Source: Caulobacter segnis (GTDB lineage Bacteria > Pseudomonadota > Alphaproteobacteria > Caulobacterales > Caulobacteraceae). From it: a stretch of 64,000 bases of DNA. Numbering within the stretch: the first letter of the stretch is position 1; each line of letters starts with the position of its first letter. Location of the stretch: positions 992,001-1,056,000 of the forward strand of contig NZ_CP096040.1 of the NCBI RefSeq assembly GCF_023935105.1, read 5' to 3'. The notes below the pieces were generated by a model, which was given only the letters and a program-made list of their open reading frames with translations, made no database searches and was not told the origin of the DNA. Shown in pieces: positions 1 to 64,000 of the stretch. A program made the position numbers and the translations under genes.

Positions 1-204
1 GCGCCTCGGGCCACACCCCGGCCACCGCCCCTAGACTCCGTTCCCCCCGCCTGCTACACGCCCCGCCTCGCTCCCGGACCCTGGTCCTGGGGCGCGCTTG
101 TCGTTTGGGCCTCGGCTCCGGCGGCTTGATCAAATCCGTGGAAGGGCCGCCAAGCCCGCACCACGGCTCACCAGCGAGGGCTTCGGCCTTCACGAGAGGA
201 CACT
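1..204 (+). other. Upstream region and leader of rplK-rplA
   Basis: No credible open reading frame is seen here. The sequence is GC-rich, and pairable segments (for example GGCGGC near 119 and GCCGCC near 147) could fold in the transcript. A ribosome-binding site, GAGAGGA, sits just before the rplK ATG. In other bacteria L1 represses its own operon by binding the leader of the L11-L1 message. Such a site may lie here, but I cannot identify it with confidence. The operon promoter and the usual upstream neighbours secE and nusG are not visible. Confidence 0.4.
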
Positions 205-636
205 ATGGCTAAGAAGATCCTGGGCTACATCAAGCTCCAGGTGAAGGCTGGCTCGGCCACGCCTTCGCCCCCCATCGGCCCGGCTCTGGGTCAGCGCGGC
301 GTCAACATCATGGGCTTCTGCAAGGAGTTCAACGCGCGCACCGAGAACGTCGAAAAGGGCACCCCCCTGCCGACCGTCATCACGGTCTATCAGGACAAGT
401 CGTTCACCTTCGTCACCAAGACGCCCCCGGCGACGCACTTCCTGAAGCAGATCACCGGCCTGAAGTCGGGCGCCAAGCTGACCGGTCGCGAGACCGTCGG
501 CGAGGTCACCCGCACCCAGCTGCGCGAGATCGCCGAAAAGAAGATGAAGGACCTGAACGCCAACGACATCGAGGCCGCGGCCAAGATCATCGAAGGCTCC
601 GCCAAGGCCATGGGCCTGAAGATCGTGGAGGCCTAA
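205..636 (+). CDS. rplK: 50S ribosomal protein L11
   Basis: L11 of the large ribosomal subunit. It binds the GTPase-associated centre of 23S rRNA and takes part in factor binding and the stringent response. The product is 143 residues, the normal length. The N-terminal domain carries the family motif PPIGPALGQ at residues 22-30, followed by the [12 protein letters not shown] segment; the rRNA-binding C-terminal domain follows and the protein ends KIVEA. The start is supported by GAGAGGA just upstream. The next gene, rplA, begins 4 bases after the stop, the conserved L11-L1 pairing, so the two are certainly co-transcribed. Confidence 0.99.
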
Positions 637-640
637 TCCA

Positions 641-1330
641 ATGGCTACGCAACCCAAGCGCATCAAGGCCTGGACCGGCGACCGCGACGCGGCCCACTCG
701 GTCGAAGCCGCCATCAAGCTGGTCAAGGAAAACGCCAAGGCCAAGTTCGACGAGACCATCGAGATCTCGGTGAACCTGGGCGTCGACCCGCGTCACGCCG
801 ACCAACAGGTCCGTGGCGTCGTCAACCTGCCGTCGGGCACCGGCCGTGACGTCCGCGTCGCCGTGTTCGCCAAGGACGCCAAGGCGGCCGAAGCGACCGC
901 CGCGGGCGCCGAGCACGTCGGCGCCGACGACCTGTACGAAAAGATCGCCGGCGGCTTCATGGACTTCGATCGCGTCATCGCGACCCCGGACATGATGGCC
1001 CTGGTCGGTCGCCTCGGTAAGGTGCTGGGCCCGCGCGGCCTGATGCCGAACCCGAAGGTCGGCACCGTGACCCCGAACGTCGGTCAGGCCGTCAAGGACG
1101 CCAAGGGCGGCGCCGTGGAGTTCCGCGTCGAAAAGGCCGGTATCGTTCACGCCGGCATCGGCAAGGCCTCGTTCACCGAGGAAGCCCTGCTGGTCAACGT
1201 CAAGGCTCTGATCGAAGCCCTGAACCGCGCGAAGCCGTCGGGCGCCAAGGGCGTCTTCGTGAAGCGCGTTGGTCTGTCGTCGACGATGGGCCCGGGCTTC
1301 AAGGTCGACATCACCTCGATCAACGGCTGA
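641..1330 (+). CDS. rplA: 50S ribosomal protein L1
   Basis: L1 of the ribosomal stalk, which binds 23S rRNA and helps release deacylated tRNA. It is also the usual translational repressor of the L11-L1 operon. The 229-residue length is normal. The central signature [13 protein letters not shown] is present around residues 130-145 and the C-terminal GPGFKVD segment is intact. It lies 4 bases downstream of rplK. A Rho-independent terminator follows, so the downstream flavoprotein gene is probably not a full member of the operon. Confidence 0.99.
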
Positions 1331-1358
1331 TTTCAGCCGCTTGAAGCGACGAAATGAG

Positions 1359-1389
1359 AAGGGCGGGGCCTTGCGGCTCCGCCCTTTTT
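1359..1389 (+). terminator. Intrinsic terminator of rplK-rplA
   Basis: GGGCGGGGCC (1361-1370) pairs with GGCTCCGCCC (1375-1384) around a TTGC loop, with one G-T wobble, followed by five T residues. A smaller hairpin, CGGCTGA/TCAGCCG, sits directly at the rplA stop codon (1324-1339). Confidence 0.9.
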
Positions 1390-1405
1390 CTTTGATCCAA
1401 GGGCG

Positions 1406-2626
1406 ATGAGCCAAGACGACCAGATCCTCGATGTCGCCGTGATCGGCGGCGGGCCGGCCGGGCTGATGGCGGCCGAGACGATCGCCCGAAGCTTCGGAAA
1501 TGGGGCCGGCAAGTCCGTGGCCGTGTTCGAGAAGATGCCGACCTTCGGGCGCAAGTTCCTGATGGCCGGACGCGGCGGGCTCAATCTCACCCACGCCGAG
1601 GATTTCGACCTGTTCGTGGACCGCTACGGCGCGCGCGCCGAGACGCTGGCGCCGATGCTGGAGGCGTTCGCCCCCGCGGACCTAGTCGCCTGGGCCCAGG
1701 ACCTGGGCCAGCCGACCTTCGTCGGGGCCAGCGGCCGAGTGTTTCCCAAGGCGATGAAGGCCTCGCCGCTGCTGCGGGCCTGGCTGGCGCGGCTGGAGGG
1801 GCTGGGCGTCCAACTGCGGACGCGGGCCGAGTGGACCGGCTGGAGCGCCGACGGCGGTCTCCTGATCAACGGTGAGGTCGTGCGCGCCCGGACGGTGGTC
1901 CTGGCCCTGGGTGGGGCCAGCTGGCCCCGGCTCGGCTCGGACGCGGCCTGGGTCGGGGCGCTCGAAGGGCAAGGCTGCGCCGTCGCCCCGTTCCGCGCCG
2001 CCAACTGCGGCTTCGACGTCGCCTGGAGCACCGTGTTCCGCGAGCGCTTCGCCGGCGAGCCGCTGAAGAACATCGGCCTACGCCATGGCGAGAAGGGCGC
2101 GCGCGGCGACGCCATGGTCGCCGGCTATGGCCTGGAGGGCGGGGCGGTCTACGCCCTGGCCGCTCCGCTGCGCGACGCCATCGAGGCTGACGGCCGGGCG
2201 GTTCTGACCATCGACCTGCGCCCCGACATCCCGGTCGAGACCCTGGAGCGCCGGCTGCACGCGCCGCGCGGCGGCCAGAGCCTGGCCAATTTCCTGCGCA
2301 AGGCGGTCAAGCTGTCGCCGGTCGAGGTCAACCTGCTGCGCGAGGCCCACGGCCTGGATCTGCCCGTCGCGCCCGCGGCCCTGGCGGCCGCGATCAAGGC
2401 CGCGCCCATCGTGCTGACCGATGTCCAGCCCCTGGACCGCGCCATTTCGGCCGCCGGCGGCGCCCGGTTCGAGAGCCTTGACGGCCTGGCGCTGAAGGAC
2501 CGCCCGGAGGTGATCCTGGCCGGCGAGATGCTGGACTGGGAGGCCCCGACCGGCGGCTATCTGCTGCAGGCCTGCTTCGCCAGCGGCGTGGCGGCCGGGA
2601 AGCAGGCGCTGGCGCGGCTGGGTTAG
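1406..2626 (+). CDS. NAD(P)/FAD-dependent oxidoreductase, HI0933/YhiN family
   Basis: Predicted cytosolic flavoprotein of 406 residues, close to the TIGR03862 branch of the HI0933 family; the physiological substrate is not established. The dinucleotide-binding GGGPAGLMAAE motif is at about residues 13-23. The family motifs GRKFLMAGRGGLN (near residue 49) and the C-terminal APTGGYLLQACFASG are present, the latter closing over FAD. Start ATG follows AAGGG. The gene sits 17 bases behind the rplA terminator on the same strand, so it may receive only read-through or have its own promoter. Its stop overlaps the stop of the convergent hydrolase-HIT gene by 4 bases (2623-2626). Confidence 0.9.
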   Translation: MSQDDQILDVAVIGGGPAGLMAAETIARSFGNGAGKSVAVFEKMPTFGRKFLMAGRGGLNLTHAEDFDLFVDRYGARAETLAPMLEAFAPADLVAWAQDLGQPTFVGASGRVFPKAMKASPLLRAWLARLEGLGVQLRTRAEWTGWSADGGLLINGEVVRARTVVLALGGASWPRLGSDAAWVGALEGQGCAVAPFRAANCGFDVAWSTVFRERFAGEPLKNIGLRHGEKGARGDAMVAGYGLEGGAVYALAAPLRDAIEADGRAVLTIDLRPDIPVETLERRLHAPRGGQSLANFLRKAVKLSPVEVNLLREAHGLDLPVAPAALAAAIKAAPIVLTDVQPLDRAISAAGGARFESLDGLALKDRPEVILAGEMLDWEAPTGGYLLQACFASGVAAGKQALARLG

Positions 2627-3984
2627 GGCTTCATCGCCGCGCGGATCCTCGCGGCCATCGCCTCCAGGTCTTTCGGATCGGCGGGCGCGTTCTCGACCAG
2701 ATAGGCCGGCTTGCCGGCGACGCGCGGGATCACGTGGACGTGCAGGTGCGGCACGCTCTGGCCGATCCCGTTGTTCTGGATCAGCATGAAGCCCTCCAGG
2801 CCCAGGGCGTCGACCTCGGCCTGGCCGACCTTCTGGGCGACCGCCATGACCTTGGCGAGGTCCTCGGGATCGATCTCCAGCAGGGTGCGGGCCTTGGAGG
2901 TCTTGGAGATCACCAGCACGTGGCCGGGCTCCATCGGCGCGCGGTCCATGAAGGCCAGGACGTCGGCGTCCTCGTAGACCTTGTAGGCGGGCAGCTCGCC
3001 GCGAATGATCCGGGCGAAGACGTTGTTGTCGTCATAGGCGGCCCGCAGCGGGATCCGCGTTCCGACCGTCGCCGCGCTCTGGGGATCGAACCGGGCCAGC
3101 CAGCGGATCACCTCGCTCTCCAGCGCGATGCGGGCGTCCGAGAAGCTGTGGTCGGTGGCCAGATAGGTCTCGGTCAGGTCCTTGGCGCCGGCCGCGCGGG
3201 CGGCGGCGGCCAACTTGCGCGTGGTGGGCGCGCCGGCGAACTCGGCGCCGATCATCAGCACCGGACGATCGGCGATGCGGGCGGAGAGCCGCTCAAGGTC
3301 CAGCTTGGCGGCGTCGCGCTCGATCTCGGCCACCAGGGCCTCGGGCGTCGTGGCCAAGGGCGCGGTGTCTGGGCGCATGCCCTCGATGGCGGTCTTGCGG
3401 GTCTGGTCGCTGGTGACGCCGGCCTTTTCCTTGCCGATGTCCCAGGAGTCGATCAGCACGGTCCCGGCCACGTCCCGCCGCGCGGTCGAGGCGCTGGCGG
3501 CCATGAAGCCGCCCATGCTGTGGCCCGCGACGACGATGCGCTTGGGGTCGATGTGGTACTTGGCGATGTTGGCGGGATCGGTCAGCCAGGCCACCGCCGC
3601 CTCGCCGTCGGCGCGGGCGTTCTCGAAGCTGAACCTGCCCTGGCTGCCCCACGAGCCGCGATAGTTGATCCGCATGGCGTTCCAGCCGGCGCGCCGCACC
3701 GCCTGCAGCAGGTCGATATTGGTCTCGTTGCCGGGGAAGCCGTGCAGGAACAGCAGGGTCGGATGCGGCTGCTCGCCCGAGGCCGTGTACAGGATGGCGT
3801 TGATCTTCGAGCCGGCGACGTCGACCTGGAAGGCCGCCATGTCGGCCGGGTGCTCCTTGTCGCGCGCGGGATCGGCGACCACGGCGCGCGGCGTCGGCGC
3901 GACCTTGGGCTCGGCCAGGACGGGCGCGGCGACCAGCGCCCCCAGGAGCAGGGCGCACGCCCCGGCGATCAGCTTGCGAGTCAT
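2623..3984 (-). CDS. Exported alpha/beta hydrolase fused to a C-terminal HIT domain
   Basis: A 453-residue two-domain protein. Residues 1-24 look like a Sec signal peptide ending VLA. Residues about 45-300 form an alpha/beta hydrolase with an oxyanion HGFPG segment (81-85), nucleophile elbow GHSMGG (Ser156) and a likely catalytic His in a TDHSFSD segment. Residues 317-453 are a complete HIT domain starting YDDNNVFARI and carrying the HLHVH triad (His413, 415, 417). HIT proteins hydrolyse or transfer nucleotide alpha-phosphates in the cytoplasm, so export would be unusual. There is no ATG, GTG or TTG codon at the junction that would start a separate HIT protein. I chose the ATG at 3984 because it begins the signal peptide. 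Divergent from the SRPBCC gene. Confidence 0.85.
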   Translation of the reverse strand: MTRKLIAGACALLLGALVAAPVLAEPKVAPTPRAVVADPARDKEHPADMAAFQVDVAGSKINAILYTASGEQPHPTLLFLHGFPGNETNIDLLQAVRRAGWNAMRINYRGSWGSQGRFSFENARADGEAAVAWLTDPANIAKYHIDPKRIVVAGHSMGGFMAASASTARRDVAGTVLIDSWDIGKEKAGVTSDQTRKTAIEGMRPDTAPLATTPEALVAEIERDAAKLDLERLSARIADRPVLMIGAEFAGAPTTRKLAAAARAAGAKDLTETYLATDHSFSDARIALESEVIRWLARFDPQSAATVGTRIPLRAAYDDNNVFARIIRGELPAYKVYEDADVLAFMDRAPMEPGHVLVISKTSKARTLLEIDPEDLAKVMAVAQKVGQAEVDALGLEGFMLIQNNGIGQSVPHLHVHVIPRVAGKPAYLVENAPADPKDLEAMAARIRAAMKP

Positions 3985-4073
3985 GGACGTCCCGTCTCCC
4001 ATCCAACCGGCTCCTGCCAGTTCTCGGTCGGGGACGCTGCTATCTCCTGGCTCAAACGGCAAGGGAGGACGGC

Positions 4074-4472
4074 ATGGCTTCGATCCACAAGGACATCCTG
4101 ATCGACGCGAGTCCGGAGACGGTCTGGGACGCCGTGCGCGACGTCGGCGCGATCCACGAGCGGCTATGCCCGGGCTTCGTCGTCGATACCGAGATGGTCG
4201 ACGACGGCGCGGCCCGCATGGTCACCTTCGGCAACGGCATGGTGGTCAAGGAAGTGATCGTCGACCTCGACGACGCCCGCCGCCGCCTGGTCTGGAGCGT
4301 TCGGAGCGAACGCCTCGCGCACCACAACGGCGTCATGCGCGTCGAGGACGCCGGCGAGGGCCGTTCGCGGGCCGTCTGGACCGCCGACGTCCTGCCGCAC
4401 GCGGCGGCCGAAAGCGTGGGGCCGATGATGGAGATGGGACTGGCGGCGATGAAGGCGCGGCTGGAAGCGTGA
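4074..4472 (+). CDS. SRPBCC (START-like) family protein
   Basis: Small cytosolic protein of 132 residues of the polyketide cyclase/START-like superfamily, a helix-grip fold that encloses hydrophobic ligands. It opens with the family pattern IDASPETVWDAVRDVGAIH. A glycine- and charge-rich beta sheet follows, and it closes with a long helix (GPMMEMGLAAMKARLEA). The start follows GGGAGG. It is divergent from the hydrolase-HIT gene with only 89 bases between them, and the rplJ promoter lies just behind it. The ligand cannot be told from sequence. Confidence 0.8.
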   Translation: MASIHKDILIDASPETVWDAVRDVGAIHERLCPGFVVDTEMVDDGAARMVTFGNGMVVKEVIVDLDDARRRLVWSVRSERLAHHNGVMRVEDAGEGRSRAVWTADVLPHAAAESVGPMMEMGLAAMKARLEA

Positions 4473-4488
4473 GGGAAGGGGGCGGGTG

Positions 4489-4517
4489 TTGATATCCCCC
4501 CGAACTTCGTCTATACG
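4489..4517 (+). promoter_or_regulatory. Predicted promoter of rplJ-rplL
   Basis: TTGATA (4489-4494) and TATACG (4512-4517) are separated by exactly 17 bases. They lie just behind the SRPBCC stop codon and 300 bases ahead of rplJ. This fits a sigma-70 type housekeeping promoter and explains how rplJL is expressed despite the terminator after rplA. Confidence 0.55.
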
Positions 4518-4816
4518 GCGCGTCTTCTCCGACGGACTCCGGTCCGCCGAAGAACCTGTTTGAGAACAACGGGGCGTGGGGTCACCAACGCCGTAATCGA
4601 GGAAGAGCCCTTCCTCGCCGTCGGGAGACAGGGATAGAGACGCCAAGTCTTCCTGCTCGTGACCACCCCTTCTTCGCGTTGGGCCGGTCCGGGACCGGAA
4701 CGCGGCCGACTTTCCTTGGAACAGGCAAATGCGACTCGCACGCGGGAGCAATTCCGCATGGGACCGCATCTGGCTGCCGGAATGGTCCGGCTGCTGTTAT
4801 TGAGTAGGAGACCGCA
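4518..4816 (+). promoter_or_regulatory. Structured 5' leader of rplJ (probable L10-L12 autoregulatory leader)
   Basis: About 300 untranslated bases with several strong hairpins. CGAGGAAG (4598-4605) pairs perfectly with CTTCCTCG (4610-4617). There are also a CGGAC/GTCCG stem near 4535-4550 and a GGTCC/GGACC stem near 4685-4700. The rplJ ribosome-binding site TAGGAGA ends the segment. In many bacteria the L10-(L12)4 complex binds a kink-turn in the rplJ leader and represses its own synthesis. Position and length fit that; the exact binding site is inferred, not seen. No protein gene is supported here. Confidence 0.55.
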
Positions 4817-5335
4817 ATGGACCGCGCTCAAAAGCAGGAATCGATCGAGTCGCTGAAAAGCGTCTTCGCCGATGCCGGCGCTGTCGTCGTGACCCACTAT
4901 ACGGGTCTGACCGTTGCGGAAATGACCGACCTTCGTCTTCGCCTCCGCAAGGAAGGCGCCGCGATCAAGGTTGTGAAGAACACCCTGGCCCTCAAGGCTC
5001 TGGACGGCAAGCTCGGTGACAAGGGCGACAAGCTCTTCACCGGTCCGGTCGCCATCGCCTACGGCCCGGACGCTGTCTCGGCCGCGAAGATCGCGGTGCA
5101 GTTCGCCAAGGAAAACGACAAGCTCAAGGTTGTCGGTGGCGTCCTGGACCAGACCAACGTGCTGGACGAGAACGCGGTGCGCGCTCTGGCGACCCTGCCG
5201 TCGCTGGACGAACTGCGTGGCAAGCTTATCGGCCTCATCCAGGCTCCGGCGACCAAGATCGCTGGCGTCCTGCAGGCTCCGGCCGGCCAGCTGGCTCGCG
5301 TCTTCAACGCCTACGCGACCAAAGACGCCGCGTAA
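4817..5335 (+). CDS. rplJ: 50S ribosomal protein L10
   Basis: L10, 172 residues, forms the base of the L7/L12 stalk. Its N-terminal domain (up to about residue 125) binds 23S rRNA, and its C-terminal helix carries the L12 dimers. The opening MDRAQKQESIESLKSVF, the segment VKNTLALKAL and the C-terminal helix ending ARVFNAYATKDAA are typical. It is preceded by TAGGAGA and followed after 46 bases by rplL, the universal order. It is probably feedback regulated through the long leader upstream. Confidence 0.99.
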   Translation: MDRAQKQESIESLKSVFADAGAVVVTHYTGLTVAEMTDLRLRLRKEGAAIKVVKNTLALKALDGKLGDKGDKLFTGPVAIAYGPDAVSAAKIAVQFAKENDKLKVVGGVLDQTNVLDENAVRALATLPSLDELRGKLIGLIQAPATKIAGVLQAPAGQLARVFNAYATKDAA

Positions 5336-5381
5336 CGGTCATCCCCGCAAATCTATCCCAATCTCTCTAAGGAACTGACAC

Positions 5382-5765
5382 ATGTCGAAGCTCGAAAAGC
5401 TGGTCGAAGAACTGTCCACCCTGTCGGTGCTGGAAGCCGCTGAACTGTCGAAGCTGCTGGAAGAAAAGTGGGGCGTCTCGGCCGCCGCTCCGGTCGCCGT
5501 CGCCGCCGCTGGTGGCGCCGCCGCCGCTCCGGCCGAAGCCGCTGAAGAGCAAACCGAGTTCACCGTCGTCCTGGTCGACGGCGGCGACAAGAAGATCAAC
5601 GTGATCAAGGAAGTCCGCGGCGTCCGTCCGGACCTCGGCCTGAAGGAAGCCAAGGACCTGGTCGAAGGCGCTCCGCAGAACGTCGTCGAGAACGTCTCGA
5701 AGCAACAAGCCGAAGAGATCTCGAAGAAGCTCACGGAAGCCGGCGCCAAGATCCAAATCAAGTAA
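5382..5765 (+). CDS. rplL: 50S ribosomal protein L7/L12
   Basis: L7/L12, 127 residues, the multicopy stalk protein that recruits translational GTPases. It has an N-terminal dimerisation helix (residues about 1-30), an Ala/Pro/Gly-rich flexible hinge (about 31-57) and a globular C-terminal domain containing KINVIKEVR and [13 protein letters not shown]. The start follows AAGGAA. In many bacteria rpoB comes next in the same transcript; here a strong terminator and about 4 kb of other genes intervene. Confidence 0.99.
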
Positions 5766-5811
5766 TCTGGCCCCCGCTTTCGCGGGGACTGGGTTCCTTT
5801 GGAACTGCCGA

Positions 5812-5846
5812 GCGGCCTCGGAGGGAAACCTCCGGGGCCGTTTTCT
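5812..5846 (+). terminator. Intrinsic terminator of rplJ-rplL
   Basis: CGGCCTCGGAGG (5813-5824) pairs with CCTCCGGGGCCG (5829-5840) around a GAAA loop, with one G-T pair, followed by TTTTCTTT. A weaker hairpin, CCCCGC/GCGGGG, lies 40 bases earlier near 5770-5786. Confidence 0.92.
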
Positions 5847-6017
5847 TTGGGCTGTGAGCGCCTCGTGTCTGTGATGGGCGGGAAGCGGTCCGTGGAATCC
5901 CTCTCTCTATGAGAGATGGCTTTGGCGCGAGGGCCGCTACGGGGGAGTACCTGGGGACCGGTTTCAAGGCGGGCGGCGCCGGCGCGAACCTACCTCGCCA
6001 GGCCAGCCAATAGGCCG

Positions 6018-7052
6018 TCAATGTAGGCCGCGCGTCACGCCCTTCTCGGCGGCGACGCCCGCGCGCCATTCCCCCGGAGAAACGCCGGCCCAGTCCCGGA
6101 AAGCACGGTAGAAGGACGTGGCGTCCTGATAGCCGAGCAGGTAGGTGACCTCGTCGATATGGATGTCCGGGTCGGCCAGCAATTGCTGGCTGAGTTCGCG
6201 TCGCGCATCGGAAAGGAGGGCCCGGAACGTCGTGGCCTCACCGGTTATTCGTCTCTGCAGCGTGCGCTCGCTCATGCCCAGATCTCGCGCCACGTGAGCG
6301 ACCTCGGGACGACCGCTGGCGAGAGACCGCTTCAGCACCGATTTCACCCGGTCGGCGATCGCGTCGCTCTCCTCGATCTCCGCGAAGGCCGCCGCCAGTC
6401 CCGGCGTCACGAGGTCCAGAAACTCCGGGCTGTGGCCAGGGAAAGGCGCGGCCAGATCGTCGAGGTGGAAGGTCATGGCGTTCCGTGAGGCTCCAAACGC
6501 CAAGGGCGCCCCGTAATAGGCCTCGAGCTCCGGCGTCACGGGCCCGGGCCGGCGGTATTCAATCCGCGCCGGCGTGATGCGCCTGCCGGCGCCCCGGCGT
6601 CCCAGCTCCAGCAGGAACATGAAGCTGAGATCGACCGAGATCGCCGGCTCGGCCTCCGTCGCGAAGGGCCACGCCTTGGTGATGGTCCACCGACCGTTCG
6701 CCGCCTCGGTCGTGAACACCTCGCAGGCGCCCATCCGTTTGAAGCGCTCGATCCTCTGGATGGCGTCCCGGAAGTCGGCGGCGTAGAGCGCGGAAATGAA
6801 GGCCGGCTGGTGGCCGGAGAGGTCGGCCGCCCGAAGCAGGCGCAGCGCCATGGCGGGGTCGTCCGCGATCGTCTCGACCGCCTTCCAGATCGCGAACAGT
6901 TGCGTCGTGGAGAATGTCGCCGAGGCGTCGAGGTGCAGGCTCGACGGCAGCCCCGCCAAGCGCAGCACCTTGGGGGGCTCAAGGCCGGCGGCGCGTAGGG
7001 CGCGCCACAGCGTCGGCGGGAACCGGCCCCTGTCCACCACGGGCGAAGTCAT
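6018..7052 (-). CDS. AraC-family transcriptional regulator
   Basis: A 344-residue regulator. The N-terminal about 200 residues match the arabinose-binding-like domain common in OruR/ArgR-type AraC regulators. The C-terminal about 100 residues hold two helix-turn-helix motifs, including VAHVARDLGMSERTLQRRI and VTYLLGYQDATSFYRAFRDW. The ATG at 7052 follows AAAGGAAG on the minus strand. It lies 74 bases downstream of an alpha/beta hydrolase on the same strand, so regulator and enzyme may form one unit; the effector is unknown. Confidence 0.92.
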   Translation of the reverse strand: MTSPVVDRGRFPPTLWRALRAAGLEPPKVLRLAGLPSSLHLDASATFSTTQLFAIWKAVETIADDPAMALRLLRAADLSGHQPAFISALYAADFRDAIQRIERFKRMGACEVFTTEAANGRWTITKAWPFATEAEPAISVDLSFMFLLELGRRGAGRRITPARIEYRRPGPVTPELEAYYGAPLAFGASRNAMTFHLDDLAAPFPGHSPEFLDLVTPGLAAAFAEIEESDAIADRVKSVLKRSLASGRPEVAHVARDLGMSERTLQRRITGEATTFRALLSDARRELSQQLLADPDIHIDEVTYLLGYQDATSFYRAFRDWAGVSPGEWRAGVAAEKGVTRGLH

Positions 7053-7126
7053 CTGAATCGCTTCCTTTCTGCGCGTGCGCGGATGCTGGCCATCCTCGAG
7101 AGAATGGCCAGGAACGCTGGGTTTCG

Positions 7127-8095
7127 CTAGCGCGGGTCGACGCGCGCCTGCGACGAGGCATGGGCCCGCAACGCGGCGCAGGCGGCGGCCCAGGGGCGAC
7201 CATCGTCATCCAGGGCAGAGCGCAGGTAGGCCCAGGTCATGCGCAGGACGATCTCCAGCCGATCGGGATCCTCGTCGTCGGTCTCGCGGGCGTCGTAGCC
7301 CGAAATGCCGCCCAGCCCGTGCTTGGCGCCGAGCACGGTCATCAGCGCCTCGGCGCCGGGGCTCTCGTGGAACGGGTCGGCATGCCAGGCCGGCCCGCGC
7401 ACGGTGAGGTGAGCCGAGGCGTCGTCGCTGCCGATGACGACCAGGCTCCTGGTGGTCATGTGCGAAAAGTCGGGATTGAAGAAGGTGTAGTTGCTGGCCG
7501 CCATCTCGCTCAGGCTGTCGCCGCCTTTGCCAGGCGCGGTGAGAAGCACGCCGGCCTTGATGCGGGGCTCGAGCAGGTTGACGTCCTGGGCGTCCGGATC
7601 CTTCGGGTCGGTGAGCCGAGCGCCCAGCAGCATGCCGGCGGTTTGACCGCCCATGGAATGACCCACAACCGCGACCTTGCCGTGATCCAGACGTCCCTTG
7701 AAGGCCGGGGCCGCCGCCTCGATCTCGTCGAGACGGTCTAGGATCAGGCGCATGTCCTCGACGCGAGACCGCCAGAAGAGCGGTCCGCCGGCGGCGCCGG
7801 CCGGAAGCCCCGCGACCTTGGAGTTCAGATGGGTGGGCTGGATCACGACGAAGCCGCGCTCGGCATAGAAATTGACCAGCGGGCCGTAGCCATCCTTGGA
7901 GGGGATGTAGTTCGAGGGGCCGTGACCGTGTGACAGCAGCACGATGGGCAGGCCGTCGCCTTCGGCGGGGCCCGTGACGCGCAGTTCGAGCGGCAGCGGC
8001 CGCTCCGTCGTGGCCAGGGTGATCGGACTGACCGAGATCGTCGTCCGGGCCTCGTCCACCGGGATGTGACGCGCGTCTTTGATGAGGTTGTTCAT
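7127..8095 (-). CDS. Alpha/beta hydrolase, chlorophyllase/dienelactone-hydrolase-like
   Basis: Predicted serine hydrolase of 322 residues with the nucleophile elbow GHSMGGQT, an oxyanion SHGHGPSNY segment and acidic/His residues in the expected order. No signal peptide. Two ATG codons are possible. The one at 8095 (MNNLIKDARH) is preceded by GGAG at a good distance, whereas the upstream one at 8116 has no ribosome-binding site, so I use 8095. It precedes the AraC regulator on the same strand. The substrate is not identifiable; an ester or lactone is most likely. Confidence 0.82.
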   Translation of the reverse strand: MNNLIKDARHIPVDEARTTISVSPITLATTERPLPLELRVTGPAEGDGLPIVLLSHGHGPSNYIPSKDGYGPLVNFYAERGFVVIQPTHLNSKVAGLPAGAAGGPLFWRSRVEDMRLILDRLDEIEAAAPAFKGRLDHGKVAVVGHSMGGQTAGMLLGARLTDPKDPDAQDVNLLEPRIKAGVLLTAPGKGGDSLSEMAASNYTFFNPDFSHMTTRSLVVIGSDDASAHLTVRGPAWHADPFHESPGAEALMTVLGAKHGLGGISGYDARETDDEDPDRLEIVLRMTWAYLRSALDDDGRPWAAACAALRAHASSQARVDPR

Positions 8096-8362
8096 GGCTG
8101 CCTGCTCCGGGATCATGCCGCGCGGCGATGAGCGCCGGCGTCGTGATGGAAGCTAAGGCGTCCGCGAAATGCTTCACTCACGGAGCGCGCCATTCAACTG
8201 GCGGAATGCGCCAAAGGACTGGCCGCGGAGCGCCACGAATAGGATTCAAACCAAGCGTCGGAAGCTGCCGCGCTCGCCTTCGGCTTGGTGTCATTGACGC
8301 CTCTTGAACTCTTTCCCGTTTCGCCCGAAGCCAAGGTCCTCGAACCACCTCGGCAGGGCTTC

Positions 8363-9381
8363 ATGAACCGCAGAGACGTCATCCTCGCCGGCGCGGCCAT
8401 GGCGGCCACCCCTGCCTTCGCCGCGCCGGGGATCGGCGGGATCCGCATGCCCGCGTCCGTCGCCGACAGCGAGTTGCGTGGCCTGTCGCCGACGGGGGGC
8501 AAGACTTACTGGGCCTCCGGCTCCAAGGGCTGGCTGATCCGGGGTCGGGACGAGCGCCAGGATCCGATGCGGATCATCGGGGCCGAGGATCTGGACTTCC
8601 GAGGGCTGCACGCCTTCGACGACCACCACGTGCTGGCGATGAGCGCGGGGCCGGGCGGCGCGTCCCAGCTGTGGCGCACCCAGGATGGCGGCAAGACGTG
8701 GAAGCGGCTGGCGGCCAACCAGGACCCCGATGGCTTCTGGGACTCGATCGCCTTCGTCGACAAGCGGCGCGGCTTCATCCTGGGCGACCCGACGCAGGGG
8801 CGCTTCACCGTGCTCTATACAGCCGACGGCGGCGAGACCTGGGCGCGGTTGCCGCCGGAGGGCGTGCCGCCGGCCGCCGAGGGGAGGGGGCGTTCGCCGC
8901 CAGCAACGGCTGCGTCGCCATCGGCCGCCATGGCCAGGTGGCGTTCTGCACCGGCGGGGCGGGCGTGGCGCGGGTCTATCTGTCGCGCGGCGGCGGCGGG
9001 GTCTTCGTGGCGATGGACACGCCGATCCTCGCCGACGCGCCCTCGCGCGGGGCTTTCGCCATCGCTTTTGGACAGCGCGGCGAGCTGTGGGTCTGCGGCG
9101 GCGACTACAAGAACCCCAGGGGCGAGGGCGTGAACCTGGCCTGGCTGGCGCCGGGCAGCCTGGCCTTCCAGCCGGTGGCCGCCCCGGCGGGCTATCTGTC
9201 GGGGATCTCGGTCGAGGGCGAGACGGTGATGGCCACGGGCCTGGCCGGCACGATCCTGGCCCGCGATGGCCGCCACTTCGAGCGGGTCTCGGCCGCGCCG
9301 ATGAACAGCGTGCGCCTGACGTCGGAAAAGTCCGGCGTGCTGTGCGGCCCGATGGGATCGATCGGCCTCTGGCGGGCGTGA
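8363..9381 (+). pseudogene. YCF48/BNR-repeat (sialidase-like propeller) protein, frameshifted
   Basis: Begins at 8363 with MNRRDVILAGAAMAATPAFA, a signal peptide with a twin-arginine-like start, behind AGGG. The predicted mature protein has BNR/YCF48-type propeller repeats such as LWRTQDGGKTW and LYTADGGETWARL. The reading frame runs from 8363 to about 8885, then continues in another frame from about 8887 to 9381 (EGAFAASNGCVAIG to GSIGLWRA). One G appears to be missing in a G-rich run near 8880-8890. Corrected, the product would be about 339 residues. Whether this is a sequencing error or a real mutation cannot be told; the second half shows no further decay. The function of this family in non-photosynthetic bacteria is unclear. 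Confidence 0.75.
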
Positions 9382-9428
9382 TGGTTCGGTGTGGTGGAAC
9401 GCTTCGTCCCGCCCCACGTTCACCCCGC

Positions 9429-9590
9429 ATGCTCAAGCTCGCTGGTGTCCTGCTCGCCCTCATGATCCTGTTCGGGATCCTCGGCTTCGTCGTCAACGTG
9501 GCCGGCGCGATCACCAAGGTGGCGTTCTTCGTCTGTCTGATCGCCCTGGGCGTCTCGCTGGCGATGAAGGCGTTGAAGAAAACGCCATAG
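9429..9590 (+). CDS. DUF1328-like small membrane protein
   Basis: A 53-residue protein, almost entirely two hydrophobic segments (about residues 2-22 and 26-46), ending in the basic tail KALKKTP. Length and pattern (GILGFVVNVAGAITKVAFFV) resemble the DUF1328/YtjA family of small stress-associated inner-membrane proteins. No clear ribosome-binding site is visible before the ATG. It follows the propeller gene by 47 bases on the same strand. The function is unknown. Confidence 0.65.
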   Translation: MLKLAGVLLALMILFGILGFVVNVAGAITKVAFFVCLIALGVSLAMKALKKTP

Positions 9591-9934
9591 CGTCCGGGCG
9601 ACGCCTTCGCGGCGGATGACGGCGGGCCGAAGGCCCGGCCGGCCGCCTGTTTACGTCGCCTGACGAATCCCCCTTTTCTTCCGCCTTCGCATCCCCTATA
9701 TCCCCGCGTTCACGATTACATCGGCGGAGCGCTCGCGCGCGTCCGTATTACGCCCCGAGGCGCGATCAGCCGCCCTCCGATCAGCGCGAAGGGGCGCCCG
9801 TCAGGCTTCCGATCCCGGTCGCCCGACAGGGGAATTCCAGCGTCCGCAGCTTCCCGAACAGGGAAGCAGCGAGGGTGGACGCTAAGGACATTCGAATTTC
9901 ACACGCGGAGTCCGTCCGCGTTCAGGGAAACAAC
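9591..9934 (+). promoter_or_regulatory. rpoB upstream region with a possible promoter
   Basis: 344 bases without a supported gene. CCTATATC (9695-9702) matches 7 of 8 positions of the Caulobacter housekeeping -10 consensus GCTANAWC, but the -35 region (around TTTTCTT, 9674-9680) is poor. If used, the rpoB leader would be about 225 bases. A GGGCCGAAGGCCC hairpin lies near 9627. The segment ends with AGGGAA ahead of the rpoB ATG. Confidence 0.4.
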
Positions 9935-14005
<4,071 letters not shown>

Positions 14006-14124
14006 TCCGGATCTCCCTCCTCCGCCCCCTCTTTCTGAAGAAGAAAGTCGGCGGGGGAGGGGCCTCCCCTTCAGCCCATTCTCCACTTTGAATTTTCGCG
14101 GGTGATCCCGCAGAAGGAACCAAG
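14006..14124 (+). other. rpoB-rpoC intercistronic spacer with hairpin
   Basis: The 119-base spacer contains a long imperfect hairpin: a CTCC...CCCC arm near 14018 pairs with a GGGGGAG arm near 14053, and inside it CTTTCT pairs with AGAAAG. There is no T-run, so it is more likely an RNA-processing or stability element than a terminator. AGAAGGA then provides the rpoC ribosome-binding site. Confidence 0.5.
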
Positions 14125-18301
<4,177 letters not shown>

Positions 18302-18315
<14 letters not shown>

Positions 18316-18427
18316 GCGTCCGAGACACTCAAGAAAGCCGGACGCCGAATAGGCGTCCAAGACACTTAGAAAGTCGGACGCCGAATAGGCGTCCGAGACA
18401 CCTAGAAAGTCGGACGCCGAATAGGCG
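18302..18427 (+). repeat. Tandem hairpin repeat array at the 3' end of rpoC
   Basis: Three full units of 37, 36 and 36 bases (18302-18338, 18339-18374, 18375-18410) and a partial fourth (18411-18427). Each begins with the hairpin CGGACGCC / GGCGTCCG around a GAATA loop, followed by a variable AGACAC..AGAAAG spacer. The second unit has a one-base change in its stem end and the fourth diverges after GGCG. The first unit overlaps the last codons of rpoC, and the TAG stop lies in its loop. The later units therefore look like duplications of the rpoC terminus in the 3' untranslated region. Confidence 0.95.
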
Positions 18428-18450
18428 CCGGCTTCGAGCGAAATACGGAA

Positions 18451-18478
18451 AGGCCCGGGAGCGATCCCGGGCCTTTTT
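18451..18478 (+). terminator. Intrinsic terminator of rpoB-rpoC
   Basis: AGGCCCGGGA (18451-18460) pairs perfectly with TCCCGGGCCT (18465-18474) around a GCGA loop, followed by a T-run. It closes the transcript after the tandem hairpin array. Confidence 0.93.
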
Positions 18479-18670
18479 CGTTGGCTGATAAGGCATGACC
18501 GATGTCGTCGGCGTGAAGGCGCGACGAGGTCGAAATCGACGCGCGCCCGCCCGCCATGCGTCAGATCGTCGCGATTGCTGCGCTGCACACCTTCAAAACA
18601 GCGTTATTAATCCGAGCTTTAGCTATGTGACGCGAAGGAAGCTTGATCCCGATCAATTCCTGGACCCTCC

Positions 18671-20470
18671 ATGCGCGCGAGCATCTCCACCAAGGTCAGC
18701 CTGACCATCGCCCTGGCCTTTCTGGTCTTGACCCTCGCGGTCCTGGGGATCGTGGCCAAGAGCTCCCTGGATTTCGCCCGCCGTCAGGCGACGCAGGCGC
18801 AGGAATCCAGCATGCGGGTGGCCTGGGACGTGATCGGGCAGCGGGGCAAGAGCTTCCGCCGCGAGGGCGACCATCTGCTGGTCGGCGATCACGCCGTGAA
18901 CGGCGACTTCGACGGCGTCGATCGCGTGAAAGCCCTGGTCGGCGGCACCGCCACCGTCTTCATGGGCGACAAGCGGGTCACCACCAACGTCACCAAGCCG
19001 GACGGCTCGCGCGCCGTCGGCACCAGCCTGGCCAAGGGGCCCGTCTATGACGCCGTGCTGGGCCGCGGCGAGCCCTATCGCGGCGAGGCCAAGATCCTGG
19101 GCCGCCCGTTCTTCGTCGCCTATGACCCGATCAAGGACTCCGCTGGCCAGGTGATCGGCGTGATGTATGTCGGCGTGCCGCAGGCCGACTTCTTCGCGCC
19201 CGTCTATCGCCAGCTGACCATCCTGGCCGTGGCCTGCGTGCTGCTGGGCGCGGCCGGCGCGGGGGCGTCGGTGCTGATGACCCGCCGCCAGCTGTCGCCG
19301 CTGGGCGCGATGCGCGACGCCATGAGCCGCCTGATGGGCGGCGATCTGACCGTCAGCCTGCCGTTCGCCGGCCGGGCCGACGACATCGGCCTGATGGCCG
19401 ACGCCGTGCACCAGTTCCGCGACGCCGCCCTGGAGAAGAACCGCATCGCCGCCGAGGCCGCCGCCCACCGCGAGGCCTCCGAAGCTGAGCGCGACGCCGC
19501 CGGCGCCGACAGCGCCCGCCGCTCGGCCGAGCAGGCCCAGGTGGTCCGCCGCCTGGCCGAGAGCCTGCACAGCCTGTCGGCCGGCGACCTGACCGTGCGC
19601 CTGACCGAACCCTTCGCCCACGACTACGAGGGCCTGCGCGCCGACTTCAACCGCGCTGTCGAGGGCCTGGAAGGCGCCATGGCCGCCGTCGTCTCGGCCG
19701 TGTCGGGCCTGAACAGCGGGGCCGGCGGCATCGCCTCGGCCGCCGACGACCTGTCGCGCCGCAGCGAGCAGCAGGCCGCCAGCCTGGAAGAGACCGCCGC
19801 CGCCCTGGACGAGATCACCGCCACCGTCCGCAGGACGGCTGACGGCGCCAAGGAAGCTCACCGCGCCGTCGGCGACGCCCAGGCCGAGGCCGGTCGCAGC
19901 CGTGAGGTCGTCGCCTCGGCCGTCGAGGCCATCGGCGGCATCGAGGCCTCGTCCCGCCAGGTCGCCCAGATCATCGGCGTGATCGACGAGATCGCCTTCC
20001 AGACCAACCTGCTGGCCCTGAACGCCGGCGTCGAGGCCGCCCGCGCCGGGGAAGCCGGTCGTGGCTTCGCGGTCGTCGCCCAGGAAGTGCGGGCCCTGGC
20101 CCAGCGCTCGGCCGACGCGGCCAAGGAGATCAAGATCCACATCGCCGACTCCGAACGCCAGGTGGGGGCGGGCGTGTCGCTGGTCGGCGCGGCCGGCGAG
20201 ACCCTGCAGCGCATCGCCGGCCAGGTCGGTGCGATCAGCAGCGTGATCACCGAGATCGCCGCCTCGGCCCAGGAGCAGGCCGCCGGCCTTTCGCAAGTCA
20301 ACACCGCCGTCAACCAGATGGACCAGGGCACGCAACACACCACGGCCATGGCCAGCCGCTCGGCGTCGTCCAGCCAGTCGCTGCTGGACGAGGTGCGGGG
20401 CCTGGCCGAGCTGGTCCAGCGCTTCCGCGTCGGCGGCGGCGCGAGCCAAGGCGTGCGCCGCGCCGCCTGA
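18671..20470 (+). CDS. Methyl-accepting chemotaxis protein with single-cache sensor
   Basis: Inner-membrane chemoreceptor of 599 residues. TM1 spans about residues 11-32. A periplasmic single-cache domain of the sCache_3 type follows to about residue 175 ([24 protein letters not shown] near its end). TM2 is about 179-200, then HAMP, then the coiled-coil signalling domain. The hairpin tip that contacts CheA/CheW is at about residue 440 ([20 protein letters not shown]). There is no C-terminal NWETF-type CheR-docking pentapeptide. The ligand is unknown. The ribosome-binding site before the ATG is weak, but this start gives the correct TM1. Confidence 0.93.
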
Positions 20471-20588
20471 AGTCTCGCGGCCCGGTCCACCTTGGGTGGG
20501 GGAGGCGCAACCACGCCTTGATCCGACAAGCGTCGCCATAGTAGACCCCGCTCATCGCGGGGGCGCGATCGCTTACGGAGTTCAGTAA

Positions 20589-22214
20589 GTGTTGAGTCCA
20601 CTCCACCGCGTCGGCGCAGGTTCGCCGGTCGCGGCACGCTGCCGGCCGCCCAGCGTCAAATCGGCCGCCATCACCGCCCTGGCCCTGATCCTGTCGACGC
20701 CGTTCGCGGCGTACGCCGAGGACGGCGCCAAGGAACCCAGCCGAACCTTCGGCGACACGCCACTCACCGACGGCGACGACGCCGTCACCAACGACAAGAC
20801 CGTCGACCTGGTCGACAGCGTCGACTTCGGCGGCGGATCCAACGGCCTGTTCAACAACGGCGTCATCACGATCGGCGCCAAGGCCACAGCGCCCGTCCAG
20901 GTTTCGCTGTTGCAGCTGGAGGCGCTGAAGAACAGCGGTCTCATCGACCTGCGCAATGGCCACGGCGGCGACGTCCTGACCTTGTCGGGCGACTATAACG
21001 GGGCGACCAAGGCGCGCCTGGGCCTGGATGTCGGACCCAGCGGCGTCGATCGTCTGGTCGTCGGGGACATCGCCAATGGCAAGACCGCCGTCGTCCTGGG
21101 CGGCCTGTCGGCCAAGACCGCCGCCCTGACCGGCGACAAGGGCCCGGTGCTGATCCAGGCCGGCGCCGGTTCGACCAAGGACGCCTTCCACGTCGAGAAC
21201 GCCGAGATCGGCTTCGTCCGCTATAGCCTGGTCCAGGACACGGGGACGACGGTCACCTATCGCCTGAAGGGCGTGGCCGGCCAGCGAGCCTACGAGATGC
21301 TGAAGGTGTCCGAGGGCGTCAGCGGCGTCTGGCGTCAGTCGGCCGACGCCTGGAGCGCCCACGTGGCCAATCTGCGCGACGCCGACGGCGAGGCGGATGG
21401 CGCGGCCGTCTGGGGGCAGGCCTTCGGCGGTCGCCTGGATCGCGACGACGAGGTCACCGGCGCCGCCGGCGTGGTCTCCACCGACTACCGCCTGACCACC
21501 TATGGCGGGCAGATGGGCGCGGACCTGATCAACGCCGGCCTGGACGGCGGCCGGGTCCTGCTGGGCCTGACCGGCGGCTATGCCGACTCGCGGATGCGCT
21601 TCAGCGGCGCGGCCGGCCAGGAGGCCAAGCTGCGCGTCGTCAATCTGGGCGGCTATCTGGCCCTGACGCGCGGCGGCTATTTCCTGAACGCCCTGGCCAA
21701 GGTCGACCGCCAGTCGATCAAGGTCAGCAATGGCCCCGACGCCATCGATCTCGACTTCGACGGCACCGCCTACGGCGCCCAGGTCGAGGCCGGCAGCCGG
21801 TCCGAGGACGACGGCCTGGTCTACGAGAAGCTGCTGAGCATCACCTATGTCAGCGCGCGCCTCGACGACGTGGATGTCTTCTCGCAGCGGCTGGACTTCG
21901 ACAACGCGGCCGGCTTCGTGGCCAAGGCCGGCGTGCGGGGCGCCCTGCGCAGCGACGCCCTGGGCGGGGTGTTCACCTCGTACGGGGCGGCCTTCGTCGT
22001 TCACGACTTCACGGTCAAGAACGGCCTGGATCTGGTCGGCGGCGACCAGGTCGAGCACCTGTCCCGCGACGGCGGCCGCACGTTCGGCCAGGTCACCGTC
22101 GGACTGAGCTATCAGGCCGGCGGAGCGATGCTCACCTTCGTGGAGGCCACCGGCGAGAACGGCGGCGGCCGTTCGGGCGGGACCTTGCGCCTGGGGACGC
22201 GGATCGGCTTCTAG
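20589..22214 (+). CDS. Autotransporter-domain outer membrane protein with short passenger
   Basis: 541 residues beginning at a GTG codon 8 bases after GGAG. Residues 1 to about 43 form a long signal peptide ending AYA. About 44-265 is a small beta-rich passenger of unknown role, including repeats such as VDRLVVGD-type strands. From about 270 (AVWGQAFGGRLDRDD) to the terminal Phe is a 12-strand autotransporter beta-barrel; the last residues, TLRLGTRIGF, end in Phe as required for BAM insertion. No protease or adhesin motif is seen in the passenger. It stands alone between the chemoreceptor and a convergent gene. Confidence 0.82.
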   Translation: MLSPLHRVGAGSPVAARCRPPSVKSAAITALALILSTPFAAYAEDGAKEPSRTFGDTPLTDGDDAVTNDKTVDLVDSVDFGGGSNGLFNNGVITIGAKATAPVQVSLLQLEALKNSGLIDLRNGHGGDVLTLSGDYNGATKARLGLDVGPSGVDRLVVGDIANGKTAVVLGGLSAKTAALTGDKGPVLIQAGAGSTKDAFHVENAEIGFVRYSLVQDTGTTVTYRLKGVAGQRAYEMLKVSEGVSGVWRQSADAWSAHVANLRDADGEADGAAVWGQAFGGRLDRDDEVTGAAGVVSTDYRLTTYGGQMGADLINAGLDGGRVLLGLTGGYADSRMRFSGAAGQEAKLRVVNLGGYLALTRGGYFLNALAKVDRQSIKVSNGPDAIDLDFDGTAYGAQVEAGSRSEDDGLVYEKLLSITYVSARLDDVDVFSQRLDFDNAAGFVAKAGVRGALRSDALGGVFTSYGAAFVVHDFTVKNGLDLVGGDQVEHLSRDGGRTFGQVTVGLSYQAGGAMLTFVEATGENGGGRSGGTLRLGTRIGF

Positions 22215-22220
22215 GCGTGA

Positions 22221-22248
22221 CGGCCGCCGGGCTCTGGTCCGGCGGCCG
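22221..22248. terminator. Bidirectional hairpin between convergent genes
   Basis: CGGCCGCCGG (22221-22230) pairs perfectly with CCGGCGGCCG (22239-22248) around an 8-base loop. It sits between the autotransporter stop and the stop of the convergent proline-rich gene. There is no strong T-run on either strand. Confidence 0.6.
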
Positions 22249-22252
22249 CGCT

Positions 22253-23017
22253 CTAGTTCTGCTTCTTCTGCAGCTCGAGGAACTTGCGAGCCCGGTCGGC
22301 GGAGTCCTTCTCCTTGCGGATCTGGTCGACCACGTCCTTGCGCGGCCGGCCCAGGCCGTCCTGCTCGGCGCCCAGGACGAAGGGGATCTCCTTCATCGTG
22401 CCGGGATGGTCCTTGCTGCGATGGTCGACGCCCGGGGCCATCGGGGCGTCGAGATAGTCCTTGTAGGCCTGCTGAGCCGCGCCCTGGGCCTCGAGCGCCC
22501 GGCGCTTGTCGGCGGACATGCCCGACAGGGGATCGCCTTTGGCCTTGGCGGCCCCGAAGCGCTCGTCGCACTTCTCGCGTTCACGGCGGTTGAGGCCCAC
22601 GGCGTCGGCGCTGACGCAGCCCGTGCTGGTCCGCAGGGCCGTGCGCAGGTCGCCAGCGCCTTCGCCCGGCAGGGGCGCGGGGCGGGTAGCGGTTCCTGGC
22701 CGGACGATCCCGGCGGCGGGAACGGCCAGGCGCGGAACCCCGGCCGGGGCCGGCCGGGCCGGCGGGCGGATCCGGAAGGGCAGAACCGGCGAGGGCGCGC
22801 TGGCCGCCGAGGCCGGGGCGGGGCGGGGCTGTTCCGCCTGGCGAGGACGGACCAGGTCCACCGTCACCGTCGGCAGGTCGTCGGCGGTCAGGGTCTCCAG
22901 CAGCGGTGGAACGGGCAGGGCCAGCCAGGTCAGCAGGATCACGTGCAGCAGCAGCGAGCCGGCGAGAATCGTCGCCCTCCGACGGTCGCGTCCGCTGATC
23001 TTCACGCCGACGCTCAC
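22253..23017 (-). CDS. Proline-rich single-pass membrane protein, TonB-like in layout
   Basis: 254 residues from a GTG at 23017, chosen because GGGAGGA precedes it; an ATG at 23086 lacks such a site. A single membrane segment (about residues 15-38, ATILAGSLLLHVILLTWLAL) is followed by a Pro/Ala-rich stretch to about residue 115, then a charged C-terminal part with one Cys and a Lys/Glu-rich tail. The anchor plus Pro-rich span recalls TonB-type energy transducers. I do not recognise a TonB C-terminal domain, so the function stays open. Confidence 0.6.
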   Translation of the reverse strand: MSVGVKISGRDRRRATILAGSLLLHVILLTWLALPVPPLLETLTADDLPTVTVDLVRPRQAEQPRPAPASAASAPSPVLPFRIRPPARPAPAGVPRLAVPAAGIVRPGTATRPAPLPGEGAGDLRTALRTSTGCVSADAVGLNRREREKCDERFGAAKAKGDPLSGMSADKRRALEAQGAAQQAYKDYLDAPMAPGVDHRSKDHPGTMKEIPFVLGAEQDGLGRPRKDVVDQIRKEKDSADRARKFLELQKKQN

Positions 23018-23185
23018 CCGTCCTCCCGCCCGCCCTTGGACCTTGCTCGTCTCTTCCCCACATGGCGAGGCGAGGTGCGCAAACAAGATGCTCCATCCCA
23101 GCGTGAGCCTGTGCAGCTTGCGGTGGCGAAAACGGGGCTGGAATTTGGGCCTTAAGGCGGCGTTAACCGACGCGGGAACAGGCGG

Positions 23186-23214
23186 TTGACGTTCGGCCCC
23201 TTCGCGAGTACATA
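23186..23214 (+). promoter_or_regulatory. Predicted promoter of the rpsL-rpsG-fusA-tuf operon
   Basis: TTGACG (23186-23191) and TACATA (23209-23214) are separated by 17 bases. They lie about 205 bases ahead of the rpsL start, in a 400-base gap (23018-23417) with no supported gene. The -35 is strong and the -10 is moderate. The remaining leader contains a TTTTT run near 23222 but no convincing attenuator. Confidence 0.5.
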
Positions 23215-23417
23215 CCGCGCTCTTTTTCGAGGCGTGCGTTCGCGTGCGTCCTGATGAGCTTCCGTTTTTGGCGGAGAACCCGTCGGTGTGCTACCGCGCC
23301 CCGGCGAGTTTCGTGTTTATCGGGTCTCCAAGCGGAGCCTTGAACCAAGAACAACAAAGACAAGGACCTGAAGCGCTTCGGCCGAAAGGCACACGCTTCC
23401 ATCAGAGCAGAGACTTA

Positions 23418-23789
23418 ATGCCTACCATTAACCAGCTCATCCGTAAGCCGCGCTCCCCGAAGCCGGTCCGGAACAAGGTGCCGGCCCTGAAGGGCTGCCC
23501 CCAACGTCGCGGCGTTTGCACGCGCGTCTACACCACGACCCCGAAGAAGCCGAACTCGGCTCTGCGTAAGGTCGCCAAGGTCCGTCTGACCACCGGCATC
23601 GAAGCCGTGTGCTACATCCCGGGCGAAGGTCACAATCTGCAGGAGCACTCGGTGGTGCTCATCCGCGGCGGCCGCGTCAAGGATTTGCCCGGCGTCCGTT
23701 ATCACATCCTGCGCGGCGTCCTCGACACCCAAGGTGTCAAGGATCGTAAGCAGCGTCGTTCGCTCTACGGCGCCAAGCGTCCGAAGTAA
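23418..23789 (+). CDS. rpsL: 30S ribosomal protein S12
   Basis: S12, 123 residues, part of the decoding centre. I chose the ATG at 23418 ([12 protein letters not shown]), the universal start; the longer upstream frame is not conserved in this family. The streptomycin-related segments read [12 protein letters not shown] and [14 protein letters not shown]. Both have the wild-type lysines equivalent to E. coli K42 and K87, so no ribosomal streptomycin resistance is encoded here. It starts the str operon; rpsG follows after 13 bases. Confidence 0.99.
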
Positions 23790-23796
23790 GGAATAG

Positions 23797-24276
<480 letters not shown>

Positions 24277-24299
24277 TCTTCCTTACCAGCACTCTTTCA

Positions 24300-24332
24300 G
24301 GCGCGGGCGGTTTGCGATAAACCGCCCGCGCC
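24300..24332 (+). repeat. Perfect 14-bp hairpin between rpsG and fusA
   Basis: Bases 24300-24313 pair without mismatch with 24319-24332 around a GCGAT loop. The stem ends in three A-T pairs at the loop side. No T-run follows, so it does not look like a full terminator. It may adjust the ratio of S12/S7 to EF-G through RNA processing or partial termination. Confidence 0.85.
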
Positions 24333-24390
24333 GCACGTTTAATCCCGGTCGTGTCCGTTCTGGGCCGCCCCGTTTCGCAGAGCGATCGCT

Positions 24391-26469
<2,079 letters not shown>

Positions 26470-26527
26470 CTAAGAACCCCAGAAGTCCAACCATTGAAGG
26501 CCCCGCTGGGGTCCTGGAGCTAAGAAG

Positions 26528-27718
<1,191 letters not shown>

Positions 27719-27753
27719 TCTCGAACGGTCTTCAGCGACAGCTGATCTAAGCG

Positions 27754-27786
27754 AAGGCCCCGGAGAGCAATCTCCGGGGCCTTTTG
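27754..27786 (+). terminator. Intrinsic terminator after tuf
   Basis: AAGGCCCCGGAGA (27754-27766) pairs perfectly with TCTCCGGGGCCTT (27771-27783) around a GCAA loop and runs into TTTT. Confidence 0.95.
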
Positions 27787-27801
27787 CTATCCAATATCCA
27801 C

Positions 27802-27932
27802 CGTCATTCCCGCCCTTGTGGCGGGAACCCCTCCGTCCGCCGCTGGTGCGGGAGGGGCGAACCGCTGGCGGTTCGCTTGTATCTCACGTGTCAGCTGAAC
27901 CAGAGGTTCCCGCCACAAGGGCGGGAATGACG
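27802..27932. repeat. Intergenic palindromic element (28-bp perfect inverted repeat)
   Basis: Two 28-base arms (27802-27829 and 27905-27932) are exact reverse complements. Each arm is itself a small hairpin (CCCGCC..GGCGGG). Between them lies a second hairpin, GCGAACCGC/GCGGTTCGC (27857-27876), with a two-base loop. The layout resembles small non-autonomous palindromic units found scattered in alphaproteobacterial chromosomes. The remainder of the 27719-28042 gap holds the tuf terminator and the start region of the kinase gene. Confidence 0.9.
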
Positions 27933-28042
27933 ATGGTTAGGGTGTAAACGGAACGCCCGCGCGTGCATCCAACGTCGCTCGCCCGCTTGACGCCGCGCCC
28001 CGAAAGGCCCAGCACCGCTAGCGGGGAAGGGGAGAACGGCGC

Positions 28043-29044
28043 TTGAATCTGCGGCGAAGGATCAGGGACAGTCTCGTCGCGCGCTACGGCCTGGCCGTCG
28101 GCCTGACGATGCTGGCGGTGCTGCTGCGCTTTGGCCTGAACGCGGTGTTCCCGCCGGGCTTTCCCTATGTGACCTTCTTCCCGGCCATCGTGGTGGCTGT
28201 CTATCTGGGCGGCCTGGGCCCCGGCGTTCTGTGCGCCGTCCTGAGCGGCGTCAGCGCCTGGTACTTCTTCATCCCGCCGACCTTCGCCTTCAGTTTCGAT
28301 GTTTCGGTGCTGGTGGCCCTGGCCTTCTACGCCTTCGTCGTGGCGGTCGACATCTTCTTCATCGACGGCATGCGCAAGGCGCTGGACCAGCTGGAGGGCG
28401 AGCGGGAGCGCTATCGCGAACTGGCCGACAGCCGCGACCTGCTCTATCGCGAACTGCATCACCGGGTGAGCAACAACCTGCAGGTCGCCGGCGCCTTGCT
28501 GCGGCTGCAGGGGCAGGGCGTCACCGACGTCGACGCCCGTCACGCGCTGGAACAGGCCGGCGAGCGGATCGAGATCATCGCCCGCATCCAGCGCGAACTG
28601 CACAACCGCATGGGCGAGCCCGTGCCGTTCCGCGACTTCGCCGAGGCCCTGCTGGCCAGCGCCGCCGCCGCGGCCGGGGCCCGCGTGCGCCTGACCCTGC
28701 AGGGCGGCGAGCAGCCCCTGCATCCCGACCAAGCCACGCCCGTCACCCTGGTGATGCTGGAGAACTTCAATAACGCGCTGGAGCACGGCTTCGGCGAGGC
28801 CGGGCCGAATGGGGAAGAGGTCGGAGAGGTCAGGATCGTGCTGGACCAGACCGGCCTGACCCACCTGCTGACGGTCAGCAACGACGGCGCCGGCCCGCCC
28901 ACGGGCTTCGACCCGGCGCGGTCGAAGAGCCTGGGCCTGCGGATCGTCAGGGCCATGGCCCAGCAGTTGGGCGGCAAGTTCGAGATGGCCCGCGAGGACG
29001 GCTGGACCGTCTGCCGCCTCAGCTACGCGCCGAAGCGGGACTAG
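28043..29044 (+). CDS. Membrane sensor histidine kinase, DUF4118 plus HisKA_2/HWE type
   Basis: 333 residues from a TTG start 9 bases after GGGGAG. Residues about 14-110 form four membrane helices of the DUF4118 (KdpD-like) type. A short coiled coil follows, then the phosphoacceptor region ELHHRVSNNLQ (His near residue 139) of the HisKA_2 family. The ATPase part has ENFNNALEHGFG as N-box, NDGAG and SLGLRIV. No receiver or partner regulator is adjacent. The TAG stop is shared with the left target TA of the IS630-like element. Confidence 0.87.
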   Translation: MNLRRRIRDSLVARYGLAVGLTMLAVLLRFGLNAVFPPGFPYVTFFPAIVVAVYLGGLGPGVLCAVLSGVSAWYFFIPPTFAFSFDVSVLVALAFYAFVVAVDIFFIDGMRKALDQLEGERERYRELADSRDLLYRELHHRVSNNLQVAGALLRLQGQGVTDVDARHALEQAGERIEIIARIQRELHNRMGEPVPFRDFAEALLASAAAAAGARVRLTLQGGEQPLHPDQATPVTLVMLENFNNALEHGFGEAGPNGEEVGEVRIVLDQTGLTHLLTVSNDGAGPPTGFDPARSKSLGLRIVRAMAQQLGGKFEMAREDGWTVCRLSYAPKRD

Positions 29045-29056
29045 AGCATCGTGCGT

Positions 29057-29659
29057 TTAATGTGACGCATAGCCAGCGGCCTTGAAGTAGTTCCAGCACT
29101 CTTGGGGCTCGTAGAGGCTGCAGATGTCGCCGACGGCCCTCCAGAGGTCGTCGAAGGTGCGAGCGCAGGCGCCGCGCAGATGGGCTTTTAGCTTTGAGAA
29201 GGCCATCTCGATCGGGTTGAGGTCGGGCGAGTAGGGCGGGAGGAACAGGAACCAGGCTCCCCGCGCCTTGAGGGCCTGGACGGCTCTTGGTCCCTTGTGG
29301 GCGGCGAGGTTGTCGAGAACCACGACGTCACCGGGGCTGAGCGTCGGCGCTAGCTGGGTCTCGACATAGGCGTCGAAGGCGTCGCGGTTCATCGGGCCAT
29401 CGAGCACCCAGGGCGCGGTCAGCTGCGCGCATCGCAGGCCAGCGATGAAGGTCTGGGTTCTCCAGTGGCCGAAGGGCGCATCGGCCGCCAGGCGCTTACC
29501 GCGCAGGCTGCGGCCGCGCAGCCGGGTCATCTTGGTGGTGACCGCCGTCTCGTCAATGAACACCAGCCGCGCCGGCTGCTGGCGCATGACGGGCTGGCGG
29601 TGCTCGATCCACTCCCTGCGCCGTTCACGCACCGCTTCGCGTGCGCGCTCCGAGGCCAT
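29057..29659 (-). CDS. IS630-family transposase, C-terminal DDE part (orfB)
   Basis: 200 residues holding the catalytic DDE triad: first Asp in FIDETAV, second Asp in [11 protein letters not shown], Glu in [16 protein letters not shown]. It overlaps orfA by 35 bases in the +1 frame. On the minus strand the overlap contains seven consecutive A residues (plus-strand T-run near 29664-29670). Slippage by one base there would join FTYKK to [12 protein letters not shown], giving one continuous transposase. The catalytic part shows no internal stop, so the element may be active. Confidence 0.92.
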
Positions 29660-30014
29660 CAGGGCTTTTTTTATATGTGAACCCAGCCGCGCGAAGCGCC
29701 CGCGACAGCGAACTGGGATCCGCGCTCACCCCGCGTTGCGCCTCCAGCAAGGCCGCCAGTTGCGGCAGGGTGATATCCGGCTTGGCTTCGACCTGTTCGA
29801 TCAGGAACGACCGATGCGCCGCCAGCTTGCCGTCTCCCGGCGGCCGTCCCTGGCGCGCTGGCGCACAAGAGCCCGTCTGCTCCACCCGCGCCAGCAGCTT
29901 CACCGCGCAACTGTTGCTGACCCCAAAGTGCTTGGCCGCACCACGACGTGATCCACCGGCGCTGACGTAGCCAATGATCCGATCTCGAAGATCACCCGAA
30001 TAGCTCTTGCCCAT
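29625..30014 (-). CDS. IS630-family transposase, N-terminal helix-turn-helix part (orfA)
   Basis: About 129 residues from [17 protein letters not shown] (an earlier in-frame ATG exists at 30041). Two helix-turn-helix segments are visible: [21 protein letters not shown] and a winged second one ([30 protein letters not shown]). They bind the element ends. After the slippery A7 tract the frame continues as a short unrelated tail, so alone it would make a DNA-binding but catalytically dead protein, a plausible transposition inhibitor. Confidence 0.9.
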
Positions 30015-30091
30015 GATCCACCTCCAACCACGGTGAATCATGCTTCGCGCAAACCTGGAATCCCTTCGATTCCGATTTCATGTCCGACGCT

Positions 30092-30568
30092 CTAGAGCGC
30101 CAGCCGATAGAACCGCGTGTCGACCGCCATGCGGGGAAAGGCGTCCGGCAGATCCTCGACGGCGACCGGATCGAAGCCGTTCTTCTCGTAGAACCGGTGC
30201 GCGGCCGTGAACCGGTCCGTGGTCCCCAGCCAGACGGTCGCGACGCCGTTCATCCTGGCGTGCGCGAGGGCGGCGTCGAGCAGCGCCTGGGCCGCCCCGA
30301 CCGATCCGCGCGCCTCGGGCTTCACGAACATCTTGCGCAAGGCCGCGGCCGCGCCGCCGATGTCCTTCAGGGCCACCGTGCCGACCGCTTGGCCGTCAAG
30401 CTCGGCCAGCCAGAACTGGCCGGTCCCGGTCTGGTACCACTCGGGGATGGCGCCCAGGTCGGGCTGGTCGGCGGCGGTGATGGCGATCCCGAACTCGTCC
30501 CGCTGGATAGGCAGGATCACCGCGATGACGGCGTCCTCGTCCCCCGGTCGGAAGGGTCTGACGATCAC
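30092..30568 (-). CDS. GNAT family N-acetyltransferase, coupled to the efflux operon
   Basis: 158 residues. It starts at a GTG whose last bases overlap the TGA of the RND permease (GTGA), so it is translated by coupling as the last gene of the efflux operon. Acetyl-CoA motif A is visible as LRKMFVKPEARGSVGAAQALLDAAL, followed by motif B (AAHRFYEKNGFDPV). The substrate is not known. A small-molecule or antibiotic acetyltransferase would fit the pump context, but this is inference. Its TAG stop abuts the IS630 element. Confidence 0.9.
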   Translation of the reverse strand: MIVRPFRPGDEDAVIAVILPIQRDEFGIAITAADQPDLGAIPEWYQTGTGQFWLAELDGQAVGTVALKDIGGAAAALRKMFVKPEARGSVGAAQALLDAALAHARMNGVATVWLGTTDRFTAAHRFYEKNGFDPVAVEDLPDAFPRMAVDTRFYRLAL

Positions 30569-33500
30569 AAGCGGTCGGCCGGCGCGGGATGGCCGTCGGT
30601 CGCCTCGCGCGGCGTGGTCAGGCGGGCCAGTTTCGGCTGCAGCCAGCGCTCGATGTCGTCGACGATCTCGTAGACCACCGGCACCAGCACCAGCGACAGC
30701 ACCGTCGAGGTGATCAGGCCGCCGATCACGGCCACGGCCATGGGCTGGCGGAACTCCGAGCCGGTGCCGATGCCCAGGGCCGTCGGCAGCATGCCGGCCA
30801 TCATCGCCAGGGTGGTCATGACGATCGGGCGGGCCCGCTCGTGACAGGCGTCGAGGATGGCGTCGCGCTGGCTCATGCCGTCACGCTCCTGCTCGATGGC
30901 GTATTCGACCAGCAGGATCGAGTTCTTGGCCGCCAGGCCCATCAGCATCAGGAAGCCGATCAGCGACGGCATCGACAGCGATTGGCCGGTGATCAGCAGG
31001 GCGAAGAACGCGCCGCCGATCGCCAGGGGCAGGGCCGACAGGATGGTGATCGGCTTGAAGAAGCTGCGGAACAGCAGGATCAGCACGCCGAACACCAGGC
31101 CCACGGCCGACAGCAGGGCGACCGCGAAGCCGGTGAACAGCTCGACGAACGCCTCCTGGTCGCCGGCCGAGGCGGGCCCGACGCCGGCCGGCAGCTTCTT
31201 CATGGTCGGCAGGTTGCCGACGTCCGTCATCGCCTGGCCCAGCTGGGCGCCGTTGTTGAGGTCGGCCTCGATGGTCACCTGCCGCTTGCGGGCGAAGCGG
31301 TCGATCTTGGCCGGACCGGCCTGGAACGACAGGTCCGCGACGGTGTCGAGCCGGGTCGTACCGCCGCTGGCGGTCGGCACGCGCAGGGCGCCCAGGGCGT
31401 CGAGGTCGCGACGGCTCTCGGCCGGCAGGCGCACGCGGATGGGAATCCGCCGCTCGCCCTGGGTCATCTTGGCGACGTTGGCGTCGATGTCGCCGACCGT
31501 GGCCACCCGGGCGATGGCGGCGATGTCGGCCGAGCTGACGCCCAGCCGCGCGGCCTCGTCGGCCTTGGGCCGGATCAGGATCTCCGGACCGCTGGGCGGC
31601 GACGAGGGGCGCGGGTCGGCGACGGTGTCGAGCTTCTGCATCTCGCGCTCGATCTGGGCGGCGGTGCGCTCCAGCAGCGGGCCGTCCTCGGAGATCAGGA
31701 TGGTCTGGACCTCCGACGTGCCCCAGTCGCCCAGCAGGTTGACGCGGGCGTCGGGGATGTCGTGCAGGCCGTTGCGGACCTCCTGCTTGATCTCGGTGAC
31801 CGTCAGGTCGCGCTTATGGTTCAGCACGATGGTGATGGTGGCGTCGCGAATGTCGGTCCCGCTCTGGCCACCCCAGCCGCTGCCGATGTTCGAGCCGACC
31901 TGGGCGAAGACGTGGGCCACCTCGGGACGCTTGCGGAACATGGTCGTCACCGACTGCACCGTGCGATCCATGTCGGCCACGGTCGCGCCGGGCGGGCCCT
32001 GGACCTTGAGGTAGTAGTAGTTGTTGTTGGCCGCGGGCTGGAAGGCGGTGGGCAGGAAGCCGGCCAGCATGATCGAGCCGATGAAGATCGCCCCGCCGAT
32101 GATGCAGGCCAGGATCCGGTGATCCAGCGACCAGTCCAGGACGTTGCGATAGAAGCCCTTGAAGTCCCGGCGCGGATGCGGGTCCTTGGCGGGCTTCAGG
32201 AAATAGGCGGCCAGCAGCGGGGTCAGCAGGCGGGCCACGACCAGCGAGAACAGCACGGCCACGGCGACCGTCAGGCCGAACTCCTTGAAGAACTGGCCGG
32301 GCGTGCCGGGCATGTACGACACCGGCACGAACACCGCGACGATGGTGAAGGTGGTGGCCACGACCGCCAGGCCGATCGCGTCGGCGCCTTCGATGGCCGC
32401 CTGGAAGGGACGCTGCCCCCGGGCGACGCGCTTTTCGATGTTCTCGATCTCGACCACGGCGTCGTCGACCAGGATGCCGATCACCAAGGTCAGGGCCAGC
32501 AGGGTCACGACGTTCAGCGAGAAGCCCATGATCGCCATGAAGGCGAAGGTGGGCACCAGCGACACCGGCATGGCGATGGCGGTGATCAGGGTCGCCCGCC
32601 ACTCGCGCAGGAACAGGAACACCACCAGCGAAGCCAGCAGCATGCCTTCCAGCAGGGTGTGCTCGGTGGCCGCGAAGCTGGCGCGGGTCTCGTCGACGGT
32701 CGAGAAGATCTTCACGAAGCTGACGCCGGCCTGCTTCTGTTCGAGGGCGTCGATGGCCGCCTTCACGCGGTCCTCGACGGCGACGTCGCTGCTGTCGCGG
32801 GTCTTCATCACCTGGAAGGCGACGACGGGGCGGCCGTCCAGGCGGGCGAAGCCGCGCTGCTCCTCGGCGCCCTGGCCGACCTGGGCCACGTCGGTCAGCT
32901 TGACGTAGCGGCCGCCGGCGATCGGGATGGTGATCTGGCGCAGCTGTTCGACCGTGGTGGCCGCACCCAGCACGCGCAGGGTCTGCTCGCGACCGCCGAC
33001 ATTGGCGCGGCCGCCGGGGGCGTCGACGCTGAAGCTGGCCAGGGCGGTGTTCAGCTGCGGGGCCGTCACGCCGAACGAGGCCATGCGGTCGGGATCGATG
33101 ATGACGTTGATCTCGCGATCGACGCCGCCCACACGGGCCACCTGGGCCACGCCCTTCTCGCCCTGCAGGGCGCGGGTGACGGTGTCGTCGATGAACCACG
33201 ACAGCTCGGTGGCGCTCATGCCCGGGGCCGAGACGGCGTAGGTGATGATCGGGGCGCTGGTGATCTCCAGCCGCTGGACGATCGGCTCGTCGACCTCCTT
33301 GGGCAGGACGGCGCGGGTCTGGTCGACCTTGGAGCGCACCTCGTCGGTGACCTTCTGCAGGTCCTCGCCGAGGTTGAACTCGATCGTCGTGGTCGAGGCG
33401 CCCTGGACCACCGACGAGCGGATGGTCTTGACGTTGGAGATGCTGGCCACCGCGTCCTCGATGGGGCGGGTGACCTGGGTCTCCATCTCGCCGGGCGCGG

Positions 33501-33690
33501 CGCCGCTCTGGGTGACCGTCACGGTCACGGCGGGGAACTCGACGTTCGGGAACTGCTTGATCGGCAGGGTCAGATAGCAGCCGATCCCGGCGATCATCAG
33601 GGCGATGAACAGCACCGCGACCGGAATCGGGTTGCGGATCGCCCAGGCGGAGACCTTGAGCTCGCCGGTTTTCCTGTGCTGGTCGCTCAT
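30565..33690 (-). CDS. RND efflux permease, AcrB/HAE-1 family
   Basis: Inner-membrane proton-driven drug exporter of 1041 residues, the usual size. TM1 is at about residues 17-37 and is followed by the first large periplasmic loop. TM4 carries the proton-relay aspartates in GILVDDAVVEIENI (about residue 406), and the second periplasmic loop and the C-terminal helices are complete (AAKNSILLVEYA, MAGMLPTALGIG). Its ATG overlaps the adaptor stop by one base and its TGA overlaps the GNAT start. The start region SAWAIRNPIPVAVLF fits the hydrophobe/amphiphile efflux branch. Confidence 0.96.
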   Translation of the reverse strand: MSDQHRKTGELKVSAWAIRNPIPVAVLFIALMIAGIGCYLTLPIKQFPNVEFPAVTVTVTQSGAAPGEMETQVTRPIEDAVASISNVKTIRSSVVQGASTTTIEFNLGEDLQKVTDEVRSKVDQTRAVLPKEVDEPIVQRLEITSAPIITYAVSAPGMSATELSWFIDDTVTRALQGEKGVAQVARVGGVDREINVIIDPDRMASFGVTAPQLNTALASFSVDAPGGRANVGGREQTLRVLGAATTVEQLRQITIPIAGGRYVKLTDVAQVGQGAEEQRGFARLDGRPVVAFQVMKTRDSSDVAVEDRVKAAIDALEQKQAGVSFVKIFSTVDETRASFAATEHTLLEGMLLASLVVFLFLREWRATLITAIAMPVSLVPTFAFMAIMGFSLNVVTLLALTLVIGILVDDAVVEIENIEKRVARGQRPFQAAIEGADAIGLAVVATTFTIVAVFVPVSYMPGTPGQFFKEFGLTVAVAVLFSLVVARLLTPLLAAYFLKPAKDPHPRRDFKGFYRNVLDWSLDHRILACIIGGAIFIGSIMLAGFLPTAFQPAANNNYYYLKVQGPPGATVADMDRTVQSVTTMFRKRPEVAHVFAQVGSNIGSGWGGQSGTDIRDATITIVLNHKRDLTVTEIKQEVRNGLHDIPDARVNLLGDWGTSEVQTILISEDGPLLERTAAQIEREMQKLDTVADPRPSSPPSGPEILIRPKADEAARLGVSSADIAAIARVATVGDIDANVAKMTQGERRIPIRVRLPAESRRDLDALGALRVPTASGGTTRLDTVADLSFQAGPAKIDRFARKRQVTIEADLNNGAQLGQAMTDVGNLPTMKKLPAGVGPASAGDQEAFVELFTGFAVALLSAVGLVFGVLILLFRSFFKPITILSALPLAIGGAFFALLITGQSLSMPSLIGFLMLMGLAAKNSILLVEYAIEQERDGMSQRDAILDACHERARPIVMTTLAMMAGMLPTALGIGTGSEFRQPMAVAVIGGLITSTVLSLVLVPVVYEIVDDIERWLQPKLARLTTPREATDGHPAPADRL

Positions 33691-34775
33691 CAGCGGGCCG
33701 CCTGCGGGGCCGGACGCACGACGTCGCCATCGGTGACGAAGGACGCGCCGCCCAGGACGATGCGCGTTCCGGCGGGCGGACCCTGAACCAGCTGAGCCCA
33801 GCCGCCGCCCTTCTGGCCGATCTTCACCGCGACCTGATGGGCGCGGTTGTTGCTGTCGACCGTCATCACCGACAGGCCGTCGGCCTCATAGCGGATGGCC
33901 GATTCCGGAATGGCGGTCACCGTCGCGCTCGAGGCGCCGAAATTGGCGCGGCCGAAGCCGCCGGGGCGCAGGTCGTCGCGCACGGGCAGGCGCACGCGCA
34001 CCTTGCCCAGGCGGTTGTTGCTATCGACGCGCGGGCTGACCAGGCGCACGACGCCGGAGATCGACTGGCCGCCGGGCAAGGACACCTGGGCCGACTGGCC
34101 GACGCGGATGCCGGGCAGGTCGGCCTCGTTGACCTCGGCGTCCAGCTCGACCAGGCCGTCGCGGGCGATGGTGAACCAAGGCGTCGTGCCGCCGCCGGCG
34201 ATCTGGCCGGGCTGGACGCCGCGCGACAGCACCCGGCCGCTGACCGGCGAGGTGATGGTCATGCGCGAGACGCGGGTGCGCAGCTCCTTCAGCGCCGCCG
34301 CCTGGGCCTTGGCCTGGTAGCGGCGGGTCTCGATCTGCTCCTGGCTGAGCACGCCCTGGCCGTCCAGGCCGGAGACGCGGGCGGCCTCGGCCTGGGACTG
34401 GGCGGTGACGGCCGCCTGCTGGTCGACCTGGGCGCGCAGCAGGGTGTCATCCAGCTGGGCCAGGGGCTGGCCGGCGCGGACCCAGTCGCCTTCGTCGGCA
34501 TAGAGGCGCGCGACACGATAGCCGGTCAGCTCGGAGCCGACGGCGGCTTCCTCGCGCGAGACCAGCAGGCCCGAGGCCTCGACCCCGCCGCCCAGGGGGC
34601 GGGTCTCGACGCTGCCGACGCTGACCGTCCGCGCCTGGGCGGCGGCGGCGGCGGCGGCGGTCTTGGCGGGGGCCTTCTTGTCGTCTTCCTTCTTGCCGCA
34701 AGCGGTCAGGCCCACGGCGGAGCAGACCAGGGCGGTGGCGATCATGTAACGGGTCGTCATCGGGGCGGGTCTCAT
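33690..34775 (-). CDS. RND efflux periplasmic adaptor (HlyD/MFP family)
   Basis: Lipoprotein adaptor of 361 residues linking the permease to the outer-membrane channel. The ATG at 34775 overlaps the TGA of the channel gene (ATGA). A second in-frame ATG at 34760 is possible. The signal peptide ends in a lipobox, LTACG. An Ala-rich linker, a lipoyl/barrel-sandwich domain split by an alpha-helical hairpin (AAVTAQSQAEAARVSGLDGQ), and a beta-barrel domain follow. The chain ends VTDGDVVRPAPQAAR. Confidence 0.94.
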   Translation of the reverse strand: MRPAPMTTRYMIATALVCSAVGLTACGKKEDDKKAPAKTAAAAAAAQARTVSVGSVETRPLGGGVEASGLLVSREEAAVGSELTGYRVARLYADEGDWVRAGQPLAQLDDTLLRAQVDQQAAVTAQSQAEAARVSGLDGQGVLSQEQIETRRYQAKAQAAALKELRTRVSRMTITSPVSGRVLSRGVQPGQIAGGGTTPWFTIARDGLVELDAEVNEADLPGIRVGQSAQVSLPGGQSISGVVRLVSPRVDSNNRLGKVRVRLPVRDDLRPGGFGRANFGASSATVTAIPESAIRYEADGLSVMTVDSNNRAHQVAVKIGQKGGGWAQLVQGPPAGTRIVLGGASFVTDGDVVRPAPQAAR

Positions 34776-36292
34776 TGCGCGGAGGGCTTGCCGAGATCGG
34801 CAGGCTTGGAGGGAACGGACTCGGGCGACCAGCCGCCGCCGAGCGCCTTGTAAGTCTGGACGGCGCGTTGCAGCGCCTGGGTCTGGGCCCCGGTCAGGGC
34901 CGTGCGGCTGCTGCGCCAGGACTGCTCGGCCTGCAGGGCCGTGGTCAGGTCCGTCAGGCCGGCGGCGTAACCCTTGCGGCTGGCCTCGTAGGCGGCGGCC
35001 GCCCGGCGTTCGCCGGCGGCCAGCAGCGTCACCCGACGCTCGTCGGCGTCCTGCTGGACCAAGGCGTTCTCGGTCTCGCCGAAGGCCTTCTGGACGGTCT
35101 GTTCGTAGGTGACGGCGGCCTGCTCGACGCGGGCCCCCTGGGCCTTGATGTCGGTCATCAGCTTGGGAATGTTCAGCACCGGGACCGACAGGCCCGCGCC
35201 CAGGGTCCAGGCCGAGCTGGTGGTCGACTGTTCGGCGCCCGGCGCCAGGAAGCTCGGGCTGGTCTGCTTCTGGATCCCGACGCCCGGCTGCAGGGTCAGG
35301 GTGGGAAACAGCGCCAGCTCGTTGATGTTCAGATTGCCCGAGGCCGAGGCCAGGCGCGCGGCCGCCTCGCGCACGTCGGGGCGGCGGGCCAGCAGCTCGG
35401 CGGGGGCGGCGGCCGGGATCGGCGGCGTCTTGTCCAGCACCGGTTGGACCGGGAGGCTGGCCAGCGGATCGACGCCCTTGCCGACCAGGATCAACAGGCT
35501 GCGGCGGGCGGCCTGCAACTGGGCTTCCACCTGGGCGACCTGGGCCTGGGCCTGGGCCAGGTCGGCGGCGGTGCGGTCGCCCTCGGTGGTCGCCGACAGG
35601 CCCCGGCGGCCCTTCTCGGCCGAGACGTCGTACAGCGACTGGCTGATGCGGGCGTTCTGGCGGGCGTCCTCCAGCTGCACGGCGTAGCCGCGGGCCTCGA
35701 AATAGGACTGGGCGACATTGGCGGCGAGGGCCGCGCGGGCGCCCTCGTACGAGAAGCGGGCGGCGGCCAGGTCGTTGTCGACCACGCGGCGGGCGGCCGC
35801 GCGGCGGCCGATCAGGTCCAGCTCCCACGAGACGTCGAAATTGGCCGAATAGGTCTTGGTCACCCCGCCCAGGGTGAAGCCGCCCGTGCCGCTCTGGTCG
35901 AGGATGTCGGTGTCGGTGCGCTTGACCGAGCCGGTCAGCGGCGTCTGCGGGATATAGAGCTCGCGGATCTGGCCCCGGCGGACGGCGCGGGCCTCTTCCA
36001 GGCGCGCGGCGGCGAGGCGGGCGTCGGGCGCCTTGGCCAGGGCCGTCGTGACCAGATCGTTCAAGACCGGATCGTTGAAGGCGGTCCACCACTGGTCCAG
36101 CGCCTGGGGCGCCAGCGGCGTCCCCTTCGGCGCCTCGTAGGCGGCCGGCAGCTTGGCGTCGACCTGACGGGCGGGCGTCGTGCAGGCCGAGAGGCCCGCG
36201 CCCAGGACGAGCGCCGCCCCGACGAGAAGGACTGGAGACGAGCCAGAAGGCCGGCCTGGACGCCACGGGGCGCCGGTCTTGGCGAGACGCAT
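34772..36292 (-). CDS. RND efflux outer-membrane factor, NodT family lipoprotein
   Basis: 506-codon gene giving a TolC-like trimeric channel subunit. I start at the ATG at 36292 (MRLAKTGAPW) because the signal peptide and lipobox LSACT follow about 35 residues later; the longer frame to 36418 has no such support. Two OEP repeats with long coiled-coil helices are evident (DARLAAARLEEARAVRRG; VEQAAVTYEQTVQKAFGETENALVQ). It is the first gene of a tightly overlapping operon: channel, adaptor, permease, acetyltransferase. Confidence 0.94.
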   Translation of the reverse strand: MRLAKTGAPWRPGRPSGSSPVLLVGAALVLGAGLSACTTPARQVDAKLPAAYEAPKGTPLAPQALDQWWTAFNDPVLNDLVTTALAKAPDARLAAARLEEARAVRRGQIRELYIPQTPLTGSVKRTDTDILDQSGTGGFTLGGVTKTYSANFDVSWELDLIGRRAAARRVVDNDLAAARFSYEGARAALAANVAQSYFEARGYAVQLEDARQNARISQSLYDVSAEKGRRGLSATTEGDRTAADLAQAQAQVAQVEAQLQAARRSLLILVGKGVDPLASLPVQPVLDKTPPIPAAAPAELLARRPDVREAAARLASASGNLNINELALFPTLTLQPGVGIQKQTSPSFLAPGAEQSTTSSAWTLGAGLSVPVLNIPKLMTDIKAQGARVEQAAVTYEQTVQKAFGETENALVQQDADERRVTLLAAGERRAAAAYEASRKGYAAGLTDLTTALQAEQSWRSSRTALTGAQTQALQRAVQTYKALGGGWSPESVPSKPADLGKPSAQ

Positions 36293-36823
36293 GAAGTTTC
36301 GAACCCGGTAATTCCGCCCGCTGGGCGGCTGGCGACCAATGGTTTCCCACTTAGGCGCCCCTAAGCCGCTGGAAAACCCCCCGAGCAACGCTTTAGCGAA
36401 GCTTGTGTTGCGACGCACCTGTCCTTGAAGGGGCTCGATCCCATACCTGTCAGCAGTGCGGCGCGATGACGCGGGTCATGTTGCCTGGTCCTGACGGCTG
36501 TTGACGGCGCTGTAAAACATACCGCATCATCGAAACAGATGTTCGACCTGATTTATCGGCATCCGCCTCGGTTGCTAAATCGAGGGAGTATGCGTGGCTT
36601 TTCAAGCGTCCGGCTCTGGGGGAACCAAGGCTTGTCGGCTCTAGAAGGCGCATCACCAAGTTTCGAAAACGAACGCTCTCCGTGGGCTGTCGGGCGGCGC
36701 GCCGATCCGTCCGCTCGCGTGCTTGCGCGCGTCTGTCTCGGGAGACCGCCACCCAGCTGAACAGCCCCTGGCCCCGCGAAGACGAGCGGCCAGTCAAAAA
36801 ACAATCGAGGGAGGGAAAATCAA
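36293..36823. other. Divergent intergenic region between efflux operon and TonB receptor
   Basis: 531 bases. It must hold the minus-strand promoter of the efflux operon and the plus-strand promoter of the receptor. No regulator gene is encoded here. The open frames are short, lack family features and have unusual composition, so I regard them as chance. One convincing promoter for the plus strand is listed separately. Confidence 0.6.
36553..36581 (+). promoter_or_regulatory. Predicted sigma-73 promoter of the TonB-dependent receptor
   Basis: GCTAAATC (36574-36581) is a full match to the Caulobacter housekeeping -10 consensus GCTANAWC. TTATCGG (36553-36559), 14 bases upstream, matches 5 of 7 positions of TTGACGS; the accepted spacing is 10-14. 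Transcription would start near 36588, leaving a leader of about 235 bases before the receptor ATG. Confidence 0.6.
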
Positions 36824-39800
36824 ATGACACGAACCAGCTTCCTGCGCGGAGGCTCTCGCCTCGCGCTGGGCGTCGCTCTGATGGGCGGCCTGACGAGCGT
36901 GGCCCACGCCCAGGCGCAGCGCCCCAACGATGTCCCGGTCGAGGTCGAGGAGGTGGTCGTCACCGGCTCGTTCATCCGCGGCACGCCCGAGGACGCGGCC
37001 CTGCCGGTCGATGTGATCGGCGCCGAGGAACTGCAGAAGCGCGGTTCGCCCTCCACCGTCGAACTGTTGAAGGCGCTGTCGGTGTCCAGCGGGGTGCTGG
37101 GCGACACCAACCAGTTCGACAGCCGCGCCCAGGGCTCGGAAGGCTCGGGCTCGGTCAATCTGCGCGGCCTGGGCTCACAGCGCACCCTGGTGCTGCTGAA
37201 CGGCCGCCGCCTGGCGATCAACCCCTTCGGCCAGGCCGGGGCGGGCATCGTCGACACCAACATCATTCCCGCCGCCGCCATCGGCCGCCTGGAAGTGCTG
37301 AAGGACGGCGCGGCGGCGACCTACGGCTCGGACGCCATCGCCGGCGTCGTCAACTTCATCACCAAGAAGAGCTTCGAAGGGCTGGAGGCGGCGGCCGACT
37401 ACCGGCACATCGACGGCTCCAAGGGCGACTACGGGGCCAGCGTCACCTGGGGCAAGGTCTGGGACAACGGCAACGTCCTGGCCAGCGTCGGCTGGCAGCA
37501 CCGCTCGAAGCTGTCGGTCGCCGACCGGGAATGGGCCAACCGGCCCTACCTGTCCAACCCCGAGGCCGGCTGGTCCGCCGCCGGCAATCCGTCGACCTTC
37601 ATCCCGCTGGCCAGCACCACTAGCGGCATGCGCGACCCGGCCTGTTCGGGAGTGGGCGGCTTTCCGGGCTTCAGCGGCCTGACGCCGGTCTGCTACTGGC
37701 ACTACACGCCGTTCGACAACCTTGTCGAGAAGTCCAACGCCGTGCAGGCCTATGCGGAGGCCAATGCCGACCTGTCGGCCAAGACCAAGTTCCACGCCGA
37801 ACTGCTTTACGCCCACACCGACGTGCCCGACTGGAACACCTCGCCGTCGTACGCCGCCCTGGCCGTGCCGACCTCGGAAGTGGCGCCCAGCGCCGCCCTG
37901 GCGGGCCGCTATTACGTGCCGGCGACCAATCCCGGCCTGATCGCCTTCATGGCCGCCAACCCGACCGTCAACCTGACCAATCTGGCGACGGGGGCCAGTT
38001 CGACGGTCCCCAGTTCGATCTTCGCCTTCGGGGCGCTGAACGTCGCCAACCGGCCGTTCGCCATCGGCGGCAATCCCAAGTTCGGCTACGGCCCCTCGAT
38101 CGGCGCGCGGTCATTCGACGCCTTCCGCGTCTCGGCCGACCTGACCGGCGAGTTCGACAACGGCATCGGCTGGAACGTCGCCCTGACCTATTCGCAGGAA
38201 GTCGGCATCCGCACCGGCTACGACACGCTGGTCAATCGGTTCGCGCTGGCCCTGCAGGGCCTGGGCGGGCCGCTGTGCGACAGCAATCCGTCGCTGGCGG
38301 GCATCCAGGGCACGCCGGGCGTCGGCCAGTGCATGTATTACAACCCCTTCGCCAGCGCGATCCCCAGCAACGTCATCACCGGGACCACCAATTCGGCCTA
38401 CAACGCGGCCCTGGCCAACAACAAGGATCTGGTCGACTGGTTCTTCAAGAAGCTGTCGACCAAGCAGTCCTCGCGCCTGTTCGTCGGCGAGGCGGTGCTG
38501 AACGGCAAGACCAGCATCACCCTGCCGGGCGGCGACATCGCCTGGGCCGCCGGCGTCCAATATCGCCGAACCTACTTCAAGGCCGACTACAACGACATCA
38601 GCAACGCGGCGATCAATCCGTGCGTCAACACCCCCGACTTCGGGGTGACCACCTGCACCGGCTCGGCCCGCAACGGCCCCTTCATGTTCCTGGGCGTCGG
38701 CAACGAGGCCGACAACCAAAGCGACGTGACGGCCGGGTTCGGCGAGCTCTCCGTGCCGGTCACCGAGACCTTCCAGGCCCAGTTCGCCGCCCGCTACGAG
38801 GACTATGGCGGCGCGATCGGCTCGACCTTCAATCCCAAGGCCTCGCTGCGCTGGCAGGCCCTGCCGTGGGTGGCGATCCGCGCCTCGGCCGGCTCGACCT
38901 TCCGCGGACCGCCGGACCCGCTGACCACCACCACCTCGGTGACCTCCCTGCAGGGCATCCTGGGGGTGTTCCGCGCCGTCGACATCTTCGGCAACCCGAA
39001 CCTCGCGCCCGAGAAGGCCAAGACCTACAACTTCGGCCTGCTGTTCAACGCCGGCGCGTTCAAGGCCAGCATCGACTACTTCCTGTTCGACTTCAAAAAC
39101 CCGATCGTCGCCGAGCCGGTGGCCGGGATCGTCGCGGCGCTGTACCCGAACGGCGCGGCCGGCGCGAACAACTGCGCCAATGCGGCCTACGCGGCCCTGG
39201 TGGCGCGCTTCACCTTCAACGGCTCGTGCTCGACCCCGACGACCAGCATCGCCCGCCTGCGGACCAACTACATCAATGGCGCGCCGGTGAAGAACGCGGG
39301 CCTCGATTTCTCCGCCGACTACCGCTTCAAGAACGTGGCGGGCGGCGACATCCAGATCGGCGGCAACGCCACCTACATCCAGAAGTACGAGGTCGGCTCG
39401 ACCGTCGTGGAAGGCATCACGGTCGAGAAGGCCTTCGACGCCGTCGGCCTGCTGAACTACCAGACCACCGTCGTGCCGATCCCGAAGTGGAAGGGCGACG
39501 TGTTCGCCGAGTACAACGCCGGCGCCCATAACCTGCGGCTGTCGGTCAACTACATCGGCGCCTATACCGACCAGCGCACCGCGCCGTTCGCGGCCAACGC
39601 CTACAAGGACACCTCGGGCGCGGGCGTGACGGTCAGCGCCGGCAAGAAGATCAAGAAGCAGGTCCTGACCAACCTGGCCTATCGCGTCTTCCTGCCCTGG
39701 GACACCACGGCGACCCTGGCGATCACCAACGTCTTCGACAAGAACCCGTCCTATGCCCGCCTCGACCTGGGCTATGACCCGTTCACGGGCGATCCGCTGG

Positions 39801-39838
39801 GCCGCACCTACAAGGTGGGTCTGCGCAAGAAGTTCTAG
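36824..39838 (+). CDS. TonB-dependent outer-membrane receptor
   Basis: 1004 residues. A signal peptide (about 1-29, ending AHA) is followed by EEVVVTGS, the usual start of the mature plug region. The plug domain runs to about residue 170 (NLRGLGSQRTLVLLNGRRL; YGSDAIAGVVNFITKK), then comes a 22-strand barrel ending in GRTYKVGLRKKF with terminal Phe. Good ribosome-binding site GGGAGGGAAAA. Several cysteine pairs lie in extracellular loops. The substrate is not identifiable; Caulobacterales carry dozens of such receptors for sugars and other nutrients. No transporter partner is adjacent. Confidence 0.95.
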   Translation: MTRTSFLRGGSRLALGVALMGGLTSVAHAQAQRPNDVPVEVEEVVVTGSFIRGTPEDAALPVDVIGAEELQKRGSPSTVELLKALSVSSGVLGDTNQFDSRAQGSEGSGSVNLRGLGSQRTLVLLNGRRLAINPFGQAGAGIVDTNIIPAAAIGRLEVLKDGAAATYGSDAIAGVVNFITKKSFEGLEAAADYRHIDGSKGDYGASVTWGKVWDNGNVLASVGWQHRSKLSVADREWANRPYLSNPEAGWSAAGNPSTFIPLASTTSGMRDPACSGVGGFPGFSGLTPVCYWHYTPFDNLVEKSNAVQAYAEANADLSAKTKFHAELLYAHTDVPDWNTSPSYAALAVPTSEVAPSAALAGRYYVPATNPGLIAFMAANPTVNLTNLATGASSTVPSSIFAFGALNVANRPFAIGGNPKFGYGPSIGARSFDAFRVSADLTGEFDNGIGWNVALTYSQEVGIRTGYDTLVNRFALALQGLGGPLCDSNPSLAGIQGTPGVGQCMYYNPFASAIPSNVITGTTNSAYNAALANNKDLVDWFFKKLSTKQSSRLFVGEAVLNGKTSITLPGGDIAWAAGVQYRRTYFKADYNDISNAAINPCVNTPDFGVTTCTGSARNGPFMFLGVGNEADNQSDVTAGFGELSVPVTETFQAQFAARYEDYGGAIGSTFNPKASLRWQALPWVAIRASAGSTFRGPPDPLTTTTSVTSLQGILGVFRAVDIFGNPNLAPEKAKTYNFGLLFNAGAFKASIDYFLFDFKNPIVAEPVAGIVAALYPNGAAGANNCANAAYAALVARFTFNGSCSTPTTSIARLRTNYINGAPVKNAGLDFSADYRFKNVAGGDIQIGGNATYIQKYEVGSTVVEGITVEKAFDAVGLLNYQTTVVPIPKWKGDVFAEYNAGAHNLRLSVNYIGAYTDQRTAPFAANAYKDTSGAGVTVSAGKKIKKQVLTNLAYRVFLPWDTTATLAITNVFDKNPSYARLDLGYDPFTGDPLGRTYKVGLRKKF

Positions 39839-39864
39839 AGCTTTCCTCGAAGCGTTGAACCTCG

Positions 39865-39891
39865 CGGCGCGCCTCGACCAGGGGCGCGCCG
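39865..39891 (+). terminator. Probable terminator after the TonB receptor
   Basis: CGGCGCGCC (39865-39873) pairs with GGCGCGCCG (39883-39891) around a 9-base loop, with a weak TCCTCTT tract afterwards. Confidence 0.55.
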
Positions 39892-39985
39892 TCCTCTTGG
39901 GAAGCCCGCGGCCACGCCCGTAGAGGGAGGCTTGCTCCGCCATAGCCCCGCTAGCCTTGCGGCGACCGTCTCCGAGACAAGGCGT

Positions 39986-41101
39986 CTACAGGAAATCCAG
40001 CAGGCTGGGCGGGCCGGCCAGGGCGCCGTCGGCGTTGAACATCTGGGCCAGCTTGTCGCGCGAGGCCTGCAGTTCGACCATCTTGCCATAGACCGCCGGG
40101 GTCCAGCCGGACGCCTCGCGCTCTTCCGCGGTCATGCCGGCGTAGCGGGTGATCATCGCCTTGCCGAAGTCGCCGTCGTCTTCCGAGGTCGACTGGAAGC
40201 TGGCCTTGATCGTGGCGCTGTCGCGGCTTCGGATCTCGGCCTTGGCCTGGGCTGTCTCATGGGCCGAGAACTGCTCGTCCTTGTTCAGGGCGATGGCCGA
40301 CAGCGAGCGGTCGTCGAAGCGGCGGAAGTCGATCTCGCCGCTGCTGGAATCCTTGGCGGCGCCGGGCGCGAAGGCGATCGCGTACTGCTTGTCCAGAGCC
40401 GCTCGGACGTCGCTGGCCACCTTGCCGAAGTCGCGGGTCTTGGCCCCGGCCACGGCGCTGCCGGTCTCGGCCATGTAGGCGGCGACGCTGTCTTTGGCGA
40501 TGCCGGCGGGGGCCAGGCCCGGACGAGCGATGGCCTGCTTGCGGCCTTCGACCAGCGCCTCGCGCTCCTGGCTCCAGGCGGCCGAGGCCTTCTCCTCGGG
40601 ACCGGCGGCGTCCAGCTGGTCGAGGGCGGTCTGATACAGGGCGGCGTAGTCGCCGGTCAGCCGCGCCTGGGCGGCGGGTCCGGCCAAGGCGGTGTCGTGC
40701 TGGCTCTTCAGGCCCAGGGCCGCGACCACCTGCTGGTCCAATGGAAACTGGCCGCTCCTGTTGCTGGCCACGGCGAAGAGCGAGCGGCGATCCAGGCCGG
40801 TGAGGTCGATCGTGGCGTTCCCGTCCTTCAGCGCGCTGGACGCCTTGGCCGCCTTGAGCTGGGCGGCGATCTGGGCGCGGGCGTCGGCGACGACGGTCTC
40901 GAGGGTGCGGGAGTCGGTCTGGGCCTTCAGCGCCGCCTGGGCGGCCGCCGACAGCGTGACATTGACCGCCGGGGTGTTGATCGTCGGGCTCTGATCGCGC
41001 GTCTGGCCATAGCCCGTCGCCTGGTTGGCGCGCTGCGTCGCCGTCTGCCCGGCGGTGAGGCCAGGGGCGTAGGTCGACGAATACGGATTGATCGTCGTCA
41101 T
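39986..41101 (-). CDS. Protein of unknown function with a duplicated module of about 110 residues
   Basis: 371 residues, no membrane segment or signal peptide. After a Thr/Gln-rich N-terminus (residues 1-50) there are two similar modules, about 66-177 and 226-340. They align through IDLTGLDRRSLFAVASNRSG (98-117) with IDFRRFDDRSLSAIALNKDE (257-276), and through the ends GPEEKASAAW and TAEEREASGW. The Ser/Thr-rich N-terminus and the ending SLLDFL are not diagnostic. I do not recognise a named family. Only one copy of the module spacer is present, so it is an internal duplication rather than a repeat array. Downstream of a double TetR regulator. Confidence 0.75.
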   Translation of the reverse strand: MTTINPYSSTYAPGLTAGQTATQRANQATGYGQTRDQSPTINTPAVNVTLSAAAQAALKAQTDSRTLETVVADARAQIAAQLKAAKASSALKDGNATIDLTGLDRRSLFAVASNRSGQFPLDQQVVAALGLKSQHDTALAGPAAQARLTGDYAALYQTALDQLDAAGPEEKASAAWSQEREALVEGRKQAIARPGLAPAGIAKDSVAAYMAETGSAVAGAKTRDFGKVASDVRAALDKQYAIAFAPGAAKDSSSGEIDFRRFDDRSLSAIALNKDEQFSAHETAQAKAEIRSRDSATIKASFQSTSEDDGDFGKAMITRYAGMTAEEREASGWTPAVYGKMVELQASRDKLAQMFNADGALAGPPSLLDFL

Positions 41102-41204
41102 GACCGGGCGGAACTCGAAGCGAATCAGACGCTTGAAGGTACCAGCCGTCCCCGGGGCAAGACCACCCTATGGTTAATACGTCGCAACCTTTGGCTTCGT
41201 GGCG

Positions 41205-42446
41205 CTAGTTCAGCACCCCGGTCAGCAGCGGCTTGGCGAAAAGTTCGGCGGCTTCCTCGCGCTCCAGGCCCGGCGCCCACGCGCCCAGCGATGCGGCGGC
41301 GTTCAGCATCGAATTGATCATGTGGGCGGCGATGCTGGGGTCGATCGGGCGGATCGAGCCATCGGCGATGCCGTCCGAGACGATCGAGGCGAAGCGCTGC
41401 CAGCCGCGCATATAGCCGTCGGCCATGTCGCTGCGCAGCGGCTCGGGCAGGGCGCCCAGCGACGAGGCGCGCAGCAGCGGACCGTGCTCGGACAGCTGGT
41501 AGCTGGTCAGGCCGGCGGCGGTGGAGACCAGCTGCGTCCAGCTGTCGGTCGGCAGGGCGCGGGCGTCCAGCTGCGAACGTCGGGTGACGGTGAAGGTCCG
41601 CTCGAAGCACTCGGCGACCAGGGCGTCCTTGTCCTCGTGGTGGTGGTAGAACGAGCCCTTGGTGACGTTCAGCGCCGCCGAGATGTCCTCGACCGAGGCG
41701 CCGCGATAGCCGCGTTGGTTGATCAGGCGGGTGGCGGCCACCAGGAAGGTCTCGCGCCATTCCAGCCCTTCGGGCGCCGAGCCCTCGTAGGATTGCGGCG
41801 TCGGGTCGGGCAGGGGTTCGGGGGCCCAGGTCCGGCCGTCGGCGGGCAGGCCGTTCAGCAGGATGTCGCCCATCCGGTCGCGCACCCGGCCATAGTCCTC
41901 GACGTCGTAGCGGCGCAGCCACCGGCCCGACCAGAACACCTGCTCCATCAACAGGTGGGTGCGGGCGTTGCGCTGGCGCTTGTCCAGGTGGGCCAGGGAC
42001 GGGTCGTCGAAGAAGCCCCGCACCCGGCGGAACAGATCGTTGAACGCGCCGATGACCGAGCCGCGCAGCGGTTCCTTGAGCGCCTTGATCTCGGTGAAGC
42101 TGGTCAGGGGAGTCGCTTCGCCCAGCCGGACCTGGCGGTTCAGGTCGAGATAGAGGTCCAGGAACTTGAGGATCCGCGCGGCGGGCGTGGCCTCGGCGGC
42201 GGCCTCCTCGACCATGGCCTCGAAACGCTCCAGGCCGCGCATGAAGCAGGCGGCGGCCAGGTCGTCCTTCTTGCGGTAGTAGTAGGTGACGCTGGTGGTG
42301 TTCAGTCCGACCTTGGCGGCGACGTCGGCCAGGGTCATGCCGCGCACGCCCTGGCGGTTCAGGATCGCCGTGGCCGCGGCCAGGATCGTCTCTTTCTTGC
42401 GGGCGTAGCGCGCCGTCGCGACCCCCGCGATCCGACCGTCATCCAT
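41205..42446 (-). CDS. Double-headed TetR-family regulator
   Basis: 413 residues, about twice a normal TetR. Two complete TetR-type helix-turn-helix domains are visible: residues about 14-60 (GMTLADVAAKVGLNTTSVTYYY) and about 230-280 (GASVEDISAALNVTKGSFYHHH). Each is followed by its own helical ligand/dimerisation segment. Such tandem TetR proteins could act as pseudo-dimers within one chain. The start at 42446 follows AGGGG. The decamer TAATACGTCG lies 14 bases upstream of this start (42460-42469) and again upstream of the next gene down (41175-41184). Confidence 0.88.
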   Translation of the reverse strand: MDDGRIAGVATARYARKKETILAAATAILNRQGVRGMTLADVAAKVGLNTTSVTYYYRKKDDLAAACFMRGLERFEAMVEEAAAEATPAARILKFLDLYLDLNRQVRLGEATPLTSFTEIKALKEPLRGSVIGAFNDLFRRVRGFFDDPSLAHLDKRQRNARTHLLMEQVFWSGRWLRRYDVEDYGRVRDRMGDILLNGLPADGRTWAPEPLPDPTPQSYEGSAPEGLEWRETFLVAATRLINQRGYRGASVEDISAALNVTKGSFYHHHEDKDALVAECFERTFTVTRRSQLDARALPTDSWTQLVSTAAGLTSYQLSEHGPLLRASSLGALPEPLRSDMADGYMRGWQRFASIVSDGIADGSIRPIDPSIAAHMINSMLNAAASLGAWAPGLEREEAAELFAKPLLTGVLN

Positions 42447-42589
42447 CGAAGCAAACCCCTAATACGTCGTCGCGCGCCGGTTGCGCCGGCCACTGGACGA
42501 TCGGGTCCAATTTAGGCGCCCGATGGGCCGGCTTAAAGGCCAGCTCCGTCCGTCACGGGACAATTACACTGCCCTAACGTCAGGGTTTG

Positions 42590-43774
42590 TCAGGAATGTT
42601 GCAGCGAACCCCGTTTCGAGGCGCTTTCCCGGGCGATTTCGACCTCGACCAAGTCCAGGAACTTGCGGCCGACCGCCCCGCCGGTCTGGCTCTCGACCTG
42701 CTCGAGCACCACGATGTCGGCGGCCATCAGCGCCTTCAGCACGGTCGGCGGCGTCGCGGTCAGGGCGTGGGCGCCGCCGTCGCGATACTCCACCGGGGCG
42801 AGCGTCAGGTAGCCGTAGTTTTGCGCCCGGCCGACCACCTTGGCCTGGTTCAGGAACAGGGCCAGCGGATCGAAGAAGCTGTCATTGACCGCGGCCATGG
42901 TCAGCTGGCCCGCGCCGACCGGATGGGGCGTCACCGCGGGGGCCTTCCAACCCTTGGGCGGGCGGCGCAGGTTCAGGAGGCCCGAGAGGTCGCGGTCCAG
43001 GCCCGTCTCGTCGGGCGCTTCGGCGACATCCCAGGTCAGGTCGGGGGTCGAGACGCCCTGGCGGTTCAGTTCCTCGCCGAACGCCCTGGCGGCCAGGGCC
43101 ACGCCCAGCTGGTTCCAGTGGATGCCGTTTCGCGGAAAGAATTCGTAGCCCAGCTTGCCGCGCTGCGCCTCCAACACGGCGCGGCCATCGACCCAGTGGA
43201 CGCCGGCGGCGTCCAGGGCCTGGCGAGCGGCGGGGTAGACGCTGTCGCGCCGGGGCGGTTCGCACGGATAGCCGGGCGGGATCTTGTCGGGGAACCAGGT
43301 CGTCTTGATCGGCGCCAGGACGTAGACGAACGTCTGGCCGCGCGCCTCGAACCAGTCCTGCGCGCGGCGCAGGCGGCGGGCGTAGTCGGGCATGGCCGCG
43401 ACGTCGACCTTCAGCCGCAGGCCGCAATGGGCCTCGATGTAGCTCTCCTCGAACAGCGCGCCCTTGCGGCCCCGGATGATCGAGCCCGAGGCCATGGACG
43501 AGGTCCCGAACGTGTCCCATTGCCACTGGTTGTAGGCCCGCACGACCTTGGCGCGCGGGGGCAGGGCGGCGGCGGCCCGGGCCTCGGCCGCCTTCTGGTA
43601 CGCGCCGCGCCAGAGGGCGGCGGGAGACAGGGTGACCTTTTCCGGCGGGATCTGCATGCCGATCAGGGTGGTGTCGGCCGGATGCTCGCGCAGCGCCCAG
43701 GCGCCGACCGCGCCGAGGCCGGCCAGCACCGCCAGGGCCAGGATCCGGGGTATCCAGGTGAGCAGAGCGCGCAT
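42590..43774 (-). CDS. AlgJ/AlgX-like SGNH polysaccharide O-acetylation protein
   Basis: 394 residues. One N-terminal membrane anchor (about residues 8-28) is followed by a periplasmic domain resembling the SGNH/GDSL-like fold of alginate O-acetyltransferases AlgJ and AlgX. Candidate catalytic motifs are the GIHWNQLGVALAA block and VNDSFFDPL. It begins 3 bases after the MBOAT gene on the same strand, so the pair forms an operon. In known systems the MBOAT passes acetyl groups across the membrane and the AlgJ-type partner transfers them to a polysaccharide. The polysaccharide here is unknown. Confidence 0.85.
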   Translation of the reverse strand: MRALLTWIPRILALAVLAGLGAVGAWALREHPADTTLIGMQIPPEKVTLSPAALWRGAYQKAAEARAAAALPPRAKVVRAYNQWQWDTFGTSSMASGSIIRGRKGALFEESYIEAHCGLRLKVDVAAMPDYARRLRRAQDWFEARGQTFVYVLAPIKTTWFPDKIPPGYPCEPPRRDSVYPAARQALDAAGVHWVDGRAVLEAQRGKLGYEFFPRNGIHWNQLGVALAARAFGEELNRQGVSTPDLTWDVAEAPDETGLDRDLSGLLNLRRPPKGWKAPAVTPHPVGAGQLTMAAVNDSFFDPLALFLNQAKVVGRAQNYGYLTLAPVEYRDGGAHALTATPPTVLKALMAADIVVLEQVESQTGGAVGRKFLDLVEVEIARESASKRGSLQHS

Positions 43775-43777
43775 GGC

Positions 43778-45178
43778 CTAGAACCGGAAATAGAGGAAGG
43801 GGTTGAACGTCGTCGTCAGGGCCTTGGCGATGGCCAGGACGCCCAGCAGGACGATGGCCAGCGACGCGGCCGCGCGGGCGGCGGGGATCGCGGAGGCGCG
43901 CGCGGTCAGGTCCTTGACCCATGGCGTGGCGGCGATCAGGGCGGCGATCAGGCCGATGGCCATGGCCGTGGCCTCGTGGGCGCGCACCGCCAGGAACTGG
44001 CCCTCCAGCCCCGGCCGGGCCATGGCGCCCAGCACCTGGCCCAGCTGCGGCAGGCCGTGGCTGCGGAAGATCGCCCAGCCGATCATGACCAGAGCCAGCG
44101 TGCCGGCGACCCGCAGCGGGCTGGGCAGTTTCCCCGTCCATTTCCACCAGCTCTGGCGGTCCAGCACCATGAACGCCCCGTGCCAGGCGCCCCACAGCAC
44201 GAAGGTCCAGGCCGCCCCGTGCCACAGGCCCGACAGCAGGAAGCACAGCCACAGGTTCAGATAGGTCCGCGCCGGCCCACGCCGGTTGCCGCCCAGCGGG
44301 ATGTAGAGATAGCTGCGGATCCAGGTGGTCAGCGAGATGTGCCAGCGCTTCCAGAACTCGGTGAAGCTGGTCGCGCCGTAGGGGTGGGCGAAGTTCTCGC
44401 GCAGGCGGAAGCCGAAGATCCGCGCCAGGCCCAGGGCCATGTCCGAATAGCCCGCGAAGTCGAAATAGATCTGCACGGTGAAGGCCAGCACCCCGATCCA
44501 GGCGCCGGCGAAGCCGATCGGCGCGTTGGCCGGGTCGAAGGCGCGGTCGGCGACCTGGCCGCAGACGTCGGCGATCAGCACCTTGCGGGCCAGGCCCCAC
44601 AGAAACCGCAACAGGCCCCAGGCGCGGTCGTCCCAATCGGCGCGGCGGTCGCGCAGGGCGTCGTCGATCTCGTGGTACTTGATGATCGGTCCGGCCAGGA
44701 CCTTGGGGAAGAAGAACACGAACAGCAGGTAGTCGCGCAAGGACCGCGCGCGCCGGCTCTCGCCTCGGCGCAGGTCGACCAGGTAGGTGATCTTCTCGAA
44801 GACGATGAACGACACGCCCAGCGGCAGCGCCAGGTTCAGGTGCGGCAGGGGACCCAGGATCGGTCGCGCCAGCGGCTGGACGGTGTCGAGCAGGAAGTCG
44901 GCGTACTTGTAGACGAACAGCAGCAGAAGGTTGGCGCAGACGCCCAGCGCCAGCCAGCGTTCGCCTTCACGCCCCGGGCGCTCGACGCGCGGACCCAGGG
45001 CGTAGTCGAGCAGGGCCGAGGCCAGAACCACCAGAACCGCGACCGGCTCGCCCCAGGCATAGAACAGCAGGCTGGCGACCAGCAGCGCCGTGTTCTTCAG
45101 GACTCTGGGCGCCAGCACGTAGAGCAGCAACGTCGGCGGCAGAACGAAGAACAGGAACAGCGGCGATGAAAAGAGCAT
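43778..45178 (-). CDS. MBOAT family membrane O-acyltransferase, AlgI-like
   Basis: 466 residues with about 10-12 membrane helices, beginning LFSSPLFLFFVLPPTLLLYV, as in AlgI and DltB. The MBOAT catalytic His lies in LSGLWHGAAWTFVLWG (about residue 317), with the preceding TSFTEFWKRWHISLTTW signature. It acts with the AlgJ-like protein encoded directly downstream. No polymer synthase is adjacent, so the acceptor may be a cell-envelope or exported polysaccharide made elsewhere. Confidence 0.94.
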   Translation of the reverse strand: MLFSSPLFLFFVLPPTLLLYVLAPRVLKNTALLVASLLFYAWGEPVAVLVVLASALLDYALGPRVERPGREGERWLALGVCANLLLLFVYKYADFLLDTVQPLARPILGPLPHLNLALPLGVSFIVFEKITYLVDLRRGESRRARSLRDYLLFVFFFPKVLAGPIIKYHEIDDALRDRRADWDDRAWGLLRFLWGLARKVLIADVCGQVADRAFDPANAPIGFAGAWIGVLAFTVQIYFDFAGYSDMALGLARIFGFRLRENFAHPYGATSFTEFWKRWHISLTTWIRSYLYIPLGGNRRGPARTYLNLWLCFLLSGLWHGAAWTFVLWGAWHGAFMVLDRQSWWKWTGKLPSPLRVAGTLALVMIGWAIFRSHGLPQLGQVLGAMARPGLEGQFLAVRAHEATAMAIGLIAALIAATPWVKDLTARASAIPAARAAASLAIVLLGVLAIAKALTTTFNPFLYFRF

Positions 45179-45311
45179 GGCGTCTCGGGAGGCGTCGCCG
45201 GCGGACCCGGGGCTCGACCTTGGCCTGGAGGGTTATCCGGGCGGCGGTGCTTTGAACAGAGGCAAGGACTGGTCCAAAGGCCTGCCTGGACGCTCTGTCG
45301 GAAAACCGTCT

Positions 45312-45341
45312 TTCGACCTCCGCGCGAACTGTGCCTATAAG
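45312..45341 (+). promoter_or_regulatory. Possible promoter of the Yip1-family gene
   Basis: TTCGAC (45312-45317) and TATAAG (45336-45341) are 18 bases apart, 49 bases ahead of the gene start. They lie in the 211-base divergent spacer to the MBOAT operon. Confidence 0.4.
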
Positions 45342-45389
45342 AGGGTTCGGGGCGGGCGCGCGAACTTTGGAAAAAGGAGCGTTCGCAGG

Positions 45390-46565
45390 ATGTCGGTTGT
45401 TGATGGTGGATCGGCGGGGACCGGTCTGGTGGCGAGGGTCAAGGGCATACTGCTTTCGCCCTCCACGGAATGGGAACGGATCGAGCGGGAGCCCGCCACG
45501 ATCGGCGGCCTGTTCACGGGTTATGTCTGCATCCTGGCCGCGATCCCGGCCGTTGCGGGCTTGATCGGCGGCCAGGTGTTCGGCCACGGAATTCCCGGAT
45601 TCTCGTTCAAGCCCGGCCTGGGCTTCGCGATCGCCACGGCGGTGATCGGCTATGTCGGCGCGCTGCTGATGACCTTCATCCTGGGCATGGTGATCGACGG
45701 CCTGGCGCCCAGCTTCGGAGCCGAGAAGAACCGCGTGCAGGCTTTCAAGGTCGCGGCCTATTCCGGCACCGCCGGCTGGGTGGCGGGCGTGCTGCAGATC
45801 GTTCCCGCCCTGGGGATCATCACCCTGCTGGCCAGCCTCTATGGATGCTATCTGCTGTATCTGGGGCTGCCCCGCGTGATGAAGGCGCCGGCCGACAAGG
45901 CGCCTGGCTACGCCATCGTCACGATCATCGTGGCCATCGTGGTGTCCATCGTCATCAGCATGGTCACGGCGGCGGTTGGCGGCCTGGCCGGACTGGGCGG
46001 GCTTTCCGCCATGAACCATGCCGGCAAGGCCTCCGGCACGGTCGAGGTCAACGGCGCCAAGATCGACGTCGGCCGCATGCAGGCCGCGGCCGAGCGCGCC
46101 GAGGCCCTGTCGAAGAACCCGGGCAAGGCCGCTTCGCCGGAAGCGCTGAAGGCCCTGCTGCCCGCCAGCGCCGCCGGCTATTCGCGCGCCAGCGTCGAGA
46201 CCAGCTCGAGCGGGACCGACCAGGCCGCGATCGTGGTGGCCACCGGCCAGTACGAGAAGCCGGACGGCGCCGCGTTCCGCCTGGAGATCACCGACCTTGG
46301 TCCGATGGCCGGCCTGACCGCCCTGGCCGCCGGCATGAACGGCCACGCGACCAAGGAGACCGCCAGCGGCTACGAGAAGACCGAGACCATCGACGGGCGC
46401 CTGACGACCGAGGAATGGGATCGCGACAGCAAGTCGGGCAAGTACTCGGTGGTGTACGGCGACCGCTTCTCGGTCCAGGCGGACGGCTCGGCCGCCAGCA
46501 TCGACGACCTGAAGGCCGCGGTGCGGGCGGTCGACGGTGGACGCCTGGAAGCGATGGCCAAGTAG
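45390..46565 (+). CDS. Yip1-family membrane protein
   Basis: 391 residues starting MSVVDGG behind AGGAG. The opening VKGILLSPSTEWERIEREPAT is the typical bacterial YIP1 entry. Five membrane segments follow between about residues 47 and 210. A soluble C-terminal half of about 160 residues has a low-complexity start and then a beta-rich domain; its role is unknown. Bacterial YIP1 proteins have no settled function. Transcribed alone, divergently from the acetylation operon. Confidence 0.8.
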   Translation: MSVVDGGSAGTGLVARVKGILLSPSTEWERIEREPATIGGLFTGYVCILAAIPAVAGLIGGQVFGHGIPGFSFKPGLGFAIATAVIGYVGALLMTFILGMVIDGLAPSFGAEKNRVQAFKVAAYSGTAGWVAGVLQIVPALGIITLLASLYGCYLLYLGLPRVMKAPADKAPGYAIVTIIVAIVVSIVISMVTAAVGGLAGLGGLSAMNHAGKASGTVEVNGAKIDVGRMQAAAERAEALSKNPGKAASPEALKALLPASAAGYSRASVETSSSGTDQAAIVVATGQYEKPDGAAFRLEITDLGPMAGLTALAAGMNGHATKETASGYEKTETIDGRLTTEEWDRDSKSGKYSVVYGDRFSVQADGSAASIDDLKAAVRAVDGGRLEAMAK

Positions 46566-46585
46566 GGGCGAGCCACCTCATCGGC

Positions 46586-46680
46586 GTCATCCCGGCCGGA
46601 GCGCTTAGCGCTGAGAGCCGGGGGGCGCACTGCGCTTGGCCCCTGGGTCCCGGATAGCCTCCGCGAGGCTTCCGGGATGA
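46586..46680. repeat. Intergenic palindromic element with GTCATCCCGG ends
   Basis: GTCATCCCGG (46586-46595) is the exact reverse complement of CCGGGATGAC (46671-46680). Nested inside are AGCGCTTAGCGCT and AGCCTC..GAGGCT hairpins. It fills most of the space between the convergent Yip1 and hybrid kinase genes and could also terminate both. Confidence 0.8.
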
Positions 46681-46698
46681 CACGGGATTGGGTCGTTC

Positions 46699-48627
46699 CT
46701 ACGACGCCTTGCGCGTCCTGGGTCGTTCGGCGGTCAGCGCCGTGGCGATGGCCTGGGTCAAGGCGGTCGGCGACAGCGGCTTGGCGATCGCGCCATCCAT
46801 GCCGGCGGCCAGATAGGCGGCCTGCTGGTGGGCCATGGCGTTGGCGGTCATGGCCAGGATCGGCGCGGCGCCCGCGTGGCCCTTGAGGGCGCGGATGCGC
46901 TGGGTGGCCTCGACGCCGTCCATGCCGGGCATCTGGATGTCCATCAGGATCAGGTCGAAGCCGGCGCGGGCGGCGGCCACGCCCTGCACTCCGTCCTCGG
47001 CGGTGGTCACCCGTGCGCCCAGAGCCTCCAGCATGCGGCTGGCGATCAGGCGGTTGGTGGCGTTGTCCTCGACCAGGAGCACGCGCAGGCCGGCGAACAG
47101 CGGGGCGTCGGCCTCGTCGTCGTGCGCGGCGGGGGCGGGGCAGGCGTCGGCCTCGACCTCCAGCCAGAAGGTCGAGCCCTGGCCCAGGGTGCTCTCGAAC
47201 CCGACCTCGCCGCCCATCATCTCGGCCAGGCGCCGGCAAATGGCCAGGCCCAGGCCCGAACCGCCGAAGCGGCGAGTCGTCGAGCCGTCGCCCTGGTGGA
47301 AGCGCTCGAACAGCGTCTTGCCGGCCTCCTCGCCGATGCCGACGCCGGTATCCTGGATCTCGAAGCGCAACCGCGGGCGATCGCCCGCGCGCGCTCCGGA
47401 CAGTCGGGCCACGACGCCCCCCTGCAGGGTGAACTTCACCGCGTTGCCCAGCAGGTTGAACAGGGCCTGGCGCAGGCGCAGCGGATCGGTGGCGACCCAG
47501 CCCAGGTCGCCTTCGCCCGCTGGGGGCGCCTCGACGCGCAGATACAGGCCCTTGGCCTCGGCCTGGGGGCGCAGCATGTCGGCCACGCCCGCCAGCAGAT
47601 CGGCGGGTTCCACCGGCTCGGCCGTCAGCTCCAGCTTGCCGGCCTCGATCTTCGAGAAGTCGATGATGTCGTTCAGCAGCTCCGACAGCATCGCGCCGCA
47701 GCCCAGGGCCTCGGTCAGCAGGCGGCGGCCGTCGTCGGTCAGCCGCTCGCTCTTCAGCAGGTGCAGCACGCCCAGCACGCCATTCATCGGGGTGCGGATC
47801 TCGTGGCTCATATTGGCCAGGAACTGGCTCTTGGCCTCGCCGGCGGCCAGGGCCGCGTCGCGGGCGTCGACCAGCTCGGTGACGTTCTGGCTGATGCCGA
47901 TCACGTCCCAGGCGTGGGGGCTGGCCCCGCGCACGCCGCGCCAGGCCGCGTGCATGTGCGCCCAGGCCTCGTTGCCGGGATCCAGGTAGCGGTAGTCGAT
48001 CTCGACATGCTCGCCGGTGCGCAGGGTGCGGGAGAAGGCCTCCCAGACCCGCTCGCGGTCCTCGGCGTGGATCGACATCGTCATCTCGGCCACGGTCATC
48101 GTCCGCATGCCGCCTTGCGGCGCGCTGGGCGTGGGGATGTCCTGGTCGAAGACGTAGACGCCCTTGCGCGGGTTGAAGCGCCAGACATAGACGCCGGCGG
48201 CGGTGCGCAGCAGCTCGTTCGAGCGCTCGGCCTGCTGGCGGACGATCTCGCGGGCGCGGTCCTCGCTGAAGTCCTGGAACACGATCATCAGGCCGCCGCC
48301 TTCCAGGACCTTGGACTGCGAGCGCACCCACAGCCAGCCGCCGCCTTTGCGGGCCAGGCGGTGCTGCGAGCGGGCGTGGCCGACGACGCGCAGGGCGTCG
48401 GCGATCGCGTGGATCACCTCGGTGTCGTGCAGGTGGAAGAAGTCGCGGATCGGCCGGCCCAGGGTGTCCTCGGCGGTCCAGCCGGTCAGGTTGGTCCAGG
48501 CGGGATTGACGCGGATGATGGCGTCGTCCTGCAGGATGACGAACATGTCGAGGCTGCTCTGGAAGAACCAGTCGGCCGCCGCCGCTTCGATTCTGGAGGC
48601 AGCCTCGGCGTCCAAGCGCTTGCCCAT
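46699..48627 (-). CDS. Hybrid sensor histidine kinase/response regulator (PAS-PAS-HisKA-HATPase-REC)
   Basis: 642 residues, no membrane segment, so probably a soluble cytoplasmic sensor. The ATG at 48627 is chosen because GAGGGAA precedes it. Domains: PAS 1 (about 25-140, IIRVNPAWTNLTGW), a second PAS-like domain (about 150-255), HisKA with the phospho-His in NMSHEIRTPMNGVL (about residue 271), HATPase (GGSGLGLAICRRL), and a C-terminal receiver (LLVEDNATNRLIA; phospho-Asp in LILMDIQMPGMDG near residue 562; Lys in AKPLSP). No Hpt domain is present, so output would need a separate phosphotransferase. Confidence 0.94.
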   Translation of the reverse strand: MGKRLDAEAASRIEAAAADWFFQSSLDMFVILQDDAIIRVNPAWTNLTGWTAEDTLGRPIRDFFHLHDTEVIHAIADALRVVGHARSQHRLARKGGGWLWVRSQSKVLEGGGLMIVFQDFSEDRAREIVRQQAERSNELLRTAAGVYVWRFNPRKGVYVFDQDIPTPSAPQGGMRTMTVAEMTMSIHAEDRERVWEAFSRTLRTGEHVEIDYRYLDPGNEAWAHMHAAWRGVRGASPHAWDVIGISQNVTELVDARDAALAAGEAKSQFLANMSHEIRTPMNGVLGVLHLLKSERLTDDGRRLLTEALGCGAMLSELLNDIIDFSKIEAGKLELTAEPVEPADLLAGVADMLRPQAEAKGLYLRVEAPPAGEGDLGWVATDPLRLRQALFNLLGNAVKFTLQGGVVARLSGARAGDRPRLRFEIQDTGVGIGEEAGKTLFERFHQGDGSTTRRFGGSGLGLAICRRLAEMMGGEVGFESTLGQGSTFWLEVEADACPAPAAHDDEADAPLFAGLRVLLVEDNATNRLIASRMLEALGARVTTAEDGVQGVAAARAGFDLILMDIQMPGMDGVEATQRIRALKGHAGAAPILAMTANAMAHQQAAYLAAGMDGAIAKPLSPTALTQAIATALTAERPRTRKAS

Positions 48628-48761
48628 CCCGTTTCCCTCGTTTTCAATCGATATGCGCAGGATCGGGTAAAGTTTACGTTGCGACGAAAGGTCTCGGCGG
48701 CGATTTCGATCCATGGGTATGCAAGCATGACCGGAAAAGGTCGCGAGGGGAGTCCAGGACT

Positions 48762-49988
48762 TTGAGTACACCAGAAGCCGTAGGGCTATCGAGTGATCGA
48801 CTGAATCGCATCGATCGTTTCATAAAGACTAAGTATATCGACAGCGGAAAACTACCCTGCGCGCTCACCCAAGTCTGGCGGCGTGGGCAACTGGCCTATA
48901 CGTCGGTACTGGGCAGCGCCGATATCGAGCGCGGGAAGCCGTTGAAGGCTGACAGCCTGTTTCGCATCTACTCGATGACCAAGCCGGTCACCAGCGTGGC
49001 CTTCATGATGCTGGTCGAGGACGGGCTGGTGGCCCTGGACGACCCGGTGCACCGCTTCATCCCGGCCTGGCGCGACCAGGGCGTGTTCGTGGCCGGAACG
49101 CCGGGCGCGTTCCAGACCCGGCGCGCGGCCGAGCCGATGCGGATGATCGACCTGCTGCGCCACACCTCCGGTCTGACGTACGGCTTCCAGCAGCGGACCA
49201 ATGTCGACGCGGCCTATCGCAAGCTGAAGCTGGACGGCGTCGACAGCGAGGGCGGGCTGCAGGGCTATGTCGACGCCCTGGCGACCGTGCCGCTGGAGTT
49301 CTCGCCTGGCGAGTCCTGGAACTATTCGGTGTCGACCGACGTCCTCGGCTATCTGGTCGAGAAGATCTCGGGCCTGCCGTTCGACGTCTTCCTGAAGACC
49401 CGCATCTTCGACCCGCTGAAGATGGTCGACACCGGCTTCTTCGTCCCCGAAGGCCAGCGCGATCGCTTCACCGCGTGCTACGCCCTGACGCCGACGGGCA
49501 AGGTGGTGCTGCAGGACGATCCCGAGAAGAGCCGCTTCCTGACCGATCCGTCGGTCAAGTCCGGCGGCGGCGGCCTGGTCTCGACCGCCGACGACTACAT
49601 GCGCTTCTGCCGCATGCTGCTGAACGGTGGCGAGCTGGATGGCGCGCGCCTGCTCAGCCCCAAGACCATCAGGCTGATGACCATGAACCACCTGCCCGGC
49701 GGCAAGGAGCTGGTGCATCTGTCCAAGTCGCTGTTCAGCGAGGCGGTGTTCGAGGGGCTGGGCTTCGGCCTCGGCTTCGCCATGACCATCGACCAGGCCC
49801 GGACCAAGAACCTGGGCTCGCTGGGCGAATACTTCTGGGGCGGCATGGCCTCGACGGCGTTCTGGATCGATCCGGTCGAGGACCTGGCGGTGGTGTTCAT
49901 GACCCAGCTGATGCCCTCGACCGCGTATCCGATCCGTCGGGAACTGCGGACGCTGGTGTATTCGAGCTTCACGGAAGCGGCGGGGTAG
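48762..49988 (+). CDS. Serine hydrolase, beta-lactamase/EstB-like (class C fold)
   Basis: 408 residues from a TTG start preceded by GAGGGGAG. The SxxK catalytic motif is SMTK (Ser71, Lys74), and the Tyr motif is in SWNYSVSTDVLGYL (near residue 187). There is no signal peptide, which argues for a cytosolic EstB-type esterase rather than a periplasmic beta-lactamase. It is divergent from the hybrid kinase with 134 bases between starts. The substrate is unknown. Confidence 0.9.
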   Translation: MSTPEAVGLSSDRLNRIDRFIKTKYIDSGKLPCALTQVWRRGQLAYTSVLGSADIERGKPLKADSLFRIYSMTKPVTSVAFMMLVEDGLVALDDPVHRFIPAWRDQGVFVAGTPGAFQTRRAAEPMRMIDLLRHTSGLTYGFQQRTNVDAAYRKLKLDGVDSEGGLQGYVDALATVPLEFSPGESWNYSVSTDVLGYLVEKISGLPFDVFLKTRIFDPLKMVDTGFFVPEGQRDRFTACYALTPTGKVVLQDDPEKSRFLTDPSVKSGGGGLVSTADDYMRFCRMLLNGGELDGARLLSPKTIRLMTMNHLPGGKELVHLSKSLFSEAVFEGLGFGLGFAMTIDQARTKNLGSLGEYFWGGMASTAFWIDPVEDLAVVFMTQLMPSTAYPIRRELRTLVYSSFTEAAG

Positions 49989-49993
49989 ATGAG

Positions 49994-50110
49994 CAATCCT
50001 CCCCCTAGCGGGGGAGGTGGTCCGAAGGACCGGAGGGGGAAGTGCCGGAGAGCTTGCCTCTTCCCCCTCGTCTCTTCGAGCCGACACCTCCCCCGCCGGG
50101 GGGAGGATTG
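49994..50110. repeat. Intergenic palindromic element with CAATCCTCCCCC ends
   Basis: A 26-base arm at 49994-50019 is the reverse complement of 50085-50110 at 24 of 26 positions. Each arm is a CTCCCCC/GGGGGAG hairpin. The interior carries a third stem, GGTCC/GGACC. It lies directly after the esterase stop and may also serve as its terminator. Confidence 0.88.
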
Positions 50111-50531
50111 GAGCTGGCTTCACCCGCAAAGAAAACGGCGCGGGAGGTCTTCCCGCGCCGAGTTGCGCTTTACCAAAGTCCGACGCATTGCGAGCAATAC
50201 GCCACGCTCGCGGATCCACCGACTTCGAAACGTCAGGACGCGTGCAAGTCGCGCCCAAAGCCCATGACTTTCCGCGAACGCCCTCCCCAGCGCGGATCAT
50301 TCTCTCTGGATTTCAGCTAAATGCGAAGGTGGCGCTCGTCCGACCTCGCACCCGCTCCCATGGATGACCTCGGCTGAAACTGTGATTTCGAATTTGGAGT
50401 ATGCCGTTTGAGCCGTCAACGGCCGGCGCCGCGAAAACAGGCGCCCGCGCCGGGGTCTGGACATCTTCGCCGGAGCGTGCAGGCTGGCTTCAAACAATCG
50501 TTCAATGAACAAGACAGGGGTGGAAGCCGTC
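50111..50531. other. Gene-free region upstream of the FadB-like gene
   Basis: About 420 bases without a convincing protein gene on either strand. It holds a minus-strand intrinsic terminator (listed separately) that is not explained by any annotated minus-strand gene, and the promoter region of the beta-oxidation gene. The base composition is more AT-rich around 50380-50410. Confidence 0.5.
50132..50160 (-). terminator. Orphan intrinsic terminator on the minus strand
   Basis: CGGCGCGGGA (50136-50145) pairs perfectly with TCCCGCGCCG (50151-50160). Read on the minus strand the stem is followed by TTTTC; on the plus strand no T-run follows. No minus-strand gene is known to end here, which suggests an unannotated transcript. 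Confidence 0.75.
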
Positions 50532-52610
50532 ATGGCCGCGATCAACGCCGTCACCGATCTTTCCGTCGAAGGCGACATTGGCGTCGTCACGCTGAACTCG
50601 CCGCCGGTCAACGCGCTGTCGGCCCAGGTCCGCGAAGGCCTGAAGGGCGCGTTCGAGGGCGCGATCGCCGATCCGGCCGTCAAGGCGATCGTGCTGATCT
50701 GCGACGGCCGCACCTTCATCGCCGGCGCCGACATCACCGAGTTCGGCAAGGCCATGACCGGGCCGTCGCTGCAGGACGTCCAGGCCATCATCGAAAACTC
50801 GCCCAAGCCCGTCGTGGCCGCGATCCACGGTACGGCCCTGGGCGGCGGCTTGGAGGTGGCGCTGGTCGCCAACTACCGCGTGGCCGTGCCGTCGGCCAAG
50901 GCCGGCCTGCCCGAGGTCAACATCGGCCTGCTGCCTGGCGCCGGCGGCACCCAGCGCCTGCCGCGCATCGTCGGCGTCGAGAAGGCGCTGGAGATGGTCA
51001 CCAGCGGCCAGCACGTTCCGGCCAAGGCGGCGCTCGCCATGGGCCTGTTCGACGAACTGGTCGAGGAGGGGGACCTGCGCGCCGGGGCGATCGCCTTCGC
51101 CCATAAGGTGTTGGCCGAGGGCCGACCGCTGAACAAGGTCCGCGACCTCAACGCCAAGGTCGAGGCGGCGCGCGGCAAGCCCGAGATCTTCGCCGACTTC
51201 CGCAAGGCCAACGCCAAGAAGTTCCGCGGCTTCATGGCCCCCGAGAACAACATCAAGTGCATCGAGGCGGCGGTGAACCTGTCCTTCGACGAGGGGCTAA
51301 AGGAAGAGCGCAAGCTGTTCATGGAGCTGATGACCGGCAGCCAGTCGGCCGCCCAGCGCTATGTGTTCTTCGCCGAACGCCAAGCCGCCAAGATCCCGGA
51401 CGTGCCGGACGACACCCCGACCATCCCGGTCAAGAAGGTCGGTGTCATCGGGGCCGGCACCATGGGTGGCGGCATCTCGATGAACTTCCTCAACGCCGGC
51501 ATCCCGGTGACGATCATCGAGGCCAAGCAGGAGAACCTGGAGCGCGGCGTCGGCGTCATCCGCAAGAACTACGAGAACACCGCCAAGAAGGGCCGTCTGA
51601 CCCAGGACGACGTCGAAAAGCGCATGGGCCTGCTGACGCCCTCGATGAACCTCGAGGACCTCGCCGACTGCGACCTGATCATCGAGGCGGTGTTCGAGCT
51701 GATGGAGATCAAGAAGGAGGTCTTCGGCAAGCTGGACAAGATCGCCAAGCCCGGCGCGATCCTGGCCTCGAACACCTCGTACCTGGACATCGACGTGATC
51801 GCCGCCTCGACCTCGCGACCCGAGAGCGTGATCGGCCTGCACTTCTTCTCGCCGGCCAATGTCATGCGCCTGCTGGAGATCGTGCGCGGGGCCAAGACCG
51901 ACAAGTCGGTGATCGCCACGTCGATGCAGATCGGCAAGAAGATCGGCAAGGTCGCCGTGCTGGTCGGCAACTGCCACGGCTTCGTCGGCAACCGCATGCT
52001 GGCCCAGCGCCAGCGCGAGGCCCAGAAGCTGATCCTGGAAGGCGCCATGCCCTGGGACGTCGACCGGGTGCTGTTCGACTTCGGCCTGCCGATGGGGCCG
52101 TTCGCGATGAGTGACCTGGCCGGTCTCGACATCGGTTGGGATCCGGCCAAGACCAGTTCCTCGACCGTGCGCGAGGTGCTGTGCGAGATGGACCGCCGCG
52201 GCCAGAAGAACGGCAAGGGCTTCTACGACTACGACGAGAACCGCAACGCCAAGCCGTCGCCCGTGGTCGAGCAGGTGATCCGCGACTTCGCCGAGAAGCG
52301 CCAGATCCAGCGCCGCGAGATCAGCGACCAGGAGATCCTGGAGCGGTGCCTGTATCCGATGGTCAATGAGGGGGCGAAGATCCTGGAAGAGGGCAAGGCC
52401 ATCCGGGCGTCCGACATCGATATCGTCTGGATCAACGGCTATGGCTGGCCGGTCTATCGCGGCGGCCCGATGTTCTGGGGCGAGCTGGTGGGTCTCGACA
52501 AGATCCTGGCCAAGATGCGCGAGTTCCACGAGACGCTCGGCGACGACTTCAAGCCGTCGGCTCTGCTGGAGCGCCTGGTGGCCGAGGGCAAGGGTTTCAA
52601 GGACGCCTGA
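50532..52610 (+). CDS. Bifunctional enoyl-CoA hydratase/3-hydroxyacyl-CoA dehydrogenase (FadB/FadJ-like)
   Basis: 692 residues from the ATG at 50532, which has GGAAG at the right distance; an ATG at 50505 is weaker. Residues about 1-180 form the crotonase domain with GADITEFG (oxyanion side), [10 protein letters not shown] and [15 protein letters not shown], including both catalytic glutamates. From about residue 300 the NAD-binding [12 protein letters not shown] begins, followed by the dehydrogenase with the [12 protein letters not shown] block and the catalytic His region, then the helical C-terminal domain. It carries out two consecutive steps of fatty acid beta-oxidation. Followed by an acyl-CoA synthetase. 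Confidence 0.95.
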
Positions 52611-52617
52611 CCGTTCC

Positions 52618-52636
52618 CTCCCCCTTGATGGGGGAG
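52618..52636 (+). terminator. Small hairpin after the FadB-like gene
   Basis: CTCCCCC (52618-52624) pairs with GGGGGAG (52630-52636) around TTGAT. No T-run follows, so it is a weak terminator or part of the neighbouring repeat element. Confidence 0.45.
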
Positions 52637-52648
52637 TGTGACCCCAAT

Positions 52649-52756
52649 CCGCTCATCCCCGCGAAAGCGGGGACCCAAGCGGACTTCGATTTGTAGCGCC
52701 GTTCAGGATTGATCGTCGGACTCGGCTTGGATCCCCGCTTTCGCGGAGATGAGCGG
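52649..52756. repeat. Palindromic repeat element, copy 1 (CCGCTCATCCCCGCG family)
   Basis: Arms of about 31 bases (52650-52680 and 52725-52755) are near-perfect reverse complements. Each contains the hairpin CCCCGCG/CGCGGGG around AAAG or TTTC. The element lies in the spacer between two plus-strand fatty-acid genes. A homologous copy is at 61487-61592, including the flanking GGTGTTTG. Confidence 0.92.
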
Positions 52757-52789
52757 TGTTTGGTGGATCGGGTTACGTAAGGAAAAGCC

Positions 52790-54331
52790 ATGACCATCGC
52801 CGCCATGATGTCCGCCGACTACGGCGTGATGGGCGATATCCTTCGCGAGCGGGCCAAGGCCGGCCCCAACCACCCGGCCGTGATCATGGAGACCGGCGAG
52901 AGCGTCACCTACGCCGAATTCGATGCCCTGGCCAACCGGGTCGCCGCCGCCCTGCAGCGTGACGGGATTGAGCTCGGCGAGGCGATCGCCGTCTGCGCCC
53001 TGTCGTCGATCCCCTACGCGGCGCTTTTCCTGGGCGCCTTGCGGGCCGGGGTGGCGGTGGCGCCGATCGCCCCGTCCTCGACGCCCGAGGCCATCGCCGG
53101 CATGGTCGCCGACTGCGGCGCCAAGCTGTTCTTCCTCGACGCCGGCGTGGAGGAAGCCCAGAAGCCCGCGCCGATCGCCGTCCGCCAAGTCCGTCTCGAC
53201 ACCGACGCCTTCGACGCCTGGCTGGCCCCGCTAAACGCCCGCCCGAGGCCGGTCGAGATCGGTCCCGACCACCCCTTCAACATCATCTATTCCAGCGGCA
53301 CGACCGGCACGCCCAAGGGCATCGTCCAGTCGCACGGCATGCGCTGGCGGCACGTGTTCCGGGGCGACGCGGTCGGCTATGGGCCCGACGCGGTCACCGT
53401 GCTGTCGACCCCGCTCTATTCGAACACCACCCTGGTCTGCTTCTTCCCCACCCTGGCGGGCGGCGGGACCGTGGTGCTGATGAAGAAGTTCGACGCCGGC
53501 CGCTATCTGGAGCTGGCCCAGGCCCATCGCATGACCCACACCATGCTGGTGCCGGTGCAGTACCGCCGCCTGATGGAGCGGCCGGACTTCGACCGCTACG
53601 ACCTGTCGTCGACGCATCTGAAGTTCTGCACCAGCGCGCCGTTCGCGGCCGAGCTGAAGGCCGACGTGCTGCGCCGCTGGCCCGGCGGACTGGTGGAATA
53701 CTTCGGCATGACCGAGGGCGGCGGCACCTGCATCCTGATCGCCCACGAGCATCCGGACAAGCTGCACACGGTCGGCCAGCCCGCGCCAGGCCACGACATT
53801 CGCCTGATCGACGAGGACGGCGTCCAGGTCGGCCCGGGCGTGGTCGGCGAGATCGTCGGCCGCTCGGCCGGCATGATGAACGGGTATCACGGCCGCCCGG
53901 ACAAGACCGCCGAGGCGACCTGGACCTCGCCCGAGGGTTGGCGCTTCATTCGAACGGGGGATGTCGGCCGCTTCGACGAGGACGGCTTCCTGACGCTGAT
54001 GGATCGCAAGAAGGACATGATCATCAGCGGCGGTTTCAACATCTATCCGTCCGACCTGGAGGCGGTGCTGATCCAGCATCCGGCCGTGGTCGAGGCGGCG
54101 GTGGTCGGCGTGCCGTCGGACGCCTGGGGCGAGACACCGGTGGCCTTCGTGGCGCTGAAAGGCGGGCAAGCGGCTGATCCGGGCGAGATCAAGGCCTTCG
54201 TCAACGGCCAGGTCGGTAAGACCCAGCGCCTGGCGGACGTTCGTGTCGTCGATAGCCTGCCGCGCAGCCATATCGGCAAGGTTTTGAAGCGAGAGCTGAG
54301 GGACTCCTGGCAAAAATCGCCTAGTGCTTGA
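52790..54331 (+). CDS. AMP-binding acyl-CoA synthetase (class I adenylate-forming)
   Basis: 513 residues. It activates a carboxylic acid, probably a fatty acid, to its CoA thioester. Motifs are the phosphate-binding IIYSSGTTGTPKG (about residues 162-174), YFGMTEGGG, RTGDVGRFDEDGF, DRKKDMIISGGFNIYP (the hinge), and the C-terminal catalytic Lys in HIGKVLKREL. The start follows AAGGAAAAGCC. It lies behind the FadB-like gene on the same strand, consistent with fatty acid degradation, although a palindromic element separates them. Acid chain length cannot be predicted. Confidence 0.93.
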   Translation: MTIAAMMSADYGVMGDILRERAKAGPNHPAVIMETGESVTYAEFDALANRVAAALQRDGIELGEAIAVCALSSIPYAALFLGALRAGVAVAPIAPSSTPEAIAGMVADCGAKLFFLDAGVEEAQKPAPIAVRQVRLDTDAFDAWLAPLNARPRPVEIGPDHPFNIIYSSGTTGTPKGIVQSHGMRWRHVFRGDAVGYGPDAVTVLSTPLYSNTTLVCFFPTLAGGGTVVLMKKFDAGRYLELAQAHRMTHTMLVPVQYRRLMERPDFDRYDLSSTHLKFCTSAPFAAELKADVLRRWPGGLVEYFGMTEGGGTCILIAHEHPDKLHTVGQPAPGHDIRLIDEDGVQVGPGVVGEIVGRSAGMMNGYHGRPDKTAEATWTSPEGWRFIRTGDVGRFDEDGFLTLMDRKKDMIISGGFNIYPSDLEAVLIQHPAVVEAAVVGVPSDAWGETPVAFVALKGGQAADPGEIKAFVNGQVGKTQRLADVRVVDSLPRSHIGKVLKRELRDSWQKSPSA

Positions 54332-54445
54332 TCGTTTTTGCCGCGACCGCGCGCCGCATTAGGCCCGGTGGAATCGATAATTACGGTTGCTTAACCATGA
54401 GGTGCGGCCATCGGGTCGCCCGGTTCGTCGTGGATTGCGCCCGTT

Positions 54446-55435
54446 ATGCCGCCGAAGCCCGTCGCCGCTCCGATCAACGCCCTTCAGGGAAGCGCCTTCG
54501 TTCGCGCCGCCCAGGATGTCGCGCCGATCGACTTCCAGGCCGTCGCCCGCGCCCTGGGCGCGGCCGGCCATGCCTCCGACCTGGATCAGCGTCTGGCCGG
54601 CCGCTTCGCCCGTCCCGTCGCCGTCCGCGCCTTCGCCGACCGCATCGAGGCCACCGCCGCCGCGCTGCGGGCCCTGGGCGCCCGCGCTGGCGGGGTCTGC
54701 GTCGTCTCGGCCCTGGCCGATCCCGAAACCCTGGCCGGCGTCGCCGCCGCGGGCCTGAAGGCCTGGCTGGTCGACGTCGATCCGTTCAGCGCCATGTTCG
54801 ACACCGCCCACCTGCGCGAGCGCCTGCCCGAGGCGCCGGGGCCGCTGGAGGCTATCGTCCCCGCCGCCGCCCATGGCCGCGCGCCCGACATGCGCGCCTG
54901 GGCCGCCTTCCGCGCCGAGACCGGCCTGCCGATCCTGGTCGACGCCACCGGCGCCTTCGACGTGGTGATCGAGGCGCCTGTTCCTGTTGTCGTGGGCCTC
55001 CCCGCTGGGGCGGGCGTGTTCGTGGCCTGCGAGGACGCCACCCCGGTCAACGCCATCGAGGCGCGGCCCTTCGCTGGCGATGACGGCCTCTCGACCTGGC
55101 CCGGCCTGCGTCAGCGCCTGTGCGGCATGGCCCAGCAGCTGCGTGTCCTGTTGCTGGACAGCGGCGTCGGCTTCCAGCCCGGCTGGGGCATGAGCTGGAT
55201 CTCGCCGACCTGCGCGCTCAGCCTGCCCACCGACGACGCCGGCGCCGTGGCCTGGAGGCTTCAGGCCGCCGGCGTGGCGGCCAGCTGCGCCGTCCGCGAC
55301 CGCAACCTCGTCGCCGACGACACCCCGGCGGCCGACCGCCTGGCCGCCTCGACCGTGGTGCTGACCCTGGATCCGAACCTCGACATCGAGGCGCTGGACC
55401 GCCTATGCGACGCGCTGCGGGACGCGGTGGGCTAG
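54446..55435 (+). CDS. DegT/DnrJ-like protein lacking the PLP lysine (possible pseudoenzyme)
   Basis: 329 residues, Ala-rich, no signal peptide. I read a degenerate type I PLP-dependent fold of the DegT family. LKAWLVDVDPFSAMFDTAHL and the HGRAPDMRAWAAFRAETGLPILVDATGAFD block align by eye with the family's VDVDP..., GxPADM and GLPVIEDAAQAHG segments. Where the Schiff-base lysine should follow, the sequence reads VVVGLPAGAGVFVACED, with no lysine. The C-terminal half keeps an NPDLDIEALDRL-like ending. If the match holds, the protein would not be an aminotransferase. The family assignment is moderate. Confidence 0.5.
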   Translation: MPPKPVAAPINALQGSAFVRAAQDVAPIDFQAVARALGAAGHASDLDQRLAGRFARPVAVRAFADRIEATAAALRALGARAGGVCVVSALADPETLAGVAAAGLKAWLVDVDPFSAMFDTAHLRERLPEAPGPLEAIVPAAAHGRAPDMRAWAAFRAETGLPILVDATGAFDVVIEAPVPVVVGLPAGAGVFVACEDATPVNAIEARPFAGDDGLSTWPGLRQRLCGMAQQLRVLLLDSGVGFQPGWGMSWISPTCALSLPTDDAGAVAWRLQAAGVAASCAVRDRNLVADDTPAADRLAASTVVLTLDPNLDIEALDRLCDALRDAVG

Positions 55436-55492
55436 AGCCGGCCAGCGACTTGGCCTAAGCCTTCGCGCGTGGACCCACACCGAAGGCAAGTG

Positions 55493-55993
55493 ATGGCCGA
55501 AGACTTCTCCTGCGCGATCTGTGGCGATCGTCACGACAGCCTGTCCCGCGACTGGGGCTATGGCCTGCCCGACGAGGTCTGGGCCCTGTCCGAGGAAGAC
55601 CGCGAGGGCCAGGTCCGCTTCAACGACGACCTGTGCCAGTGGGGCGAGCGCGCTTTCATCCGCTGCATCCTGCCCGTGCCGCTGAAGGGCGCGGACGACT
55701 ATTTCGGCTGGGGCCCGTGGGTCGAGGTCGATGCCGAAGTGTTCGCGCGCTATCTCGAACTCTATGACGAGGACGGGCGCGAGGAGCCGCCGGTTCCCGG
55801 CAAGCTGGCCAACAAGCTGGAGGCCTATCCTGGCGTGACGCTGGGCACGCGCCTGCTGATCCAGTTCCAGGATCCCGGCGAGCGGCCGATCCTGACCCTG
55901 CTCGAAAGCGACAAGAGCCGCCTGGCGCAGGAGCAGCGCGACGGCATCGACGCCGCCCGACACCACGAGATCCTGGAGATCTGTAAGGCGTAG
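55493..55993 (+). CDS. DUF2199 domain protein
   Basis: 166 residues from the ATG at 55493, which has GAAGG before it; an upstream GTG at 55469 is weaker. The N-terminal FSCAICGDRHDSL resembles a small zinc-binding knuckle with only one CxxC pair visible. The rest matches the DUF2199 layout (DEVWALSEEDREGQVRFNDDLC, GWGPWVEVDAEVFARYLELY). Members are uncharacterised cytosolic proteins. Confidence 0.85.
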   Translation: MAEDFSCAICGDRHDSLSRDWGYGLPDEVWALSEEDREGQVRFNDDLCQWGERAFIRCILPVPLKGADDYFGWGPWVEVDAEVFARYLELYDEDGREEPPVPGKLANKLEAYPGVTLGTRLLIQFQDPGERPILTLLESDKSRLAQEQRDGIDAARHHEILEICKA

Positions 55994-56002
55994 AGCGGGT
56001 GT

Positions 56003-56036
56003 TTGACTCTTAAATCTATATATGTAGATTTAAGGA
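56003..56036 (+). promoter_or_regulatory. Promoter with perfect palindrome, probable PadR operator
   Basis: TTGACT (56003-56008) and TAGATT (56025-56030) are spaced 16 bases apart. Between and over them lies a perfect inverted repeat, CTTAAATCTA (56009-56018) and TAGATTTAAG (56025-56034) with a 6-base TATATG centre. This AT-rich site stands out in a high-GC sequence and touches the start of the PadR gene. PadR repressors usually bind such palindromes in their own promoters, so autorepression is likely. Transcription would begin at or very near the ATG, suggesting a leaderless message. Confidence 0.72.
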
Positions 56037-56339
56037 ATGCAGCGAAAACGCAAGCCCTCCCGGCAAGCCCTGGTCCTCTTCACCGCTCTCCTGGCCGATC
56101 AGTCGGCCTGGCGGCACGGCTATGACCTTTCGCGCGAAACGGGATTGGCGTCGGGCACGCTCTATCCCTTGTTGGCGCGCCTCCAGGCTGGGGGATTGCT
56201 GGAGGCCGAGTGGCAGGTGTCCGCCGAGCCTGGACGTCCATCCCGTCACGCGTATCGCCTGACCGCCGAGGGACGTTCGATCGCTCGCGAGGCGACTCAG
56301 GCGCAACCGATGATGATCCTGAAAGGAGCATTGGCATGA
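56037..56339 (+). CDS. PadR-family transcriptional regulator
   Basis: 100 residues, a short PadR of the winged-helix type. The core SGTLYPLLARLQAGGLLEAEW with RHAYRLTAEGRSIA forms the recognition helix and wing. The C-terminal dimerisation helix is short. The ATG lies 3 bases after a perfect palindrome. Its TGA overlaps the ATG of the next gene (ATGA), so the two are translationally coupled. The inducer is unknown. Confidence 0.93.
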   Translation: MQRKRKPSRQALVLFTALLADQSAWRHGYDLSRETGLASGTLYPLLARLQAGGLLEAEWQVSAEPGRPSRHAYRLTAEGRSIAREATQAQPMMILKGALA

Positions 56340-56884
56340 CGTGGGCGGAGCGCGTGGCCGATTTGGCGATCCGGGTCGCTCCGGAAGCGCGACGTGACTG
56401 GGCGTTGGCCGCAAGGGCCGAACTCGAGCATGTGCCAGCCTTCCGAAGCTTGGGCTTCGCGCTGGGTGGCCTGGCGGCGGCGATCGGCTGGCGAGTTGGT
56501 GATCCCTCGTTCCTGACGTTTGGGGCGCGTTGGGGCCTGGCTGCGGGCATGATGCTCTGGGCGGGACTGCTGGTCCGCTTGGCCCTGAAGTTGACGGCCG
56601 TGGACGCCGCTTTCGCGACCGGTGTGGGGATGTTGGGACTGGTCGCCGGCGTCGGCGCTATTCTCACGGCCTGGTTGGGGTTAGGTGTGGTGATCCGCGC
56701 GGGCGCGCCACTGCTGGCGCTGACGGTGGGATACGCGGGCCTCGTCGAACACCTGGCGCCGGACTACCCCTATCTGCGCTATTGCCGCGCCCTGTCGATC
56801 GAGATCGCCGTCCTGCTCGCCGCGGCCATCGGCGTGGCGACACTGGTCCGGGCTTACGGTCTCAAAGCCAGCCAGTCTTCTTGA
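56336..56884 (+). CDS. Membrane protein coupled to PadR
   Basis: 182 residues. A soluble N-terminal helix (RVAPEARRDWALAARAELEHV) precedes about four to five hydrophobic segments between residues 38 and 172. The start overlaps the padR stop and has AAAGGAG before it. The pairing of a small PadR with a short membrane protein whose N-terminus looks like PEARRDWALAARAELEHV recurs in proteobacteria. The role is unknown; a regulator of, or responder to, membrane state is inference. Its 3' end overlaps the convergent corA stop by 23 bases. Confidence 0.75.
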   Translation: MTWAERVADLAIRVAPEARRDWALAARAELEHVPAFRSLGFALGGLAAAIGWRVGDPSFLTFGARWGLAAGMMLWAGLLVRLALKLTAVDAAFATGVGMLGLVAGVGAILTAWLGLGVVIRAGAPLLALTVGYAGLVEHLAPDYPYLRYCRALSIEIAVLLAAAIGVATLVRAYGLKASQSS

Positions 56885-57830
56885 AGCGCCGGTACAGCAT
56901 CGCGCAGATGGCCGCGATCGCCGCCAGAACGCCGTAGTAGCCGTAGGCCCACTTCAGCTCGGGCATGTGCTCGAAGTTCATGCCGTAGATGCCGGCCACC
57001 GCCGTCGGCACGGCCAGGATGGCGGCCCAGGCGGCCAGCTGGCGGGTGATCACGCCCTGGCGCTGCTGCTCCAGCAGGCTGCTGATCTCGAACACCGAGG
57101 TCAGCACCTCGCGCAGGCCGTCGACCAGGATCTCGGTGCGCTGGATGTGGTCGCGCACGTCGCGGAAATAGGCCCGCACCTCGGTGTCGATGCAGGGCAG
57201 CTCGTGATGCTCCAGCGCGCTGACCACCTGGGTCATCGGGCCCAGCAGCTTCTTGAACTTCATCAGCGCCCGGCGAAGATTGAAGATGCGGGCGATCTCG
57301 GCGCGGCTGAGGAAGGCGTCCAGCGCCCGCCGCTCGAAGGCGTGCAGGTCTTCCTCGATGGTGTCGACGATCGGCATGTAGCCGTCGACGATGAAGTCCA
57401 GCACCGCGTGCAGCACATAGTCGACGCCGTGGGCCAGCAGGGCCGGGGCCGCCTCCAGCTGGGCGCGCAGCTCGGTATGGGCCCGGGCCGAACCGTGGCG
57501 GACGGTGATCAGGTGCCTGCGGCCGACGAAGAAGTCGGTCTCGCCATAGACGATGTGATCGTTGTCGAGGTGGGCGGTCTTGGCGACGACGAACAGCTGA
57601 TCGCCATAGACGTCGACCTTGGGCGTCTGGCGAGCATTCAGCGCGTCCTCGATCGCCAGCGGATGCAGGTGGAAGACCTGCTGCAGCACGCGCAGTTCGG
57701 CTTCGTCGGGCTCGACCAGGCCGATCCAGACGAACTCGCCGTCGCGCGGCGGCAGGCTGTCCGGATCGTCCAGGCTGAGCGGCCGGACGGCCTTGCCGTC
57801 GACATAGGCGCTGGCGGCGACGACGGTCAT
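56862..57830 (-). CDS. corA: CorA-family magnesium/cobalt transporter
   Basis: 322 residues. A large cytoplasmic N-terminal domain and long coiled helix are followed by two C-terminal membrane helices. The signature GMN is present in IYGMNFEHMPE (about residue 283), which forms the selectivity loop, and the final RRFKKTGWL is a basic tail. The ATG at 57830 (MTVVAASAYVDG) begins 8 bases after the adenine deaminase stop on the same strand, so the two share a transcript. The first-helix pore and acidic loop are intact. Confidence 0.92.
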   Translation of the reverse strand: MTVVAASAYVDGKAVRPLSLDDPDSLPPRDGEFVWIGLVEPDEAELRVLQQVFHLHPLAIEDALNARQTPKVDVYGDQLFVVAKTAHLDNDHIVYGETDFFVGRRHLITVRHGSARAHTELRAQLEAAPALLAHGVDYVLHAVLDFIVDGYMPIVDTIEEDLHAFERRALDAFLSRAEIARIFNLRRALMKFKKLLGPMTQVVSALEHHELPCIDTEVRAYFRDVRDHIQRTEILVDGLREVLTSVFEISSLLEQQRQGVITRQLAAWAAILAVPTAVAGIYGMNFEHMPELKWAYGYYGVLAAIAAICAMLYRRFKKTGWL

Positions 57831-57838
57831 GGCGGGCC

Positions 57839-58873
57839 TCAGTGCGCCGCCGCGTAGGCCTCGACCTTGGCCACCCGCTCGGCCTTCTCGGTCTCGCTGA
57901 GGAACGAGCCGGTGAAGCTGTTCTTGGCCAGGGTGACGACGTCCTCGCGGGTCAAGCCCACGGCGCCGGCCGTCGCCAGGTAGTTCTCGAGCAGGTAGCC
58001 GCCGAAATAGGCCGGGTCGTCGGAATTGACCGTCGCCTTCAGGCCCAGGCTCAGCATCGTCTTCAGCGGGTGGACGTCCAGGCTGGGCACGCCGCACAGT
58101 TTCAGGTTCGACAGCGGGCAGACGGTCAGGGTCGTCCCGTCCTTGACGAGGCGCGCGGTCAGGGCCTCGTCCTCCAGGGCGCGATTGCCGTGGTCGATGC
58201 GGTCGACCTTCACCAGGTCGATGGCTTCCCAGACATAGGCCGGCGGGCCTTCCTCGCCGGCGTGGGCCACGATCTTGAGGCCCAGGTCGCGAGCGGCCTG
58301 CAGGACGCGGGCGAACTTGGCGGGCGGGTGGCCGACCTCCGAGCTGTCCAGGCCGACGCCGGCCAGGTTCGACAGCCACGGCTTGGCCTGCTCCAGGGTC
58401 TCGAAGGCGCTCTCTTCCGACAGGTGGCGCAGGAAGCACAGGATCAGCTTGGAGGTGACGCCCAGGGTTTCCTCGGCCTCCTTCATCCCGGCCAGCAGGC
58501 CCTTCATCACCGTCTCGAAGGCGACGCCCCGATCGGTGTGGGTCTGGGGATCGAAGAAGATCTCGGCATGCGTGCCGCCGTCGGCCGCCAGGCGCTTGAA
58601 ATAGGCCAGGGCCAGGTCCTTGAAGTCGGCCTCGGTGATCAGCACGCCCGCGCCCTGATAGTAGATGTCCAGGAAGTCCTGCAGGTTCGAGAAGGCGTAG
58701 GCCGCGCGGATCTCGTCGACCGAACCGTAGGGCAGGGTGATCCCGTTGCGCTGGGCCAGCTCGAACATCAGCTCGGGTTCGAGGCTGCCCTCGATGTGCA
58801 TATGCAGCTCGGCCTTGGGCAGGCCCCTGACGAAGTTGGCGAAGTCGGCGGAAGCGGAGGTCGTGTCGGTCAT
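57839..58873 (-). CDS. Adenine deaminase (adenosine/AMP deaminase superfamily)
   Basis: 344 residues. A zinc amidohydrolase with metal ligands in ELHMHIEG (His24, His26), the catalytic Glu/His region HAGEEGPP (about residue 206), and the metal Asp in NSDDPAYFGG (about 288). Blocks such as FFDPQTHTDRG, FLRHLSEE, VGLDSSEVGHPP and CPLSNLKLCGV match the adenine deaminase group (Aah1 and Pseudomonas-type) rather than true adenosine deaminases. It would convert adenine to hypoxanthine in purine salvage. Many pipelines label such genes adenosine deaminase. Co-transcribed with corA. Confidence 0.88.
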   Translation of the reverse strand: MTDTTSASADFANFVRGLPKAELHMHIEGSLEPELMFELAQRNGITLPYGSVDEIRAAYAFSNLQDFLDIYYQGAGVLITEADFKDLALAYFKRLAADGGTHAEIFFDPQTHTDRGVAFETVMKGLLAGMKEAEETLGVTSKLILCFLRHLSEESAFETLEQAKPWLSNLAGVGLDSSEVGHPPAKFARVLQAARDLGLKIVAHAGEEGPPAYVWEAIDLVKVDRIDHGNRALEDEALTARLVKDGTTLTVCPLSNLKLCGVPSLDVHPLKTMLSLGLKATVNSDDPAYFGGYLLENYLATAGAVGLTREDVVTLAKNSFTGSFLSETEKAERVAKVEAYAAAH

Positions 58874-58990
58874 GCGGTTTTATGCGCGCGGGCGCGGGCG
58901 TCGATCAACCGGCATCACTGAAATCCTCTGGAAATGGCTTACGGCGCCGGTTAAGCCCGCAGCAGTTCAGCGTCGCTCGGGGGTGTGCCG

Positions 58991-60091
58991 ATGACTGTTT
59001 CCCAGAAGCTTCTGCCCGGCGTGCCGCTGGTGGAGTCGATGCTGTTCGGCGCCTCGCTGGATCAGATGGGCCTGACCAACGCCGAGCGCGACGTCGCCGT
59101 CCAGCTGCACGAGAAGGGTTTCGCGGTCTTCGATTTCCCGGACGAGGATCTCGACGCGCGTATCGACCGCATCAGGGCCGACCTGACGCCGCTCTACGAC
59201 TTCGACAGCTGGCGCGCGGCGGGCTGGGCGGCCAATGACGGCCTGCGGGTGCAGGACGCCTGGCGCACGAACGCGGACGTCCGCGCCATCGCCGCCAACC
59301 AGGCGGTGCTGGACCTGCTGTCCAAGCTCTACGGCCGCCGCGCCTTCCCGTTCCAGACGCTGAACTTCCCGGTCGGCACCCAGCAGCACGTCCACTCGGA
59401 CTCGATCCACTTCTCCAGCGCGCCCGAGCGCTTCATGTGCGGCGTCTGGCTGGCCCTGGAGGACATCCACGAGGACGCCGGCCCGCTGGTCTACTATCCG
59501 GGCTCGCACAAGTGGCCGATCCTCTACAACGACGCGATCGGCAAGGTGGTCGGGACCGATACGGCCGAGTTCGCCCAGCCGCCGTTCGAGGCGGCCTGGC
59601 GGGCGCTGATCGACGCGACCGGGACCCAGCCGGAATATTTCCGCCCCAGGAAGGGCCAGGCGCTGATCTGGGCGGCCAACCTGCTGCACGGCGGCAGCCG
59701 CCAGAACGACCCGGCCCGGACGCGGTGGTCGCAGGTCACGCACTATTATTTCGATGACTGCGCGTACTATACGCCGGCCTTCTCGGATCCGCTGATCGGC
59801 AATCTGGACCTGCGCGACATCGTCGATGTCTCGACCGGCGAAAGGGCGCCGAACATCTATGTCGACCGACCGATCGGGGAGGTTCCCCGTCGCGGCGCGA
59901 TCCAGCCGGCCGCCGCCACGGCGTCGGTCGTAAGTCCGAATCGGTGGGGATCCATGTTTTCGGCCAAGGCGCCGAAGGATTTCGACGCCCGGCGCTATCT
60001 GGAGCTGAACCCCGACGTGGCGGCTTCGGGCATGGATCCGCGCCGGCACTACGCCCGCCACGGCGCCCGCGAGCATCGGCGCTACAAGTAG
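58991..60091 (+). CDS. Phytanoyl-CoA dioxygenase (PhyH) family protein with NPDV-type C-terminal tail
   Basis: 366 residues from the ATG at 58991, behind GGGGGTG; a GTG at 58985 is possible. A jelly-roll Fe(II)/2-oxoglutarate oxygenase core spans about residues 30-270. It has the metal HxD in QHVHSDSIHFSS and the distal His in LLHGGSRQN, with an Arg downstream in PARTRWSQ for 2-oxoglutarate. The C-terminal 40 residues (DARRYLELNPDVAASG, then HYARHGAREHRRYK) match a short motif seen attached to diverse glycosyltransferases and surface proteins. The substrate is unknown; the tail hints at surface-polymer or glycan context. Confidence 0.85.
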   Translation: MTVSQKLLPGVPLVESMLFGASLDQMGLTNAERDVAVQLHEKGFAVFDFPDEDLDARIDRIRADLTPLYDFDSWRAAGWAANDGLRVQDAWRTNADVRAIAANQAVLDLLSKLYGRRAFPFQTLNFPVGTQQHVHSDSIHFSSAPERFMCGVWLALEDIHEDAGPLVYYPGSHKWPILYNDAIGKVVGTDTAEFAQPPFEAAWRALIDATGTQPEYFRPRKGQALIWAANLLHGGSRQNDPARTRWSQVTHYYFDDCAYYTPAFSDPLIGNLDLRDIVDVSTGERAPNIYVDRPIGEVPRRGAIQPAAATASVVSPNRWGSMFSAKAPKDFDARRYLELNPDVAASGMDPRRHYARHGAREHRRYK

Positions 60092-60092
60092 G

Positions 60093-60119
60093 CCGCCCCT
60101 CCCGTGAGGGGAGGGGCGG
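60093..60119. terminator. Bidirectional hairpin between convergent genes
   Basis: CCGCCCCTCCC (60093-60103) pairs with GGGAGGGGCGG (60109-60119) around a short loop. It lies between the stops of the PhyH gene and the small lipoprotein gene. No T-run on either side. Confidence 0.6.
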
Positions 60120-60127
60120 ACCGGGTC

Positions 60128-60430
60128 CTAGTGCGCGGCGTCCTTGGCCTTGTCGCCGGCCTTCTTGGCTTCGTCGCCAGCCTTTTCGGCGGCCTTGCCA
60201 GCATCGGCGGCGGCGTCGCCGGCGGCTTCCTTGGCCTGTTCAGTGGTGGCGGTGGCCGCTGCGTCGGCGCTGGCGTTGGCCGCATTGGCGGCGGCGGCCG
60301 CGGCGTTCTGGGCGTCGGCGGCGGCGGCGTTGCTTTGGGTCGCCGCCTCCTGGGCCTTCTCGGCCTTGTTCTCGCAGGCCATCACCGTCAGGCCCAGCGC
60401 GGCCACGGCCGCGATCGTCACGATACGCAT
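60128..60430 (-). CDS. Small Ala-rich lipoprotein
   Basis: 100 residues. A signal peptide ends in a lipobox, LTVMAC (Cys19). The mature part is one long Ala/Lys/Glu/Asp helix with heptad-like spacing and no Trp, Phe or Tyr, like small LEA-type or Lpp-like envelope proteins. The start lies behind an AGGAGATA ribosome-binding site. Pattern fits an abundant envelope structural or stress lipoprotein. The exact role is not known. Confidence 0.8.
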   Translation of the reverse strand: MRIVTIAAVAALGLTVMACENKAEKAQEAATQSNAAAADAQNAAAAAANAANASADAAATATTEQAKEAAGDAAADAGKAAEKAGDEAKKAGDKAKDAAH

Positions 60431-60514
60431 GAGTATCTCCTCCCAAGCCCGGCCTTGGCGCCGGGTGGGAAGATAATCCTGAGGCGGAGGTTCGGTTGCT
60501 TCTCCCCGTCGCGC

Positions 60515-61411
60515 TCAGGACATCGGCGGCGCGGGCGGCGGCGGGCCTTCGGGCAGGGGGATGAATTCGTCGTGGTCCAGGTCGGGCAGCTTCATGCGGC
60601 CAGCCTTCCAGTCGGCCTTGGCCTGCTCGATGCGGTCCTTGGACGACGAGACGAAGTTCCACTCGATGAAGCGCGGTCCGATCGGCTCGCCGCCCATCAG
60701 CATGACGGTCGAGCGCTCGAGGGCCTTGAAGACCACGGTGTCGCCCGGCGCGAAGACGGCCATCTGCAGGGCCGAGAGCTCGCGGCCGTCGACCTCGACG
60801 CGGCCGTCCGCCACATAGGCCGCGCGCTCGGAATACTCGGCGGGCAGGGCAGCAGTCGTGCCCGGCTCCAGTTCCCAGTGGACGTAGAACAGCGGCGAGA
60901 AGACCGGCACACTGGCCTTGGCGCCGAACGCCTCGCCGGCGATCAGCCGCGCCTTCAGCCCGCCGCTCTCGTAGGAGGGCAGCTCGGCCGACCCTTCGTG
61001 GTGGCTGAAGCTGGGCGCGGTCTCCTCATATTCCTTGGGCAGGGCGATCCAGGCCTGCATGCCGTCCATGCGGCCGCCCTGGCGACGCAGGGTCTCGAAG
61101 CGTTCGGAATGGGTGATGCCGCTGCCGGCGGTCATCCAGTTGACCTCGCCCGGCTTGATCACGGCCAGCGAGCCGACGCTGTCGCGGTGGGTGATCTCGC
61201 CCTGGAACAGGTACGACAGGGTGGAGAGGCCGATGTGCGGATGCGGGCGGACGTCGGCGCTCTTGGGAAAGCCCGGGGCGAATTCAGCGGGACCCATGTG
61301 GTCGAGGAAGGTGAACGGGCCGACCATCCGCCGCGCGTGGAAGGGCAGCACGCGGCCGACCTCGAAGTTTCCGATATCGTGGCGGCGGGCTTCGATGACG
61401 AGGTCGATCAT
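60515..61411 (-). CDS. Pirin family protein
   Basis: 298 residues, a bicupin. The N-terminal cupin carries metal-binding HPHIGLST (His57, His59), the further His in GEITHRDS and a Glu/His pair in GSGITHSERFE. The C-terminal pirin domain includes DGRVEVDGRELSAL and GGEPIGPRFIEWNFVSS. Pirins include quercetinases and redox-sensing factors; the substrate is unknown. Transcribed from the same strand as the MHS transporter but separated by a palindromic element. Confidence 0.93.
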   Translation of the reverse strand: MIDLVIEARRHDIGNFEVGRVLPFHARRMVGPFTFLDHMGPAEFAPGFPKSADVRPHPHIGLSTLSYLFQGEITHRDSVGSLAVIKPGEVNWMTAGSGITHSERFETLRRQGGRMDGMQAWIALPKEYEETAPSFSHHEGSAELPSYESGGLKARLIAGEAFGAKASVPVFSPLFYVHWELEPGTTAALPAEYSERAAYVADGRVEVDGRELSALQMAVFAPGDTVVFKALERSTVMLMGGEPIGPRFIEWNFVSSSKDRIEQAKADWKAGRMKLPDLDHDEFIPLPEGPPPPAPPMS

Positions 61412-61486
61412 GGGTCGGCTCCGGCGAAATTCGCGGGGAACTTAGCCGGGAGTTGCTGTCCCAGTCTTGTGCAATTCACACCCGAT

Positions 61487-61592
61487 CGCTCATCCCCGCG
61501 AAAGCGGGGACCCAAGCCGAGTCCGAAGGTGAAGCGCCGCCGAGCCGCATCCTGACAGCCCGCTTGGATCCCCGCTTTCGCGGGGATGAGCG
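61487..61592. repeat. Palindromic repeat element, copy 2 (CGCTCATCCCCGCG family)
   Basis: Arms 61487-61517 and 61562-61592 are reverse complements at 30 of 31 positions. Each holds the CCCCGC..GCGGGG hairpin. The outer arms and right flank (GGTGTTTG) match the element at 52649-52756, while the interiors are only partly similar. It sits in the 192-base gap between the transporter stop and the pirin start. Confidence 0.93.
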
Positions 61593-61603
61593 GTGTTTGT
61601 GTT

Positions 61604-62881
61604 CTACAGCGTGTCCGGGGTCTTCTTCAGGGGCATCAGCGCCAGCAAGCTGATCAGGCCGGCGCCAGCCAGATAGAGGCCGACCAGCTTCAGGCCGCCA
61701 TGCGTGGCCAGGGCCTGGGCGATGGCCGGAGTCATGCCGCCGCCGATGACGCCGCCGACATTGAAGGCGATCGACGAGCCAGTGTAGCGCACCCGCGCCG
61801 GGAACAGGCTGGGCAGCCAGGCGCCGAGCGGGCCGTAGACCAGCCCCATGACCACCAGGGCCAGGGACAGGAACACGCCGATCAGCCAGAGCGAGCCCGA
61901 GCCCATCATCGGCGCCAAGGCCGCGCCGGCGGCGATGGTCAGGAACGAGCCGGCCATCAGCACGCGGCGAGGGCTCGAGGCGTCCGACCAATAGCCGGCC
62001 CAGACGATGCCGCCGGCCATGAACAGGATGGCGACCAGCAGCACGCTCAAGAAGAGCTGGCGGCCATAGCCCAGGGCCGTGACGCCGTAACCCAGCGAGA
62101 AGGCCGTGGTCAGGTAGAACAGAGCGAAGCAGGCGACCACGGCGAAGGTGCCGCCGATCACCTCGCGGGCGTGGGTCTTGAACAGCTCGGCGACCGGCAC
62201 GTGGGCCGGCGGCGCTTCATGGGCGGCGGCTTCGAAGGCTGCGGTCTCGGTCAGCTTCAGGCGGATCCACAGCCCGACCCCGACCAGCAGGATGCTGCCC
62301 AGGAACGGCAGGCGCCAGCCCCAGGCCTGGAACTGCTCCGGCGTCAGGATCGCGCCGAGGATCAAAAAGAGGCCGTTGGCGGCGATGAAGCCGACCGGCG
62401 CGCCCAGCTGGGGGAACATGCCGAAGCGCGCGCGCCAGCCGGGCGGAGCGTTCTCGACCGCCAGCAGGGCCGCGCCGCCCCACTCGCCGCCCAGGCCGAA
62501 GCCCTGGCCGAAGCGCAGGACGCACAGCATGAATGGCGCGATCCAGCCCGCCTGGTGATAGGTCGGCAGGAAGGCCACCAGCAGGGTCGAGCCGCCCATG
62601 ATGATCAGCGAGGCCACCAGGGTCGACTTGCGGCCGATGCGGTCGCCGAAGTGTCCGAACACGATCGAGCCTAGCGGCCGGGCGATGAACGCGACGCTGA
62701 GGCTGGCGTAAGAGGCCAGCAGCTGCACGGCGGGGGAGGAGGCCGGGAAGAACAGCGGCCCGAACACCAGCGAGGCGGCGGTGGCGTAGATATAGAAGTC
62801 GTAGAACTCGACGGCCGTGCCGATCAGGCTGGCGGCCAGCACGCGTCGCGTCGACGCGCCGGTAGCGCTCGATTGGGCCAT
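61604..62881 (-). CDS. MFS transporter, metabolite:H+ symporter (MHS/ProP-like) family
   Basis: 425 residues with 12 membrane helices. The start ATG at 62881 (MAQSSATGAS) is preceded by AAGGAGG; a longer frame exists without such a site. The opening RRVLAASLIGTAVEFYDFYIY and the loop 2-3 motif GHFGDRIGRKSTL are typical of the MHS subfamily (KgtP, ShiA, ProP). The substrate is likely a small organic acid or osmolyte. The gene lies downstream of an Lrp/AsnC regulator on the same strand, with about 60 bases between. Confidence 0.92.
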   Translation of the reverse strand: MAQSSATGASTRRVLAASLIGTAVEFYDFYIYATAASLVFGPLFFPASSPAVQLLASYASLSVAFIARPLGSIVFGHFGDRIGRKSTLVASLIIMGGSTLLVAFLPTYHQAGWIAPFMLCVLRFGQGFGLGGEWGGAALLAVENAPPGWRARFGMFPQLGAPVGFIAANGLFLILGAILTPEQFQAWGWRLPFLGSILLVGVGLWIRLKLTETAAFEAAAHEAPPAHVPVAELFKTHAREVIGGTFAVVACFALFYLTTAFSLGYGVTALGYGRQLFLSVLLVAILFMAGGIVWAGYWSDASSPRRVLMAGSFLTIAAGAALAPMMGSGSLWLIGVFLSLALVVMGLVYGPLGAWLPSLFPARVRYTGSSIAFNVGGVIGGGMTPAIAQALATHGGLKLVGLYLAGAGLISLLALMPLKKTPDTL

Positions 62882-62944
62882 GCTGGCCTCCTTGGAATGT
62901 CGGATAGTGCGGAGCGCGGCCCCCCGACCGCGCTCCAAAAGGTC

Positions 62945-63442
62945 TTAGCCCAGCGGGCTCACATACGGGCTGATCAGGCCCAGCGGCACGGCCGTCGAGT
63001 TCTTGACGCCACGGATGACGATGCGGCTCTCGATGTTCGAGACCAGGCCCAGCGACAGCAGCTTGTCTCGCAGGAACTCGTCGAAGGCGCGCATGTCGCG
63101 GGTGACGATCCGCATCTCGTAGTCGGCGGCGCCGGTGACGGTGGCGCACTGGACGACCTCGGCCCACTTGGCGACCGCCTGTTCGAACGTGTCCAGATTT
63201 TCCTTGGTCGGCAGCGACAGCTTGACGGTGCAGTAGACCTCGAAGCCCAGGCCGAGCTTTTCGCGGTCCAGGATCGTCACGCGGCGCTGGATGACACCGG
63301 CGTCTTCCAGCCTCTTGATGCGGCGCCAGCACGGGCTGGACGACAGACCAACACGTTCGGCGATCTCGGCGACGGACAGTCCGGCGTCGTGTTGGATGAG
63401 ATCGAGGATCTTGGCATCCACGGCGTCGAGTTGTTCGGACAA
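62945..63442 (-). CDS. Lrp/AsnC family transcriptional regulator
   Basis: 165 residues from a TTG start (MSEQLDAVDAKILDLI) behind an AGGA site. The N-terminal winged HTH (LSVAEIAERVGLSSSPCWRRIKRLEDAG) and the C-terminal RAM/AsnC ligand domain (LPTKENLDTFEQ; ADYEMRIVTRDM) are complete. It lies divergent from the indolepyruvate:ferredoxin oxidoreductase gene and upstream of a transporter. Such regulators near this oxidoreductase commonly respond to aromatic or branched amino acids. Confidence 0.93.
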   Translation of the reverse strand: MSEQLDAVDAKILDLIQHDAGLSVAEIAERVGLSSSPCWRRIKRLEDAGVIQRRVTILDREKLGLGFEVYCTVKLSLPTKENLDTFEQAVAKWAEVVQCATVTGAADYEMRIVTRDMRAFDEFLRDKLLSLGLVSNIESRIVIRGVKNSTAVPLGLISPYVSPLG

Positions 63443-63510
63443 GAAATTCCTCCCCCCAGCGGGCGTTGACGCTCACTTCTTGCGCAAAACGACCACGAGT
63501 CGGGCACGCC

Positions 63511-63540
63511 TTGGGCAAACAATTTCCGCGCTTCTATAAG
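63511..63540 (+). promoter_or_regulatory. Predicted promoter of the indolepyruvate oxidoreductase gene
   Basis: TTGGGC (63511-63516) and TATAAG (63535-63540) are 18 bases apart. Two similar octamers, TTGCGCAA (63480-63487) and TTGCGTAA (63544-63551), lie either side and 64 bases apart. They could be Lrp-type operator half-sites. Confidence 0.45.
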
Positions 63541-63584
63541 ATATTGCGTAACGGGCGGGAAGACCCGGGAGGAAAATTTTTGCC

Positions 63585-64000
63585 ATGCGGCACTCGGAAG
63601 TCACGCTCGACGACAAATATGTGCTCGAAGATGGTCGCGCATTCATCACTGGCGTGCAGGCGCTGCTGCGGGTCCTGCTGGATCGCAAGCGCCTGGATCG
63701 CAAGGCTGGGTTGAACACCGGCGGCTATCTGTCGGGCTATCGCGGCTCGCCGCTGGGCGGCCTGGACCAGCAGGCCGCGCGCATCAAGAAACTGCTGACC
63801 GCGCACGACGTGGTCTTCCAGGAAGGCCTGAACGAGGACCTCGCGGCGACCGCCGTATGGGGCAGCCAGCAGGCCAACCTGTTCCCCGGCGCGCTTTATG
63901 ATGGCGTCTTTGGCATGTGGTACGGGAAGGCCCCTGGGGTCGACCGCACCGGCGACGTCTTCAAGCACGCCAATTTCGCGGGGACCTTCCCGACCGGCGG
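63585..64000 (+). CDS. Indolepyruvate:ferredoxin oxidoreductase family protein (partial)
   Basis: The first 138 codons of a gene that runs past the window end. The start ATG at 63585 follows GGGAGG. The N-terminal sequence (GRAFITGVQALLRVLLDRKR, then GYLSGYRGSPLGGLDQ, NEDLAATAVWGSQQ, GVFGMWYGKAPGVDR) is diagnostic of the fused alpha/gamma indolepyruvate (2-oxoacid) ferredoxin oxidoreductase, usually about 1150 residues. It oxidatively decarboxylates aromatic 2-keto acids to acyl-CoA, reducing a ferredoxin. Divergently transcribed from an Lrp/AsnC gene. Confidence 0.9.
   Translation, partial: MRHSEVTLDDKYVLEDGRAFITGVQALLRVLLDRKRLDRKAGLNTGGYLSGYRGSPLGGLDQQAARIKKLLTAHDVVFQEGLNEDLAATAVWGSQQANLFPGALYDGVFGMWYGKAPGVDRTGDVFKHANFAGTFPTG

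Follow-up and report, generated by a model that had tools for sequence, protein, structure and literature searches.

What is a histidine-triad (HIT) domain doing in one protein with a signal peptide and an esterase-like hydrolase? HIT enzymes are normally cytosolic, and what most of the bacterial ones act on in the cell is unclear. For the HinT proteins in particular, the excerpted text of a 2005 paper describes the physiological substrates as unclear (PMC1173108). The window, that is, the whole stretch of 64,000 nucleotides analysed here, contains such a combination on its minus strand at 2623-3984, where translation of the interval gives a single uninterrupted frame of 453 amino acids. The preliminary description had placed a signal peptide, a GHSMGG hydrolase and an HLHVH HIT triad in one frame, and the translation bears this out. 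A full-length fusion without internal stop is found in 24 of 75 Caulobacter genomes, that of the window included, and the other 23 fusion proteins are 63-85% identical to the window's protein. Comparison of these sequences suggests, with a probability that we put at roughly 0.6, that the fusion works in the periplasm with two functional active sites, one of the esterase type and the other a nucleotidyl hydrolase. The features to which the following sections refer are these:

2623..3984, minus strand: fusion gene, 453 codons plus the stop codon TAA (complement of 2623-2625), from translation
3913..3984, minus strand: signal peptide, residues 1-24, with a basic n-region, a hydrophobic core and a cleavage site between VLA and E placed by eye
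3085..3873, minus strand: alpha/beta-hydrolase domain, about residues 38-300, from Pfam, the AlphaFold model and fold matches
3508..3525, minus strand: nucleophile elbow GHSMGG, residues 154-159, with Ser156, from the sequence motif
3448..3450, minus strand: Asp179, proposed catalytic acid after strand 6, from alignment and tree
3148..3150, minus strand: His279, proposed catalytic histidine (TDHSF), from its invariance in the alignment
3040..3084, minus strand: linker, residues 301-315 (15 residues), from low pLDDT and the highest median dN
2626..3039, minus strand: HIT domain, residues 316-453, from PF01230 and the fold match to 3lb5
2920..2922, minus strand: His355, upstream HIT histidine, invariant in 24/24 fusions, from its motif position
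2749..2775, minus strand: residues 404-412, the short loop NNGIGQSVP that leads into the triad, from alignment with housekeeping HITs
2734..2748, minus strand: histidine triad HLHVH, residues 413-417, present as HLHxH in 24/24 fusions

The plus strand of 2623-3984 is likewise open, as is common at about 71% GC.

The two domains and their putative active sites

Both domains are recognised in Pfam scans. The HIT family PF01230 matches residues 329-421 with 79.8 bits against a cutoff of 21.5, and Abhydrolase_3 and Abhydrolase_6 exceed their own cutoffs inside residues 77-281. All 12 NCBIfam matches to the fusion protein fall below cutoff; thus, no NCBIfam equivalog model covers it. An AlphaFold model, built on an 84-row alignment, has a mean pLDDT of 91.1 and a pTM of 0.71, with pLDDT below 50 at mature residues 1-10 and at mature residues 281-283, the latter corresponding to residues 305-307 in the linker. 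The modelled first domain matches the lipase TTL as well as feruloyl and cinnamoyl esterases at Z scores of about 26-27.5, and the modelled HIT domain matches 3lb5 with a Z score of 22.2, an rmsd of 1.6 A and 46% identity over 134 residues. The sole PADLOC match is a HIT model, ThsC, at 35.7 bits, which is read as plain HIT similarity. Four PHROGs families were matched, two of them named esterase and two, without assigned function, aligning over the HIT part.

The first domain can be placed among the alpha/beta-hydrolases by its GxSxG nucleophile, acid and histidine (Ser156, the proposed Asp179 and His279) and by its best fold match (Z 27.5). It resembles Est1E (2wtm), LJ0536 (3pf8) and lipase TTL (7q4j) in fold and in the Ser nucleophile. 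However, identity to these enzymes is 14-18%, the likeness to the feruloyl and cinnamoyl esterases is one of fold only, and the acid proposed for the fusion follows strand 6, whereas in Est1E, LJ0536 and TTL it is presumably located after strand 7. Every one of the 24 fusions has GHS[ML]GG at the elbow, and neither Ser156 nor His279 varies among the 84 aligned hydrolase sequences (24 fusions and 60 stand-alone enzymes).

The position of the catalytic acid divides the alignment. Asp179 occurs without Asp249 in all fusions and in 14 of the 60 stand-alones, and the reverse state, Asp249 with Ser or Ala at 179, is found in 45 of the 60; the single further stand-alone (L071) has neither acid in this alignment and carries an Asp one place on. 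In the fusions, residue 249, which is the usual acid place after strand 7, is Phe, His, Arg, Tyr or Leu. This mutual exclusion in the alignment suggests that the fusions carry their catalytic acid behind strand 6, as Asp179, and not behind strand 7, and the swap between Asp179 and Asp249 needs one change on the hydrolase tree. Residue 248, which is Glu or Asp in 24/24 fusions, remains an alternative candidate for the acid. Three of the 14 Asp179-bearing stand-alones have Thr or Ala at this position, which favours Asp179. Working enzymes with an acid after strand 6 are documented in excerpted reports on the ZEN lactonases (PMC10913051) and the CE15-B esterases (PMC10233622). The hydrolase half would add a clean natural example of a single relocation of the acid, between strands 7 and 6, in a family that can be traced.

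The second domain qualifies as a HIT domain by its HxHxHxx triad, present as HLHVHVI at residues 413-419, together with PF01230 and the fold. It has the fold, the sequence likeness, the HxHxHxx motif and the upstream His in common with the bacterial HIT proteins 3lb5 (Bartonella henselae), 1y23 and 3imi. These, however, consist of 145-161 residues and have no hydrolase part, whereas the HIT domain of the fusion sits behind an exported one, and its loop is two residues shorter than that of 3lb5 in the alignment. His355, Gln409, Ser410, His413, His415 and His417 are invariant in 24/24 fusions. On the basis of its motif position, we take His355 to be the equivalent of His39 in E. coli HinT. In that enzyme, according to the excerpted text of PMC7157772, the attack on phosphorus comes from the central His, with His39 upstream of it assisting.

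Ahead of the triad, the loop is NNG[VI]GQS[VM]P in 24/24 fusions and NG[AT]PAGQT[IV][FY] in 26/26 Caulobacter housekeeping HITs; relative to the latter, the fusion loop is two residues shorter and has Ser for Thr and Pro for Phe/Tyr. Model confidence is lower near this loop, with a mean pLDDT of 68 at mature residues 381-390 and of 75 at mature residues 401-410. The 30 outgroup HITs vary at the loop positions, and some also have QS or Pro, so it is the deletion and its constancy that mark the HIT domain of the fusion. The distinctive loop is read as pointing to a shifted substrate rather than to decay. Median pairwise dN/dS over 276 pairs was 0.38 for the HIT domain, 0.52 for the hydrolase, 0.69 for the signal peptide and 0.80 for the linker, values obtained by simple counting that are rough and, in absolute terms, unreliable at this GC content. 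Median dN, too, is higher in the linker than in the other three segments, and both domains look to be under constraint.

These results bear on the main rival explanation, itself rather unlikely, in which the HIT domain does no catalysis and instead binds nucleotides, acts as a sensor or forms dimers, thereby regulating the exported esterase or holding it in pairs. A pure binding module would have no need to retain the nucleophile, and the invariance of the triad histidines, His355, Gln409 and Ser410, together with the stronger constraint on the HIT part than on the esterase part, argues against such a role. Its appeal comes from the dimeric state of known HIT proteins, from the short linker with its low model confidence and from the loop, which, being two residues shorter than in the housekeeping proteins, could alter catalysis. 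Dimerisation through the HIT domain would be expected of an enzyme with two working active sites as well.

Probable export of the fusion protein

The fusion protein begins with MTRKLIAGACALLLGALVAAPVLA, followed by E after a cleavage site placed by eye. By inspection and hydropathy, a basic residue, a hydrophobic stretch and a site resembling a cleavage site can be recognised at the start of all 24 fusions. The cleavage-site pattern was matched in 20 of them; in the remaining four, position -3 is T, G or L and position -1 is Ala. The letters of the signal peptide differ between fusions by substitution and in-frame indels, and the pattern is retained, as is usual for signal peptides. Among the stand-alone hydrolase homologues, 18 of 20 also carry a signal peptide by eye; thus, export looks ancestral to the hydrolase. 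The mature protein is Cys-free in 24/24 fusions, which counts little for export, as 22 of the 26 Caulobacter housekeeping HITs are likewise Cys-free.

The preliminary description had offered two possibilities, a nucleotide hydrolase placed in the periplasm or a signal peptide that is not used. Export of the fusion protein is the most likely outcome, with a signal peptide of the Sec/SPase I type as judged by inspection and hydropathy and its features present in all 24 fusions, and HIT activity outside the cytosol, the further element of the first possibility, is putative. For the suggestion that the pair of domains could act on nucleotide-linked esters, no evidence on the substrate was found. 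The opposing explanation, in which the signal peptide is unused or translation starts near residue 35-49 to give a cytosolic bifunctional enzyme, is decidedly unlikely. It would agree with the usual location of HIT enzymes, and every fusion has some ATG, GTG or TTG between the residues aligned to 25-55; yet the Met near residue 49 is missing in 7/24 fusions, and the signal-peptide features have been retained in 24/24 despite the changes of letters and are seen by eye in 18 of the 20 stand-alones. A published instance on the cytosolic side is the HinT of M. hominis, stated to be cytosolic in the excerpt of PMC1173108.

Separate production of the HIT part can be considered in the same way. The claim that there is no alternative start at the junction largely holds for the linker and the beginning of the HIT domain, where 22 of 24 fusions have no ATG, GTG or TTG in the codons aligned to 301-330, so that the HIT part is unlikely to be made alone. 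The claim needs qualification slightly upstream, where 14 of 24 fusions have a GTG at about residue 292, within a late hydrolase helix of the model.

Possible function and likeness to known systems

If both active sites work, signal peptidase I would release the fusion protein into the periplasm, a carboxylester bond, or else an amide bond, would be cleaved by the hydrolase domain, and the HIT domain would cut a nucleoside-5'-phosphoryl bond (AMP-N or AMP-O-P) via the central His415. The likely use would be either to break down acylated or aminoacylated nucleotides in two steps or to clean up two separate types of substrate for scavenging. A HIT domain preserved intact outside the cytosol, and linked to an esterase, would restrict the candidates for its substrate: if the protein is exported, the substrate should occur in the periplasm, perhaps with an acyl-type bond as well as a nucleotide. 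Nucleotide-cutting chemistry that is normally intracellular has apparently been relocated outside the inner membrane in part of Caulobacter. A more specific proposal, which we regard as tentative and rather improbable, is that this HIT enzyme is dedicated to the periplasm, where acyl or aminoacyl groups would first be removed from extracellular nucleotide conjugates and the nucleoside phosphoryl bond would then be cut, either for scavenging or to disarm nucleotide antibiotics before import.

Very unlikely, by comparison, is an extracellular detoxifier of 'Trojan horse' peptide-nucleotide antibiotics, in which the hydrolase would trim the acyl or peptide part and the HIT domain would cut the P-N bond. 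The distribution of the fusion is patchy and dispensable, as such a role would allow, and MccH, the HIT phosphoramidase of microcin C resistance, belongs to the same HIT superfamily. According to the excerpt of PMC7157772, HIT phosphoramidases can inactivate processed microcin C, but E. coli HinT is largely inactive on it, and in the MccH clade Lys replaces the third triad His and Phe replaces the upstream His. The fusion retains both histidines, His417 and His355 being invariant in 24/24, and its membership of the MccH clade is rejected on both compared positions. No mcc-like neighbour was found by Pfam scan among five frames near the fusion gene. As the MccH substitutions are absent, microcin-type detoxification is a lead only.

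An architectural parallel is provided by NitFhit (1ems, worm), in which an unrelated second hydrolase likewise lies N-terminal to the HIT domain. In the excerpt of PMC9913352, the NitFhit of worm and fly is described as a fusion of a nitrilase with Fhit. The Caulobacter fusion can be viewed as a bacterial parallel to it, although NitFhit is eukaryotic and has a nitrilase partner, whereas the fusion is bacterial and has an alpha/beta-hydrolase. We take NitFhit to belong to the Fhit branch and to lack a signal peptide; 1ems appears among the distant HIT relatives in sequence searches. Among titles and abstract openings in the open-licence literature, no report of an alpha/beta-hydrolase-HIT fusion or of an exported bacterial HIT enzyme was recognised. 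Both kinds of domain are well known; their pairing and the conserved exported HIT domain were not found described.

Distribution and origin of the fused gene

The preliminary description had noted that separate hydrolase and HIT genes in relatives would point to an artefact at the junction. A sequencing error or local mutation joining two genes is refuted by the sharing of the stop-free fusion among 24 of 75 genomes, the other 23 at 63-85% identity: the same open full-length frame in so many congeneric genomes excludes chance or local error, and all 24 copies are fused, not two separate genes. The fusion is nonetheless dispensable to the genus, since 51 of the 75 genomes have no full-length copy.

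At the family level, 83 of 390 genomes match at E 1e-45, and the same 24 alone cover both domains, with the match confined to the hydrolase part in the remaining 59. In the order sample, 8 of 398 genomes pass E 1e-75, every one of them Caulobacter, and in the class sample the genome of the window is the only one of 385 to do so. Searches of named genomes with hydrolase and HIT peptide patterns yielded 29 loci. Seventeen are fusions, each under a Caulobacter title, and the other 12 are stand-alone hydrolases (seven Sphingobium, two Gluconacetobacter, one Anaerolineae and two further bins). All 17 named fusions belong to the 24 and are therefore not extra evidence. None of the 63 matching plasmid records and none of the 19 matching phage records has one place covering 80% of the fusion protein, and carriage on mobile elements was rejected for want of such a record in either set. 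The family, order, class, named-genome, plasmid and phage searches thus found no fusion outside Caulobacter.

An HI0933-like FAD oxidoreductase is the nearest neighbour, among the proteins looked for, in 17/17 named fusions, and rplA and rplJ each lie within the examined flank in 16/17. All 17 are located at the rplK-rplA / rplJ-rplL ribosomal block, and such constant neighbours are as expected of a locus inherited vertically inside it. An empty-site check covered the region around the oxidoreductase in five fusion-free genomes, one of which (G003) has a clean empty site. Its rplA-oxidoreductase-rplJ block contains a reading frame that resembles VOC proteins, as judged by eye from its translation, and nothing that can be recognised as a relic of the fusion. 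G072 has rplA and rplK on one side and about 4.9 kb without rplJ or a fusion on the other, and the stretch examined around the oxidoreductase lacks all four ribosomal genes in G008, G058 and G048. At 20 loci of stand-alone hydrolases, no HIT gene was found within flanks of about 1-5 kb, and the neighbours at one Sphingobium and two Gluconacetobacter loci suggest no clear pathway.

In a hydrolase-domain tree of 24 fusions and 60 stand-alones, the fusion hydrolases form one clade (100/99). The nearest branch consists of stand-alone Sphingobium and Gluconacetobacter hydrolases (among L061-L072), which share 44-49% identity, a signal peptide by eye and the Asp179-type acid with the fusions and differ from them in having no HIT domain. 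A HIT-domain tree (24 fusions, 26 Caulobacter housekeeping HITs and 30 others; 139 columns, midpoint root) likewise places the fusion HITs in one clade (99/96), separate from the housekeeping HITs (100/94). These separate clades give no support to a derivation of the HIT part from the housekeeping HIT of the genus. Among the sampled HITs of its type, the HIT domain of the fusion falls outside all the others, which are grouped by a branch with support of 96/88.

A search for the HIT donor did not find one: E 1e-36 was passed by one of 289 class genomes, that of the window, and by two of 249 phylum genomes, that of the window and L140. The L140 protein is 53% identical and, judging by its start MSLMGQYD, a stand-alone HIT. 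Two HIT matches occur in each of the 24 fusion genomes and one in 48 others; the three of 75 Caulobacter genomes without a HIT match are all less than 90% complete. With one clade for each domain and an extra HIT copy in every fusion genome, a single fusion event, in which an additional HIT domain was joined to the gene for an exported hydrolase, fits best. A gene whose product was already exported would have gained the HIT coding region at its 3' end, and the stand-alone hydrolases end shortly past the point at which the linker of the fusion begins.

Genes adjoining the fusion

Between rplJ and the gene that fuses the alpha/beta-hydrolase to the HIT domain lies a gene assigned with Pfam:
Window 4074-4472, plus strand: Polyketide_cyc2/SRPBCC gene
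Homologues of this gene were detected in 19 of the 75 Caulobacter genomes of the genus set (E 1e-15); as judged from coordinates, such a homologue adjoins the fusion only in genomes G000, G017 and G012. At the 3' end of the fusion (minus strand), its stop codon overlaps that of the convergent FAD oxidoreductase gene (plus strand) at window 2623-2626. The matches to the fusion and to the FAD oxidoreductase are separated by anything from a few bases to approximately 1000 in the 17 named relatives.

Hydrolases outside the fusion

The following hydrolase genes and frames were also recorded:
Window 7127-8116, minus strand: second hydrolase-like frame, GHSMGG in the translation
L065, 4941-7578, and L070, 4647-7405 (Gluconacetobacter loci): stand-alone hydrolase and amidase (PF01425), same strand
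G017, contig C7, 696100-696993: stand-alone hydrolase, strand-7-acid type (locus L195)
For the second frame of the window, a Pfam scan at E 1e-5 returned zero matches. Genome G017 carries both the fusion and its separate stand-alone hydrolase. In the two Gluconacetobacter species, the amidase gene directly follows that of the stand-alone hydrolase, and the amidase is possibly its functional partner.

The HIT part and defence models

When compared with the PADLOC HIT model ThsC, the HIT part of the fusion (window 2626-3039) scored 35.7 bits.
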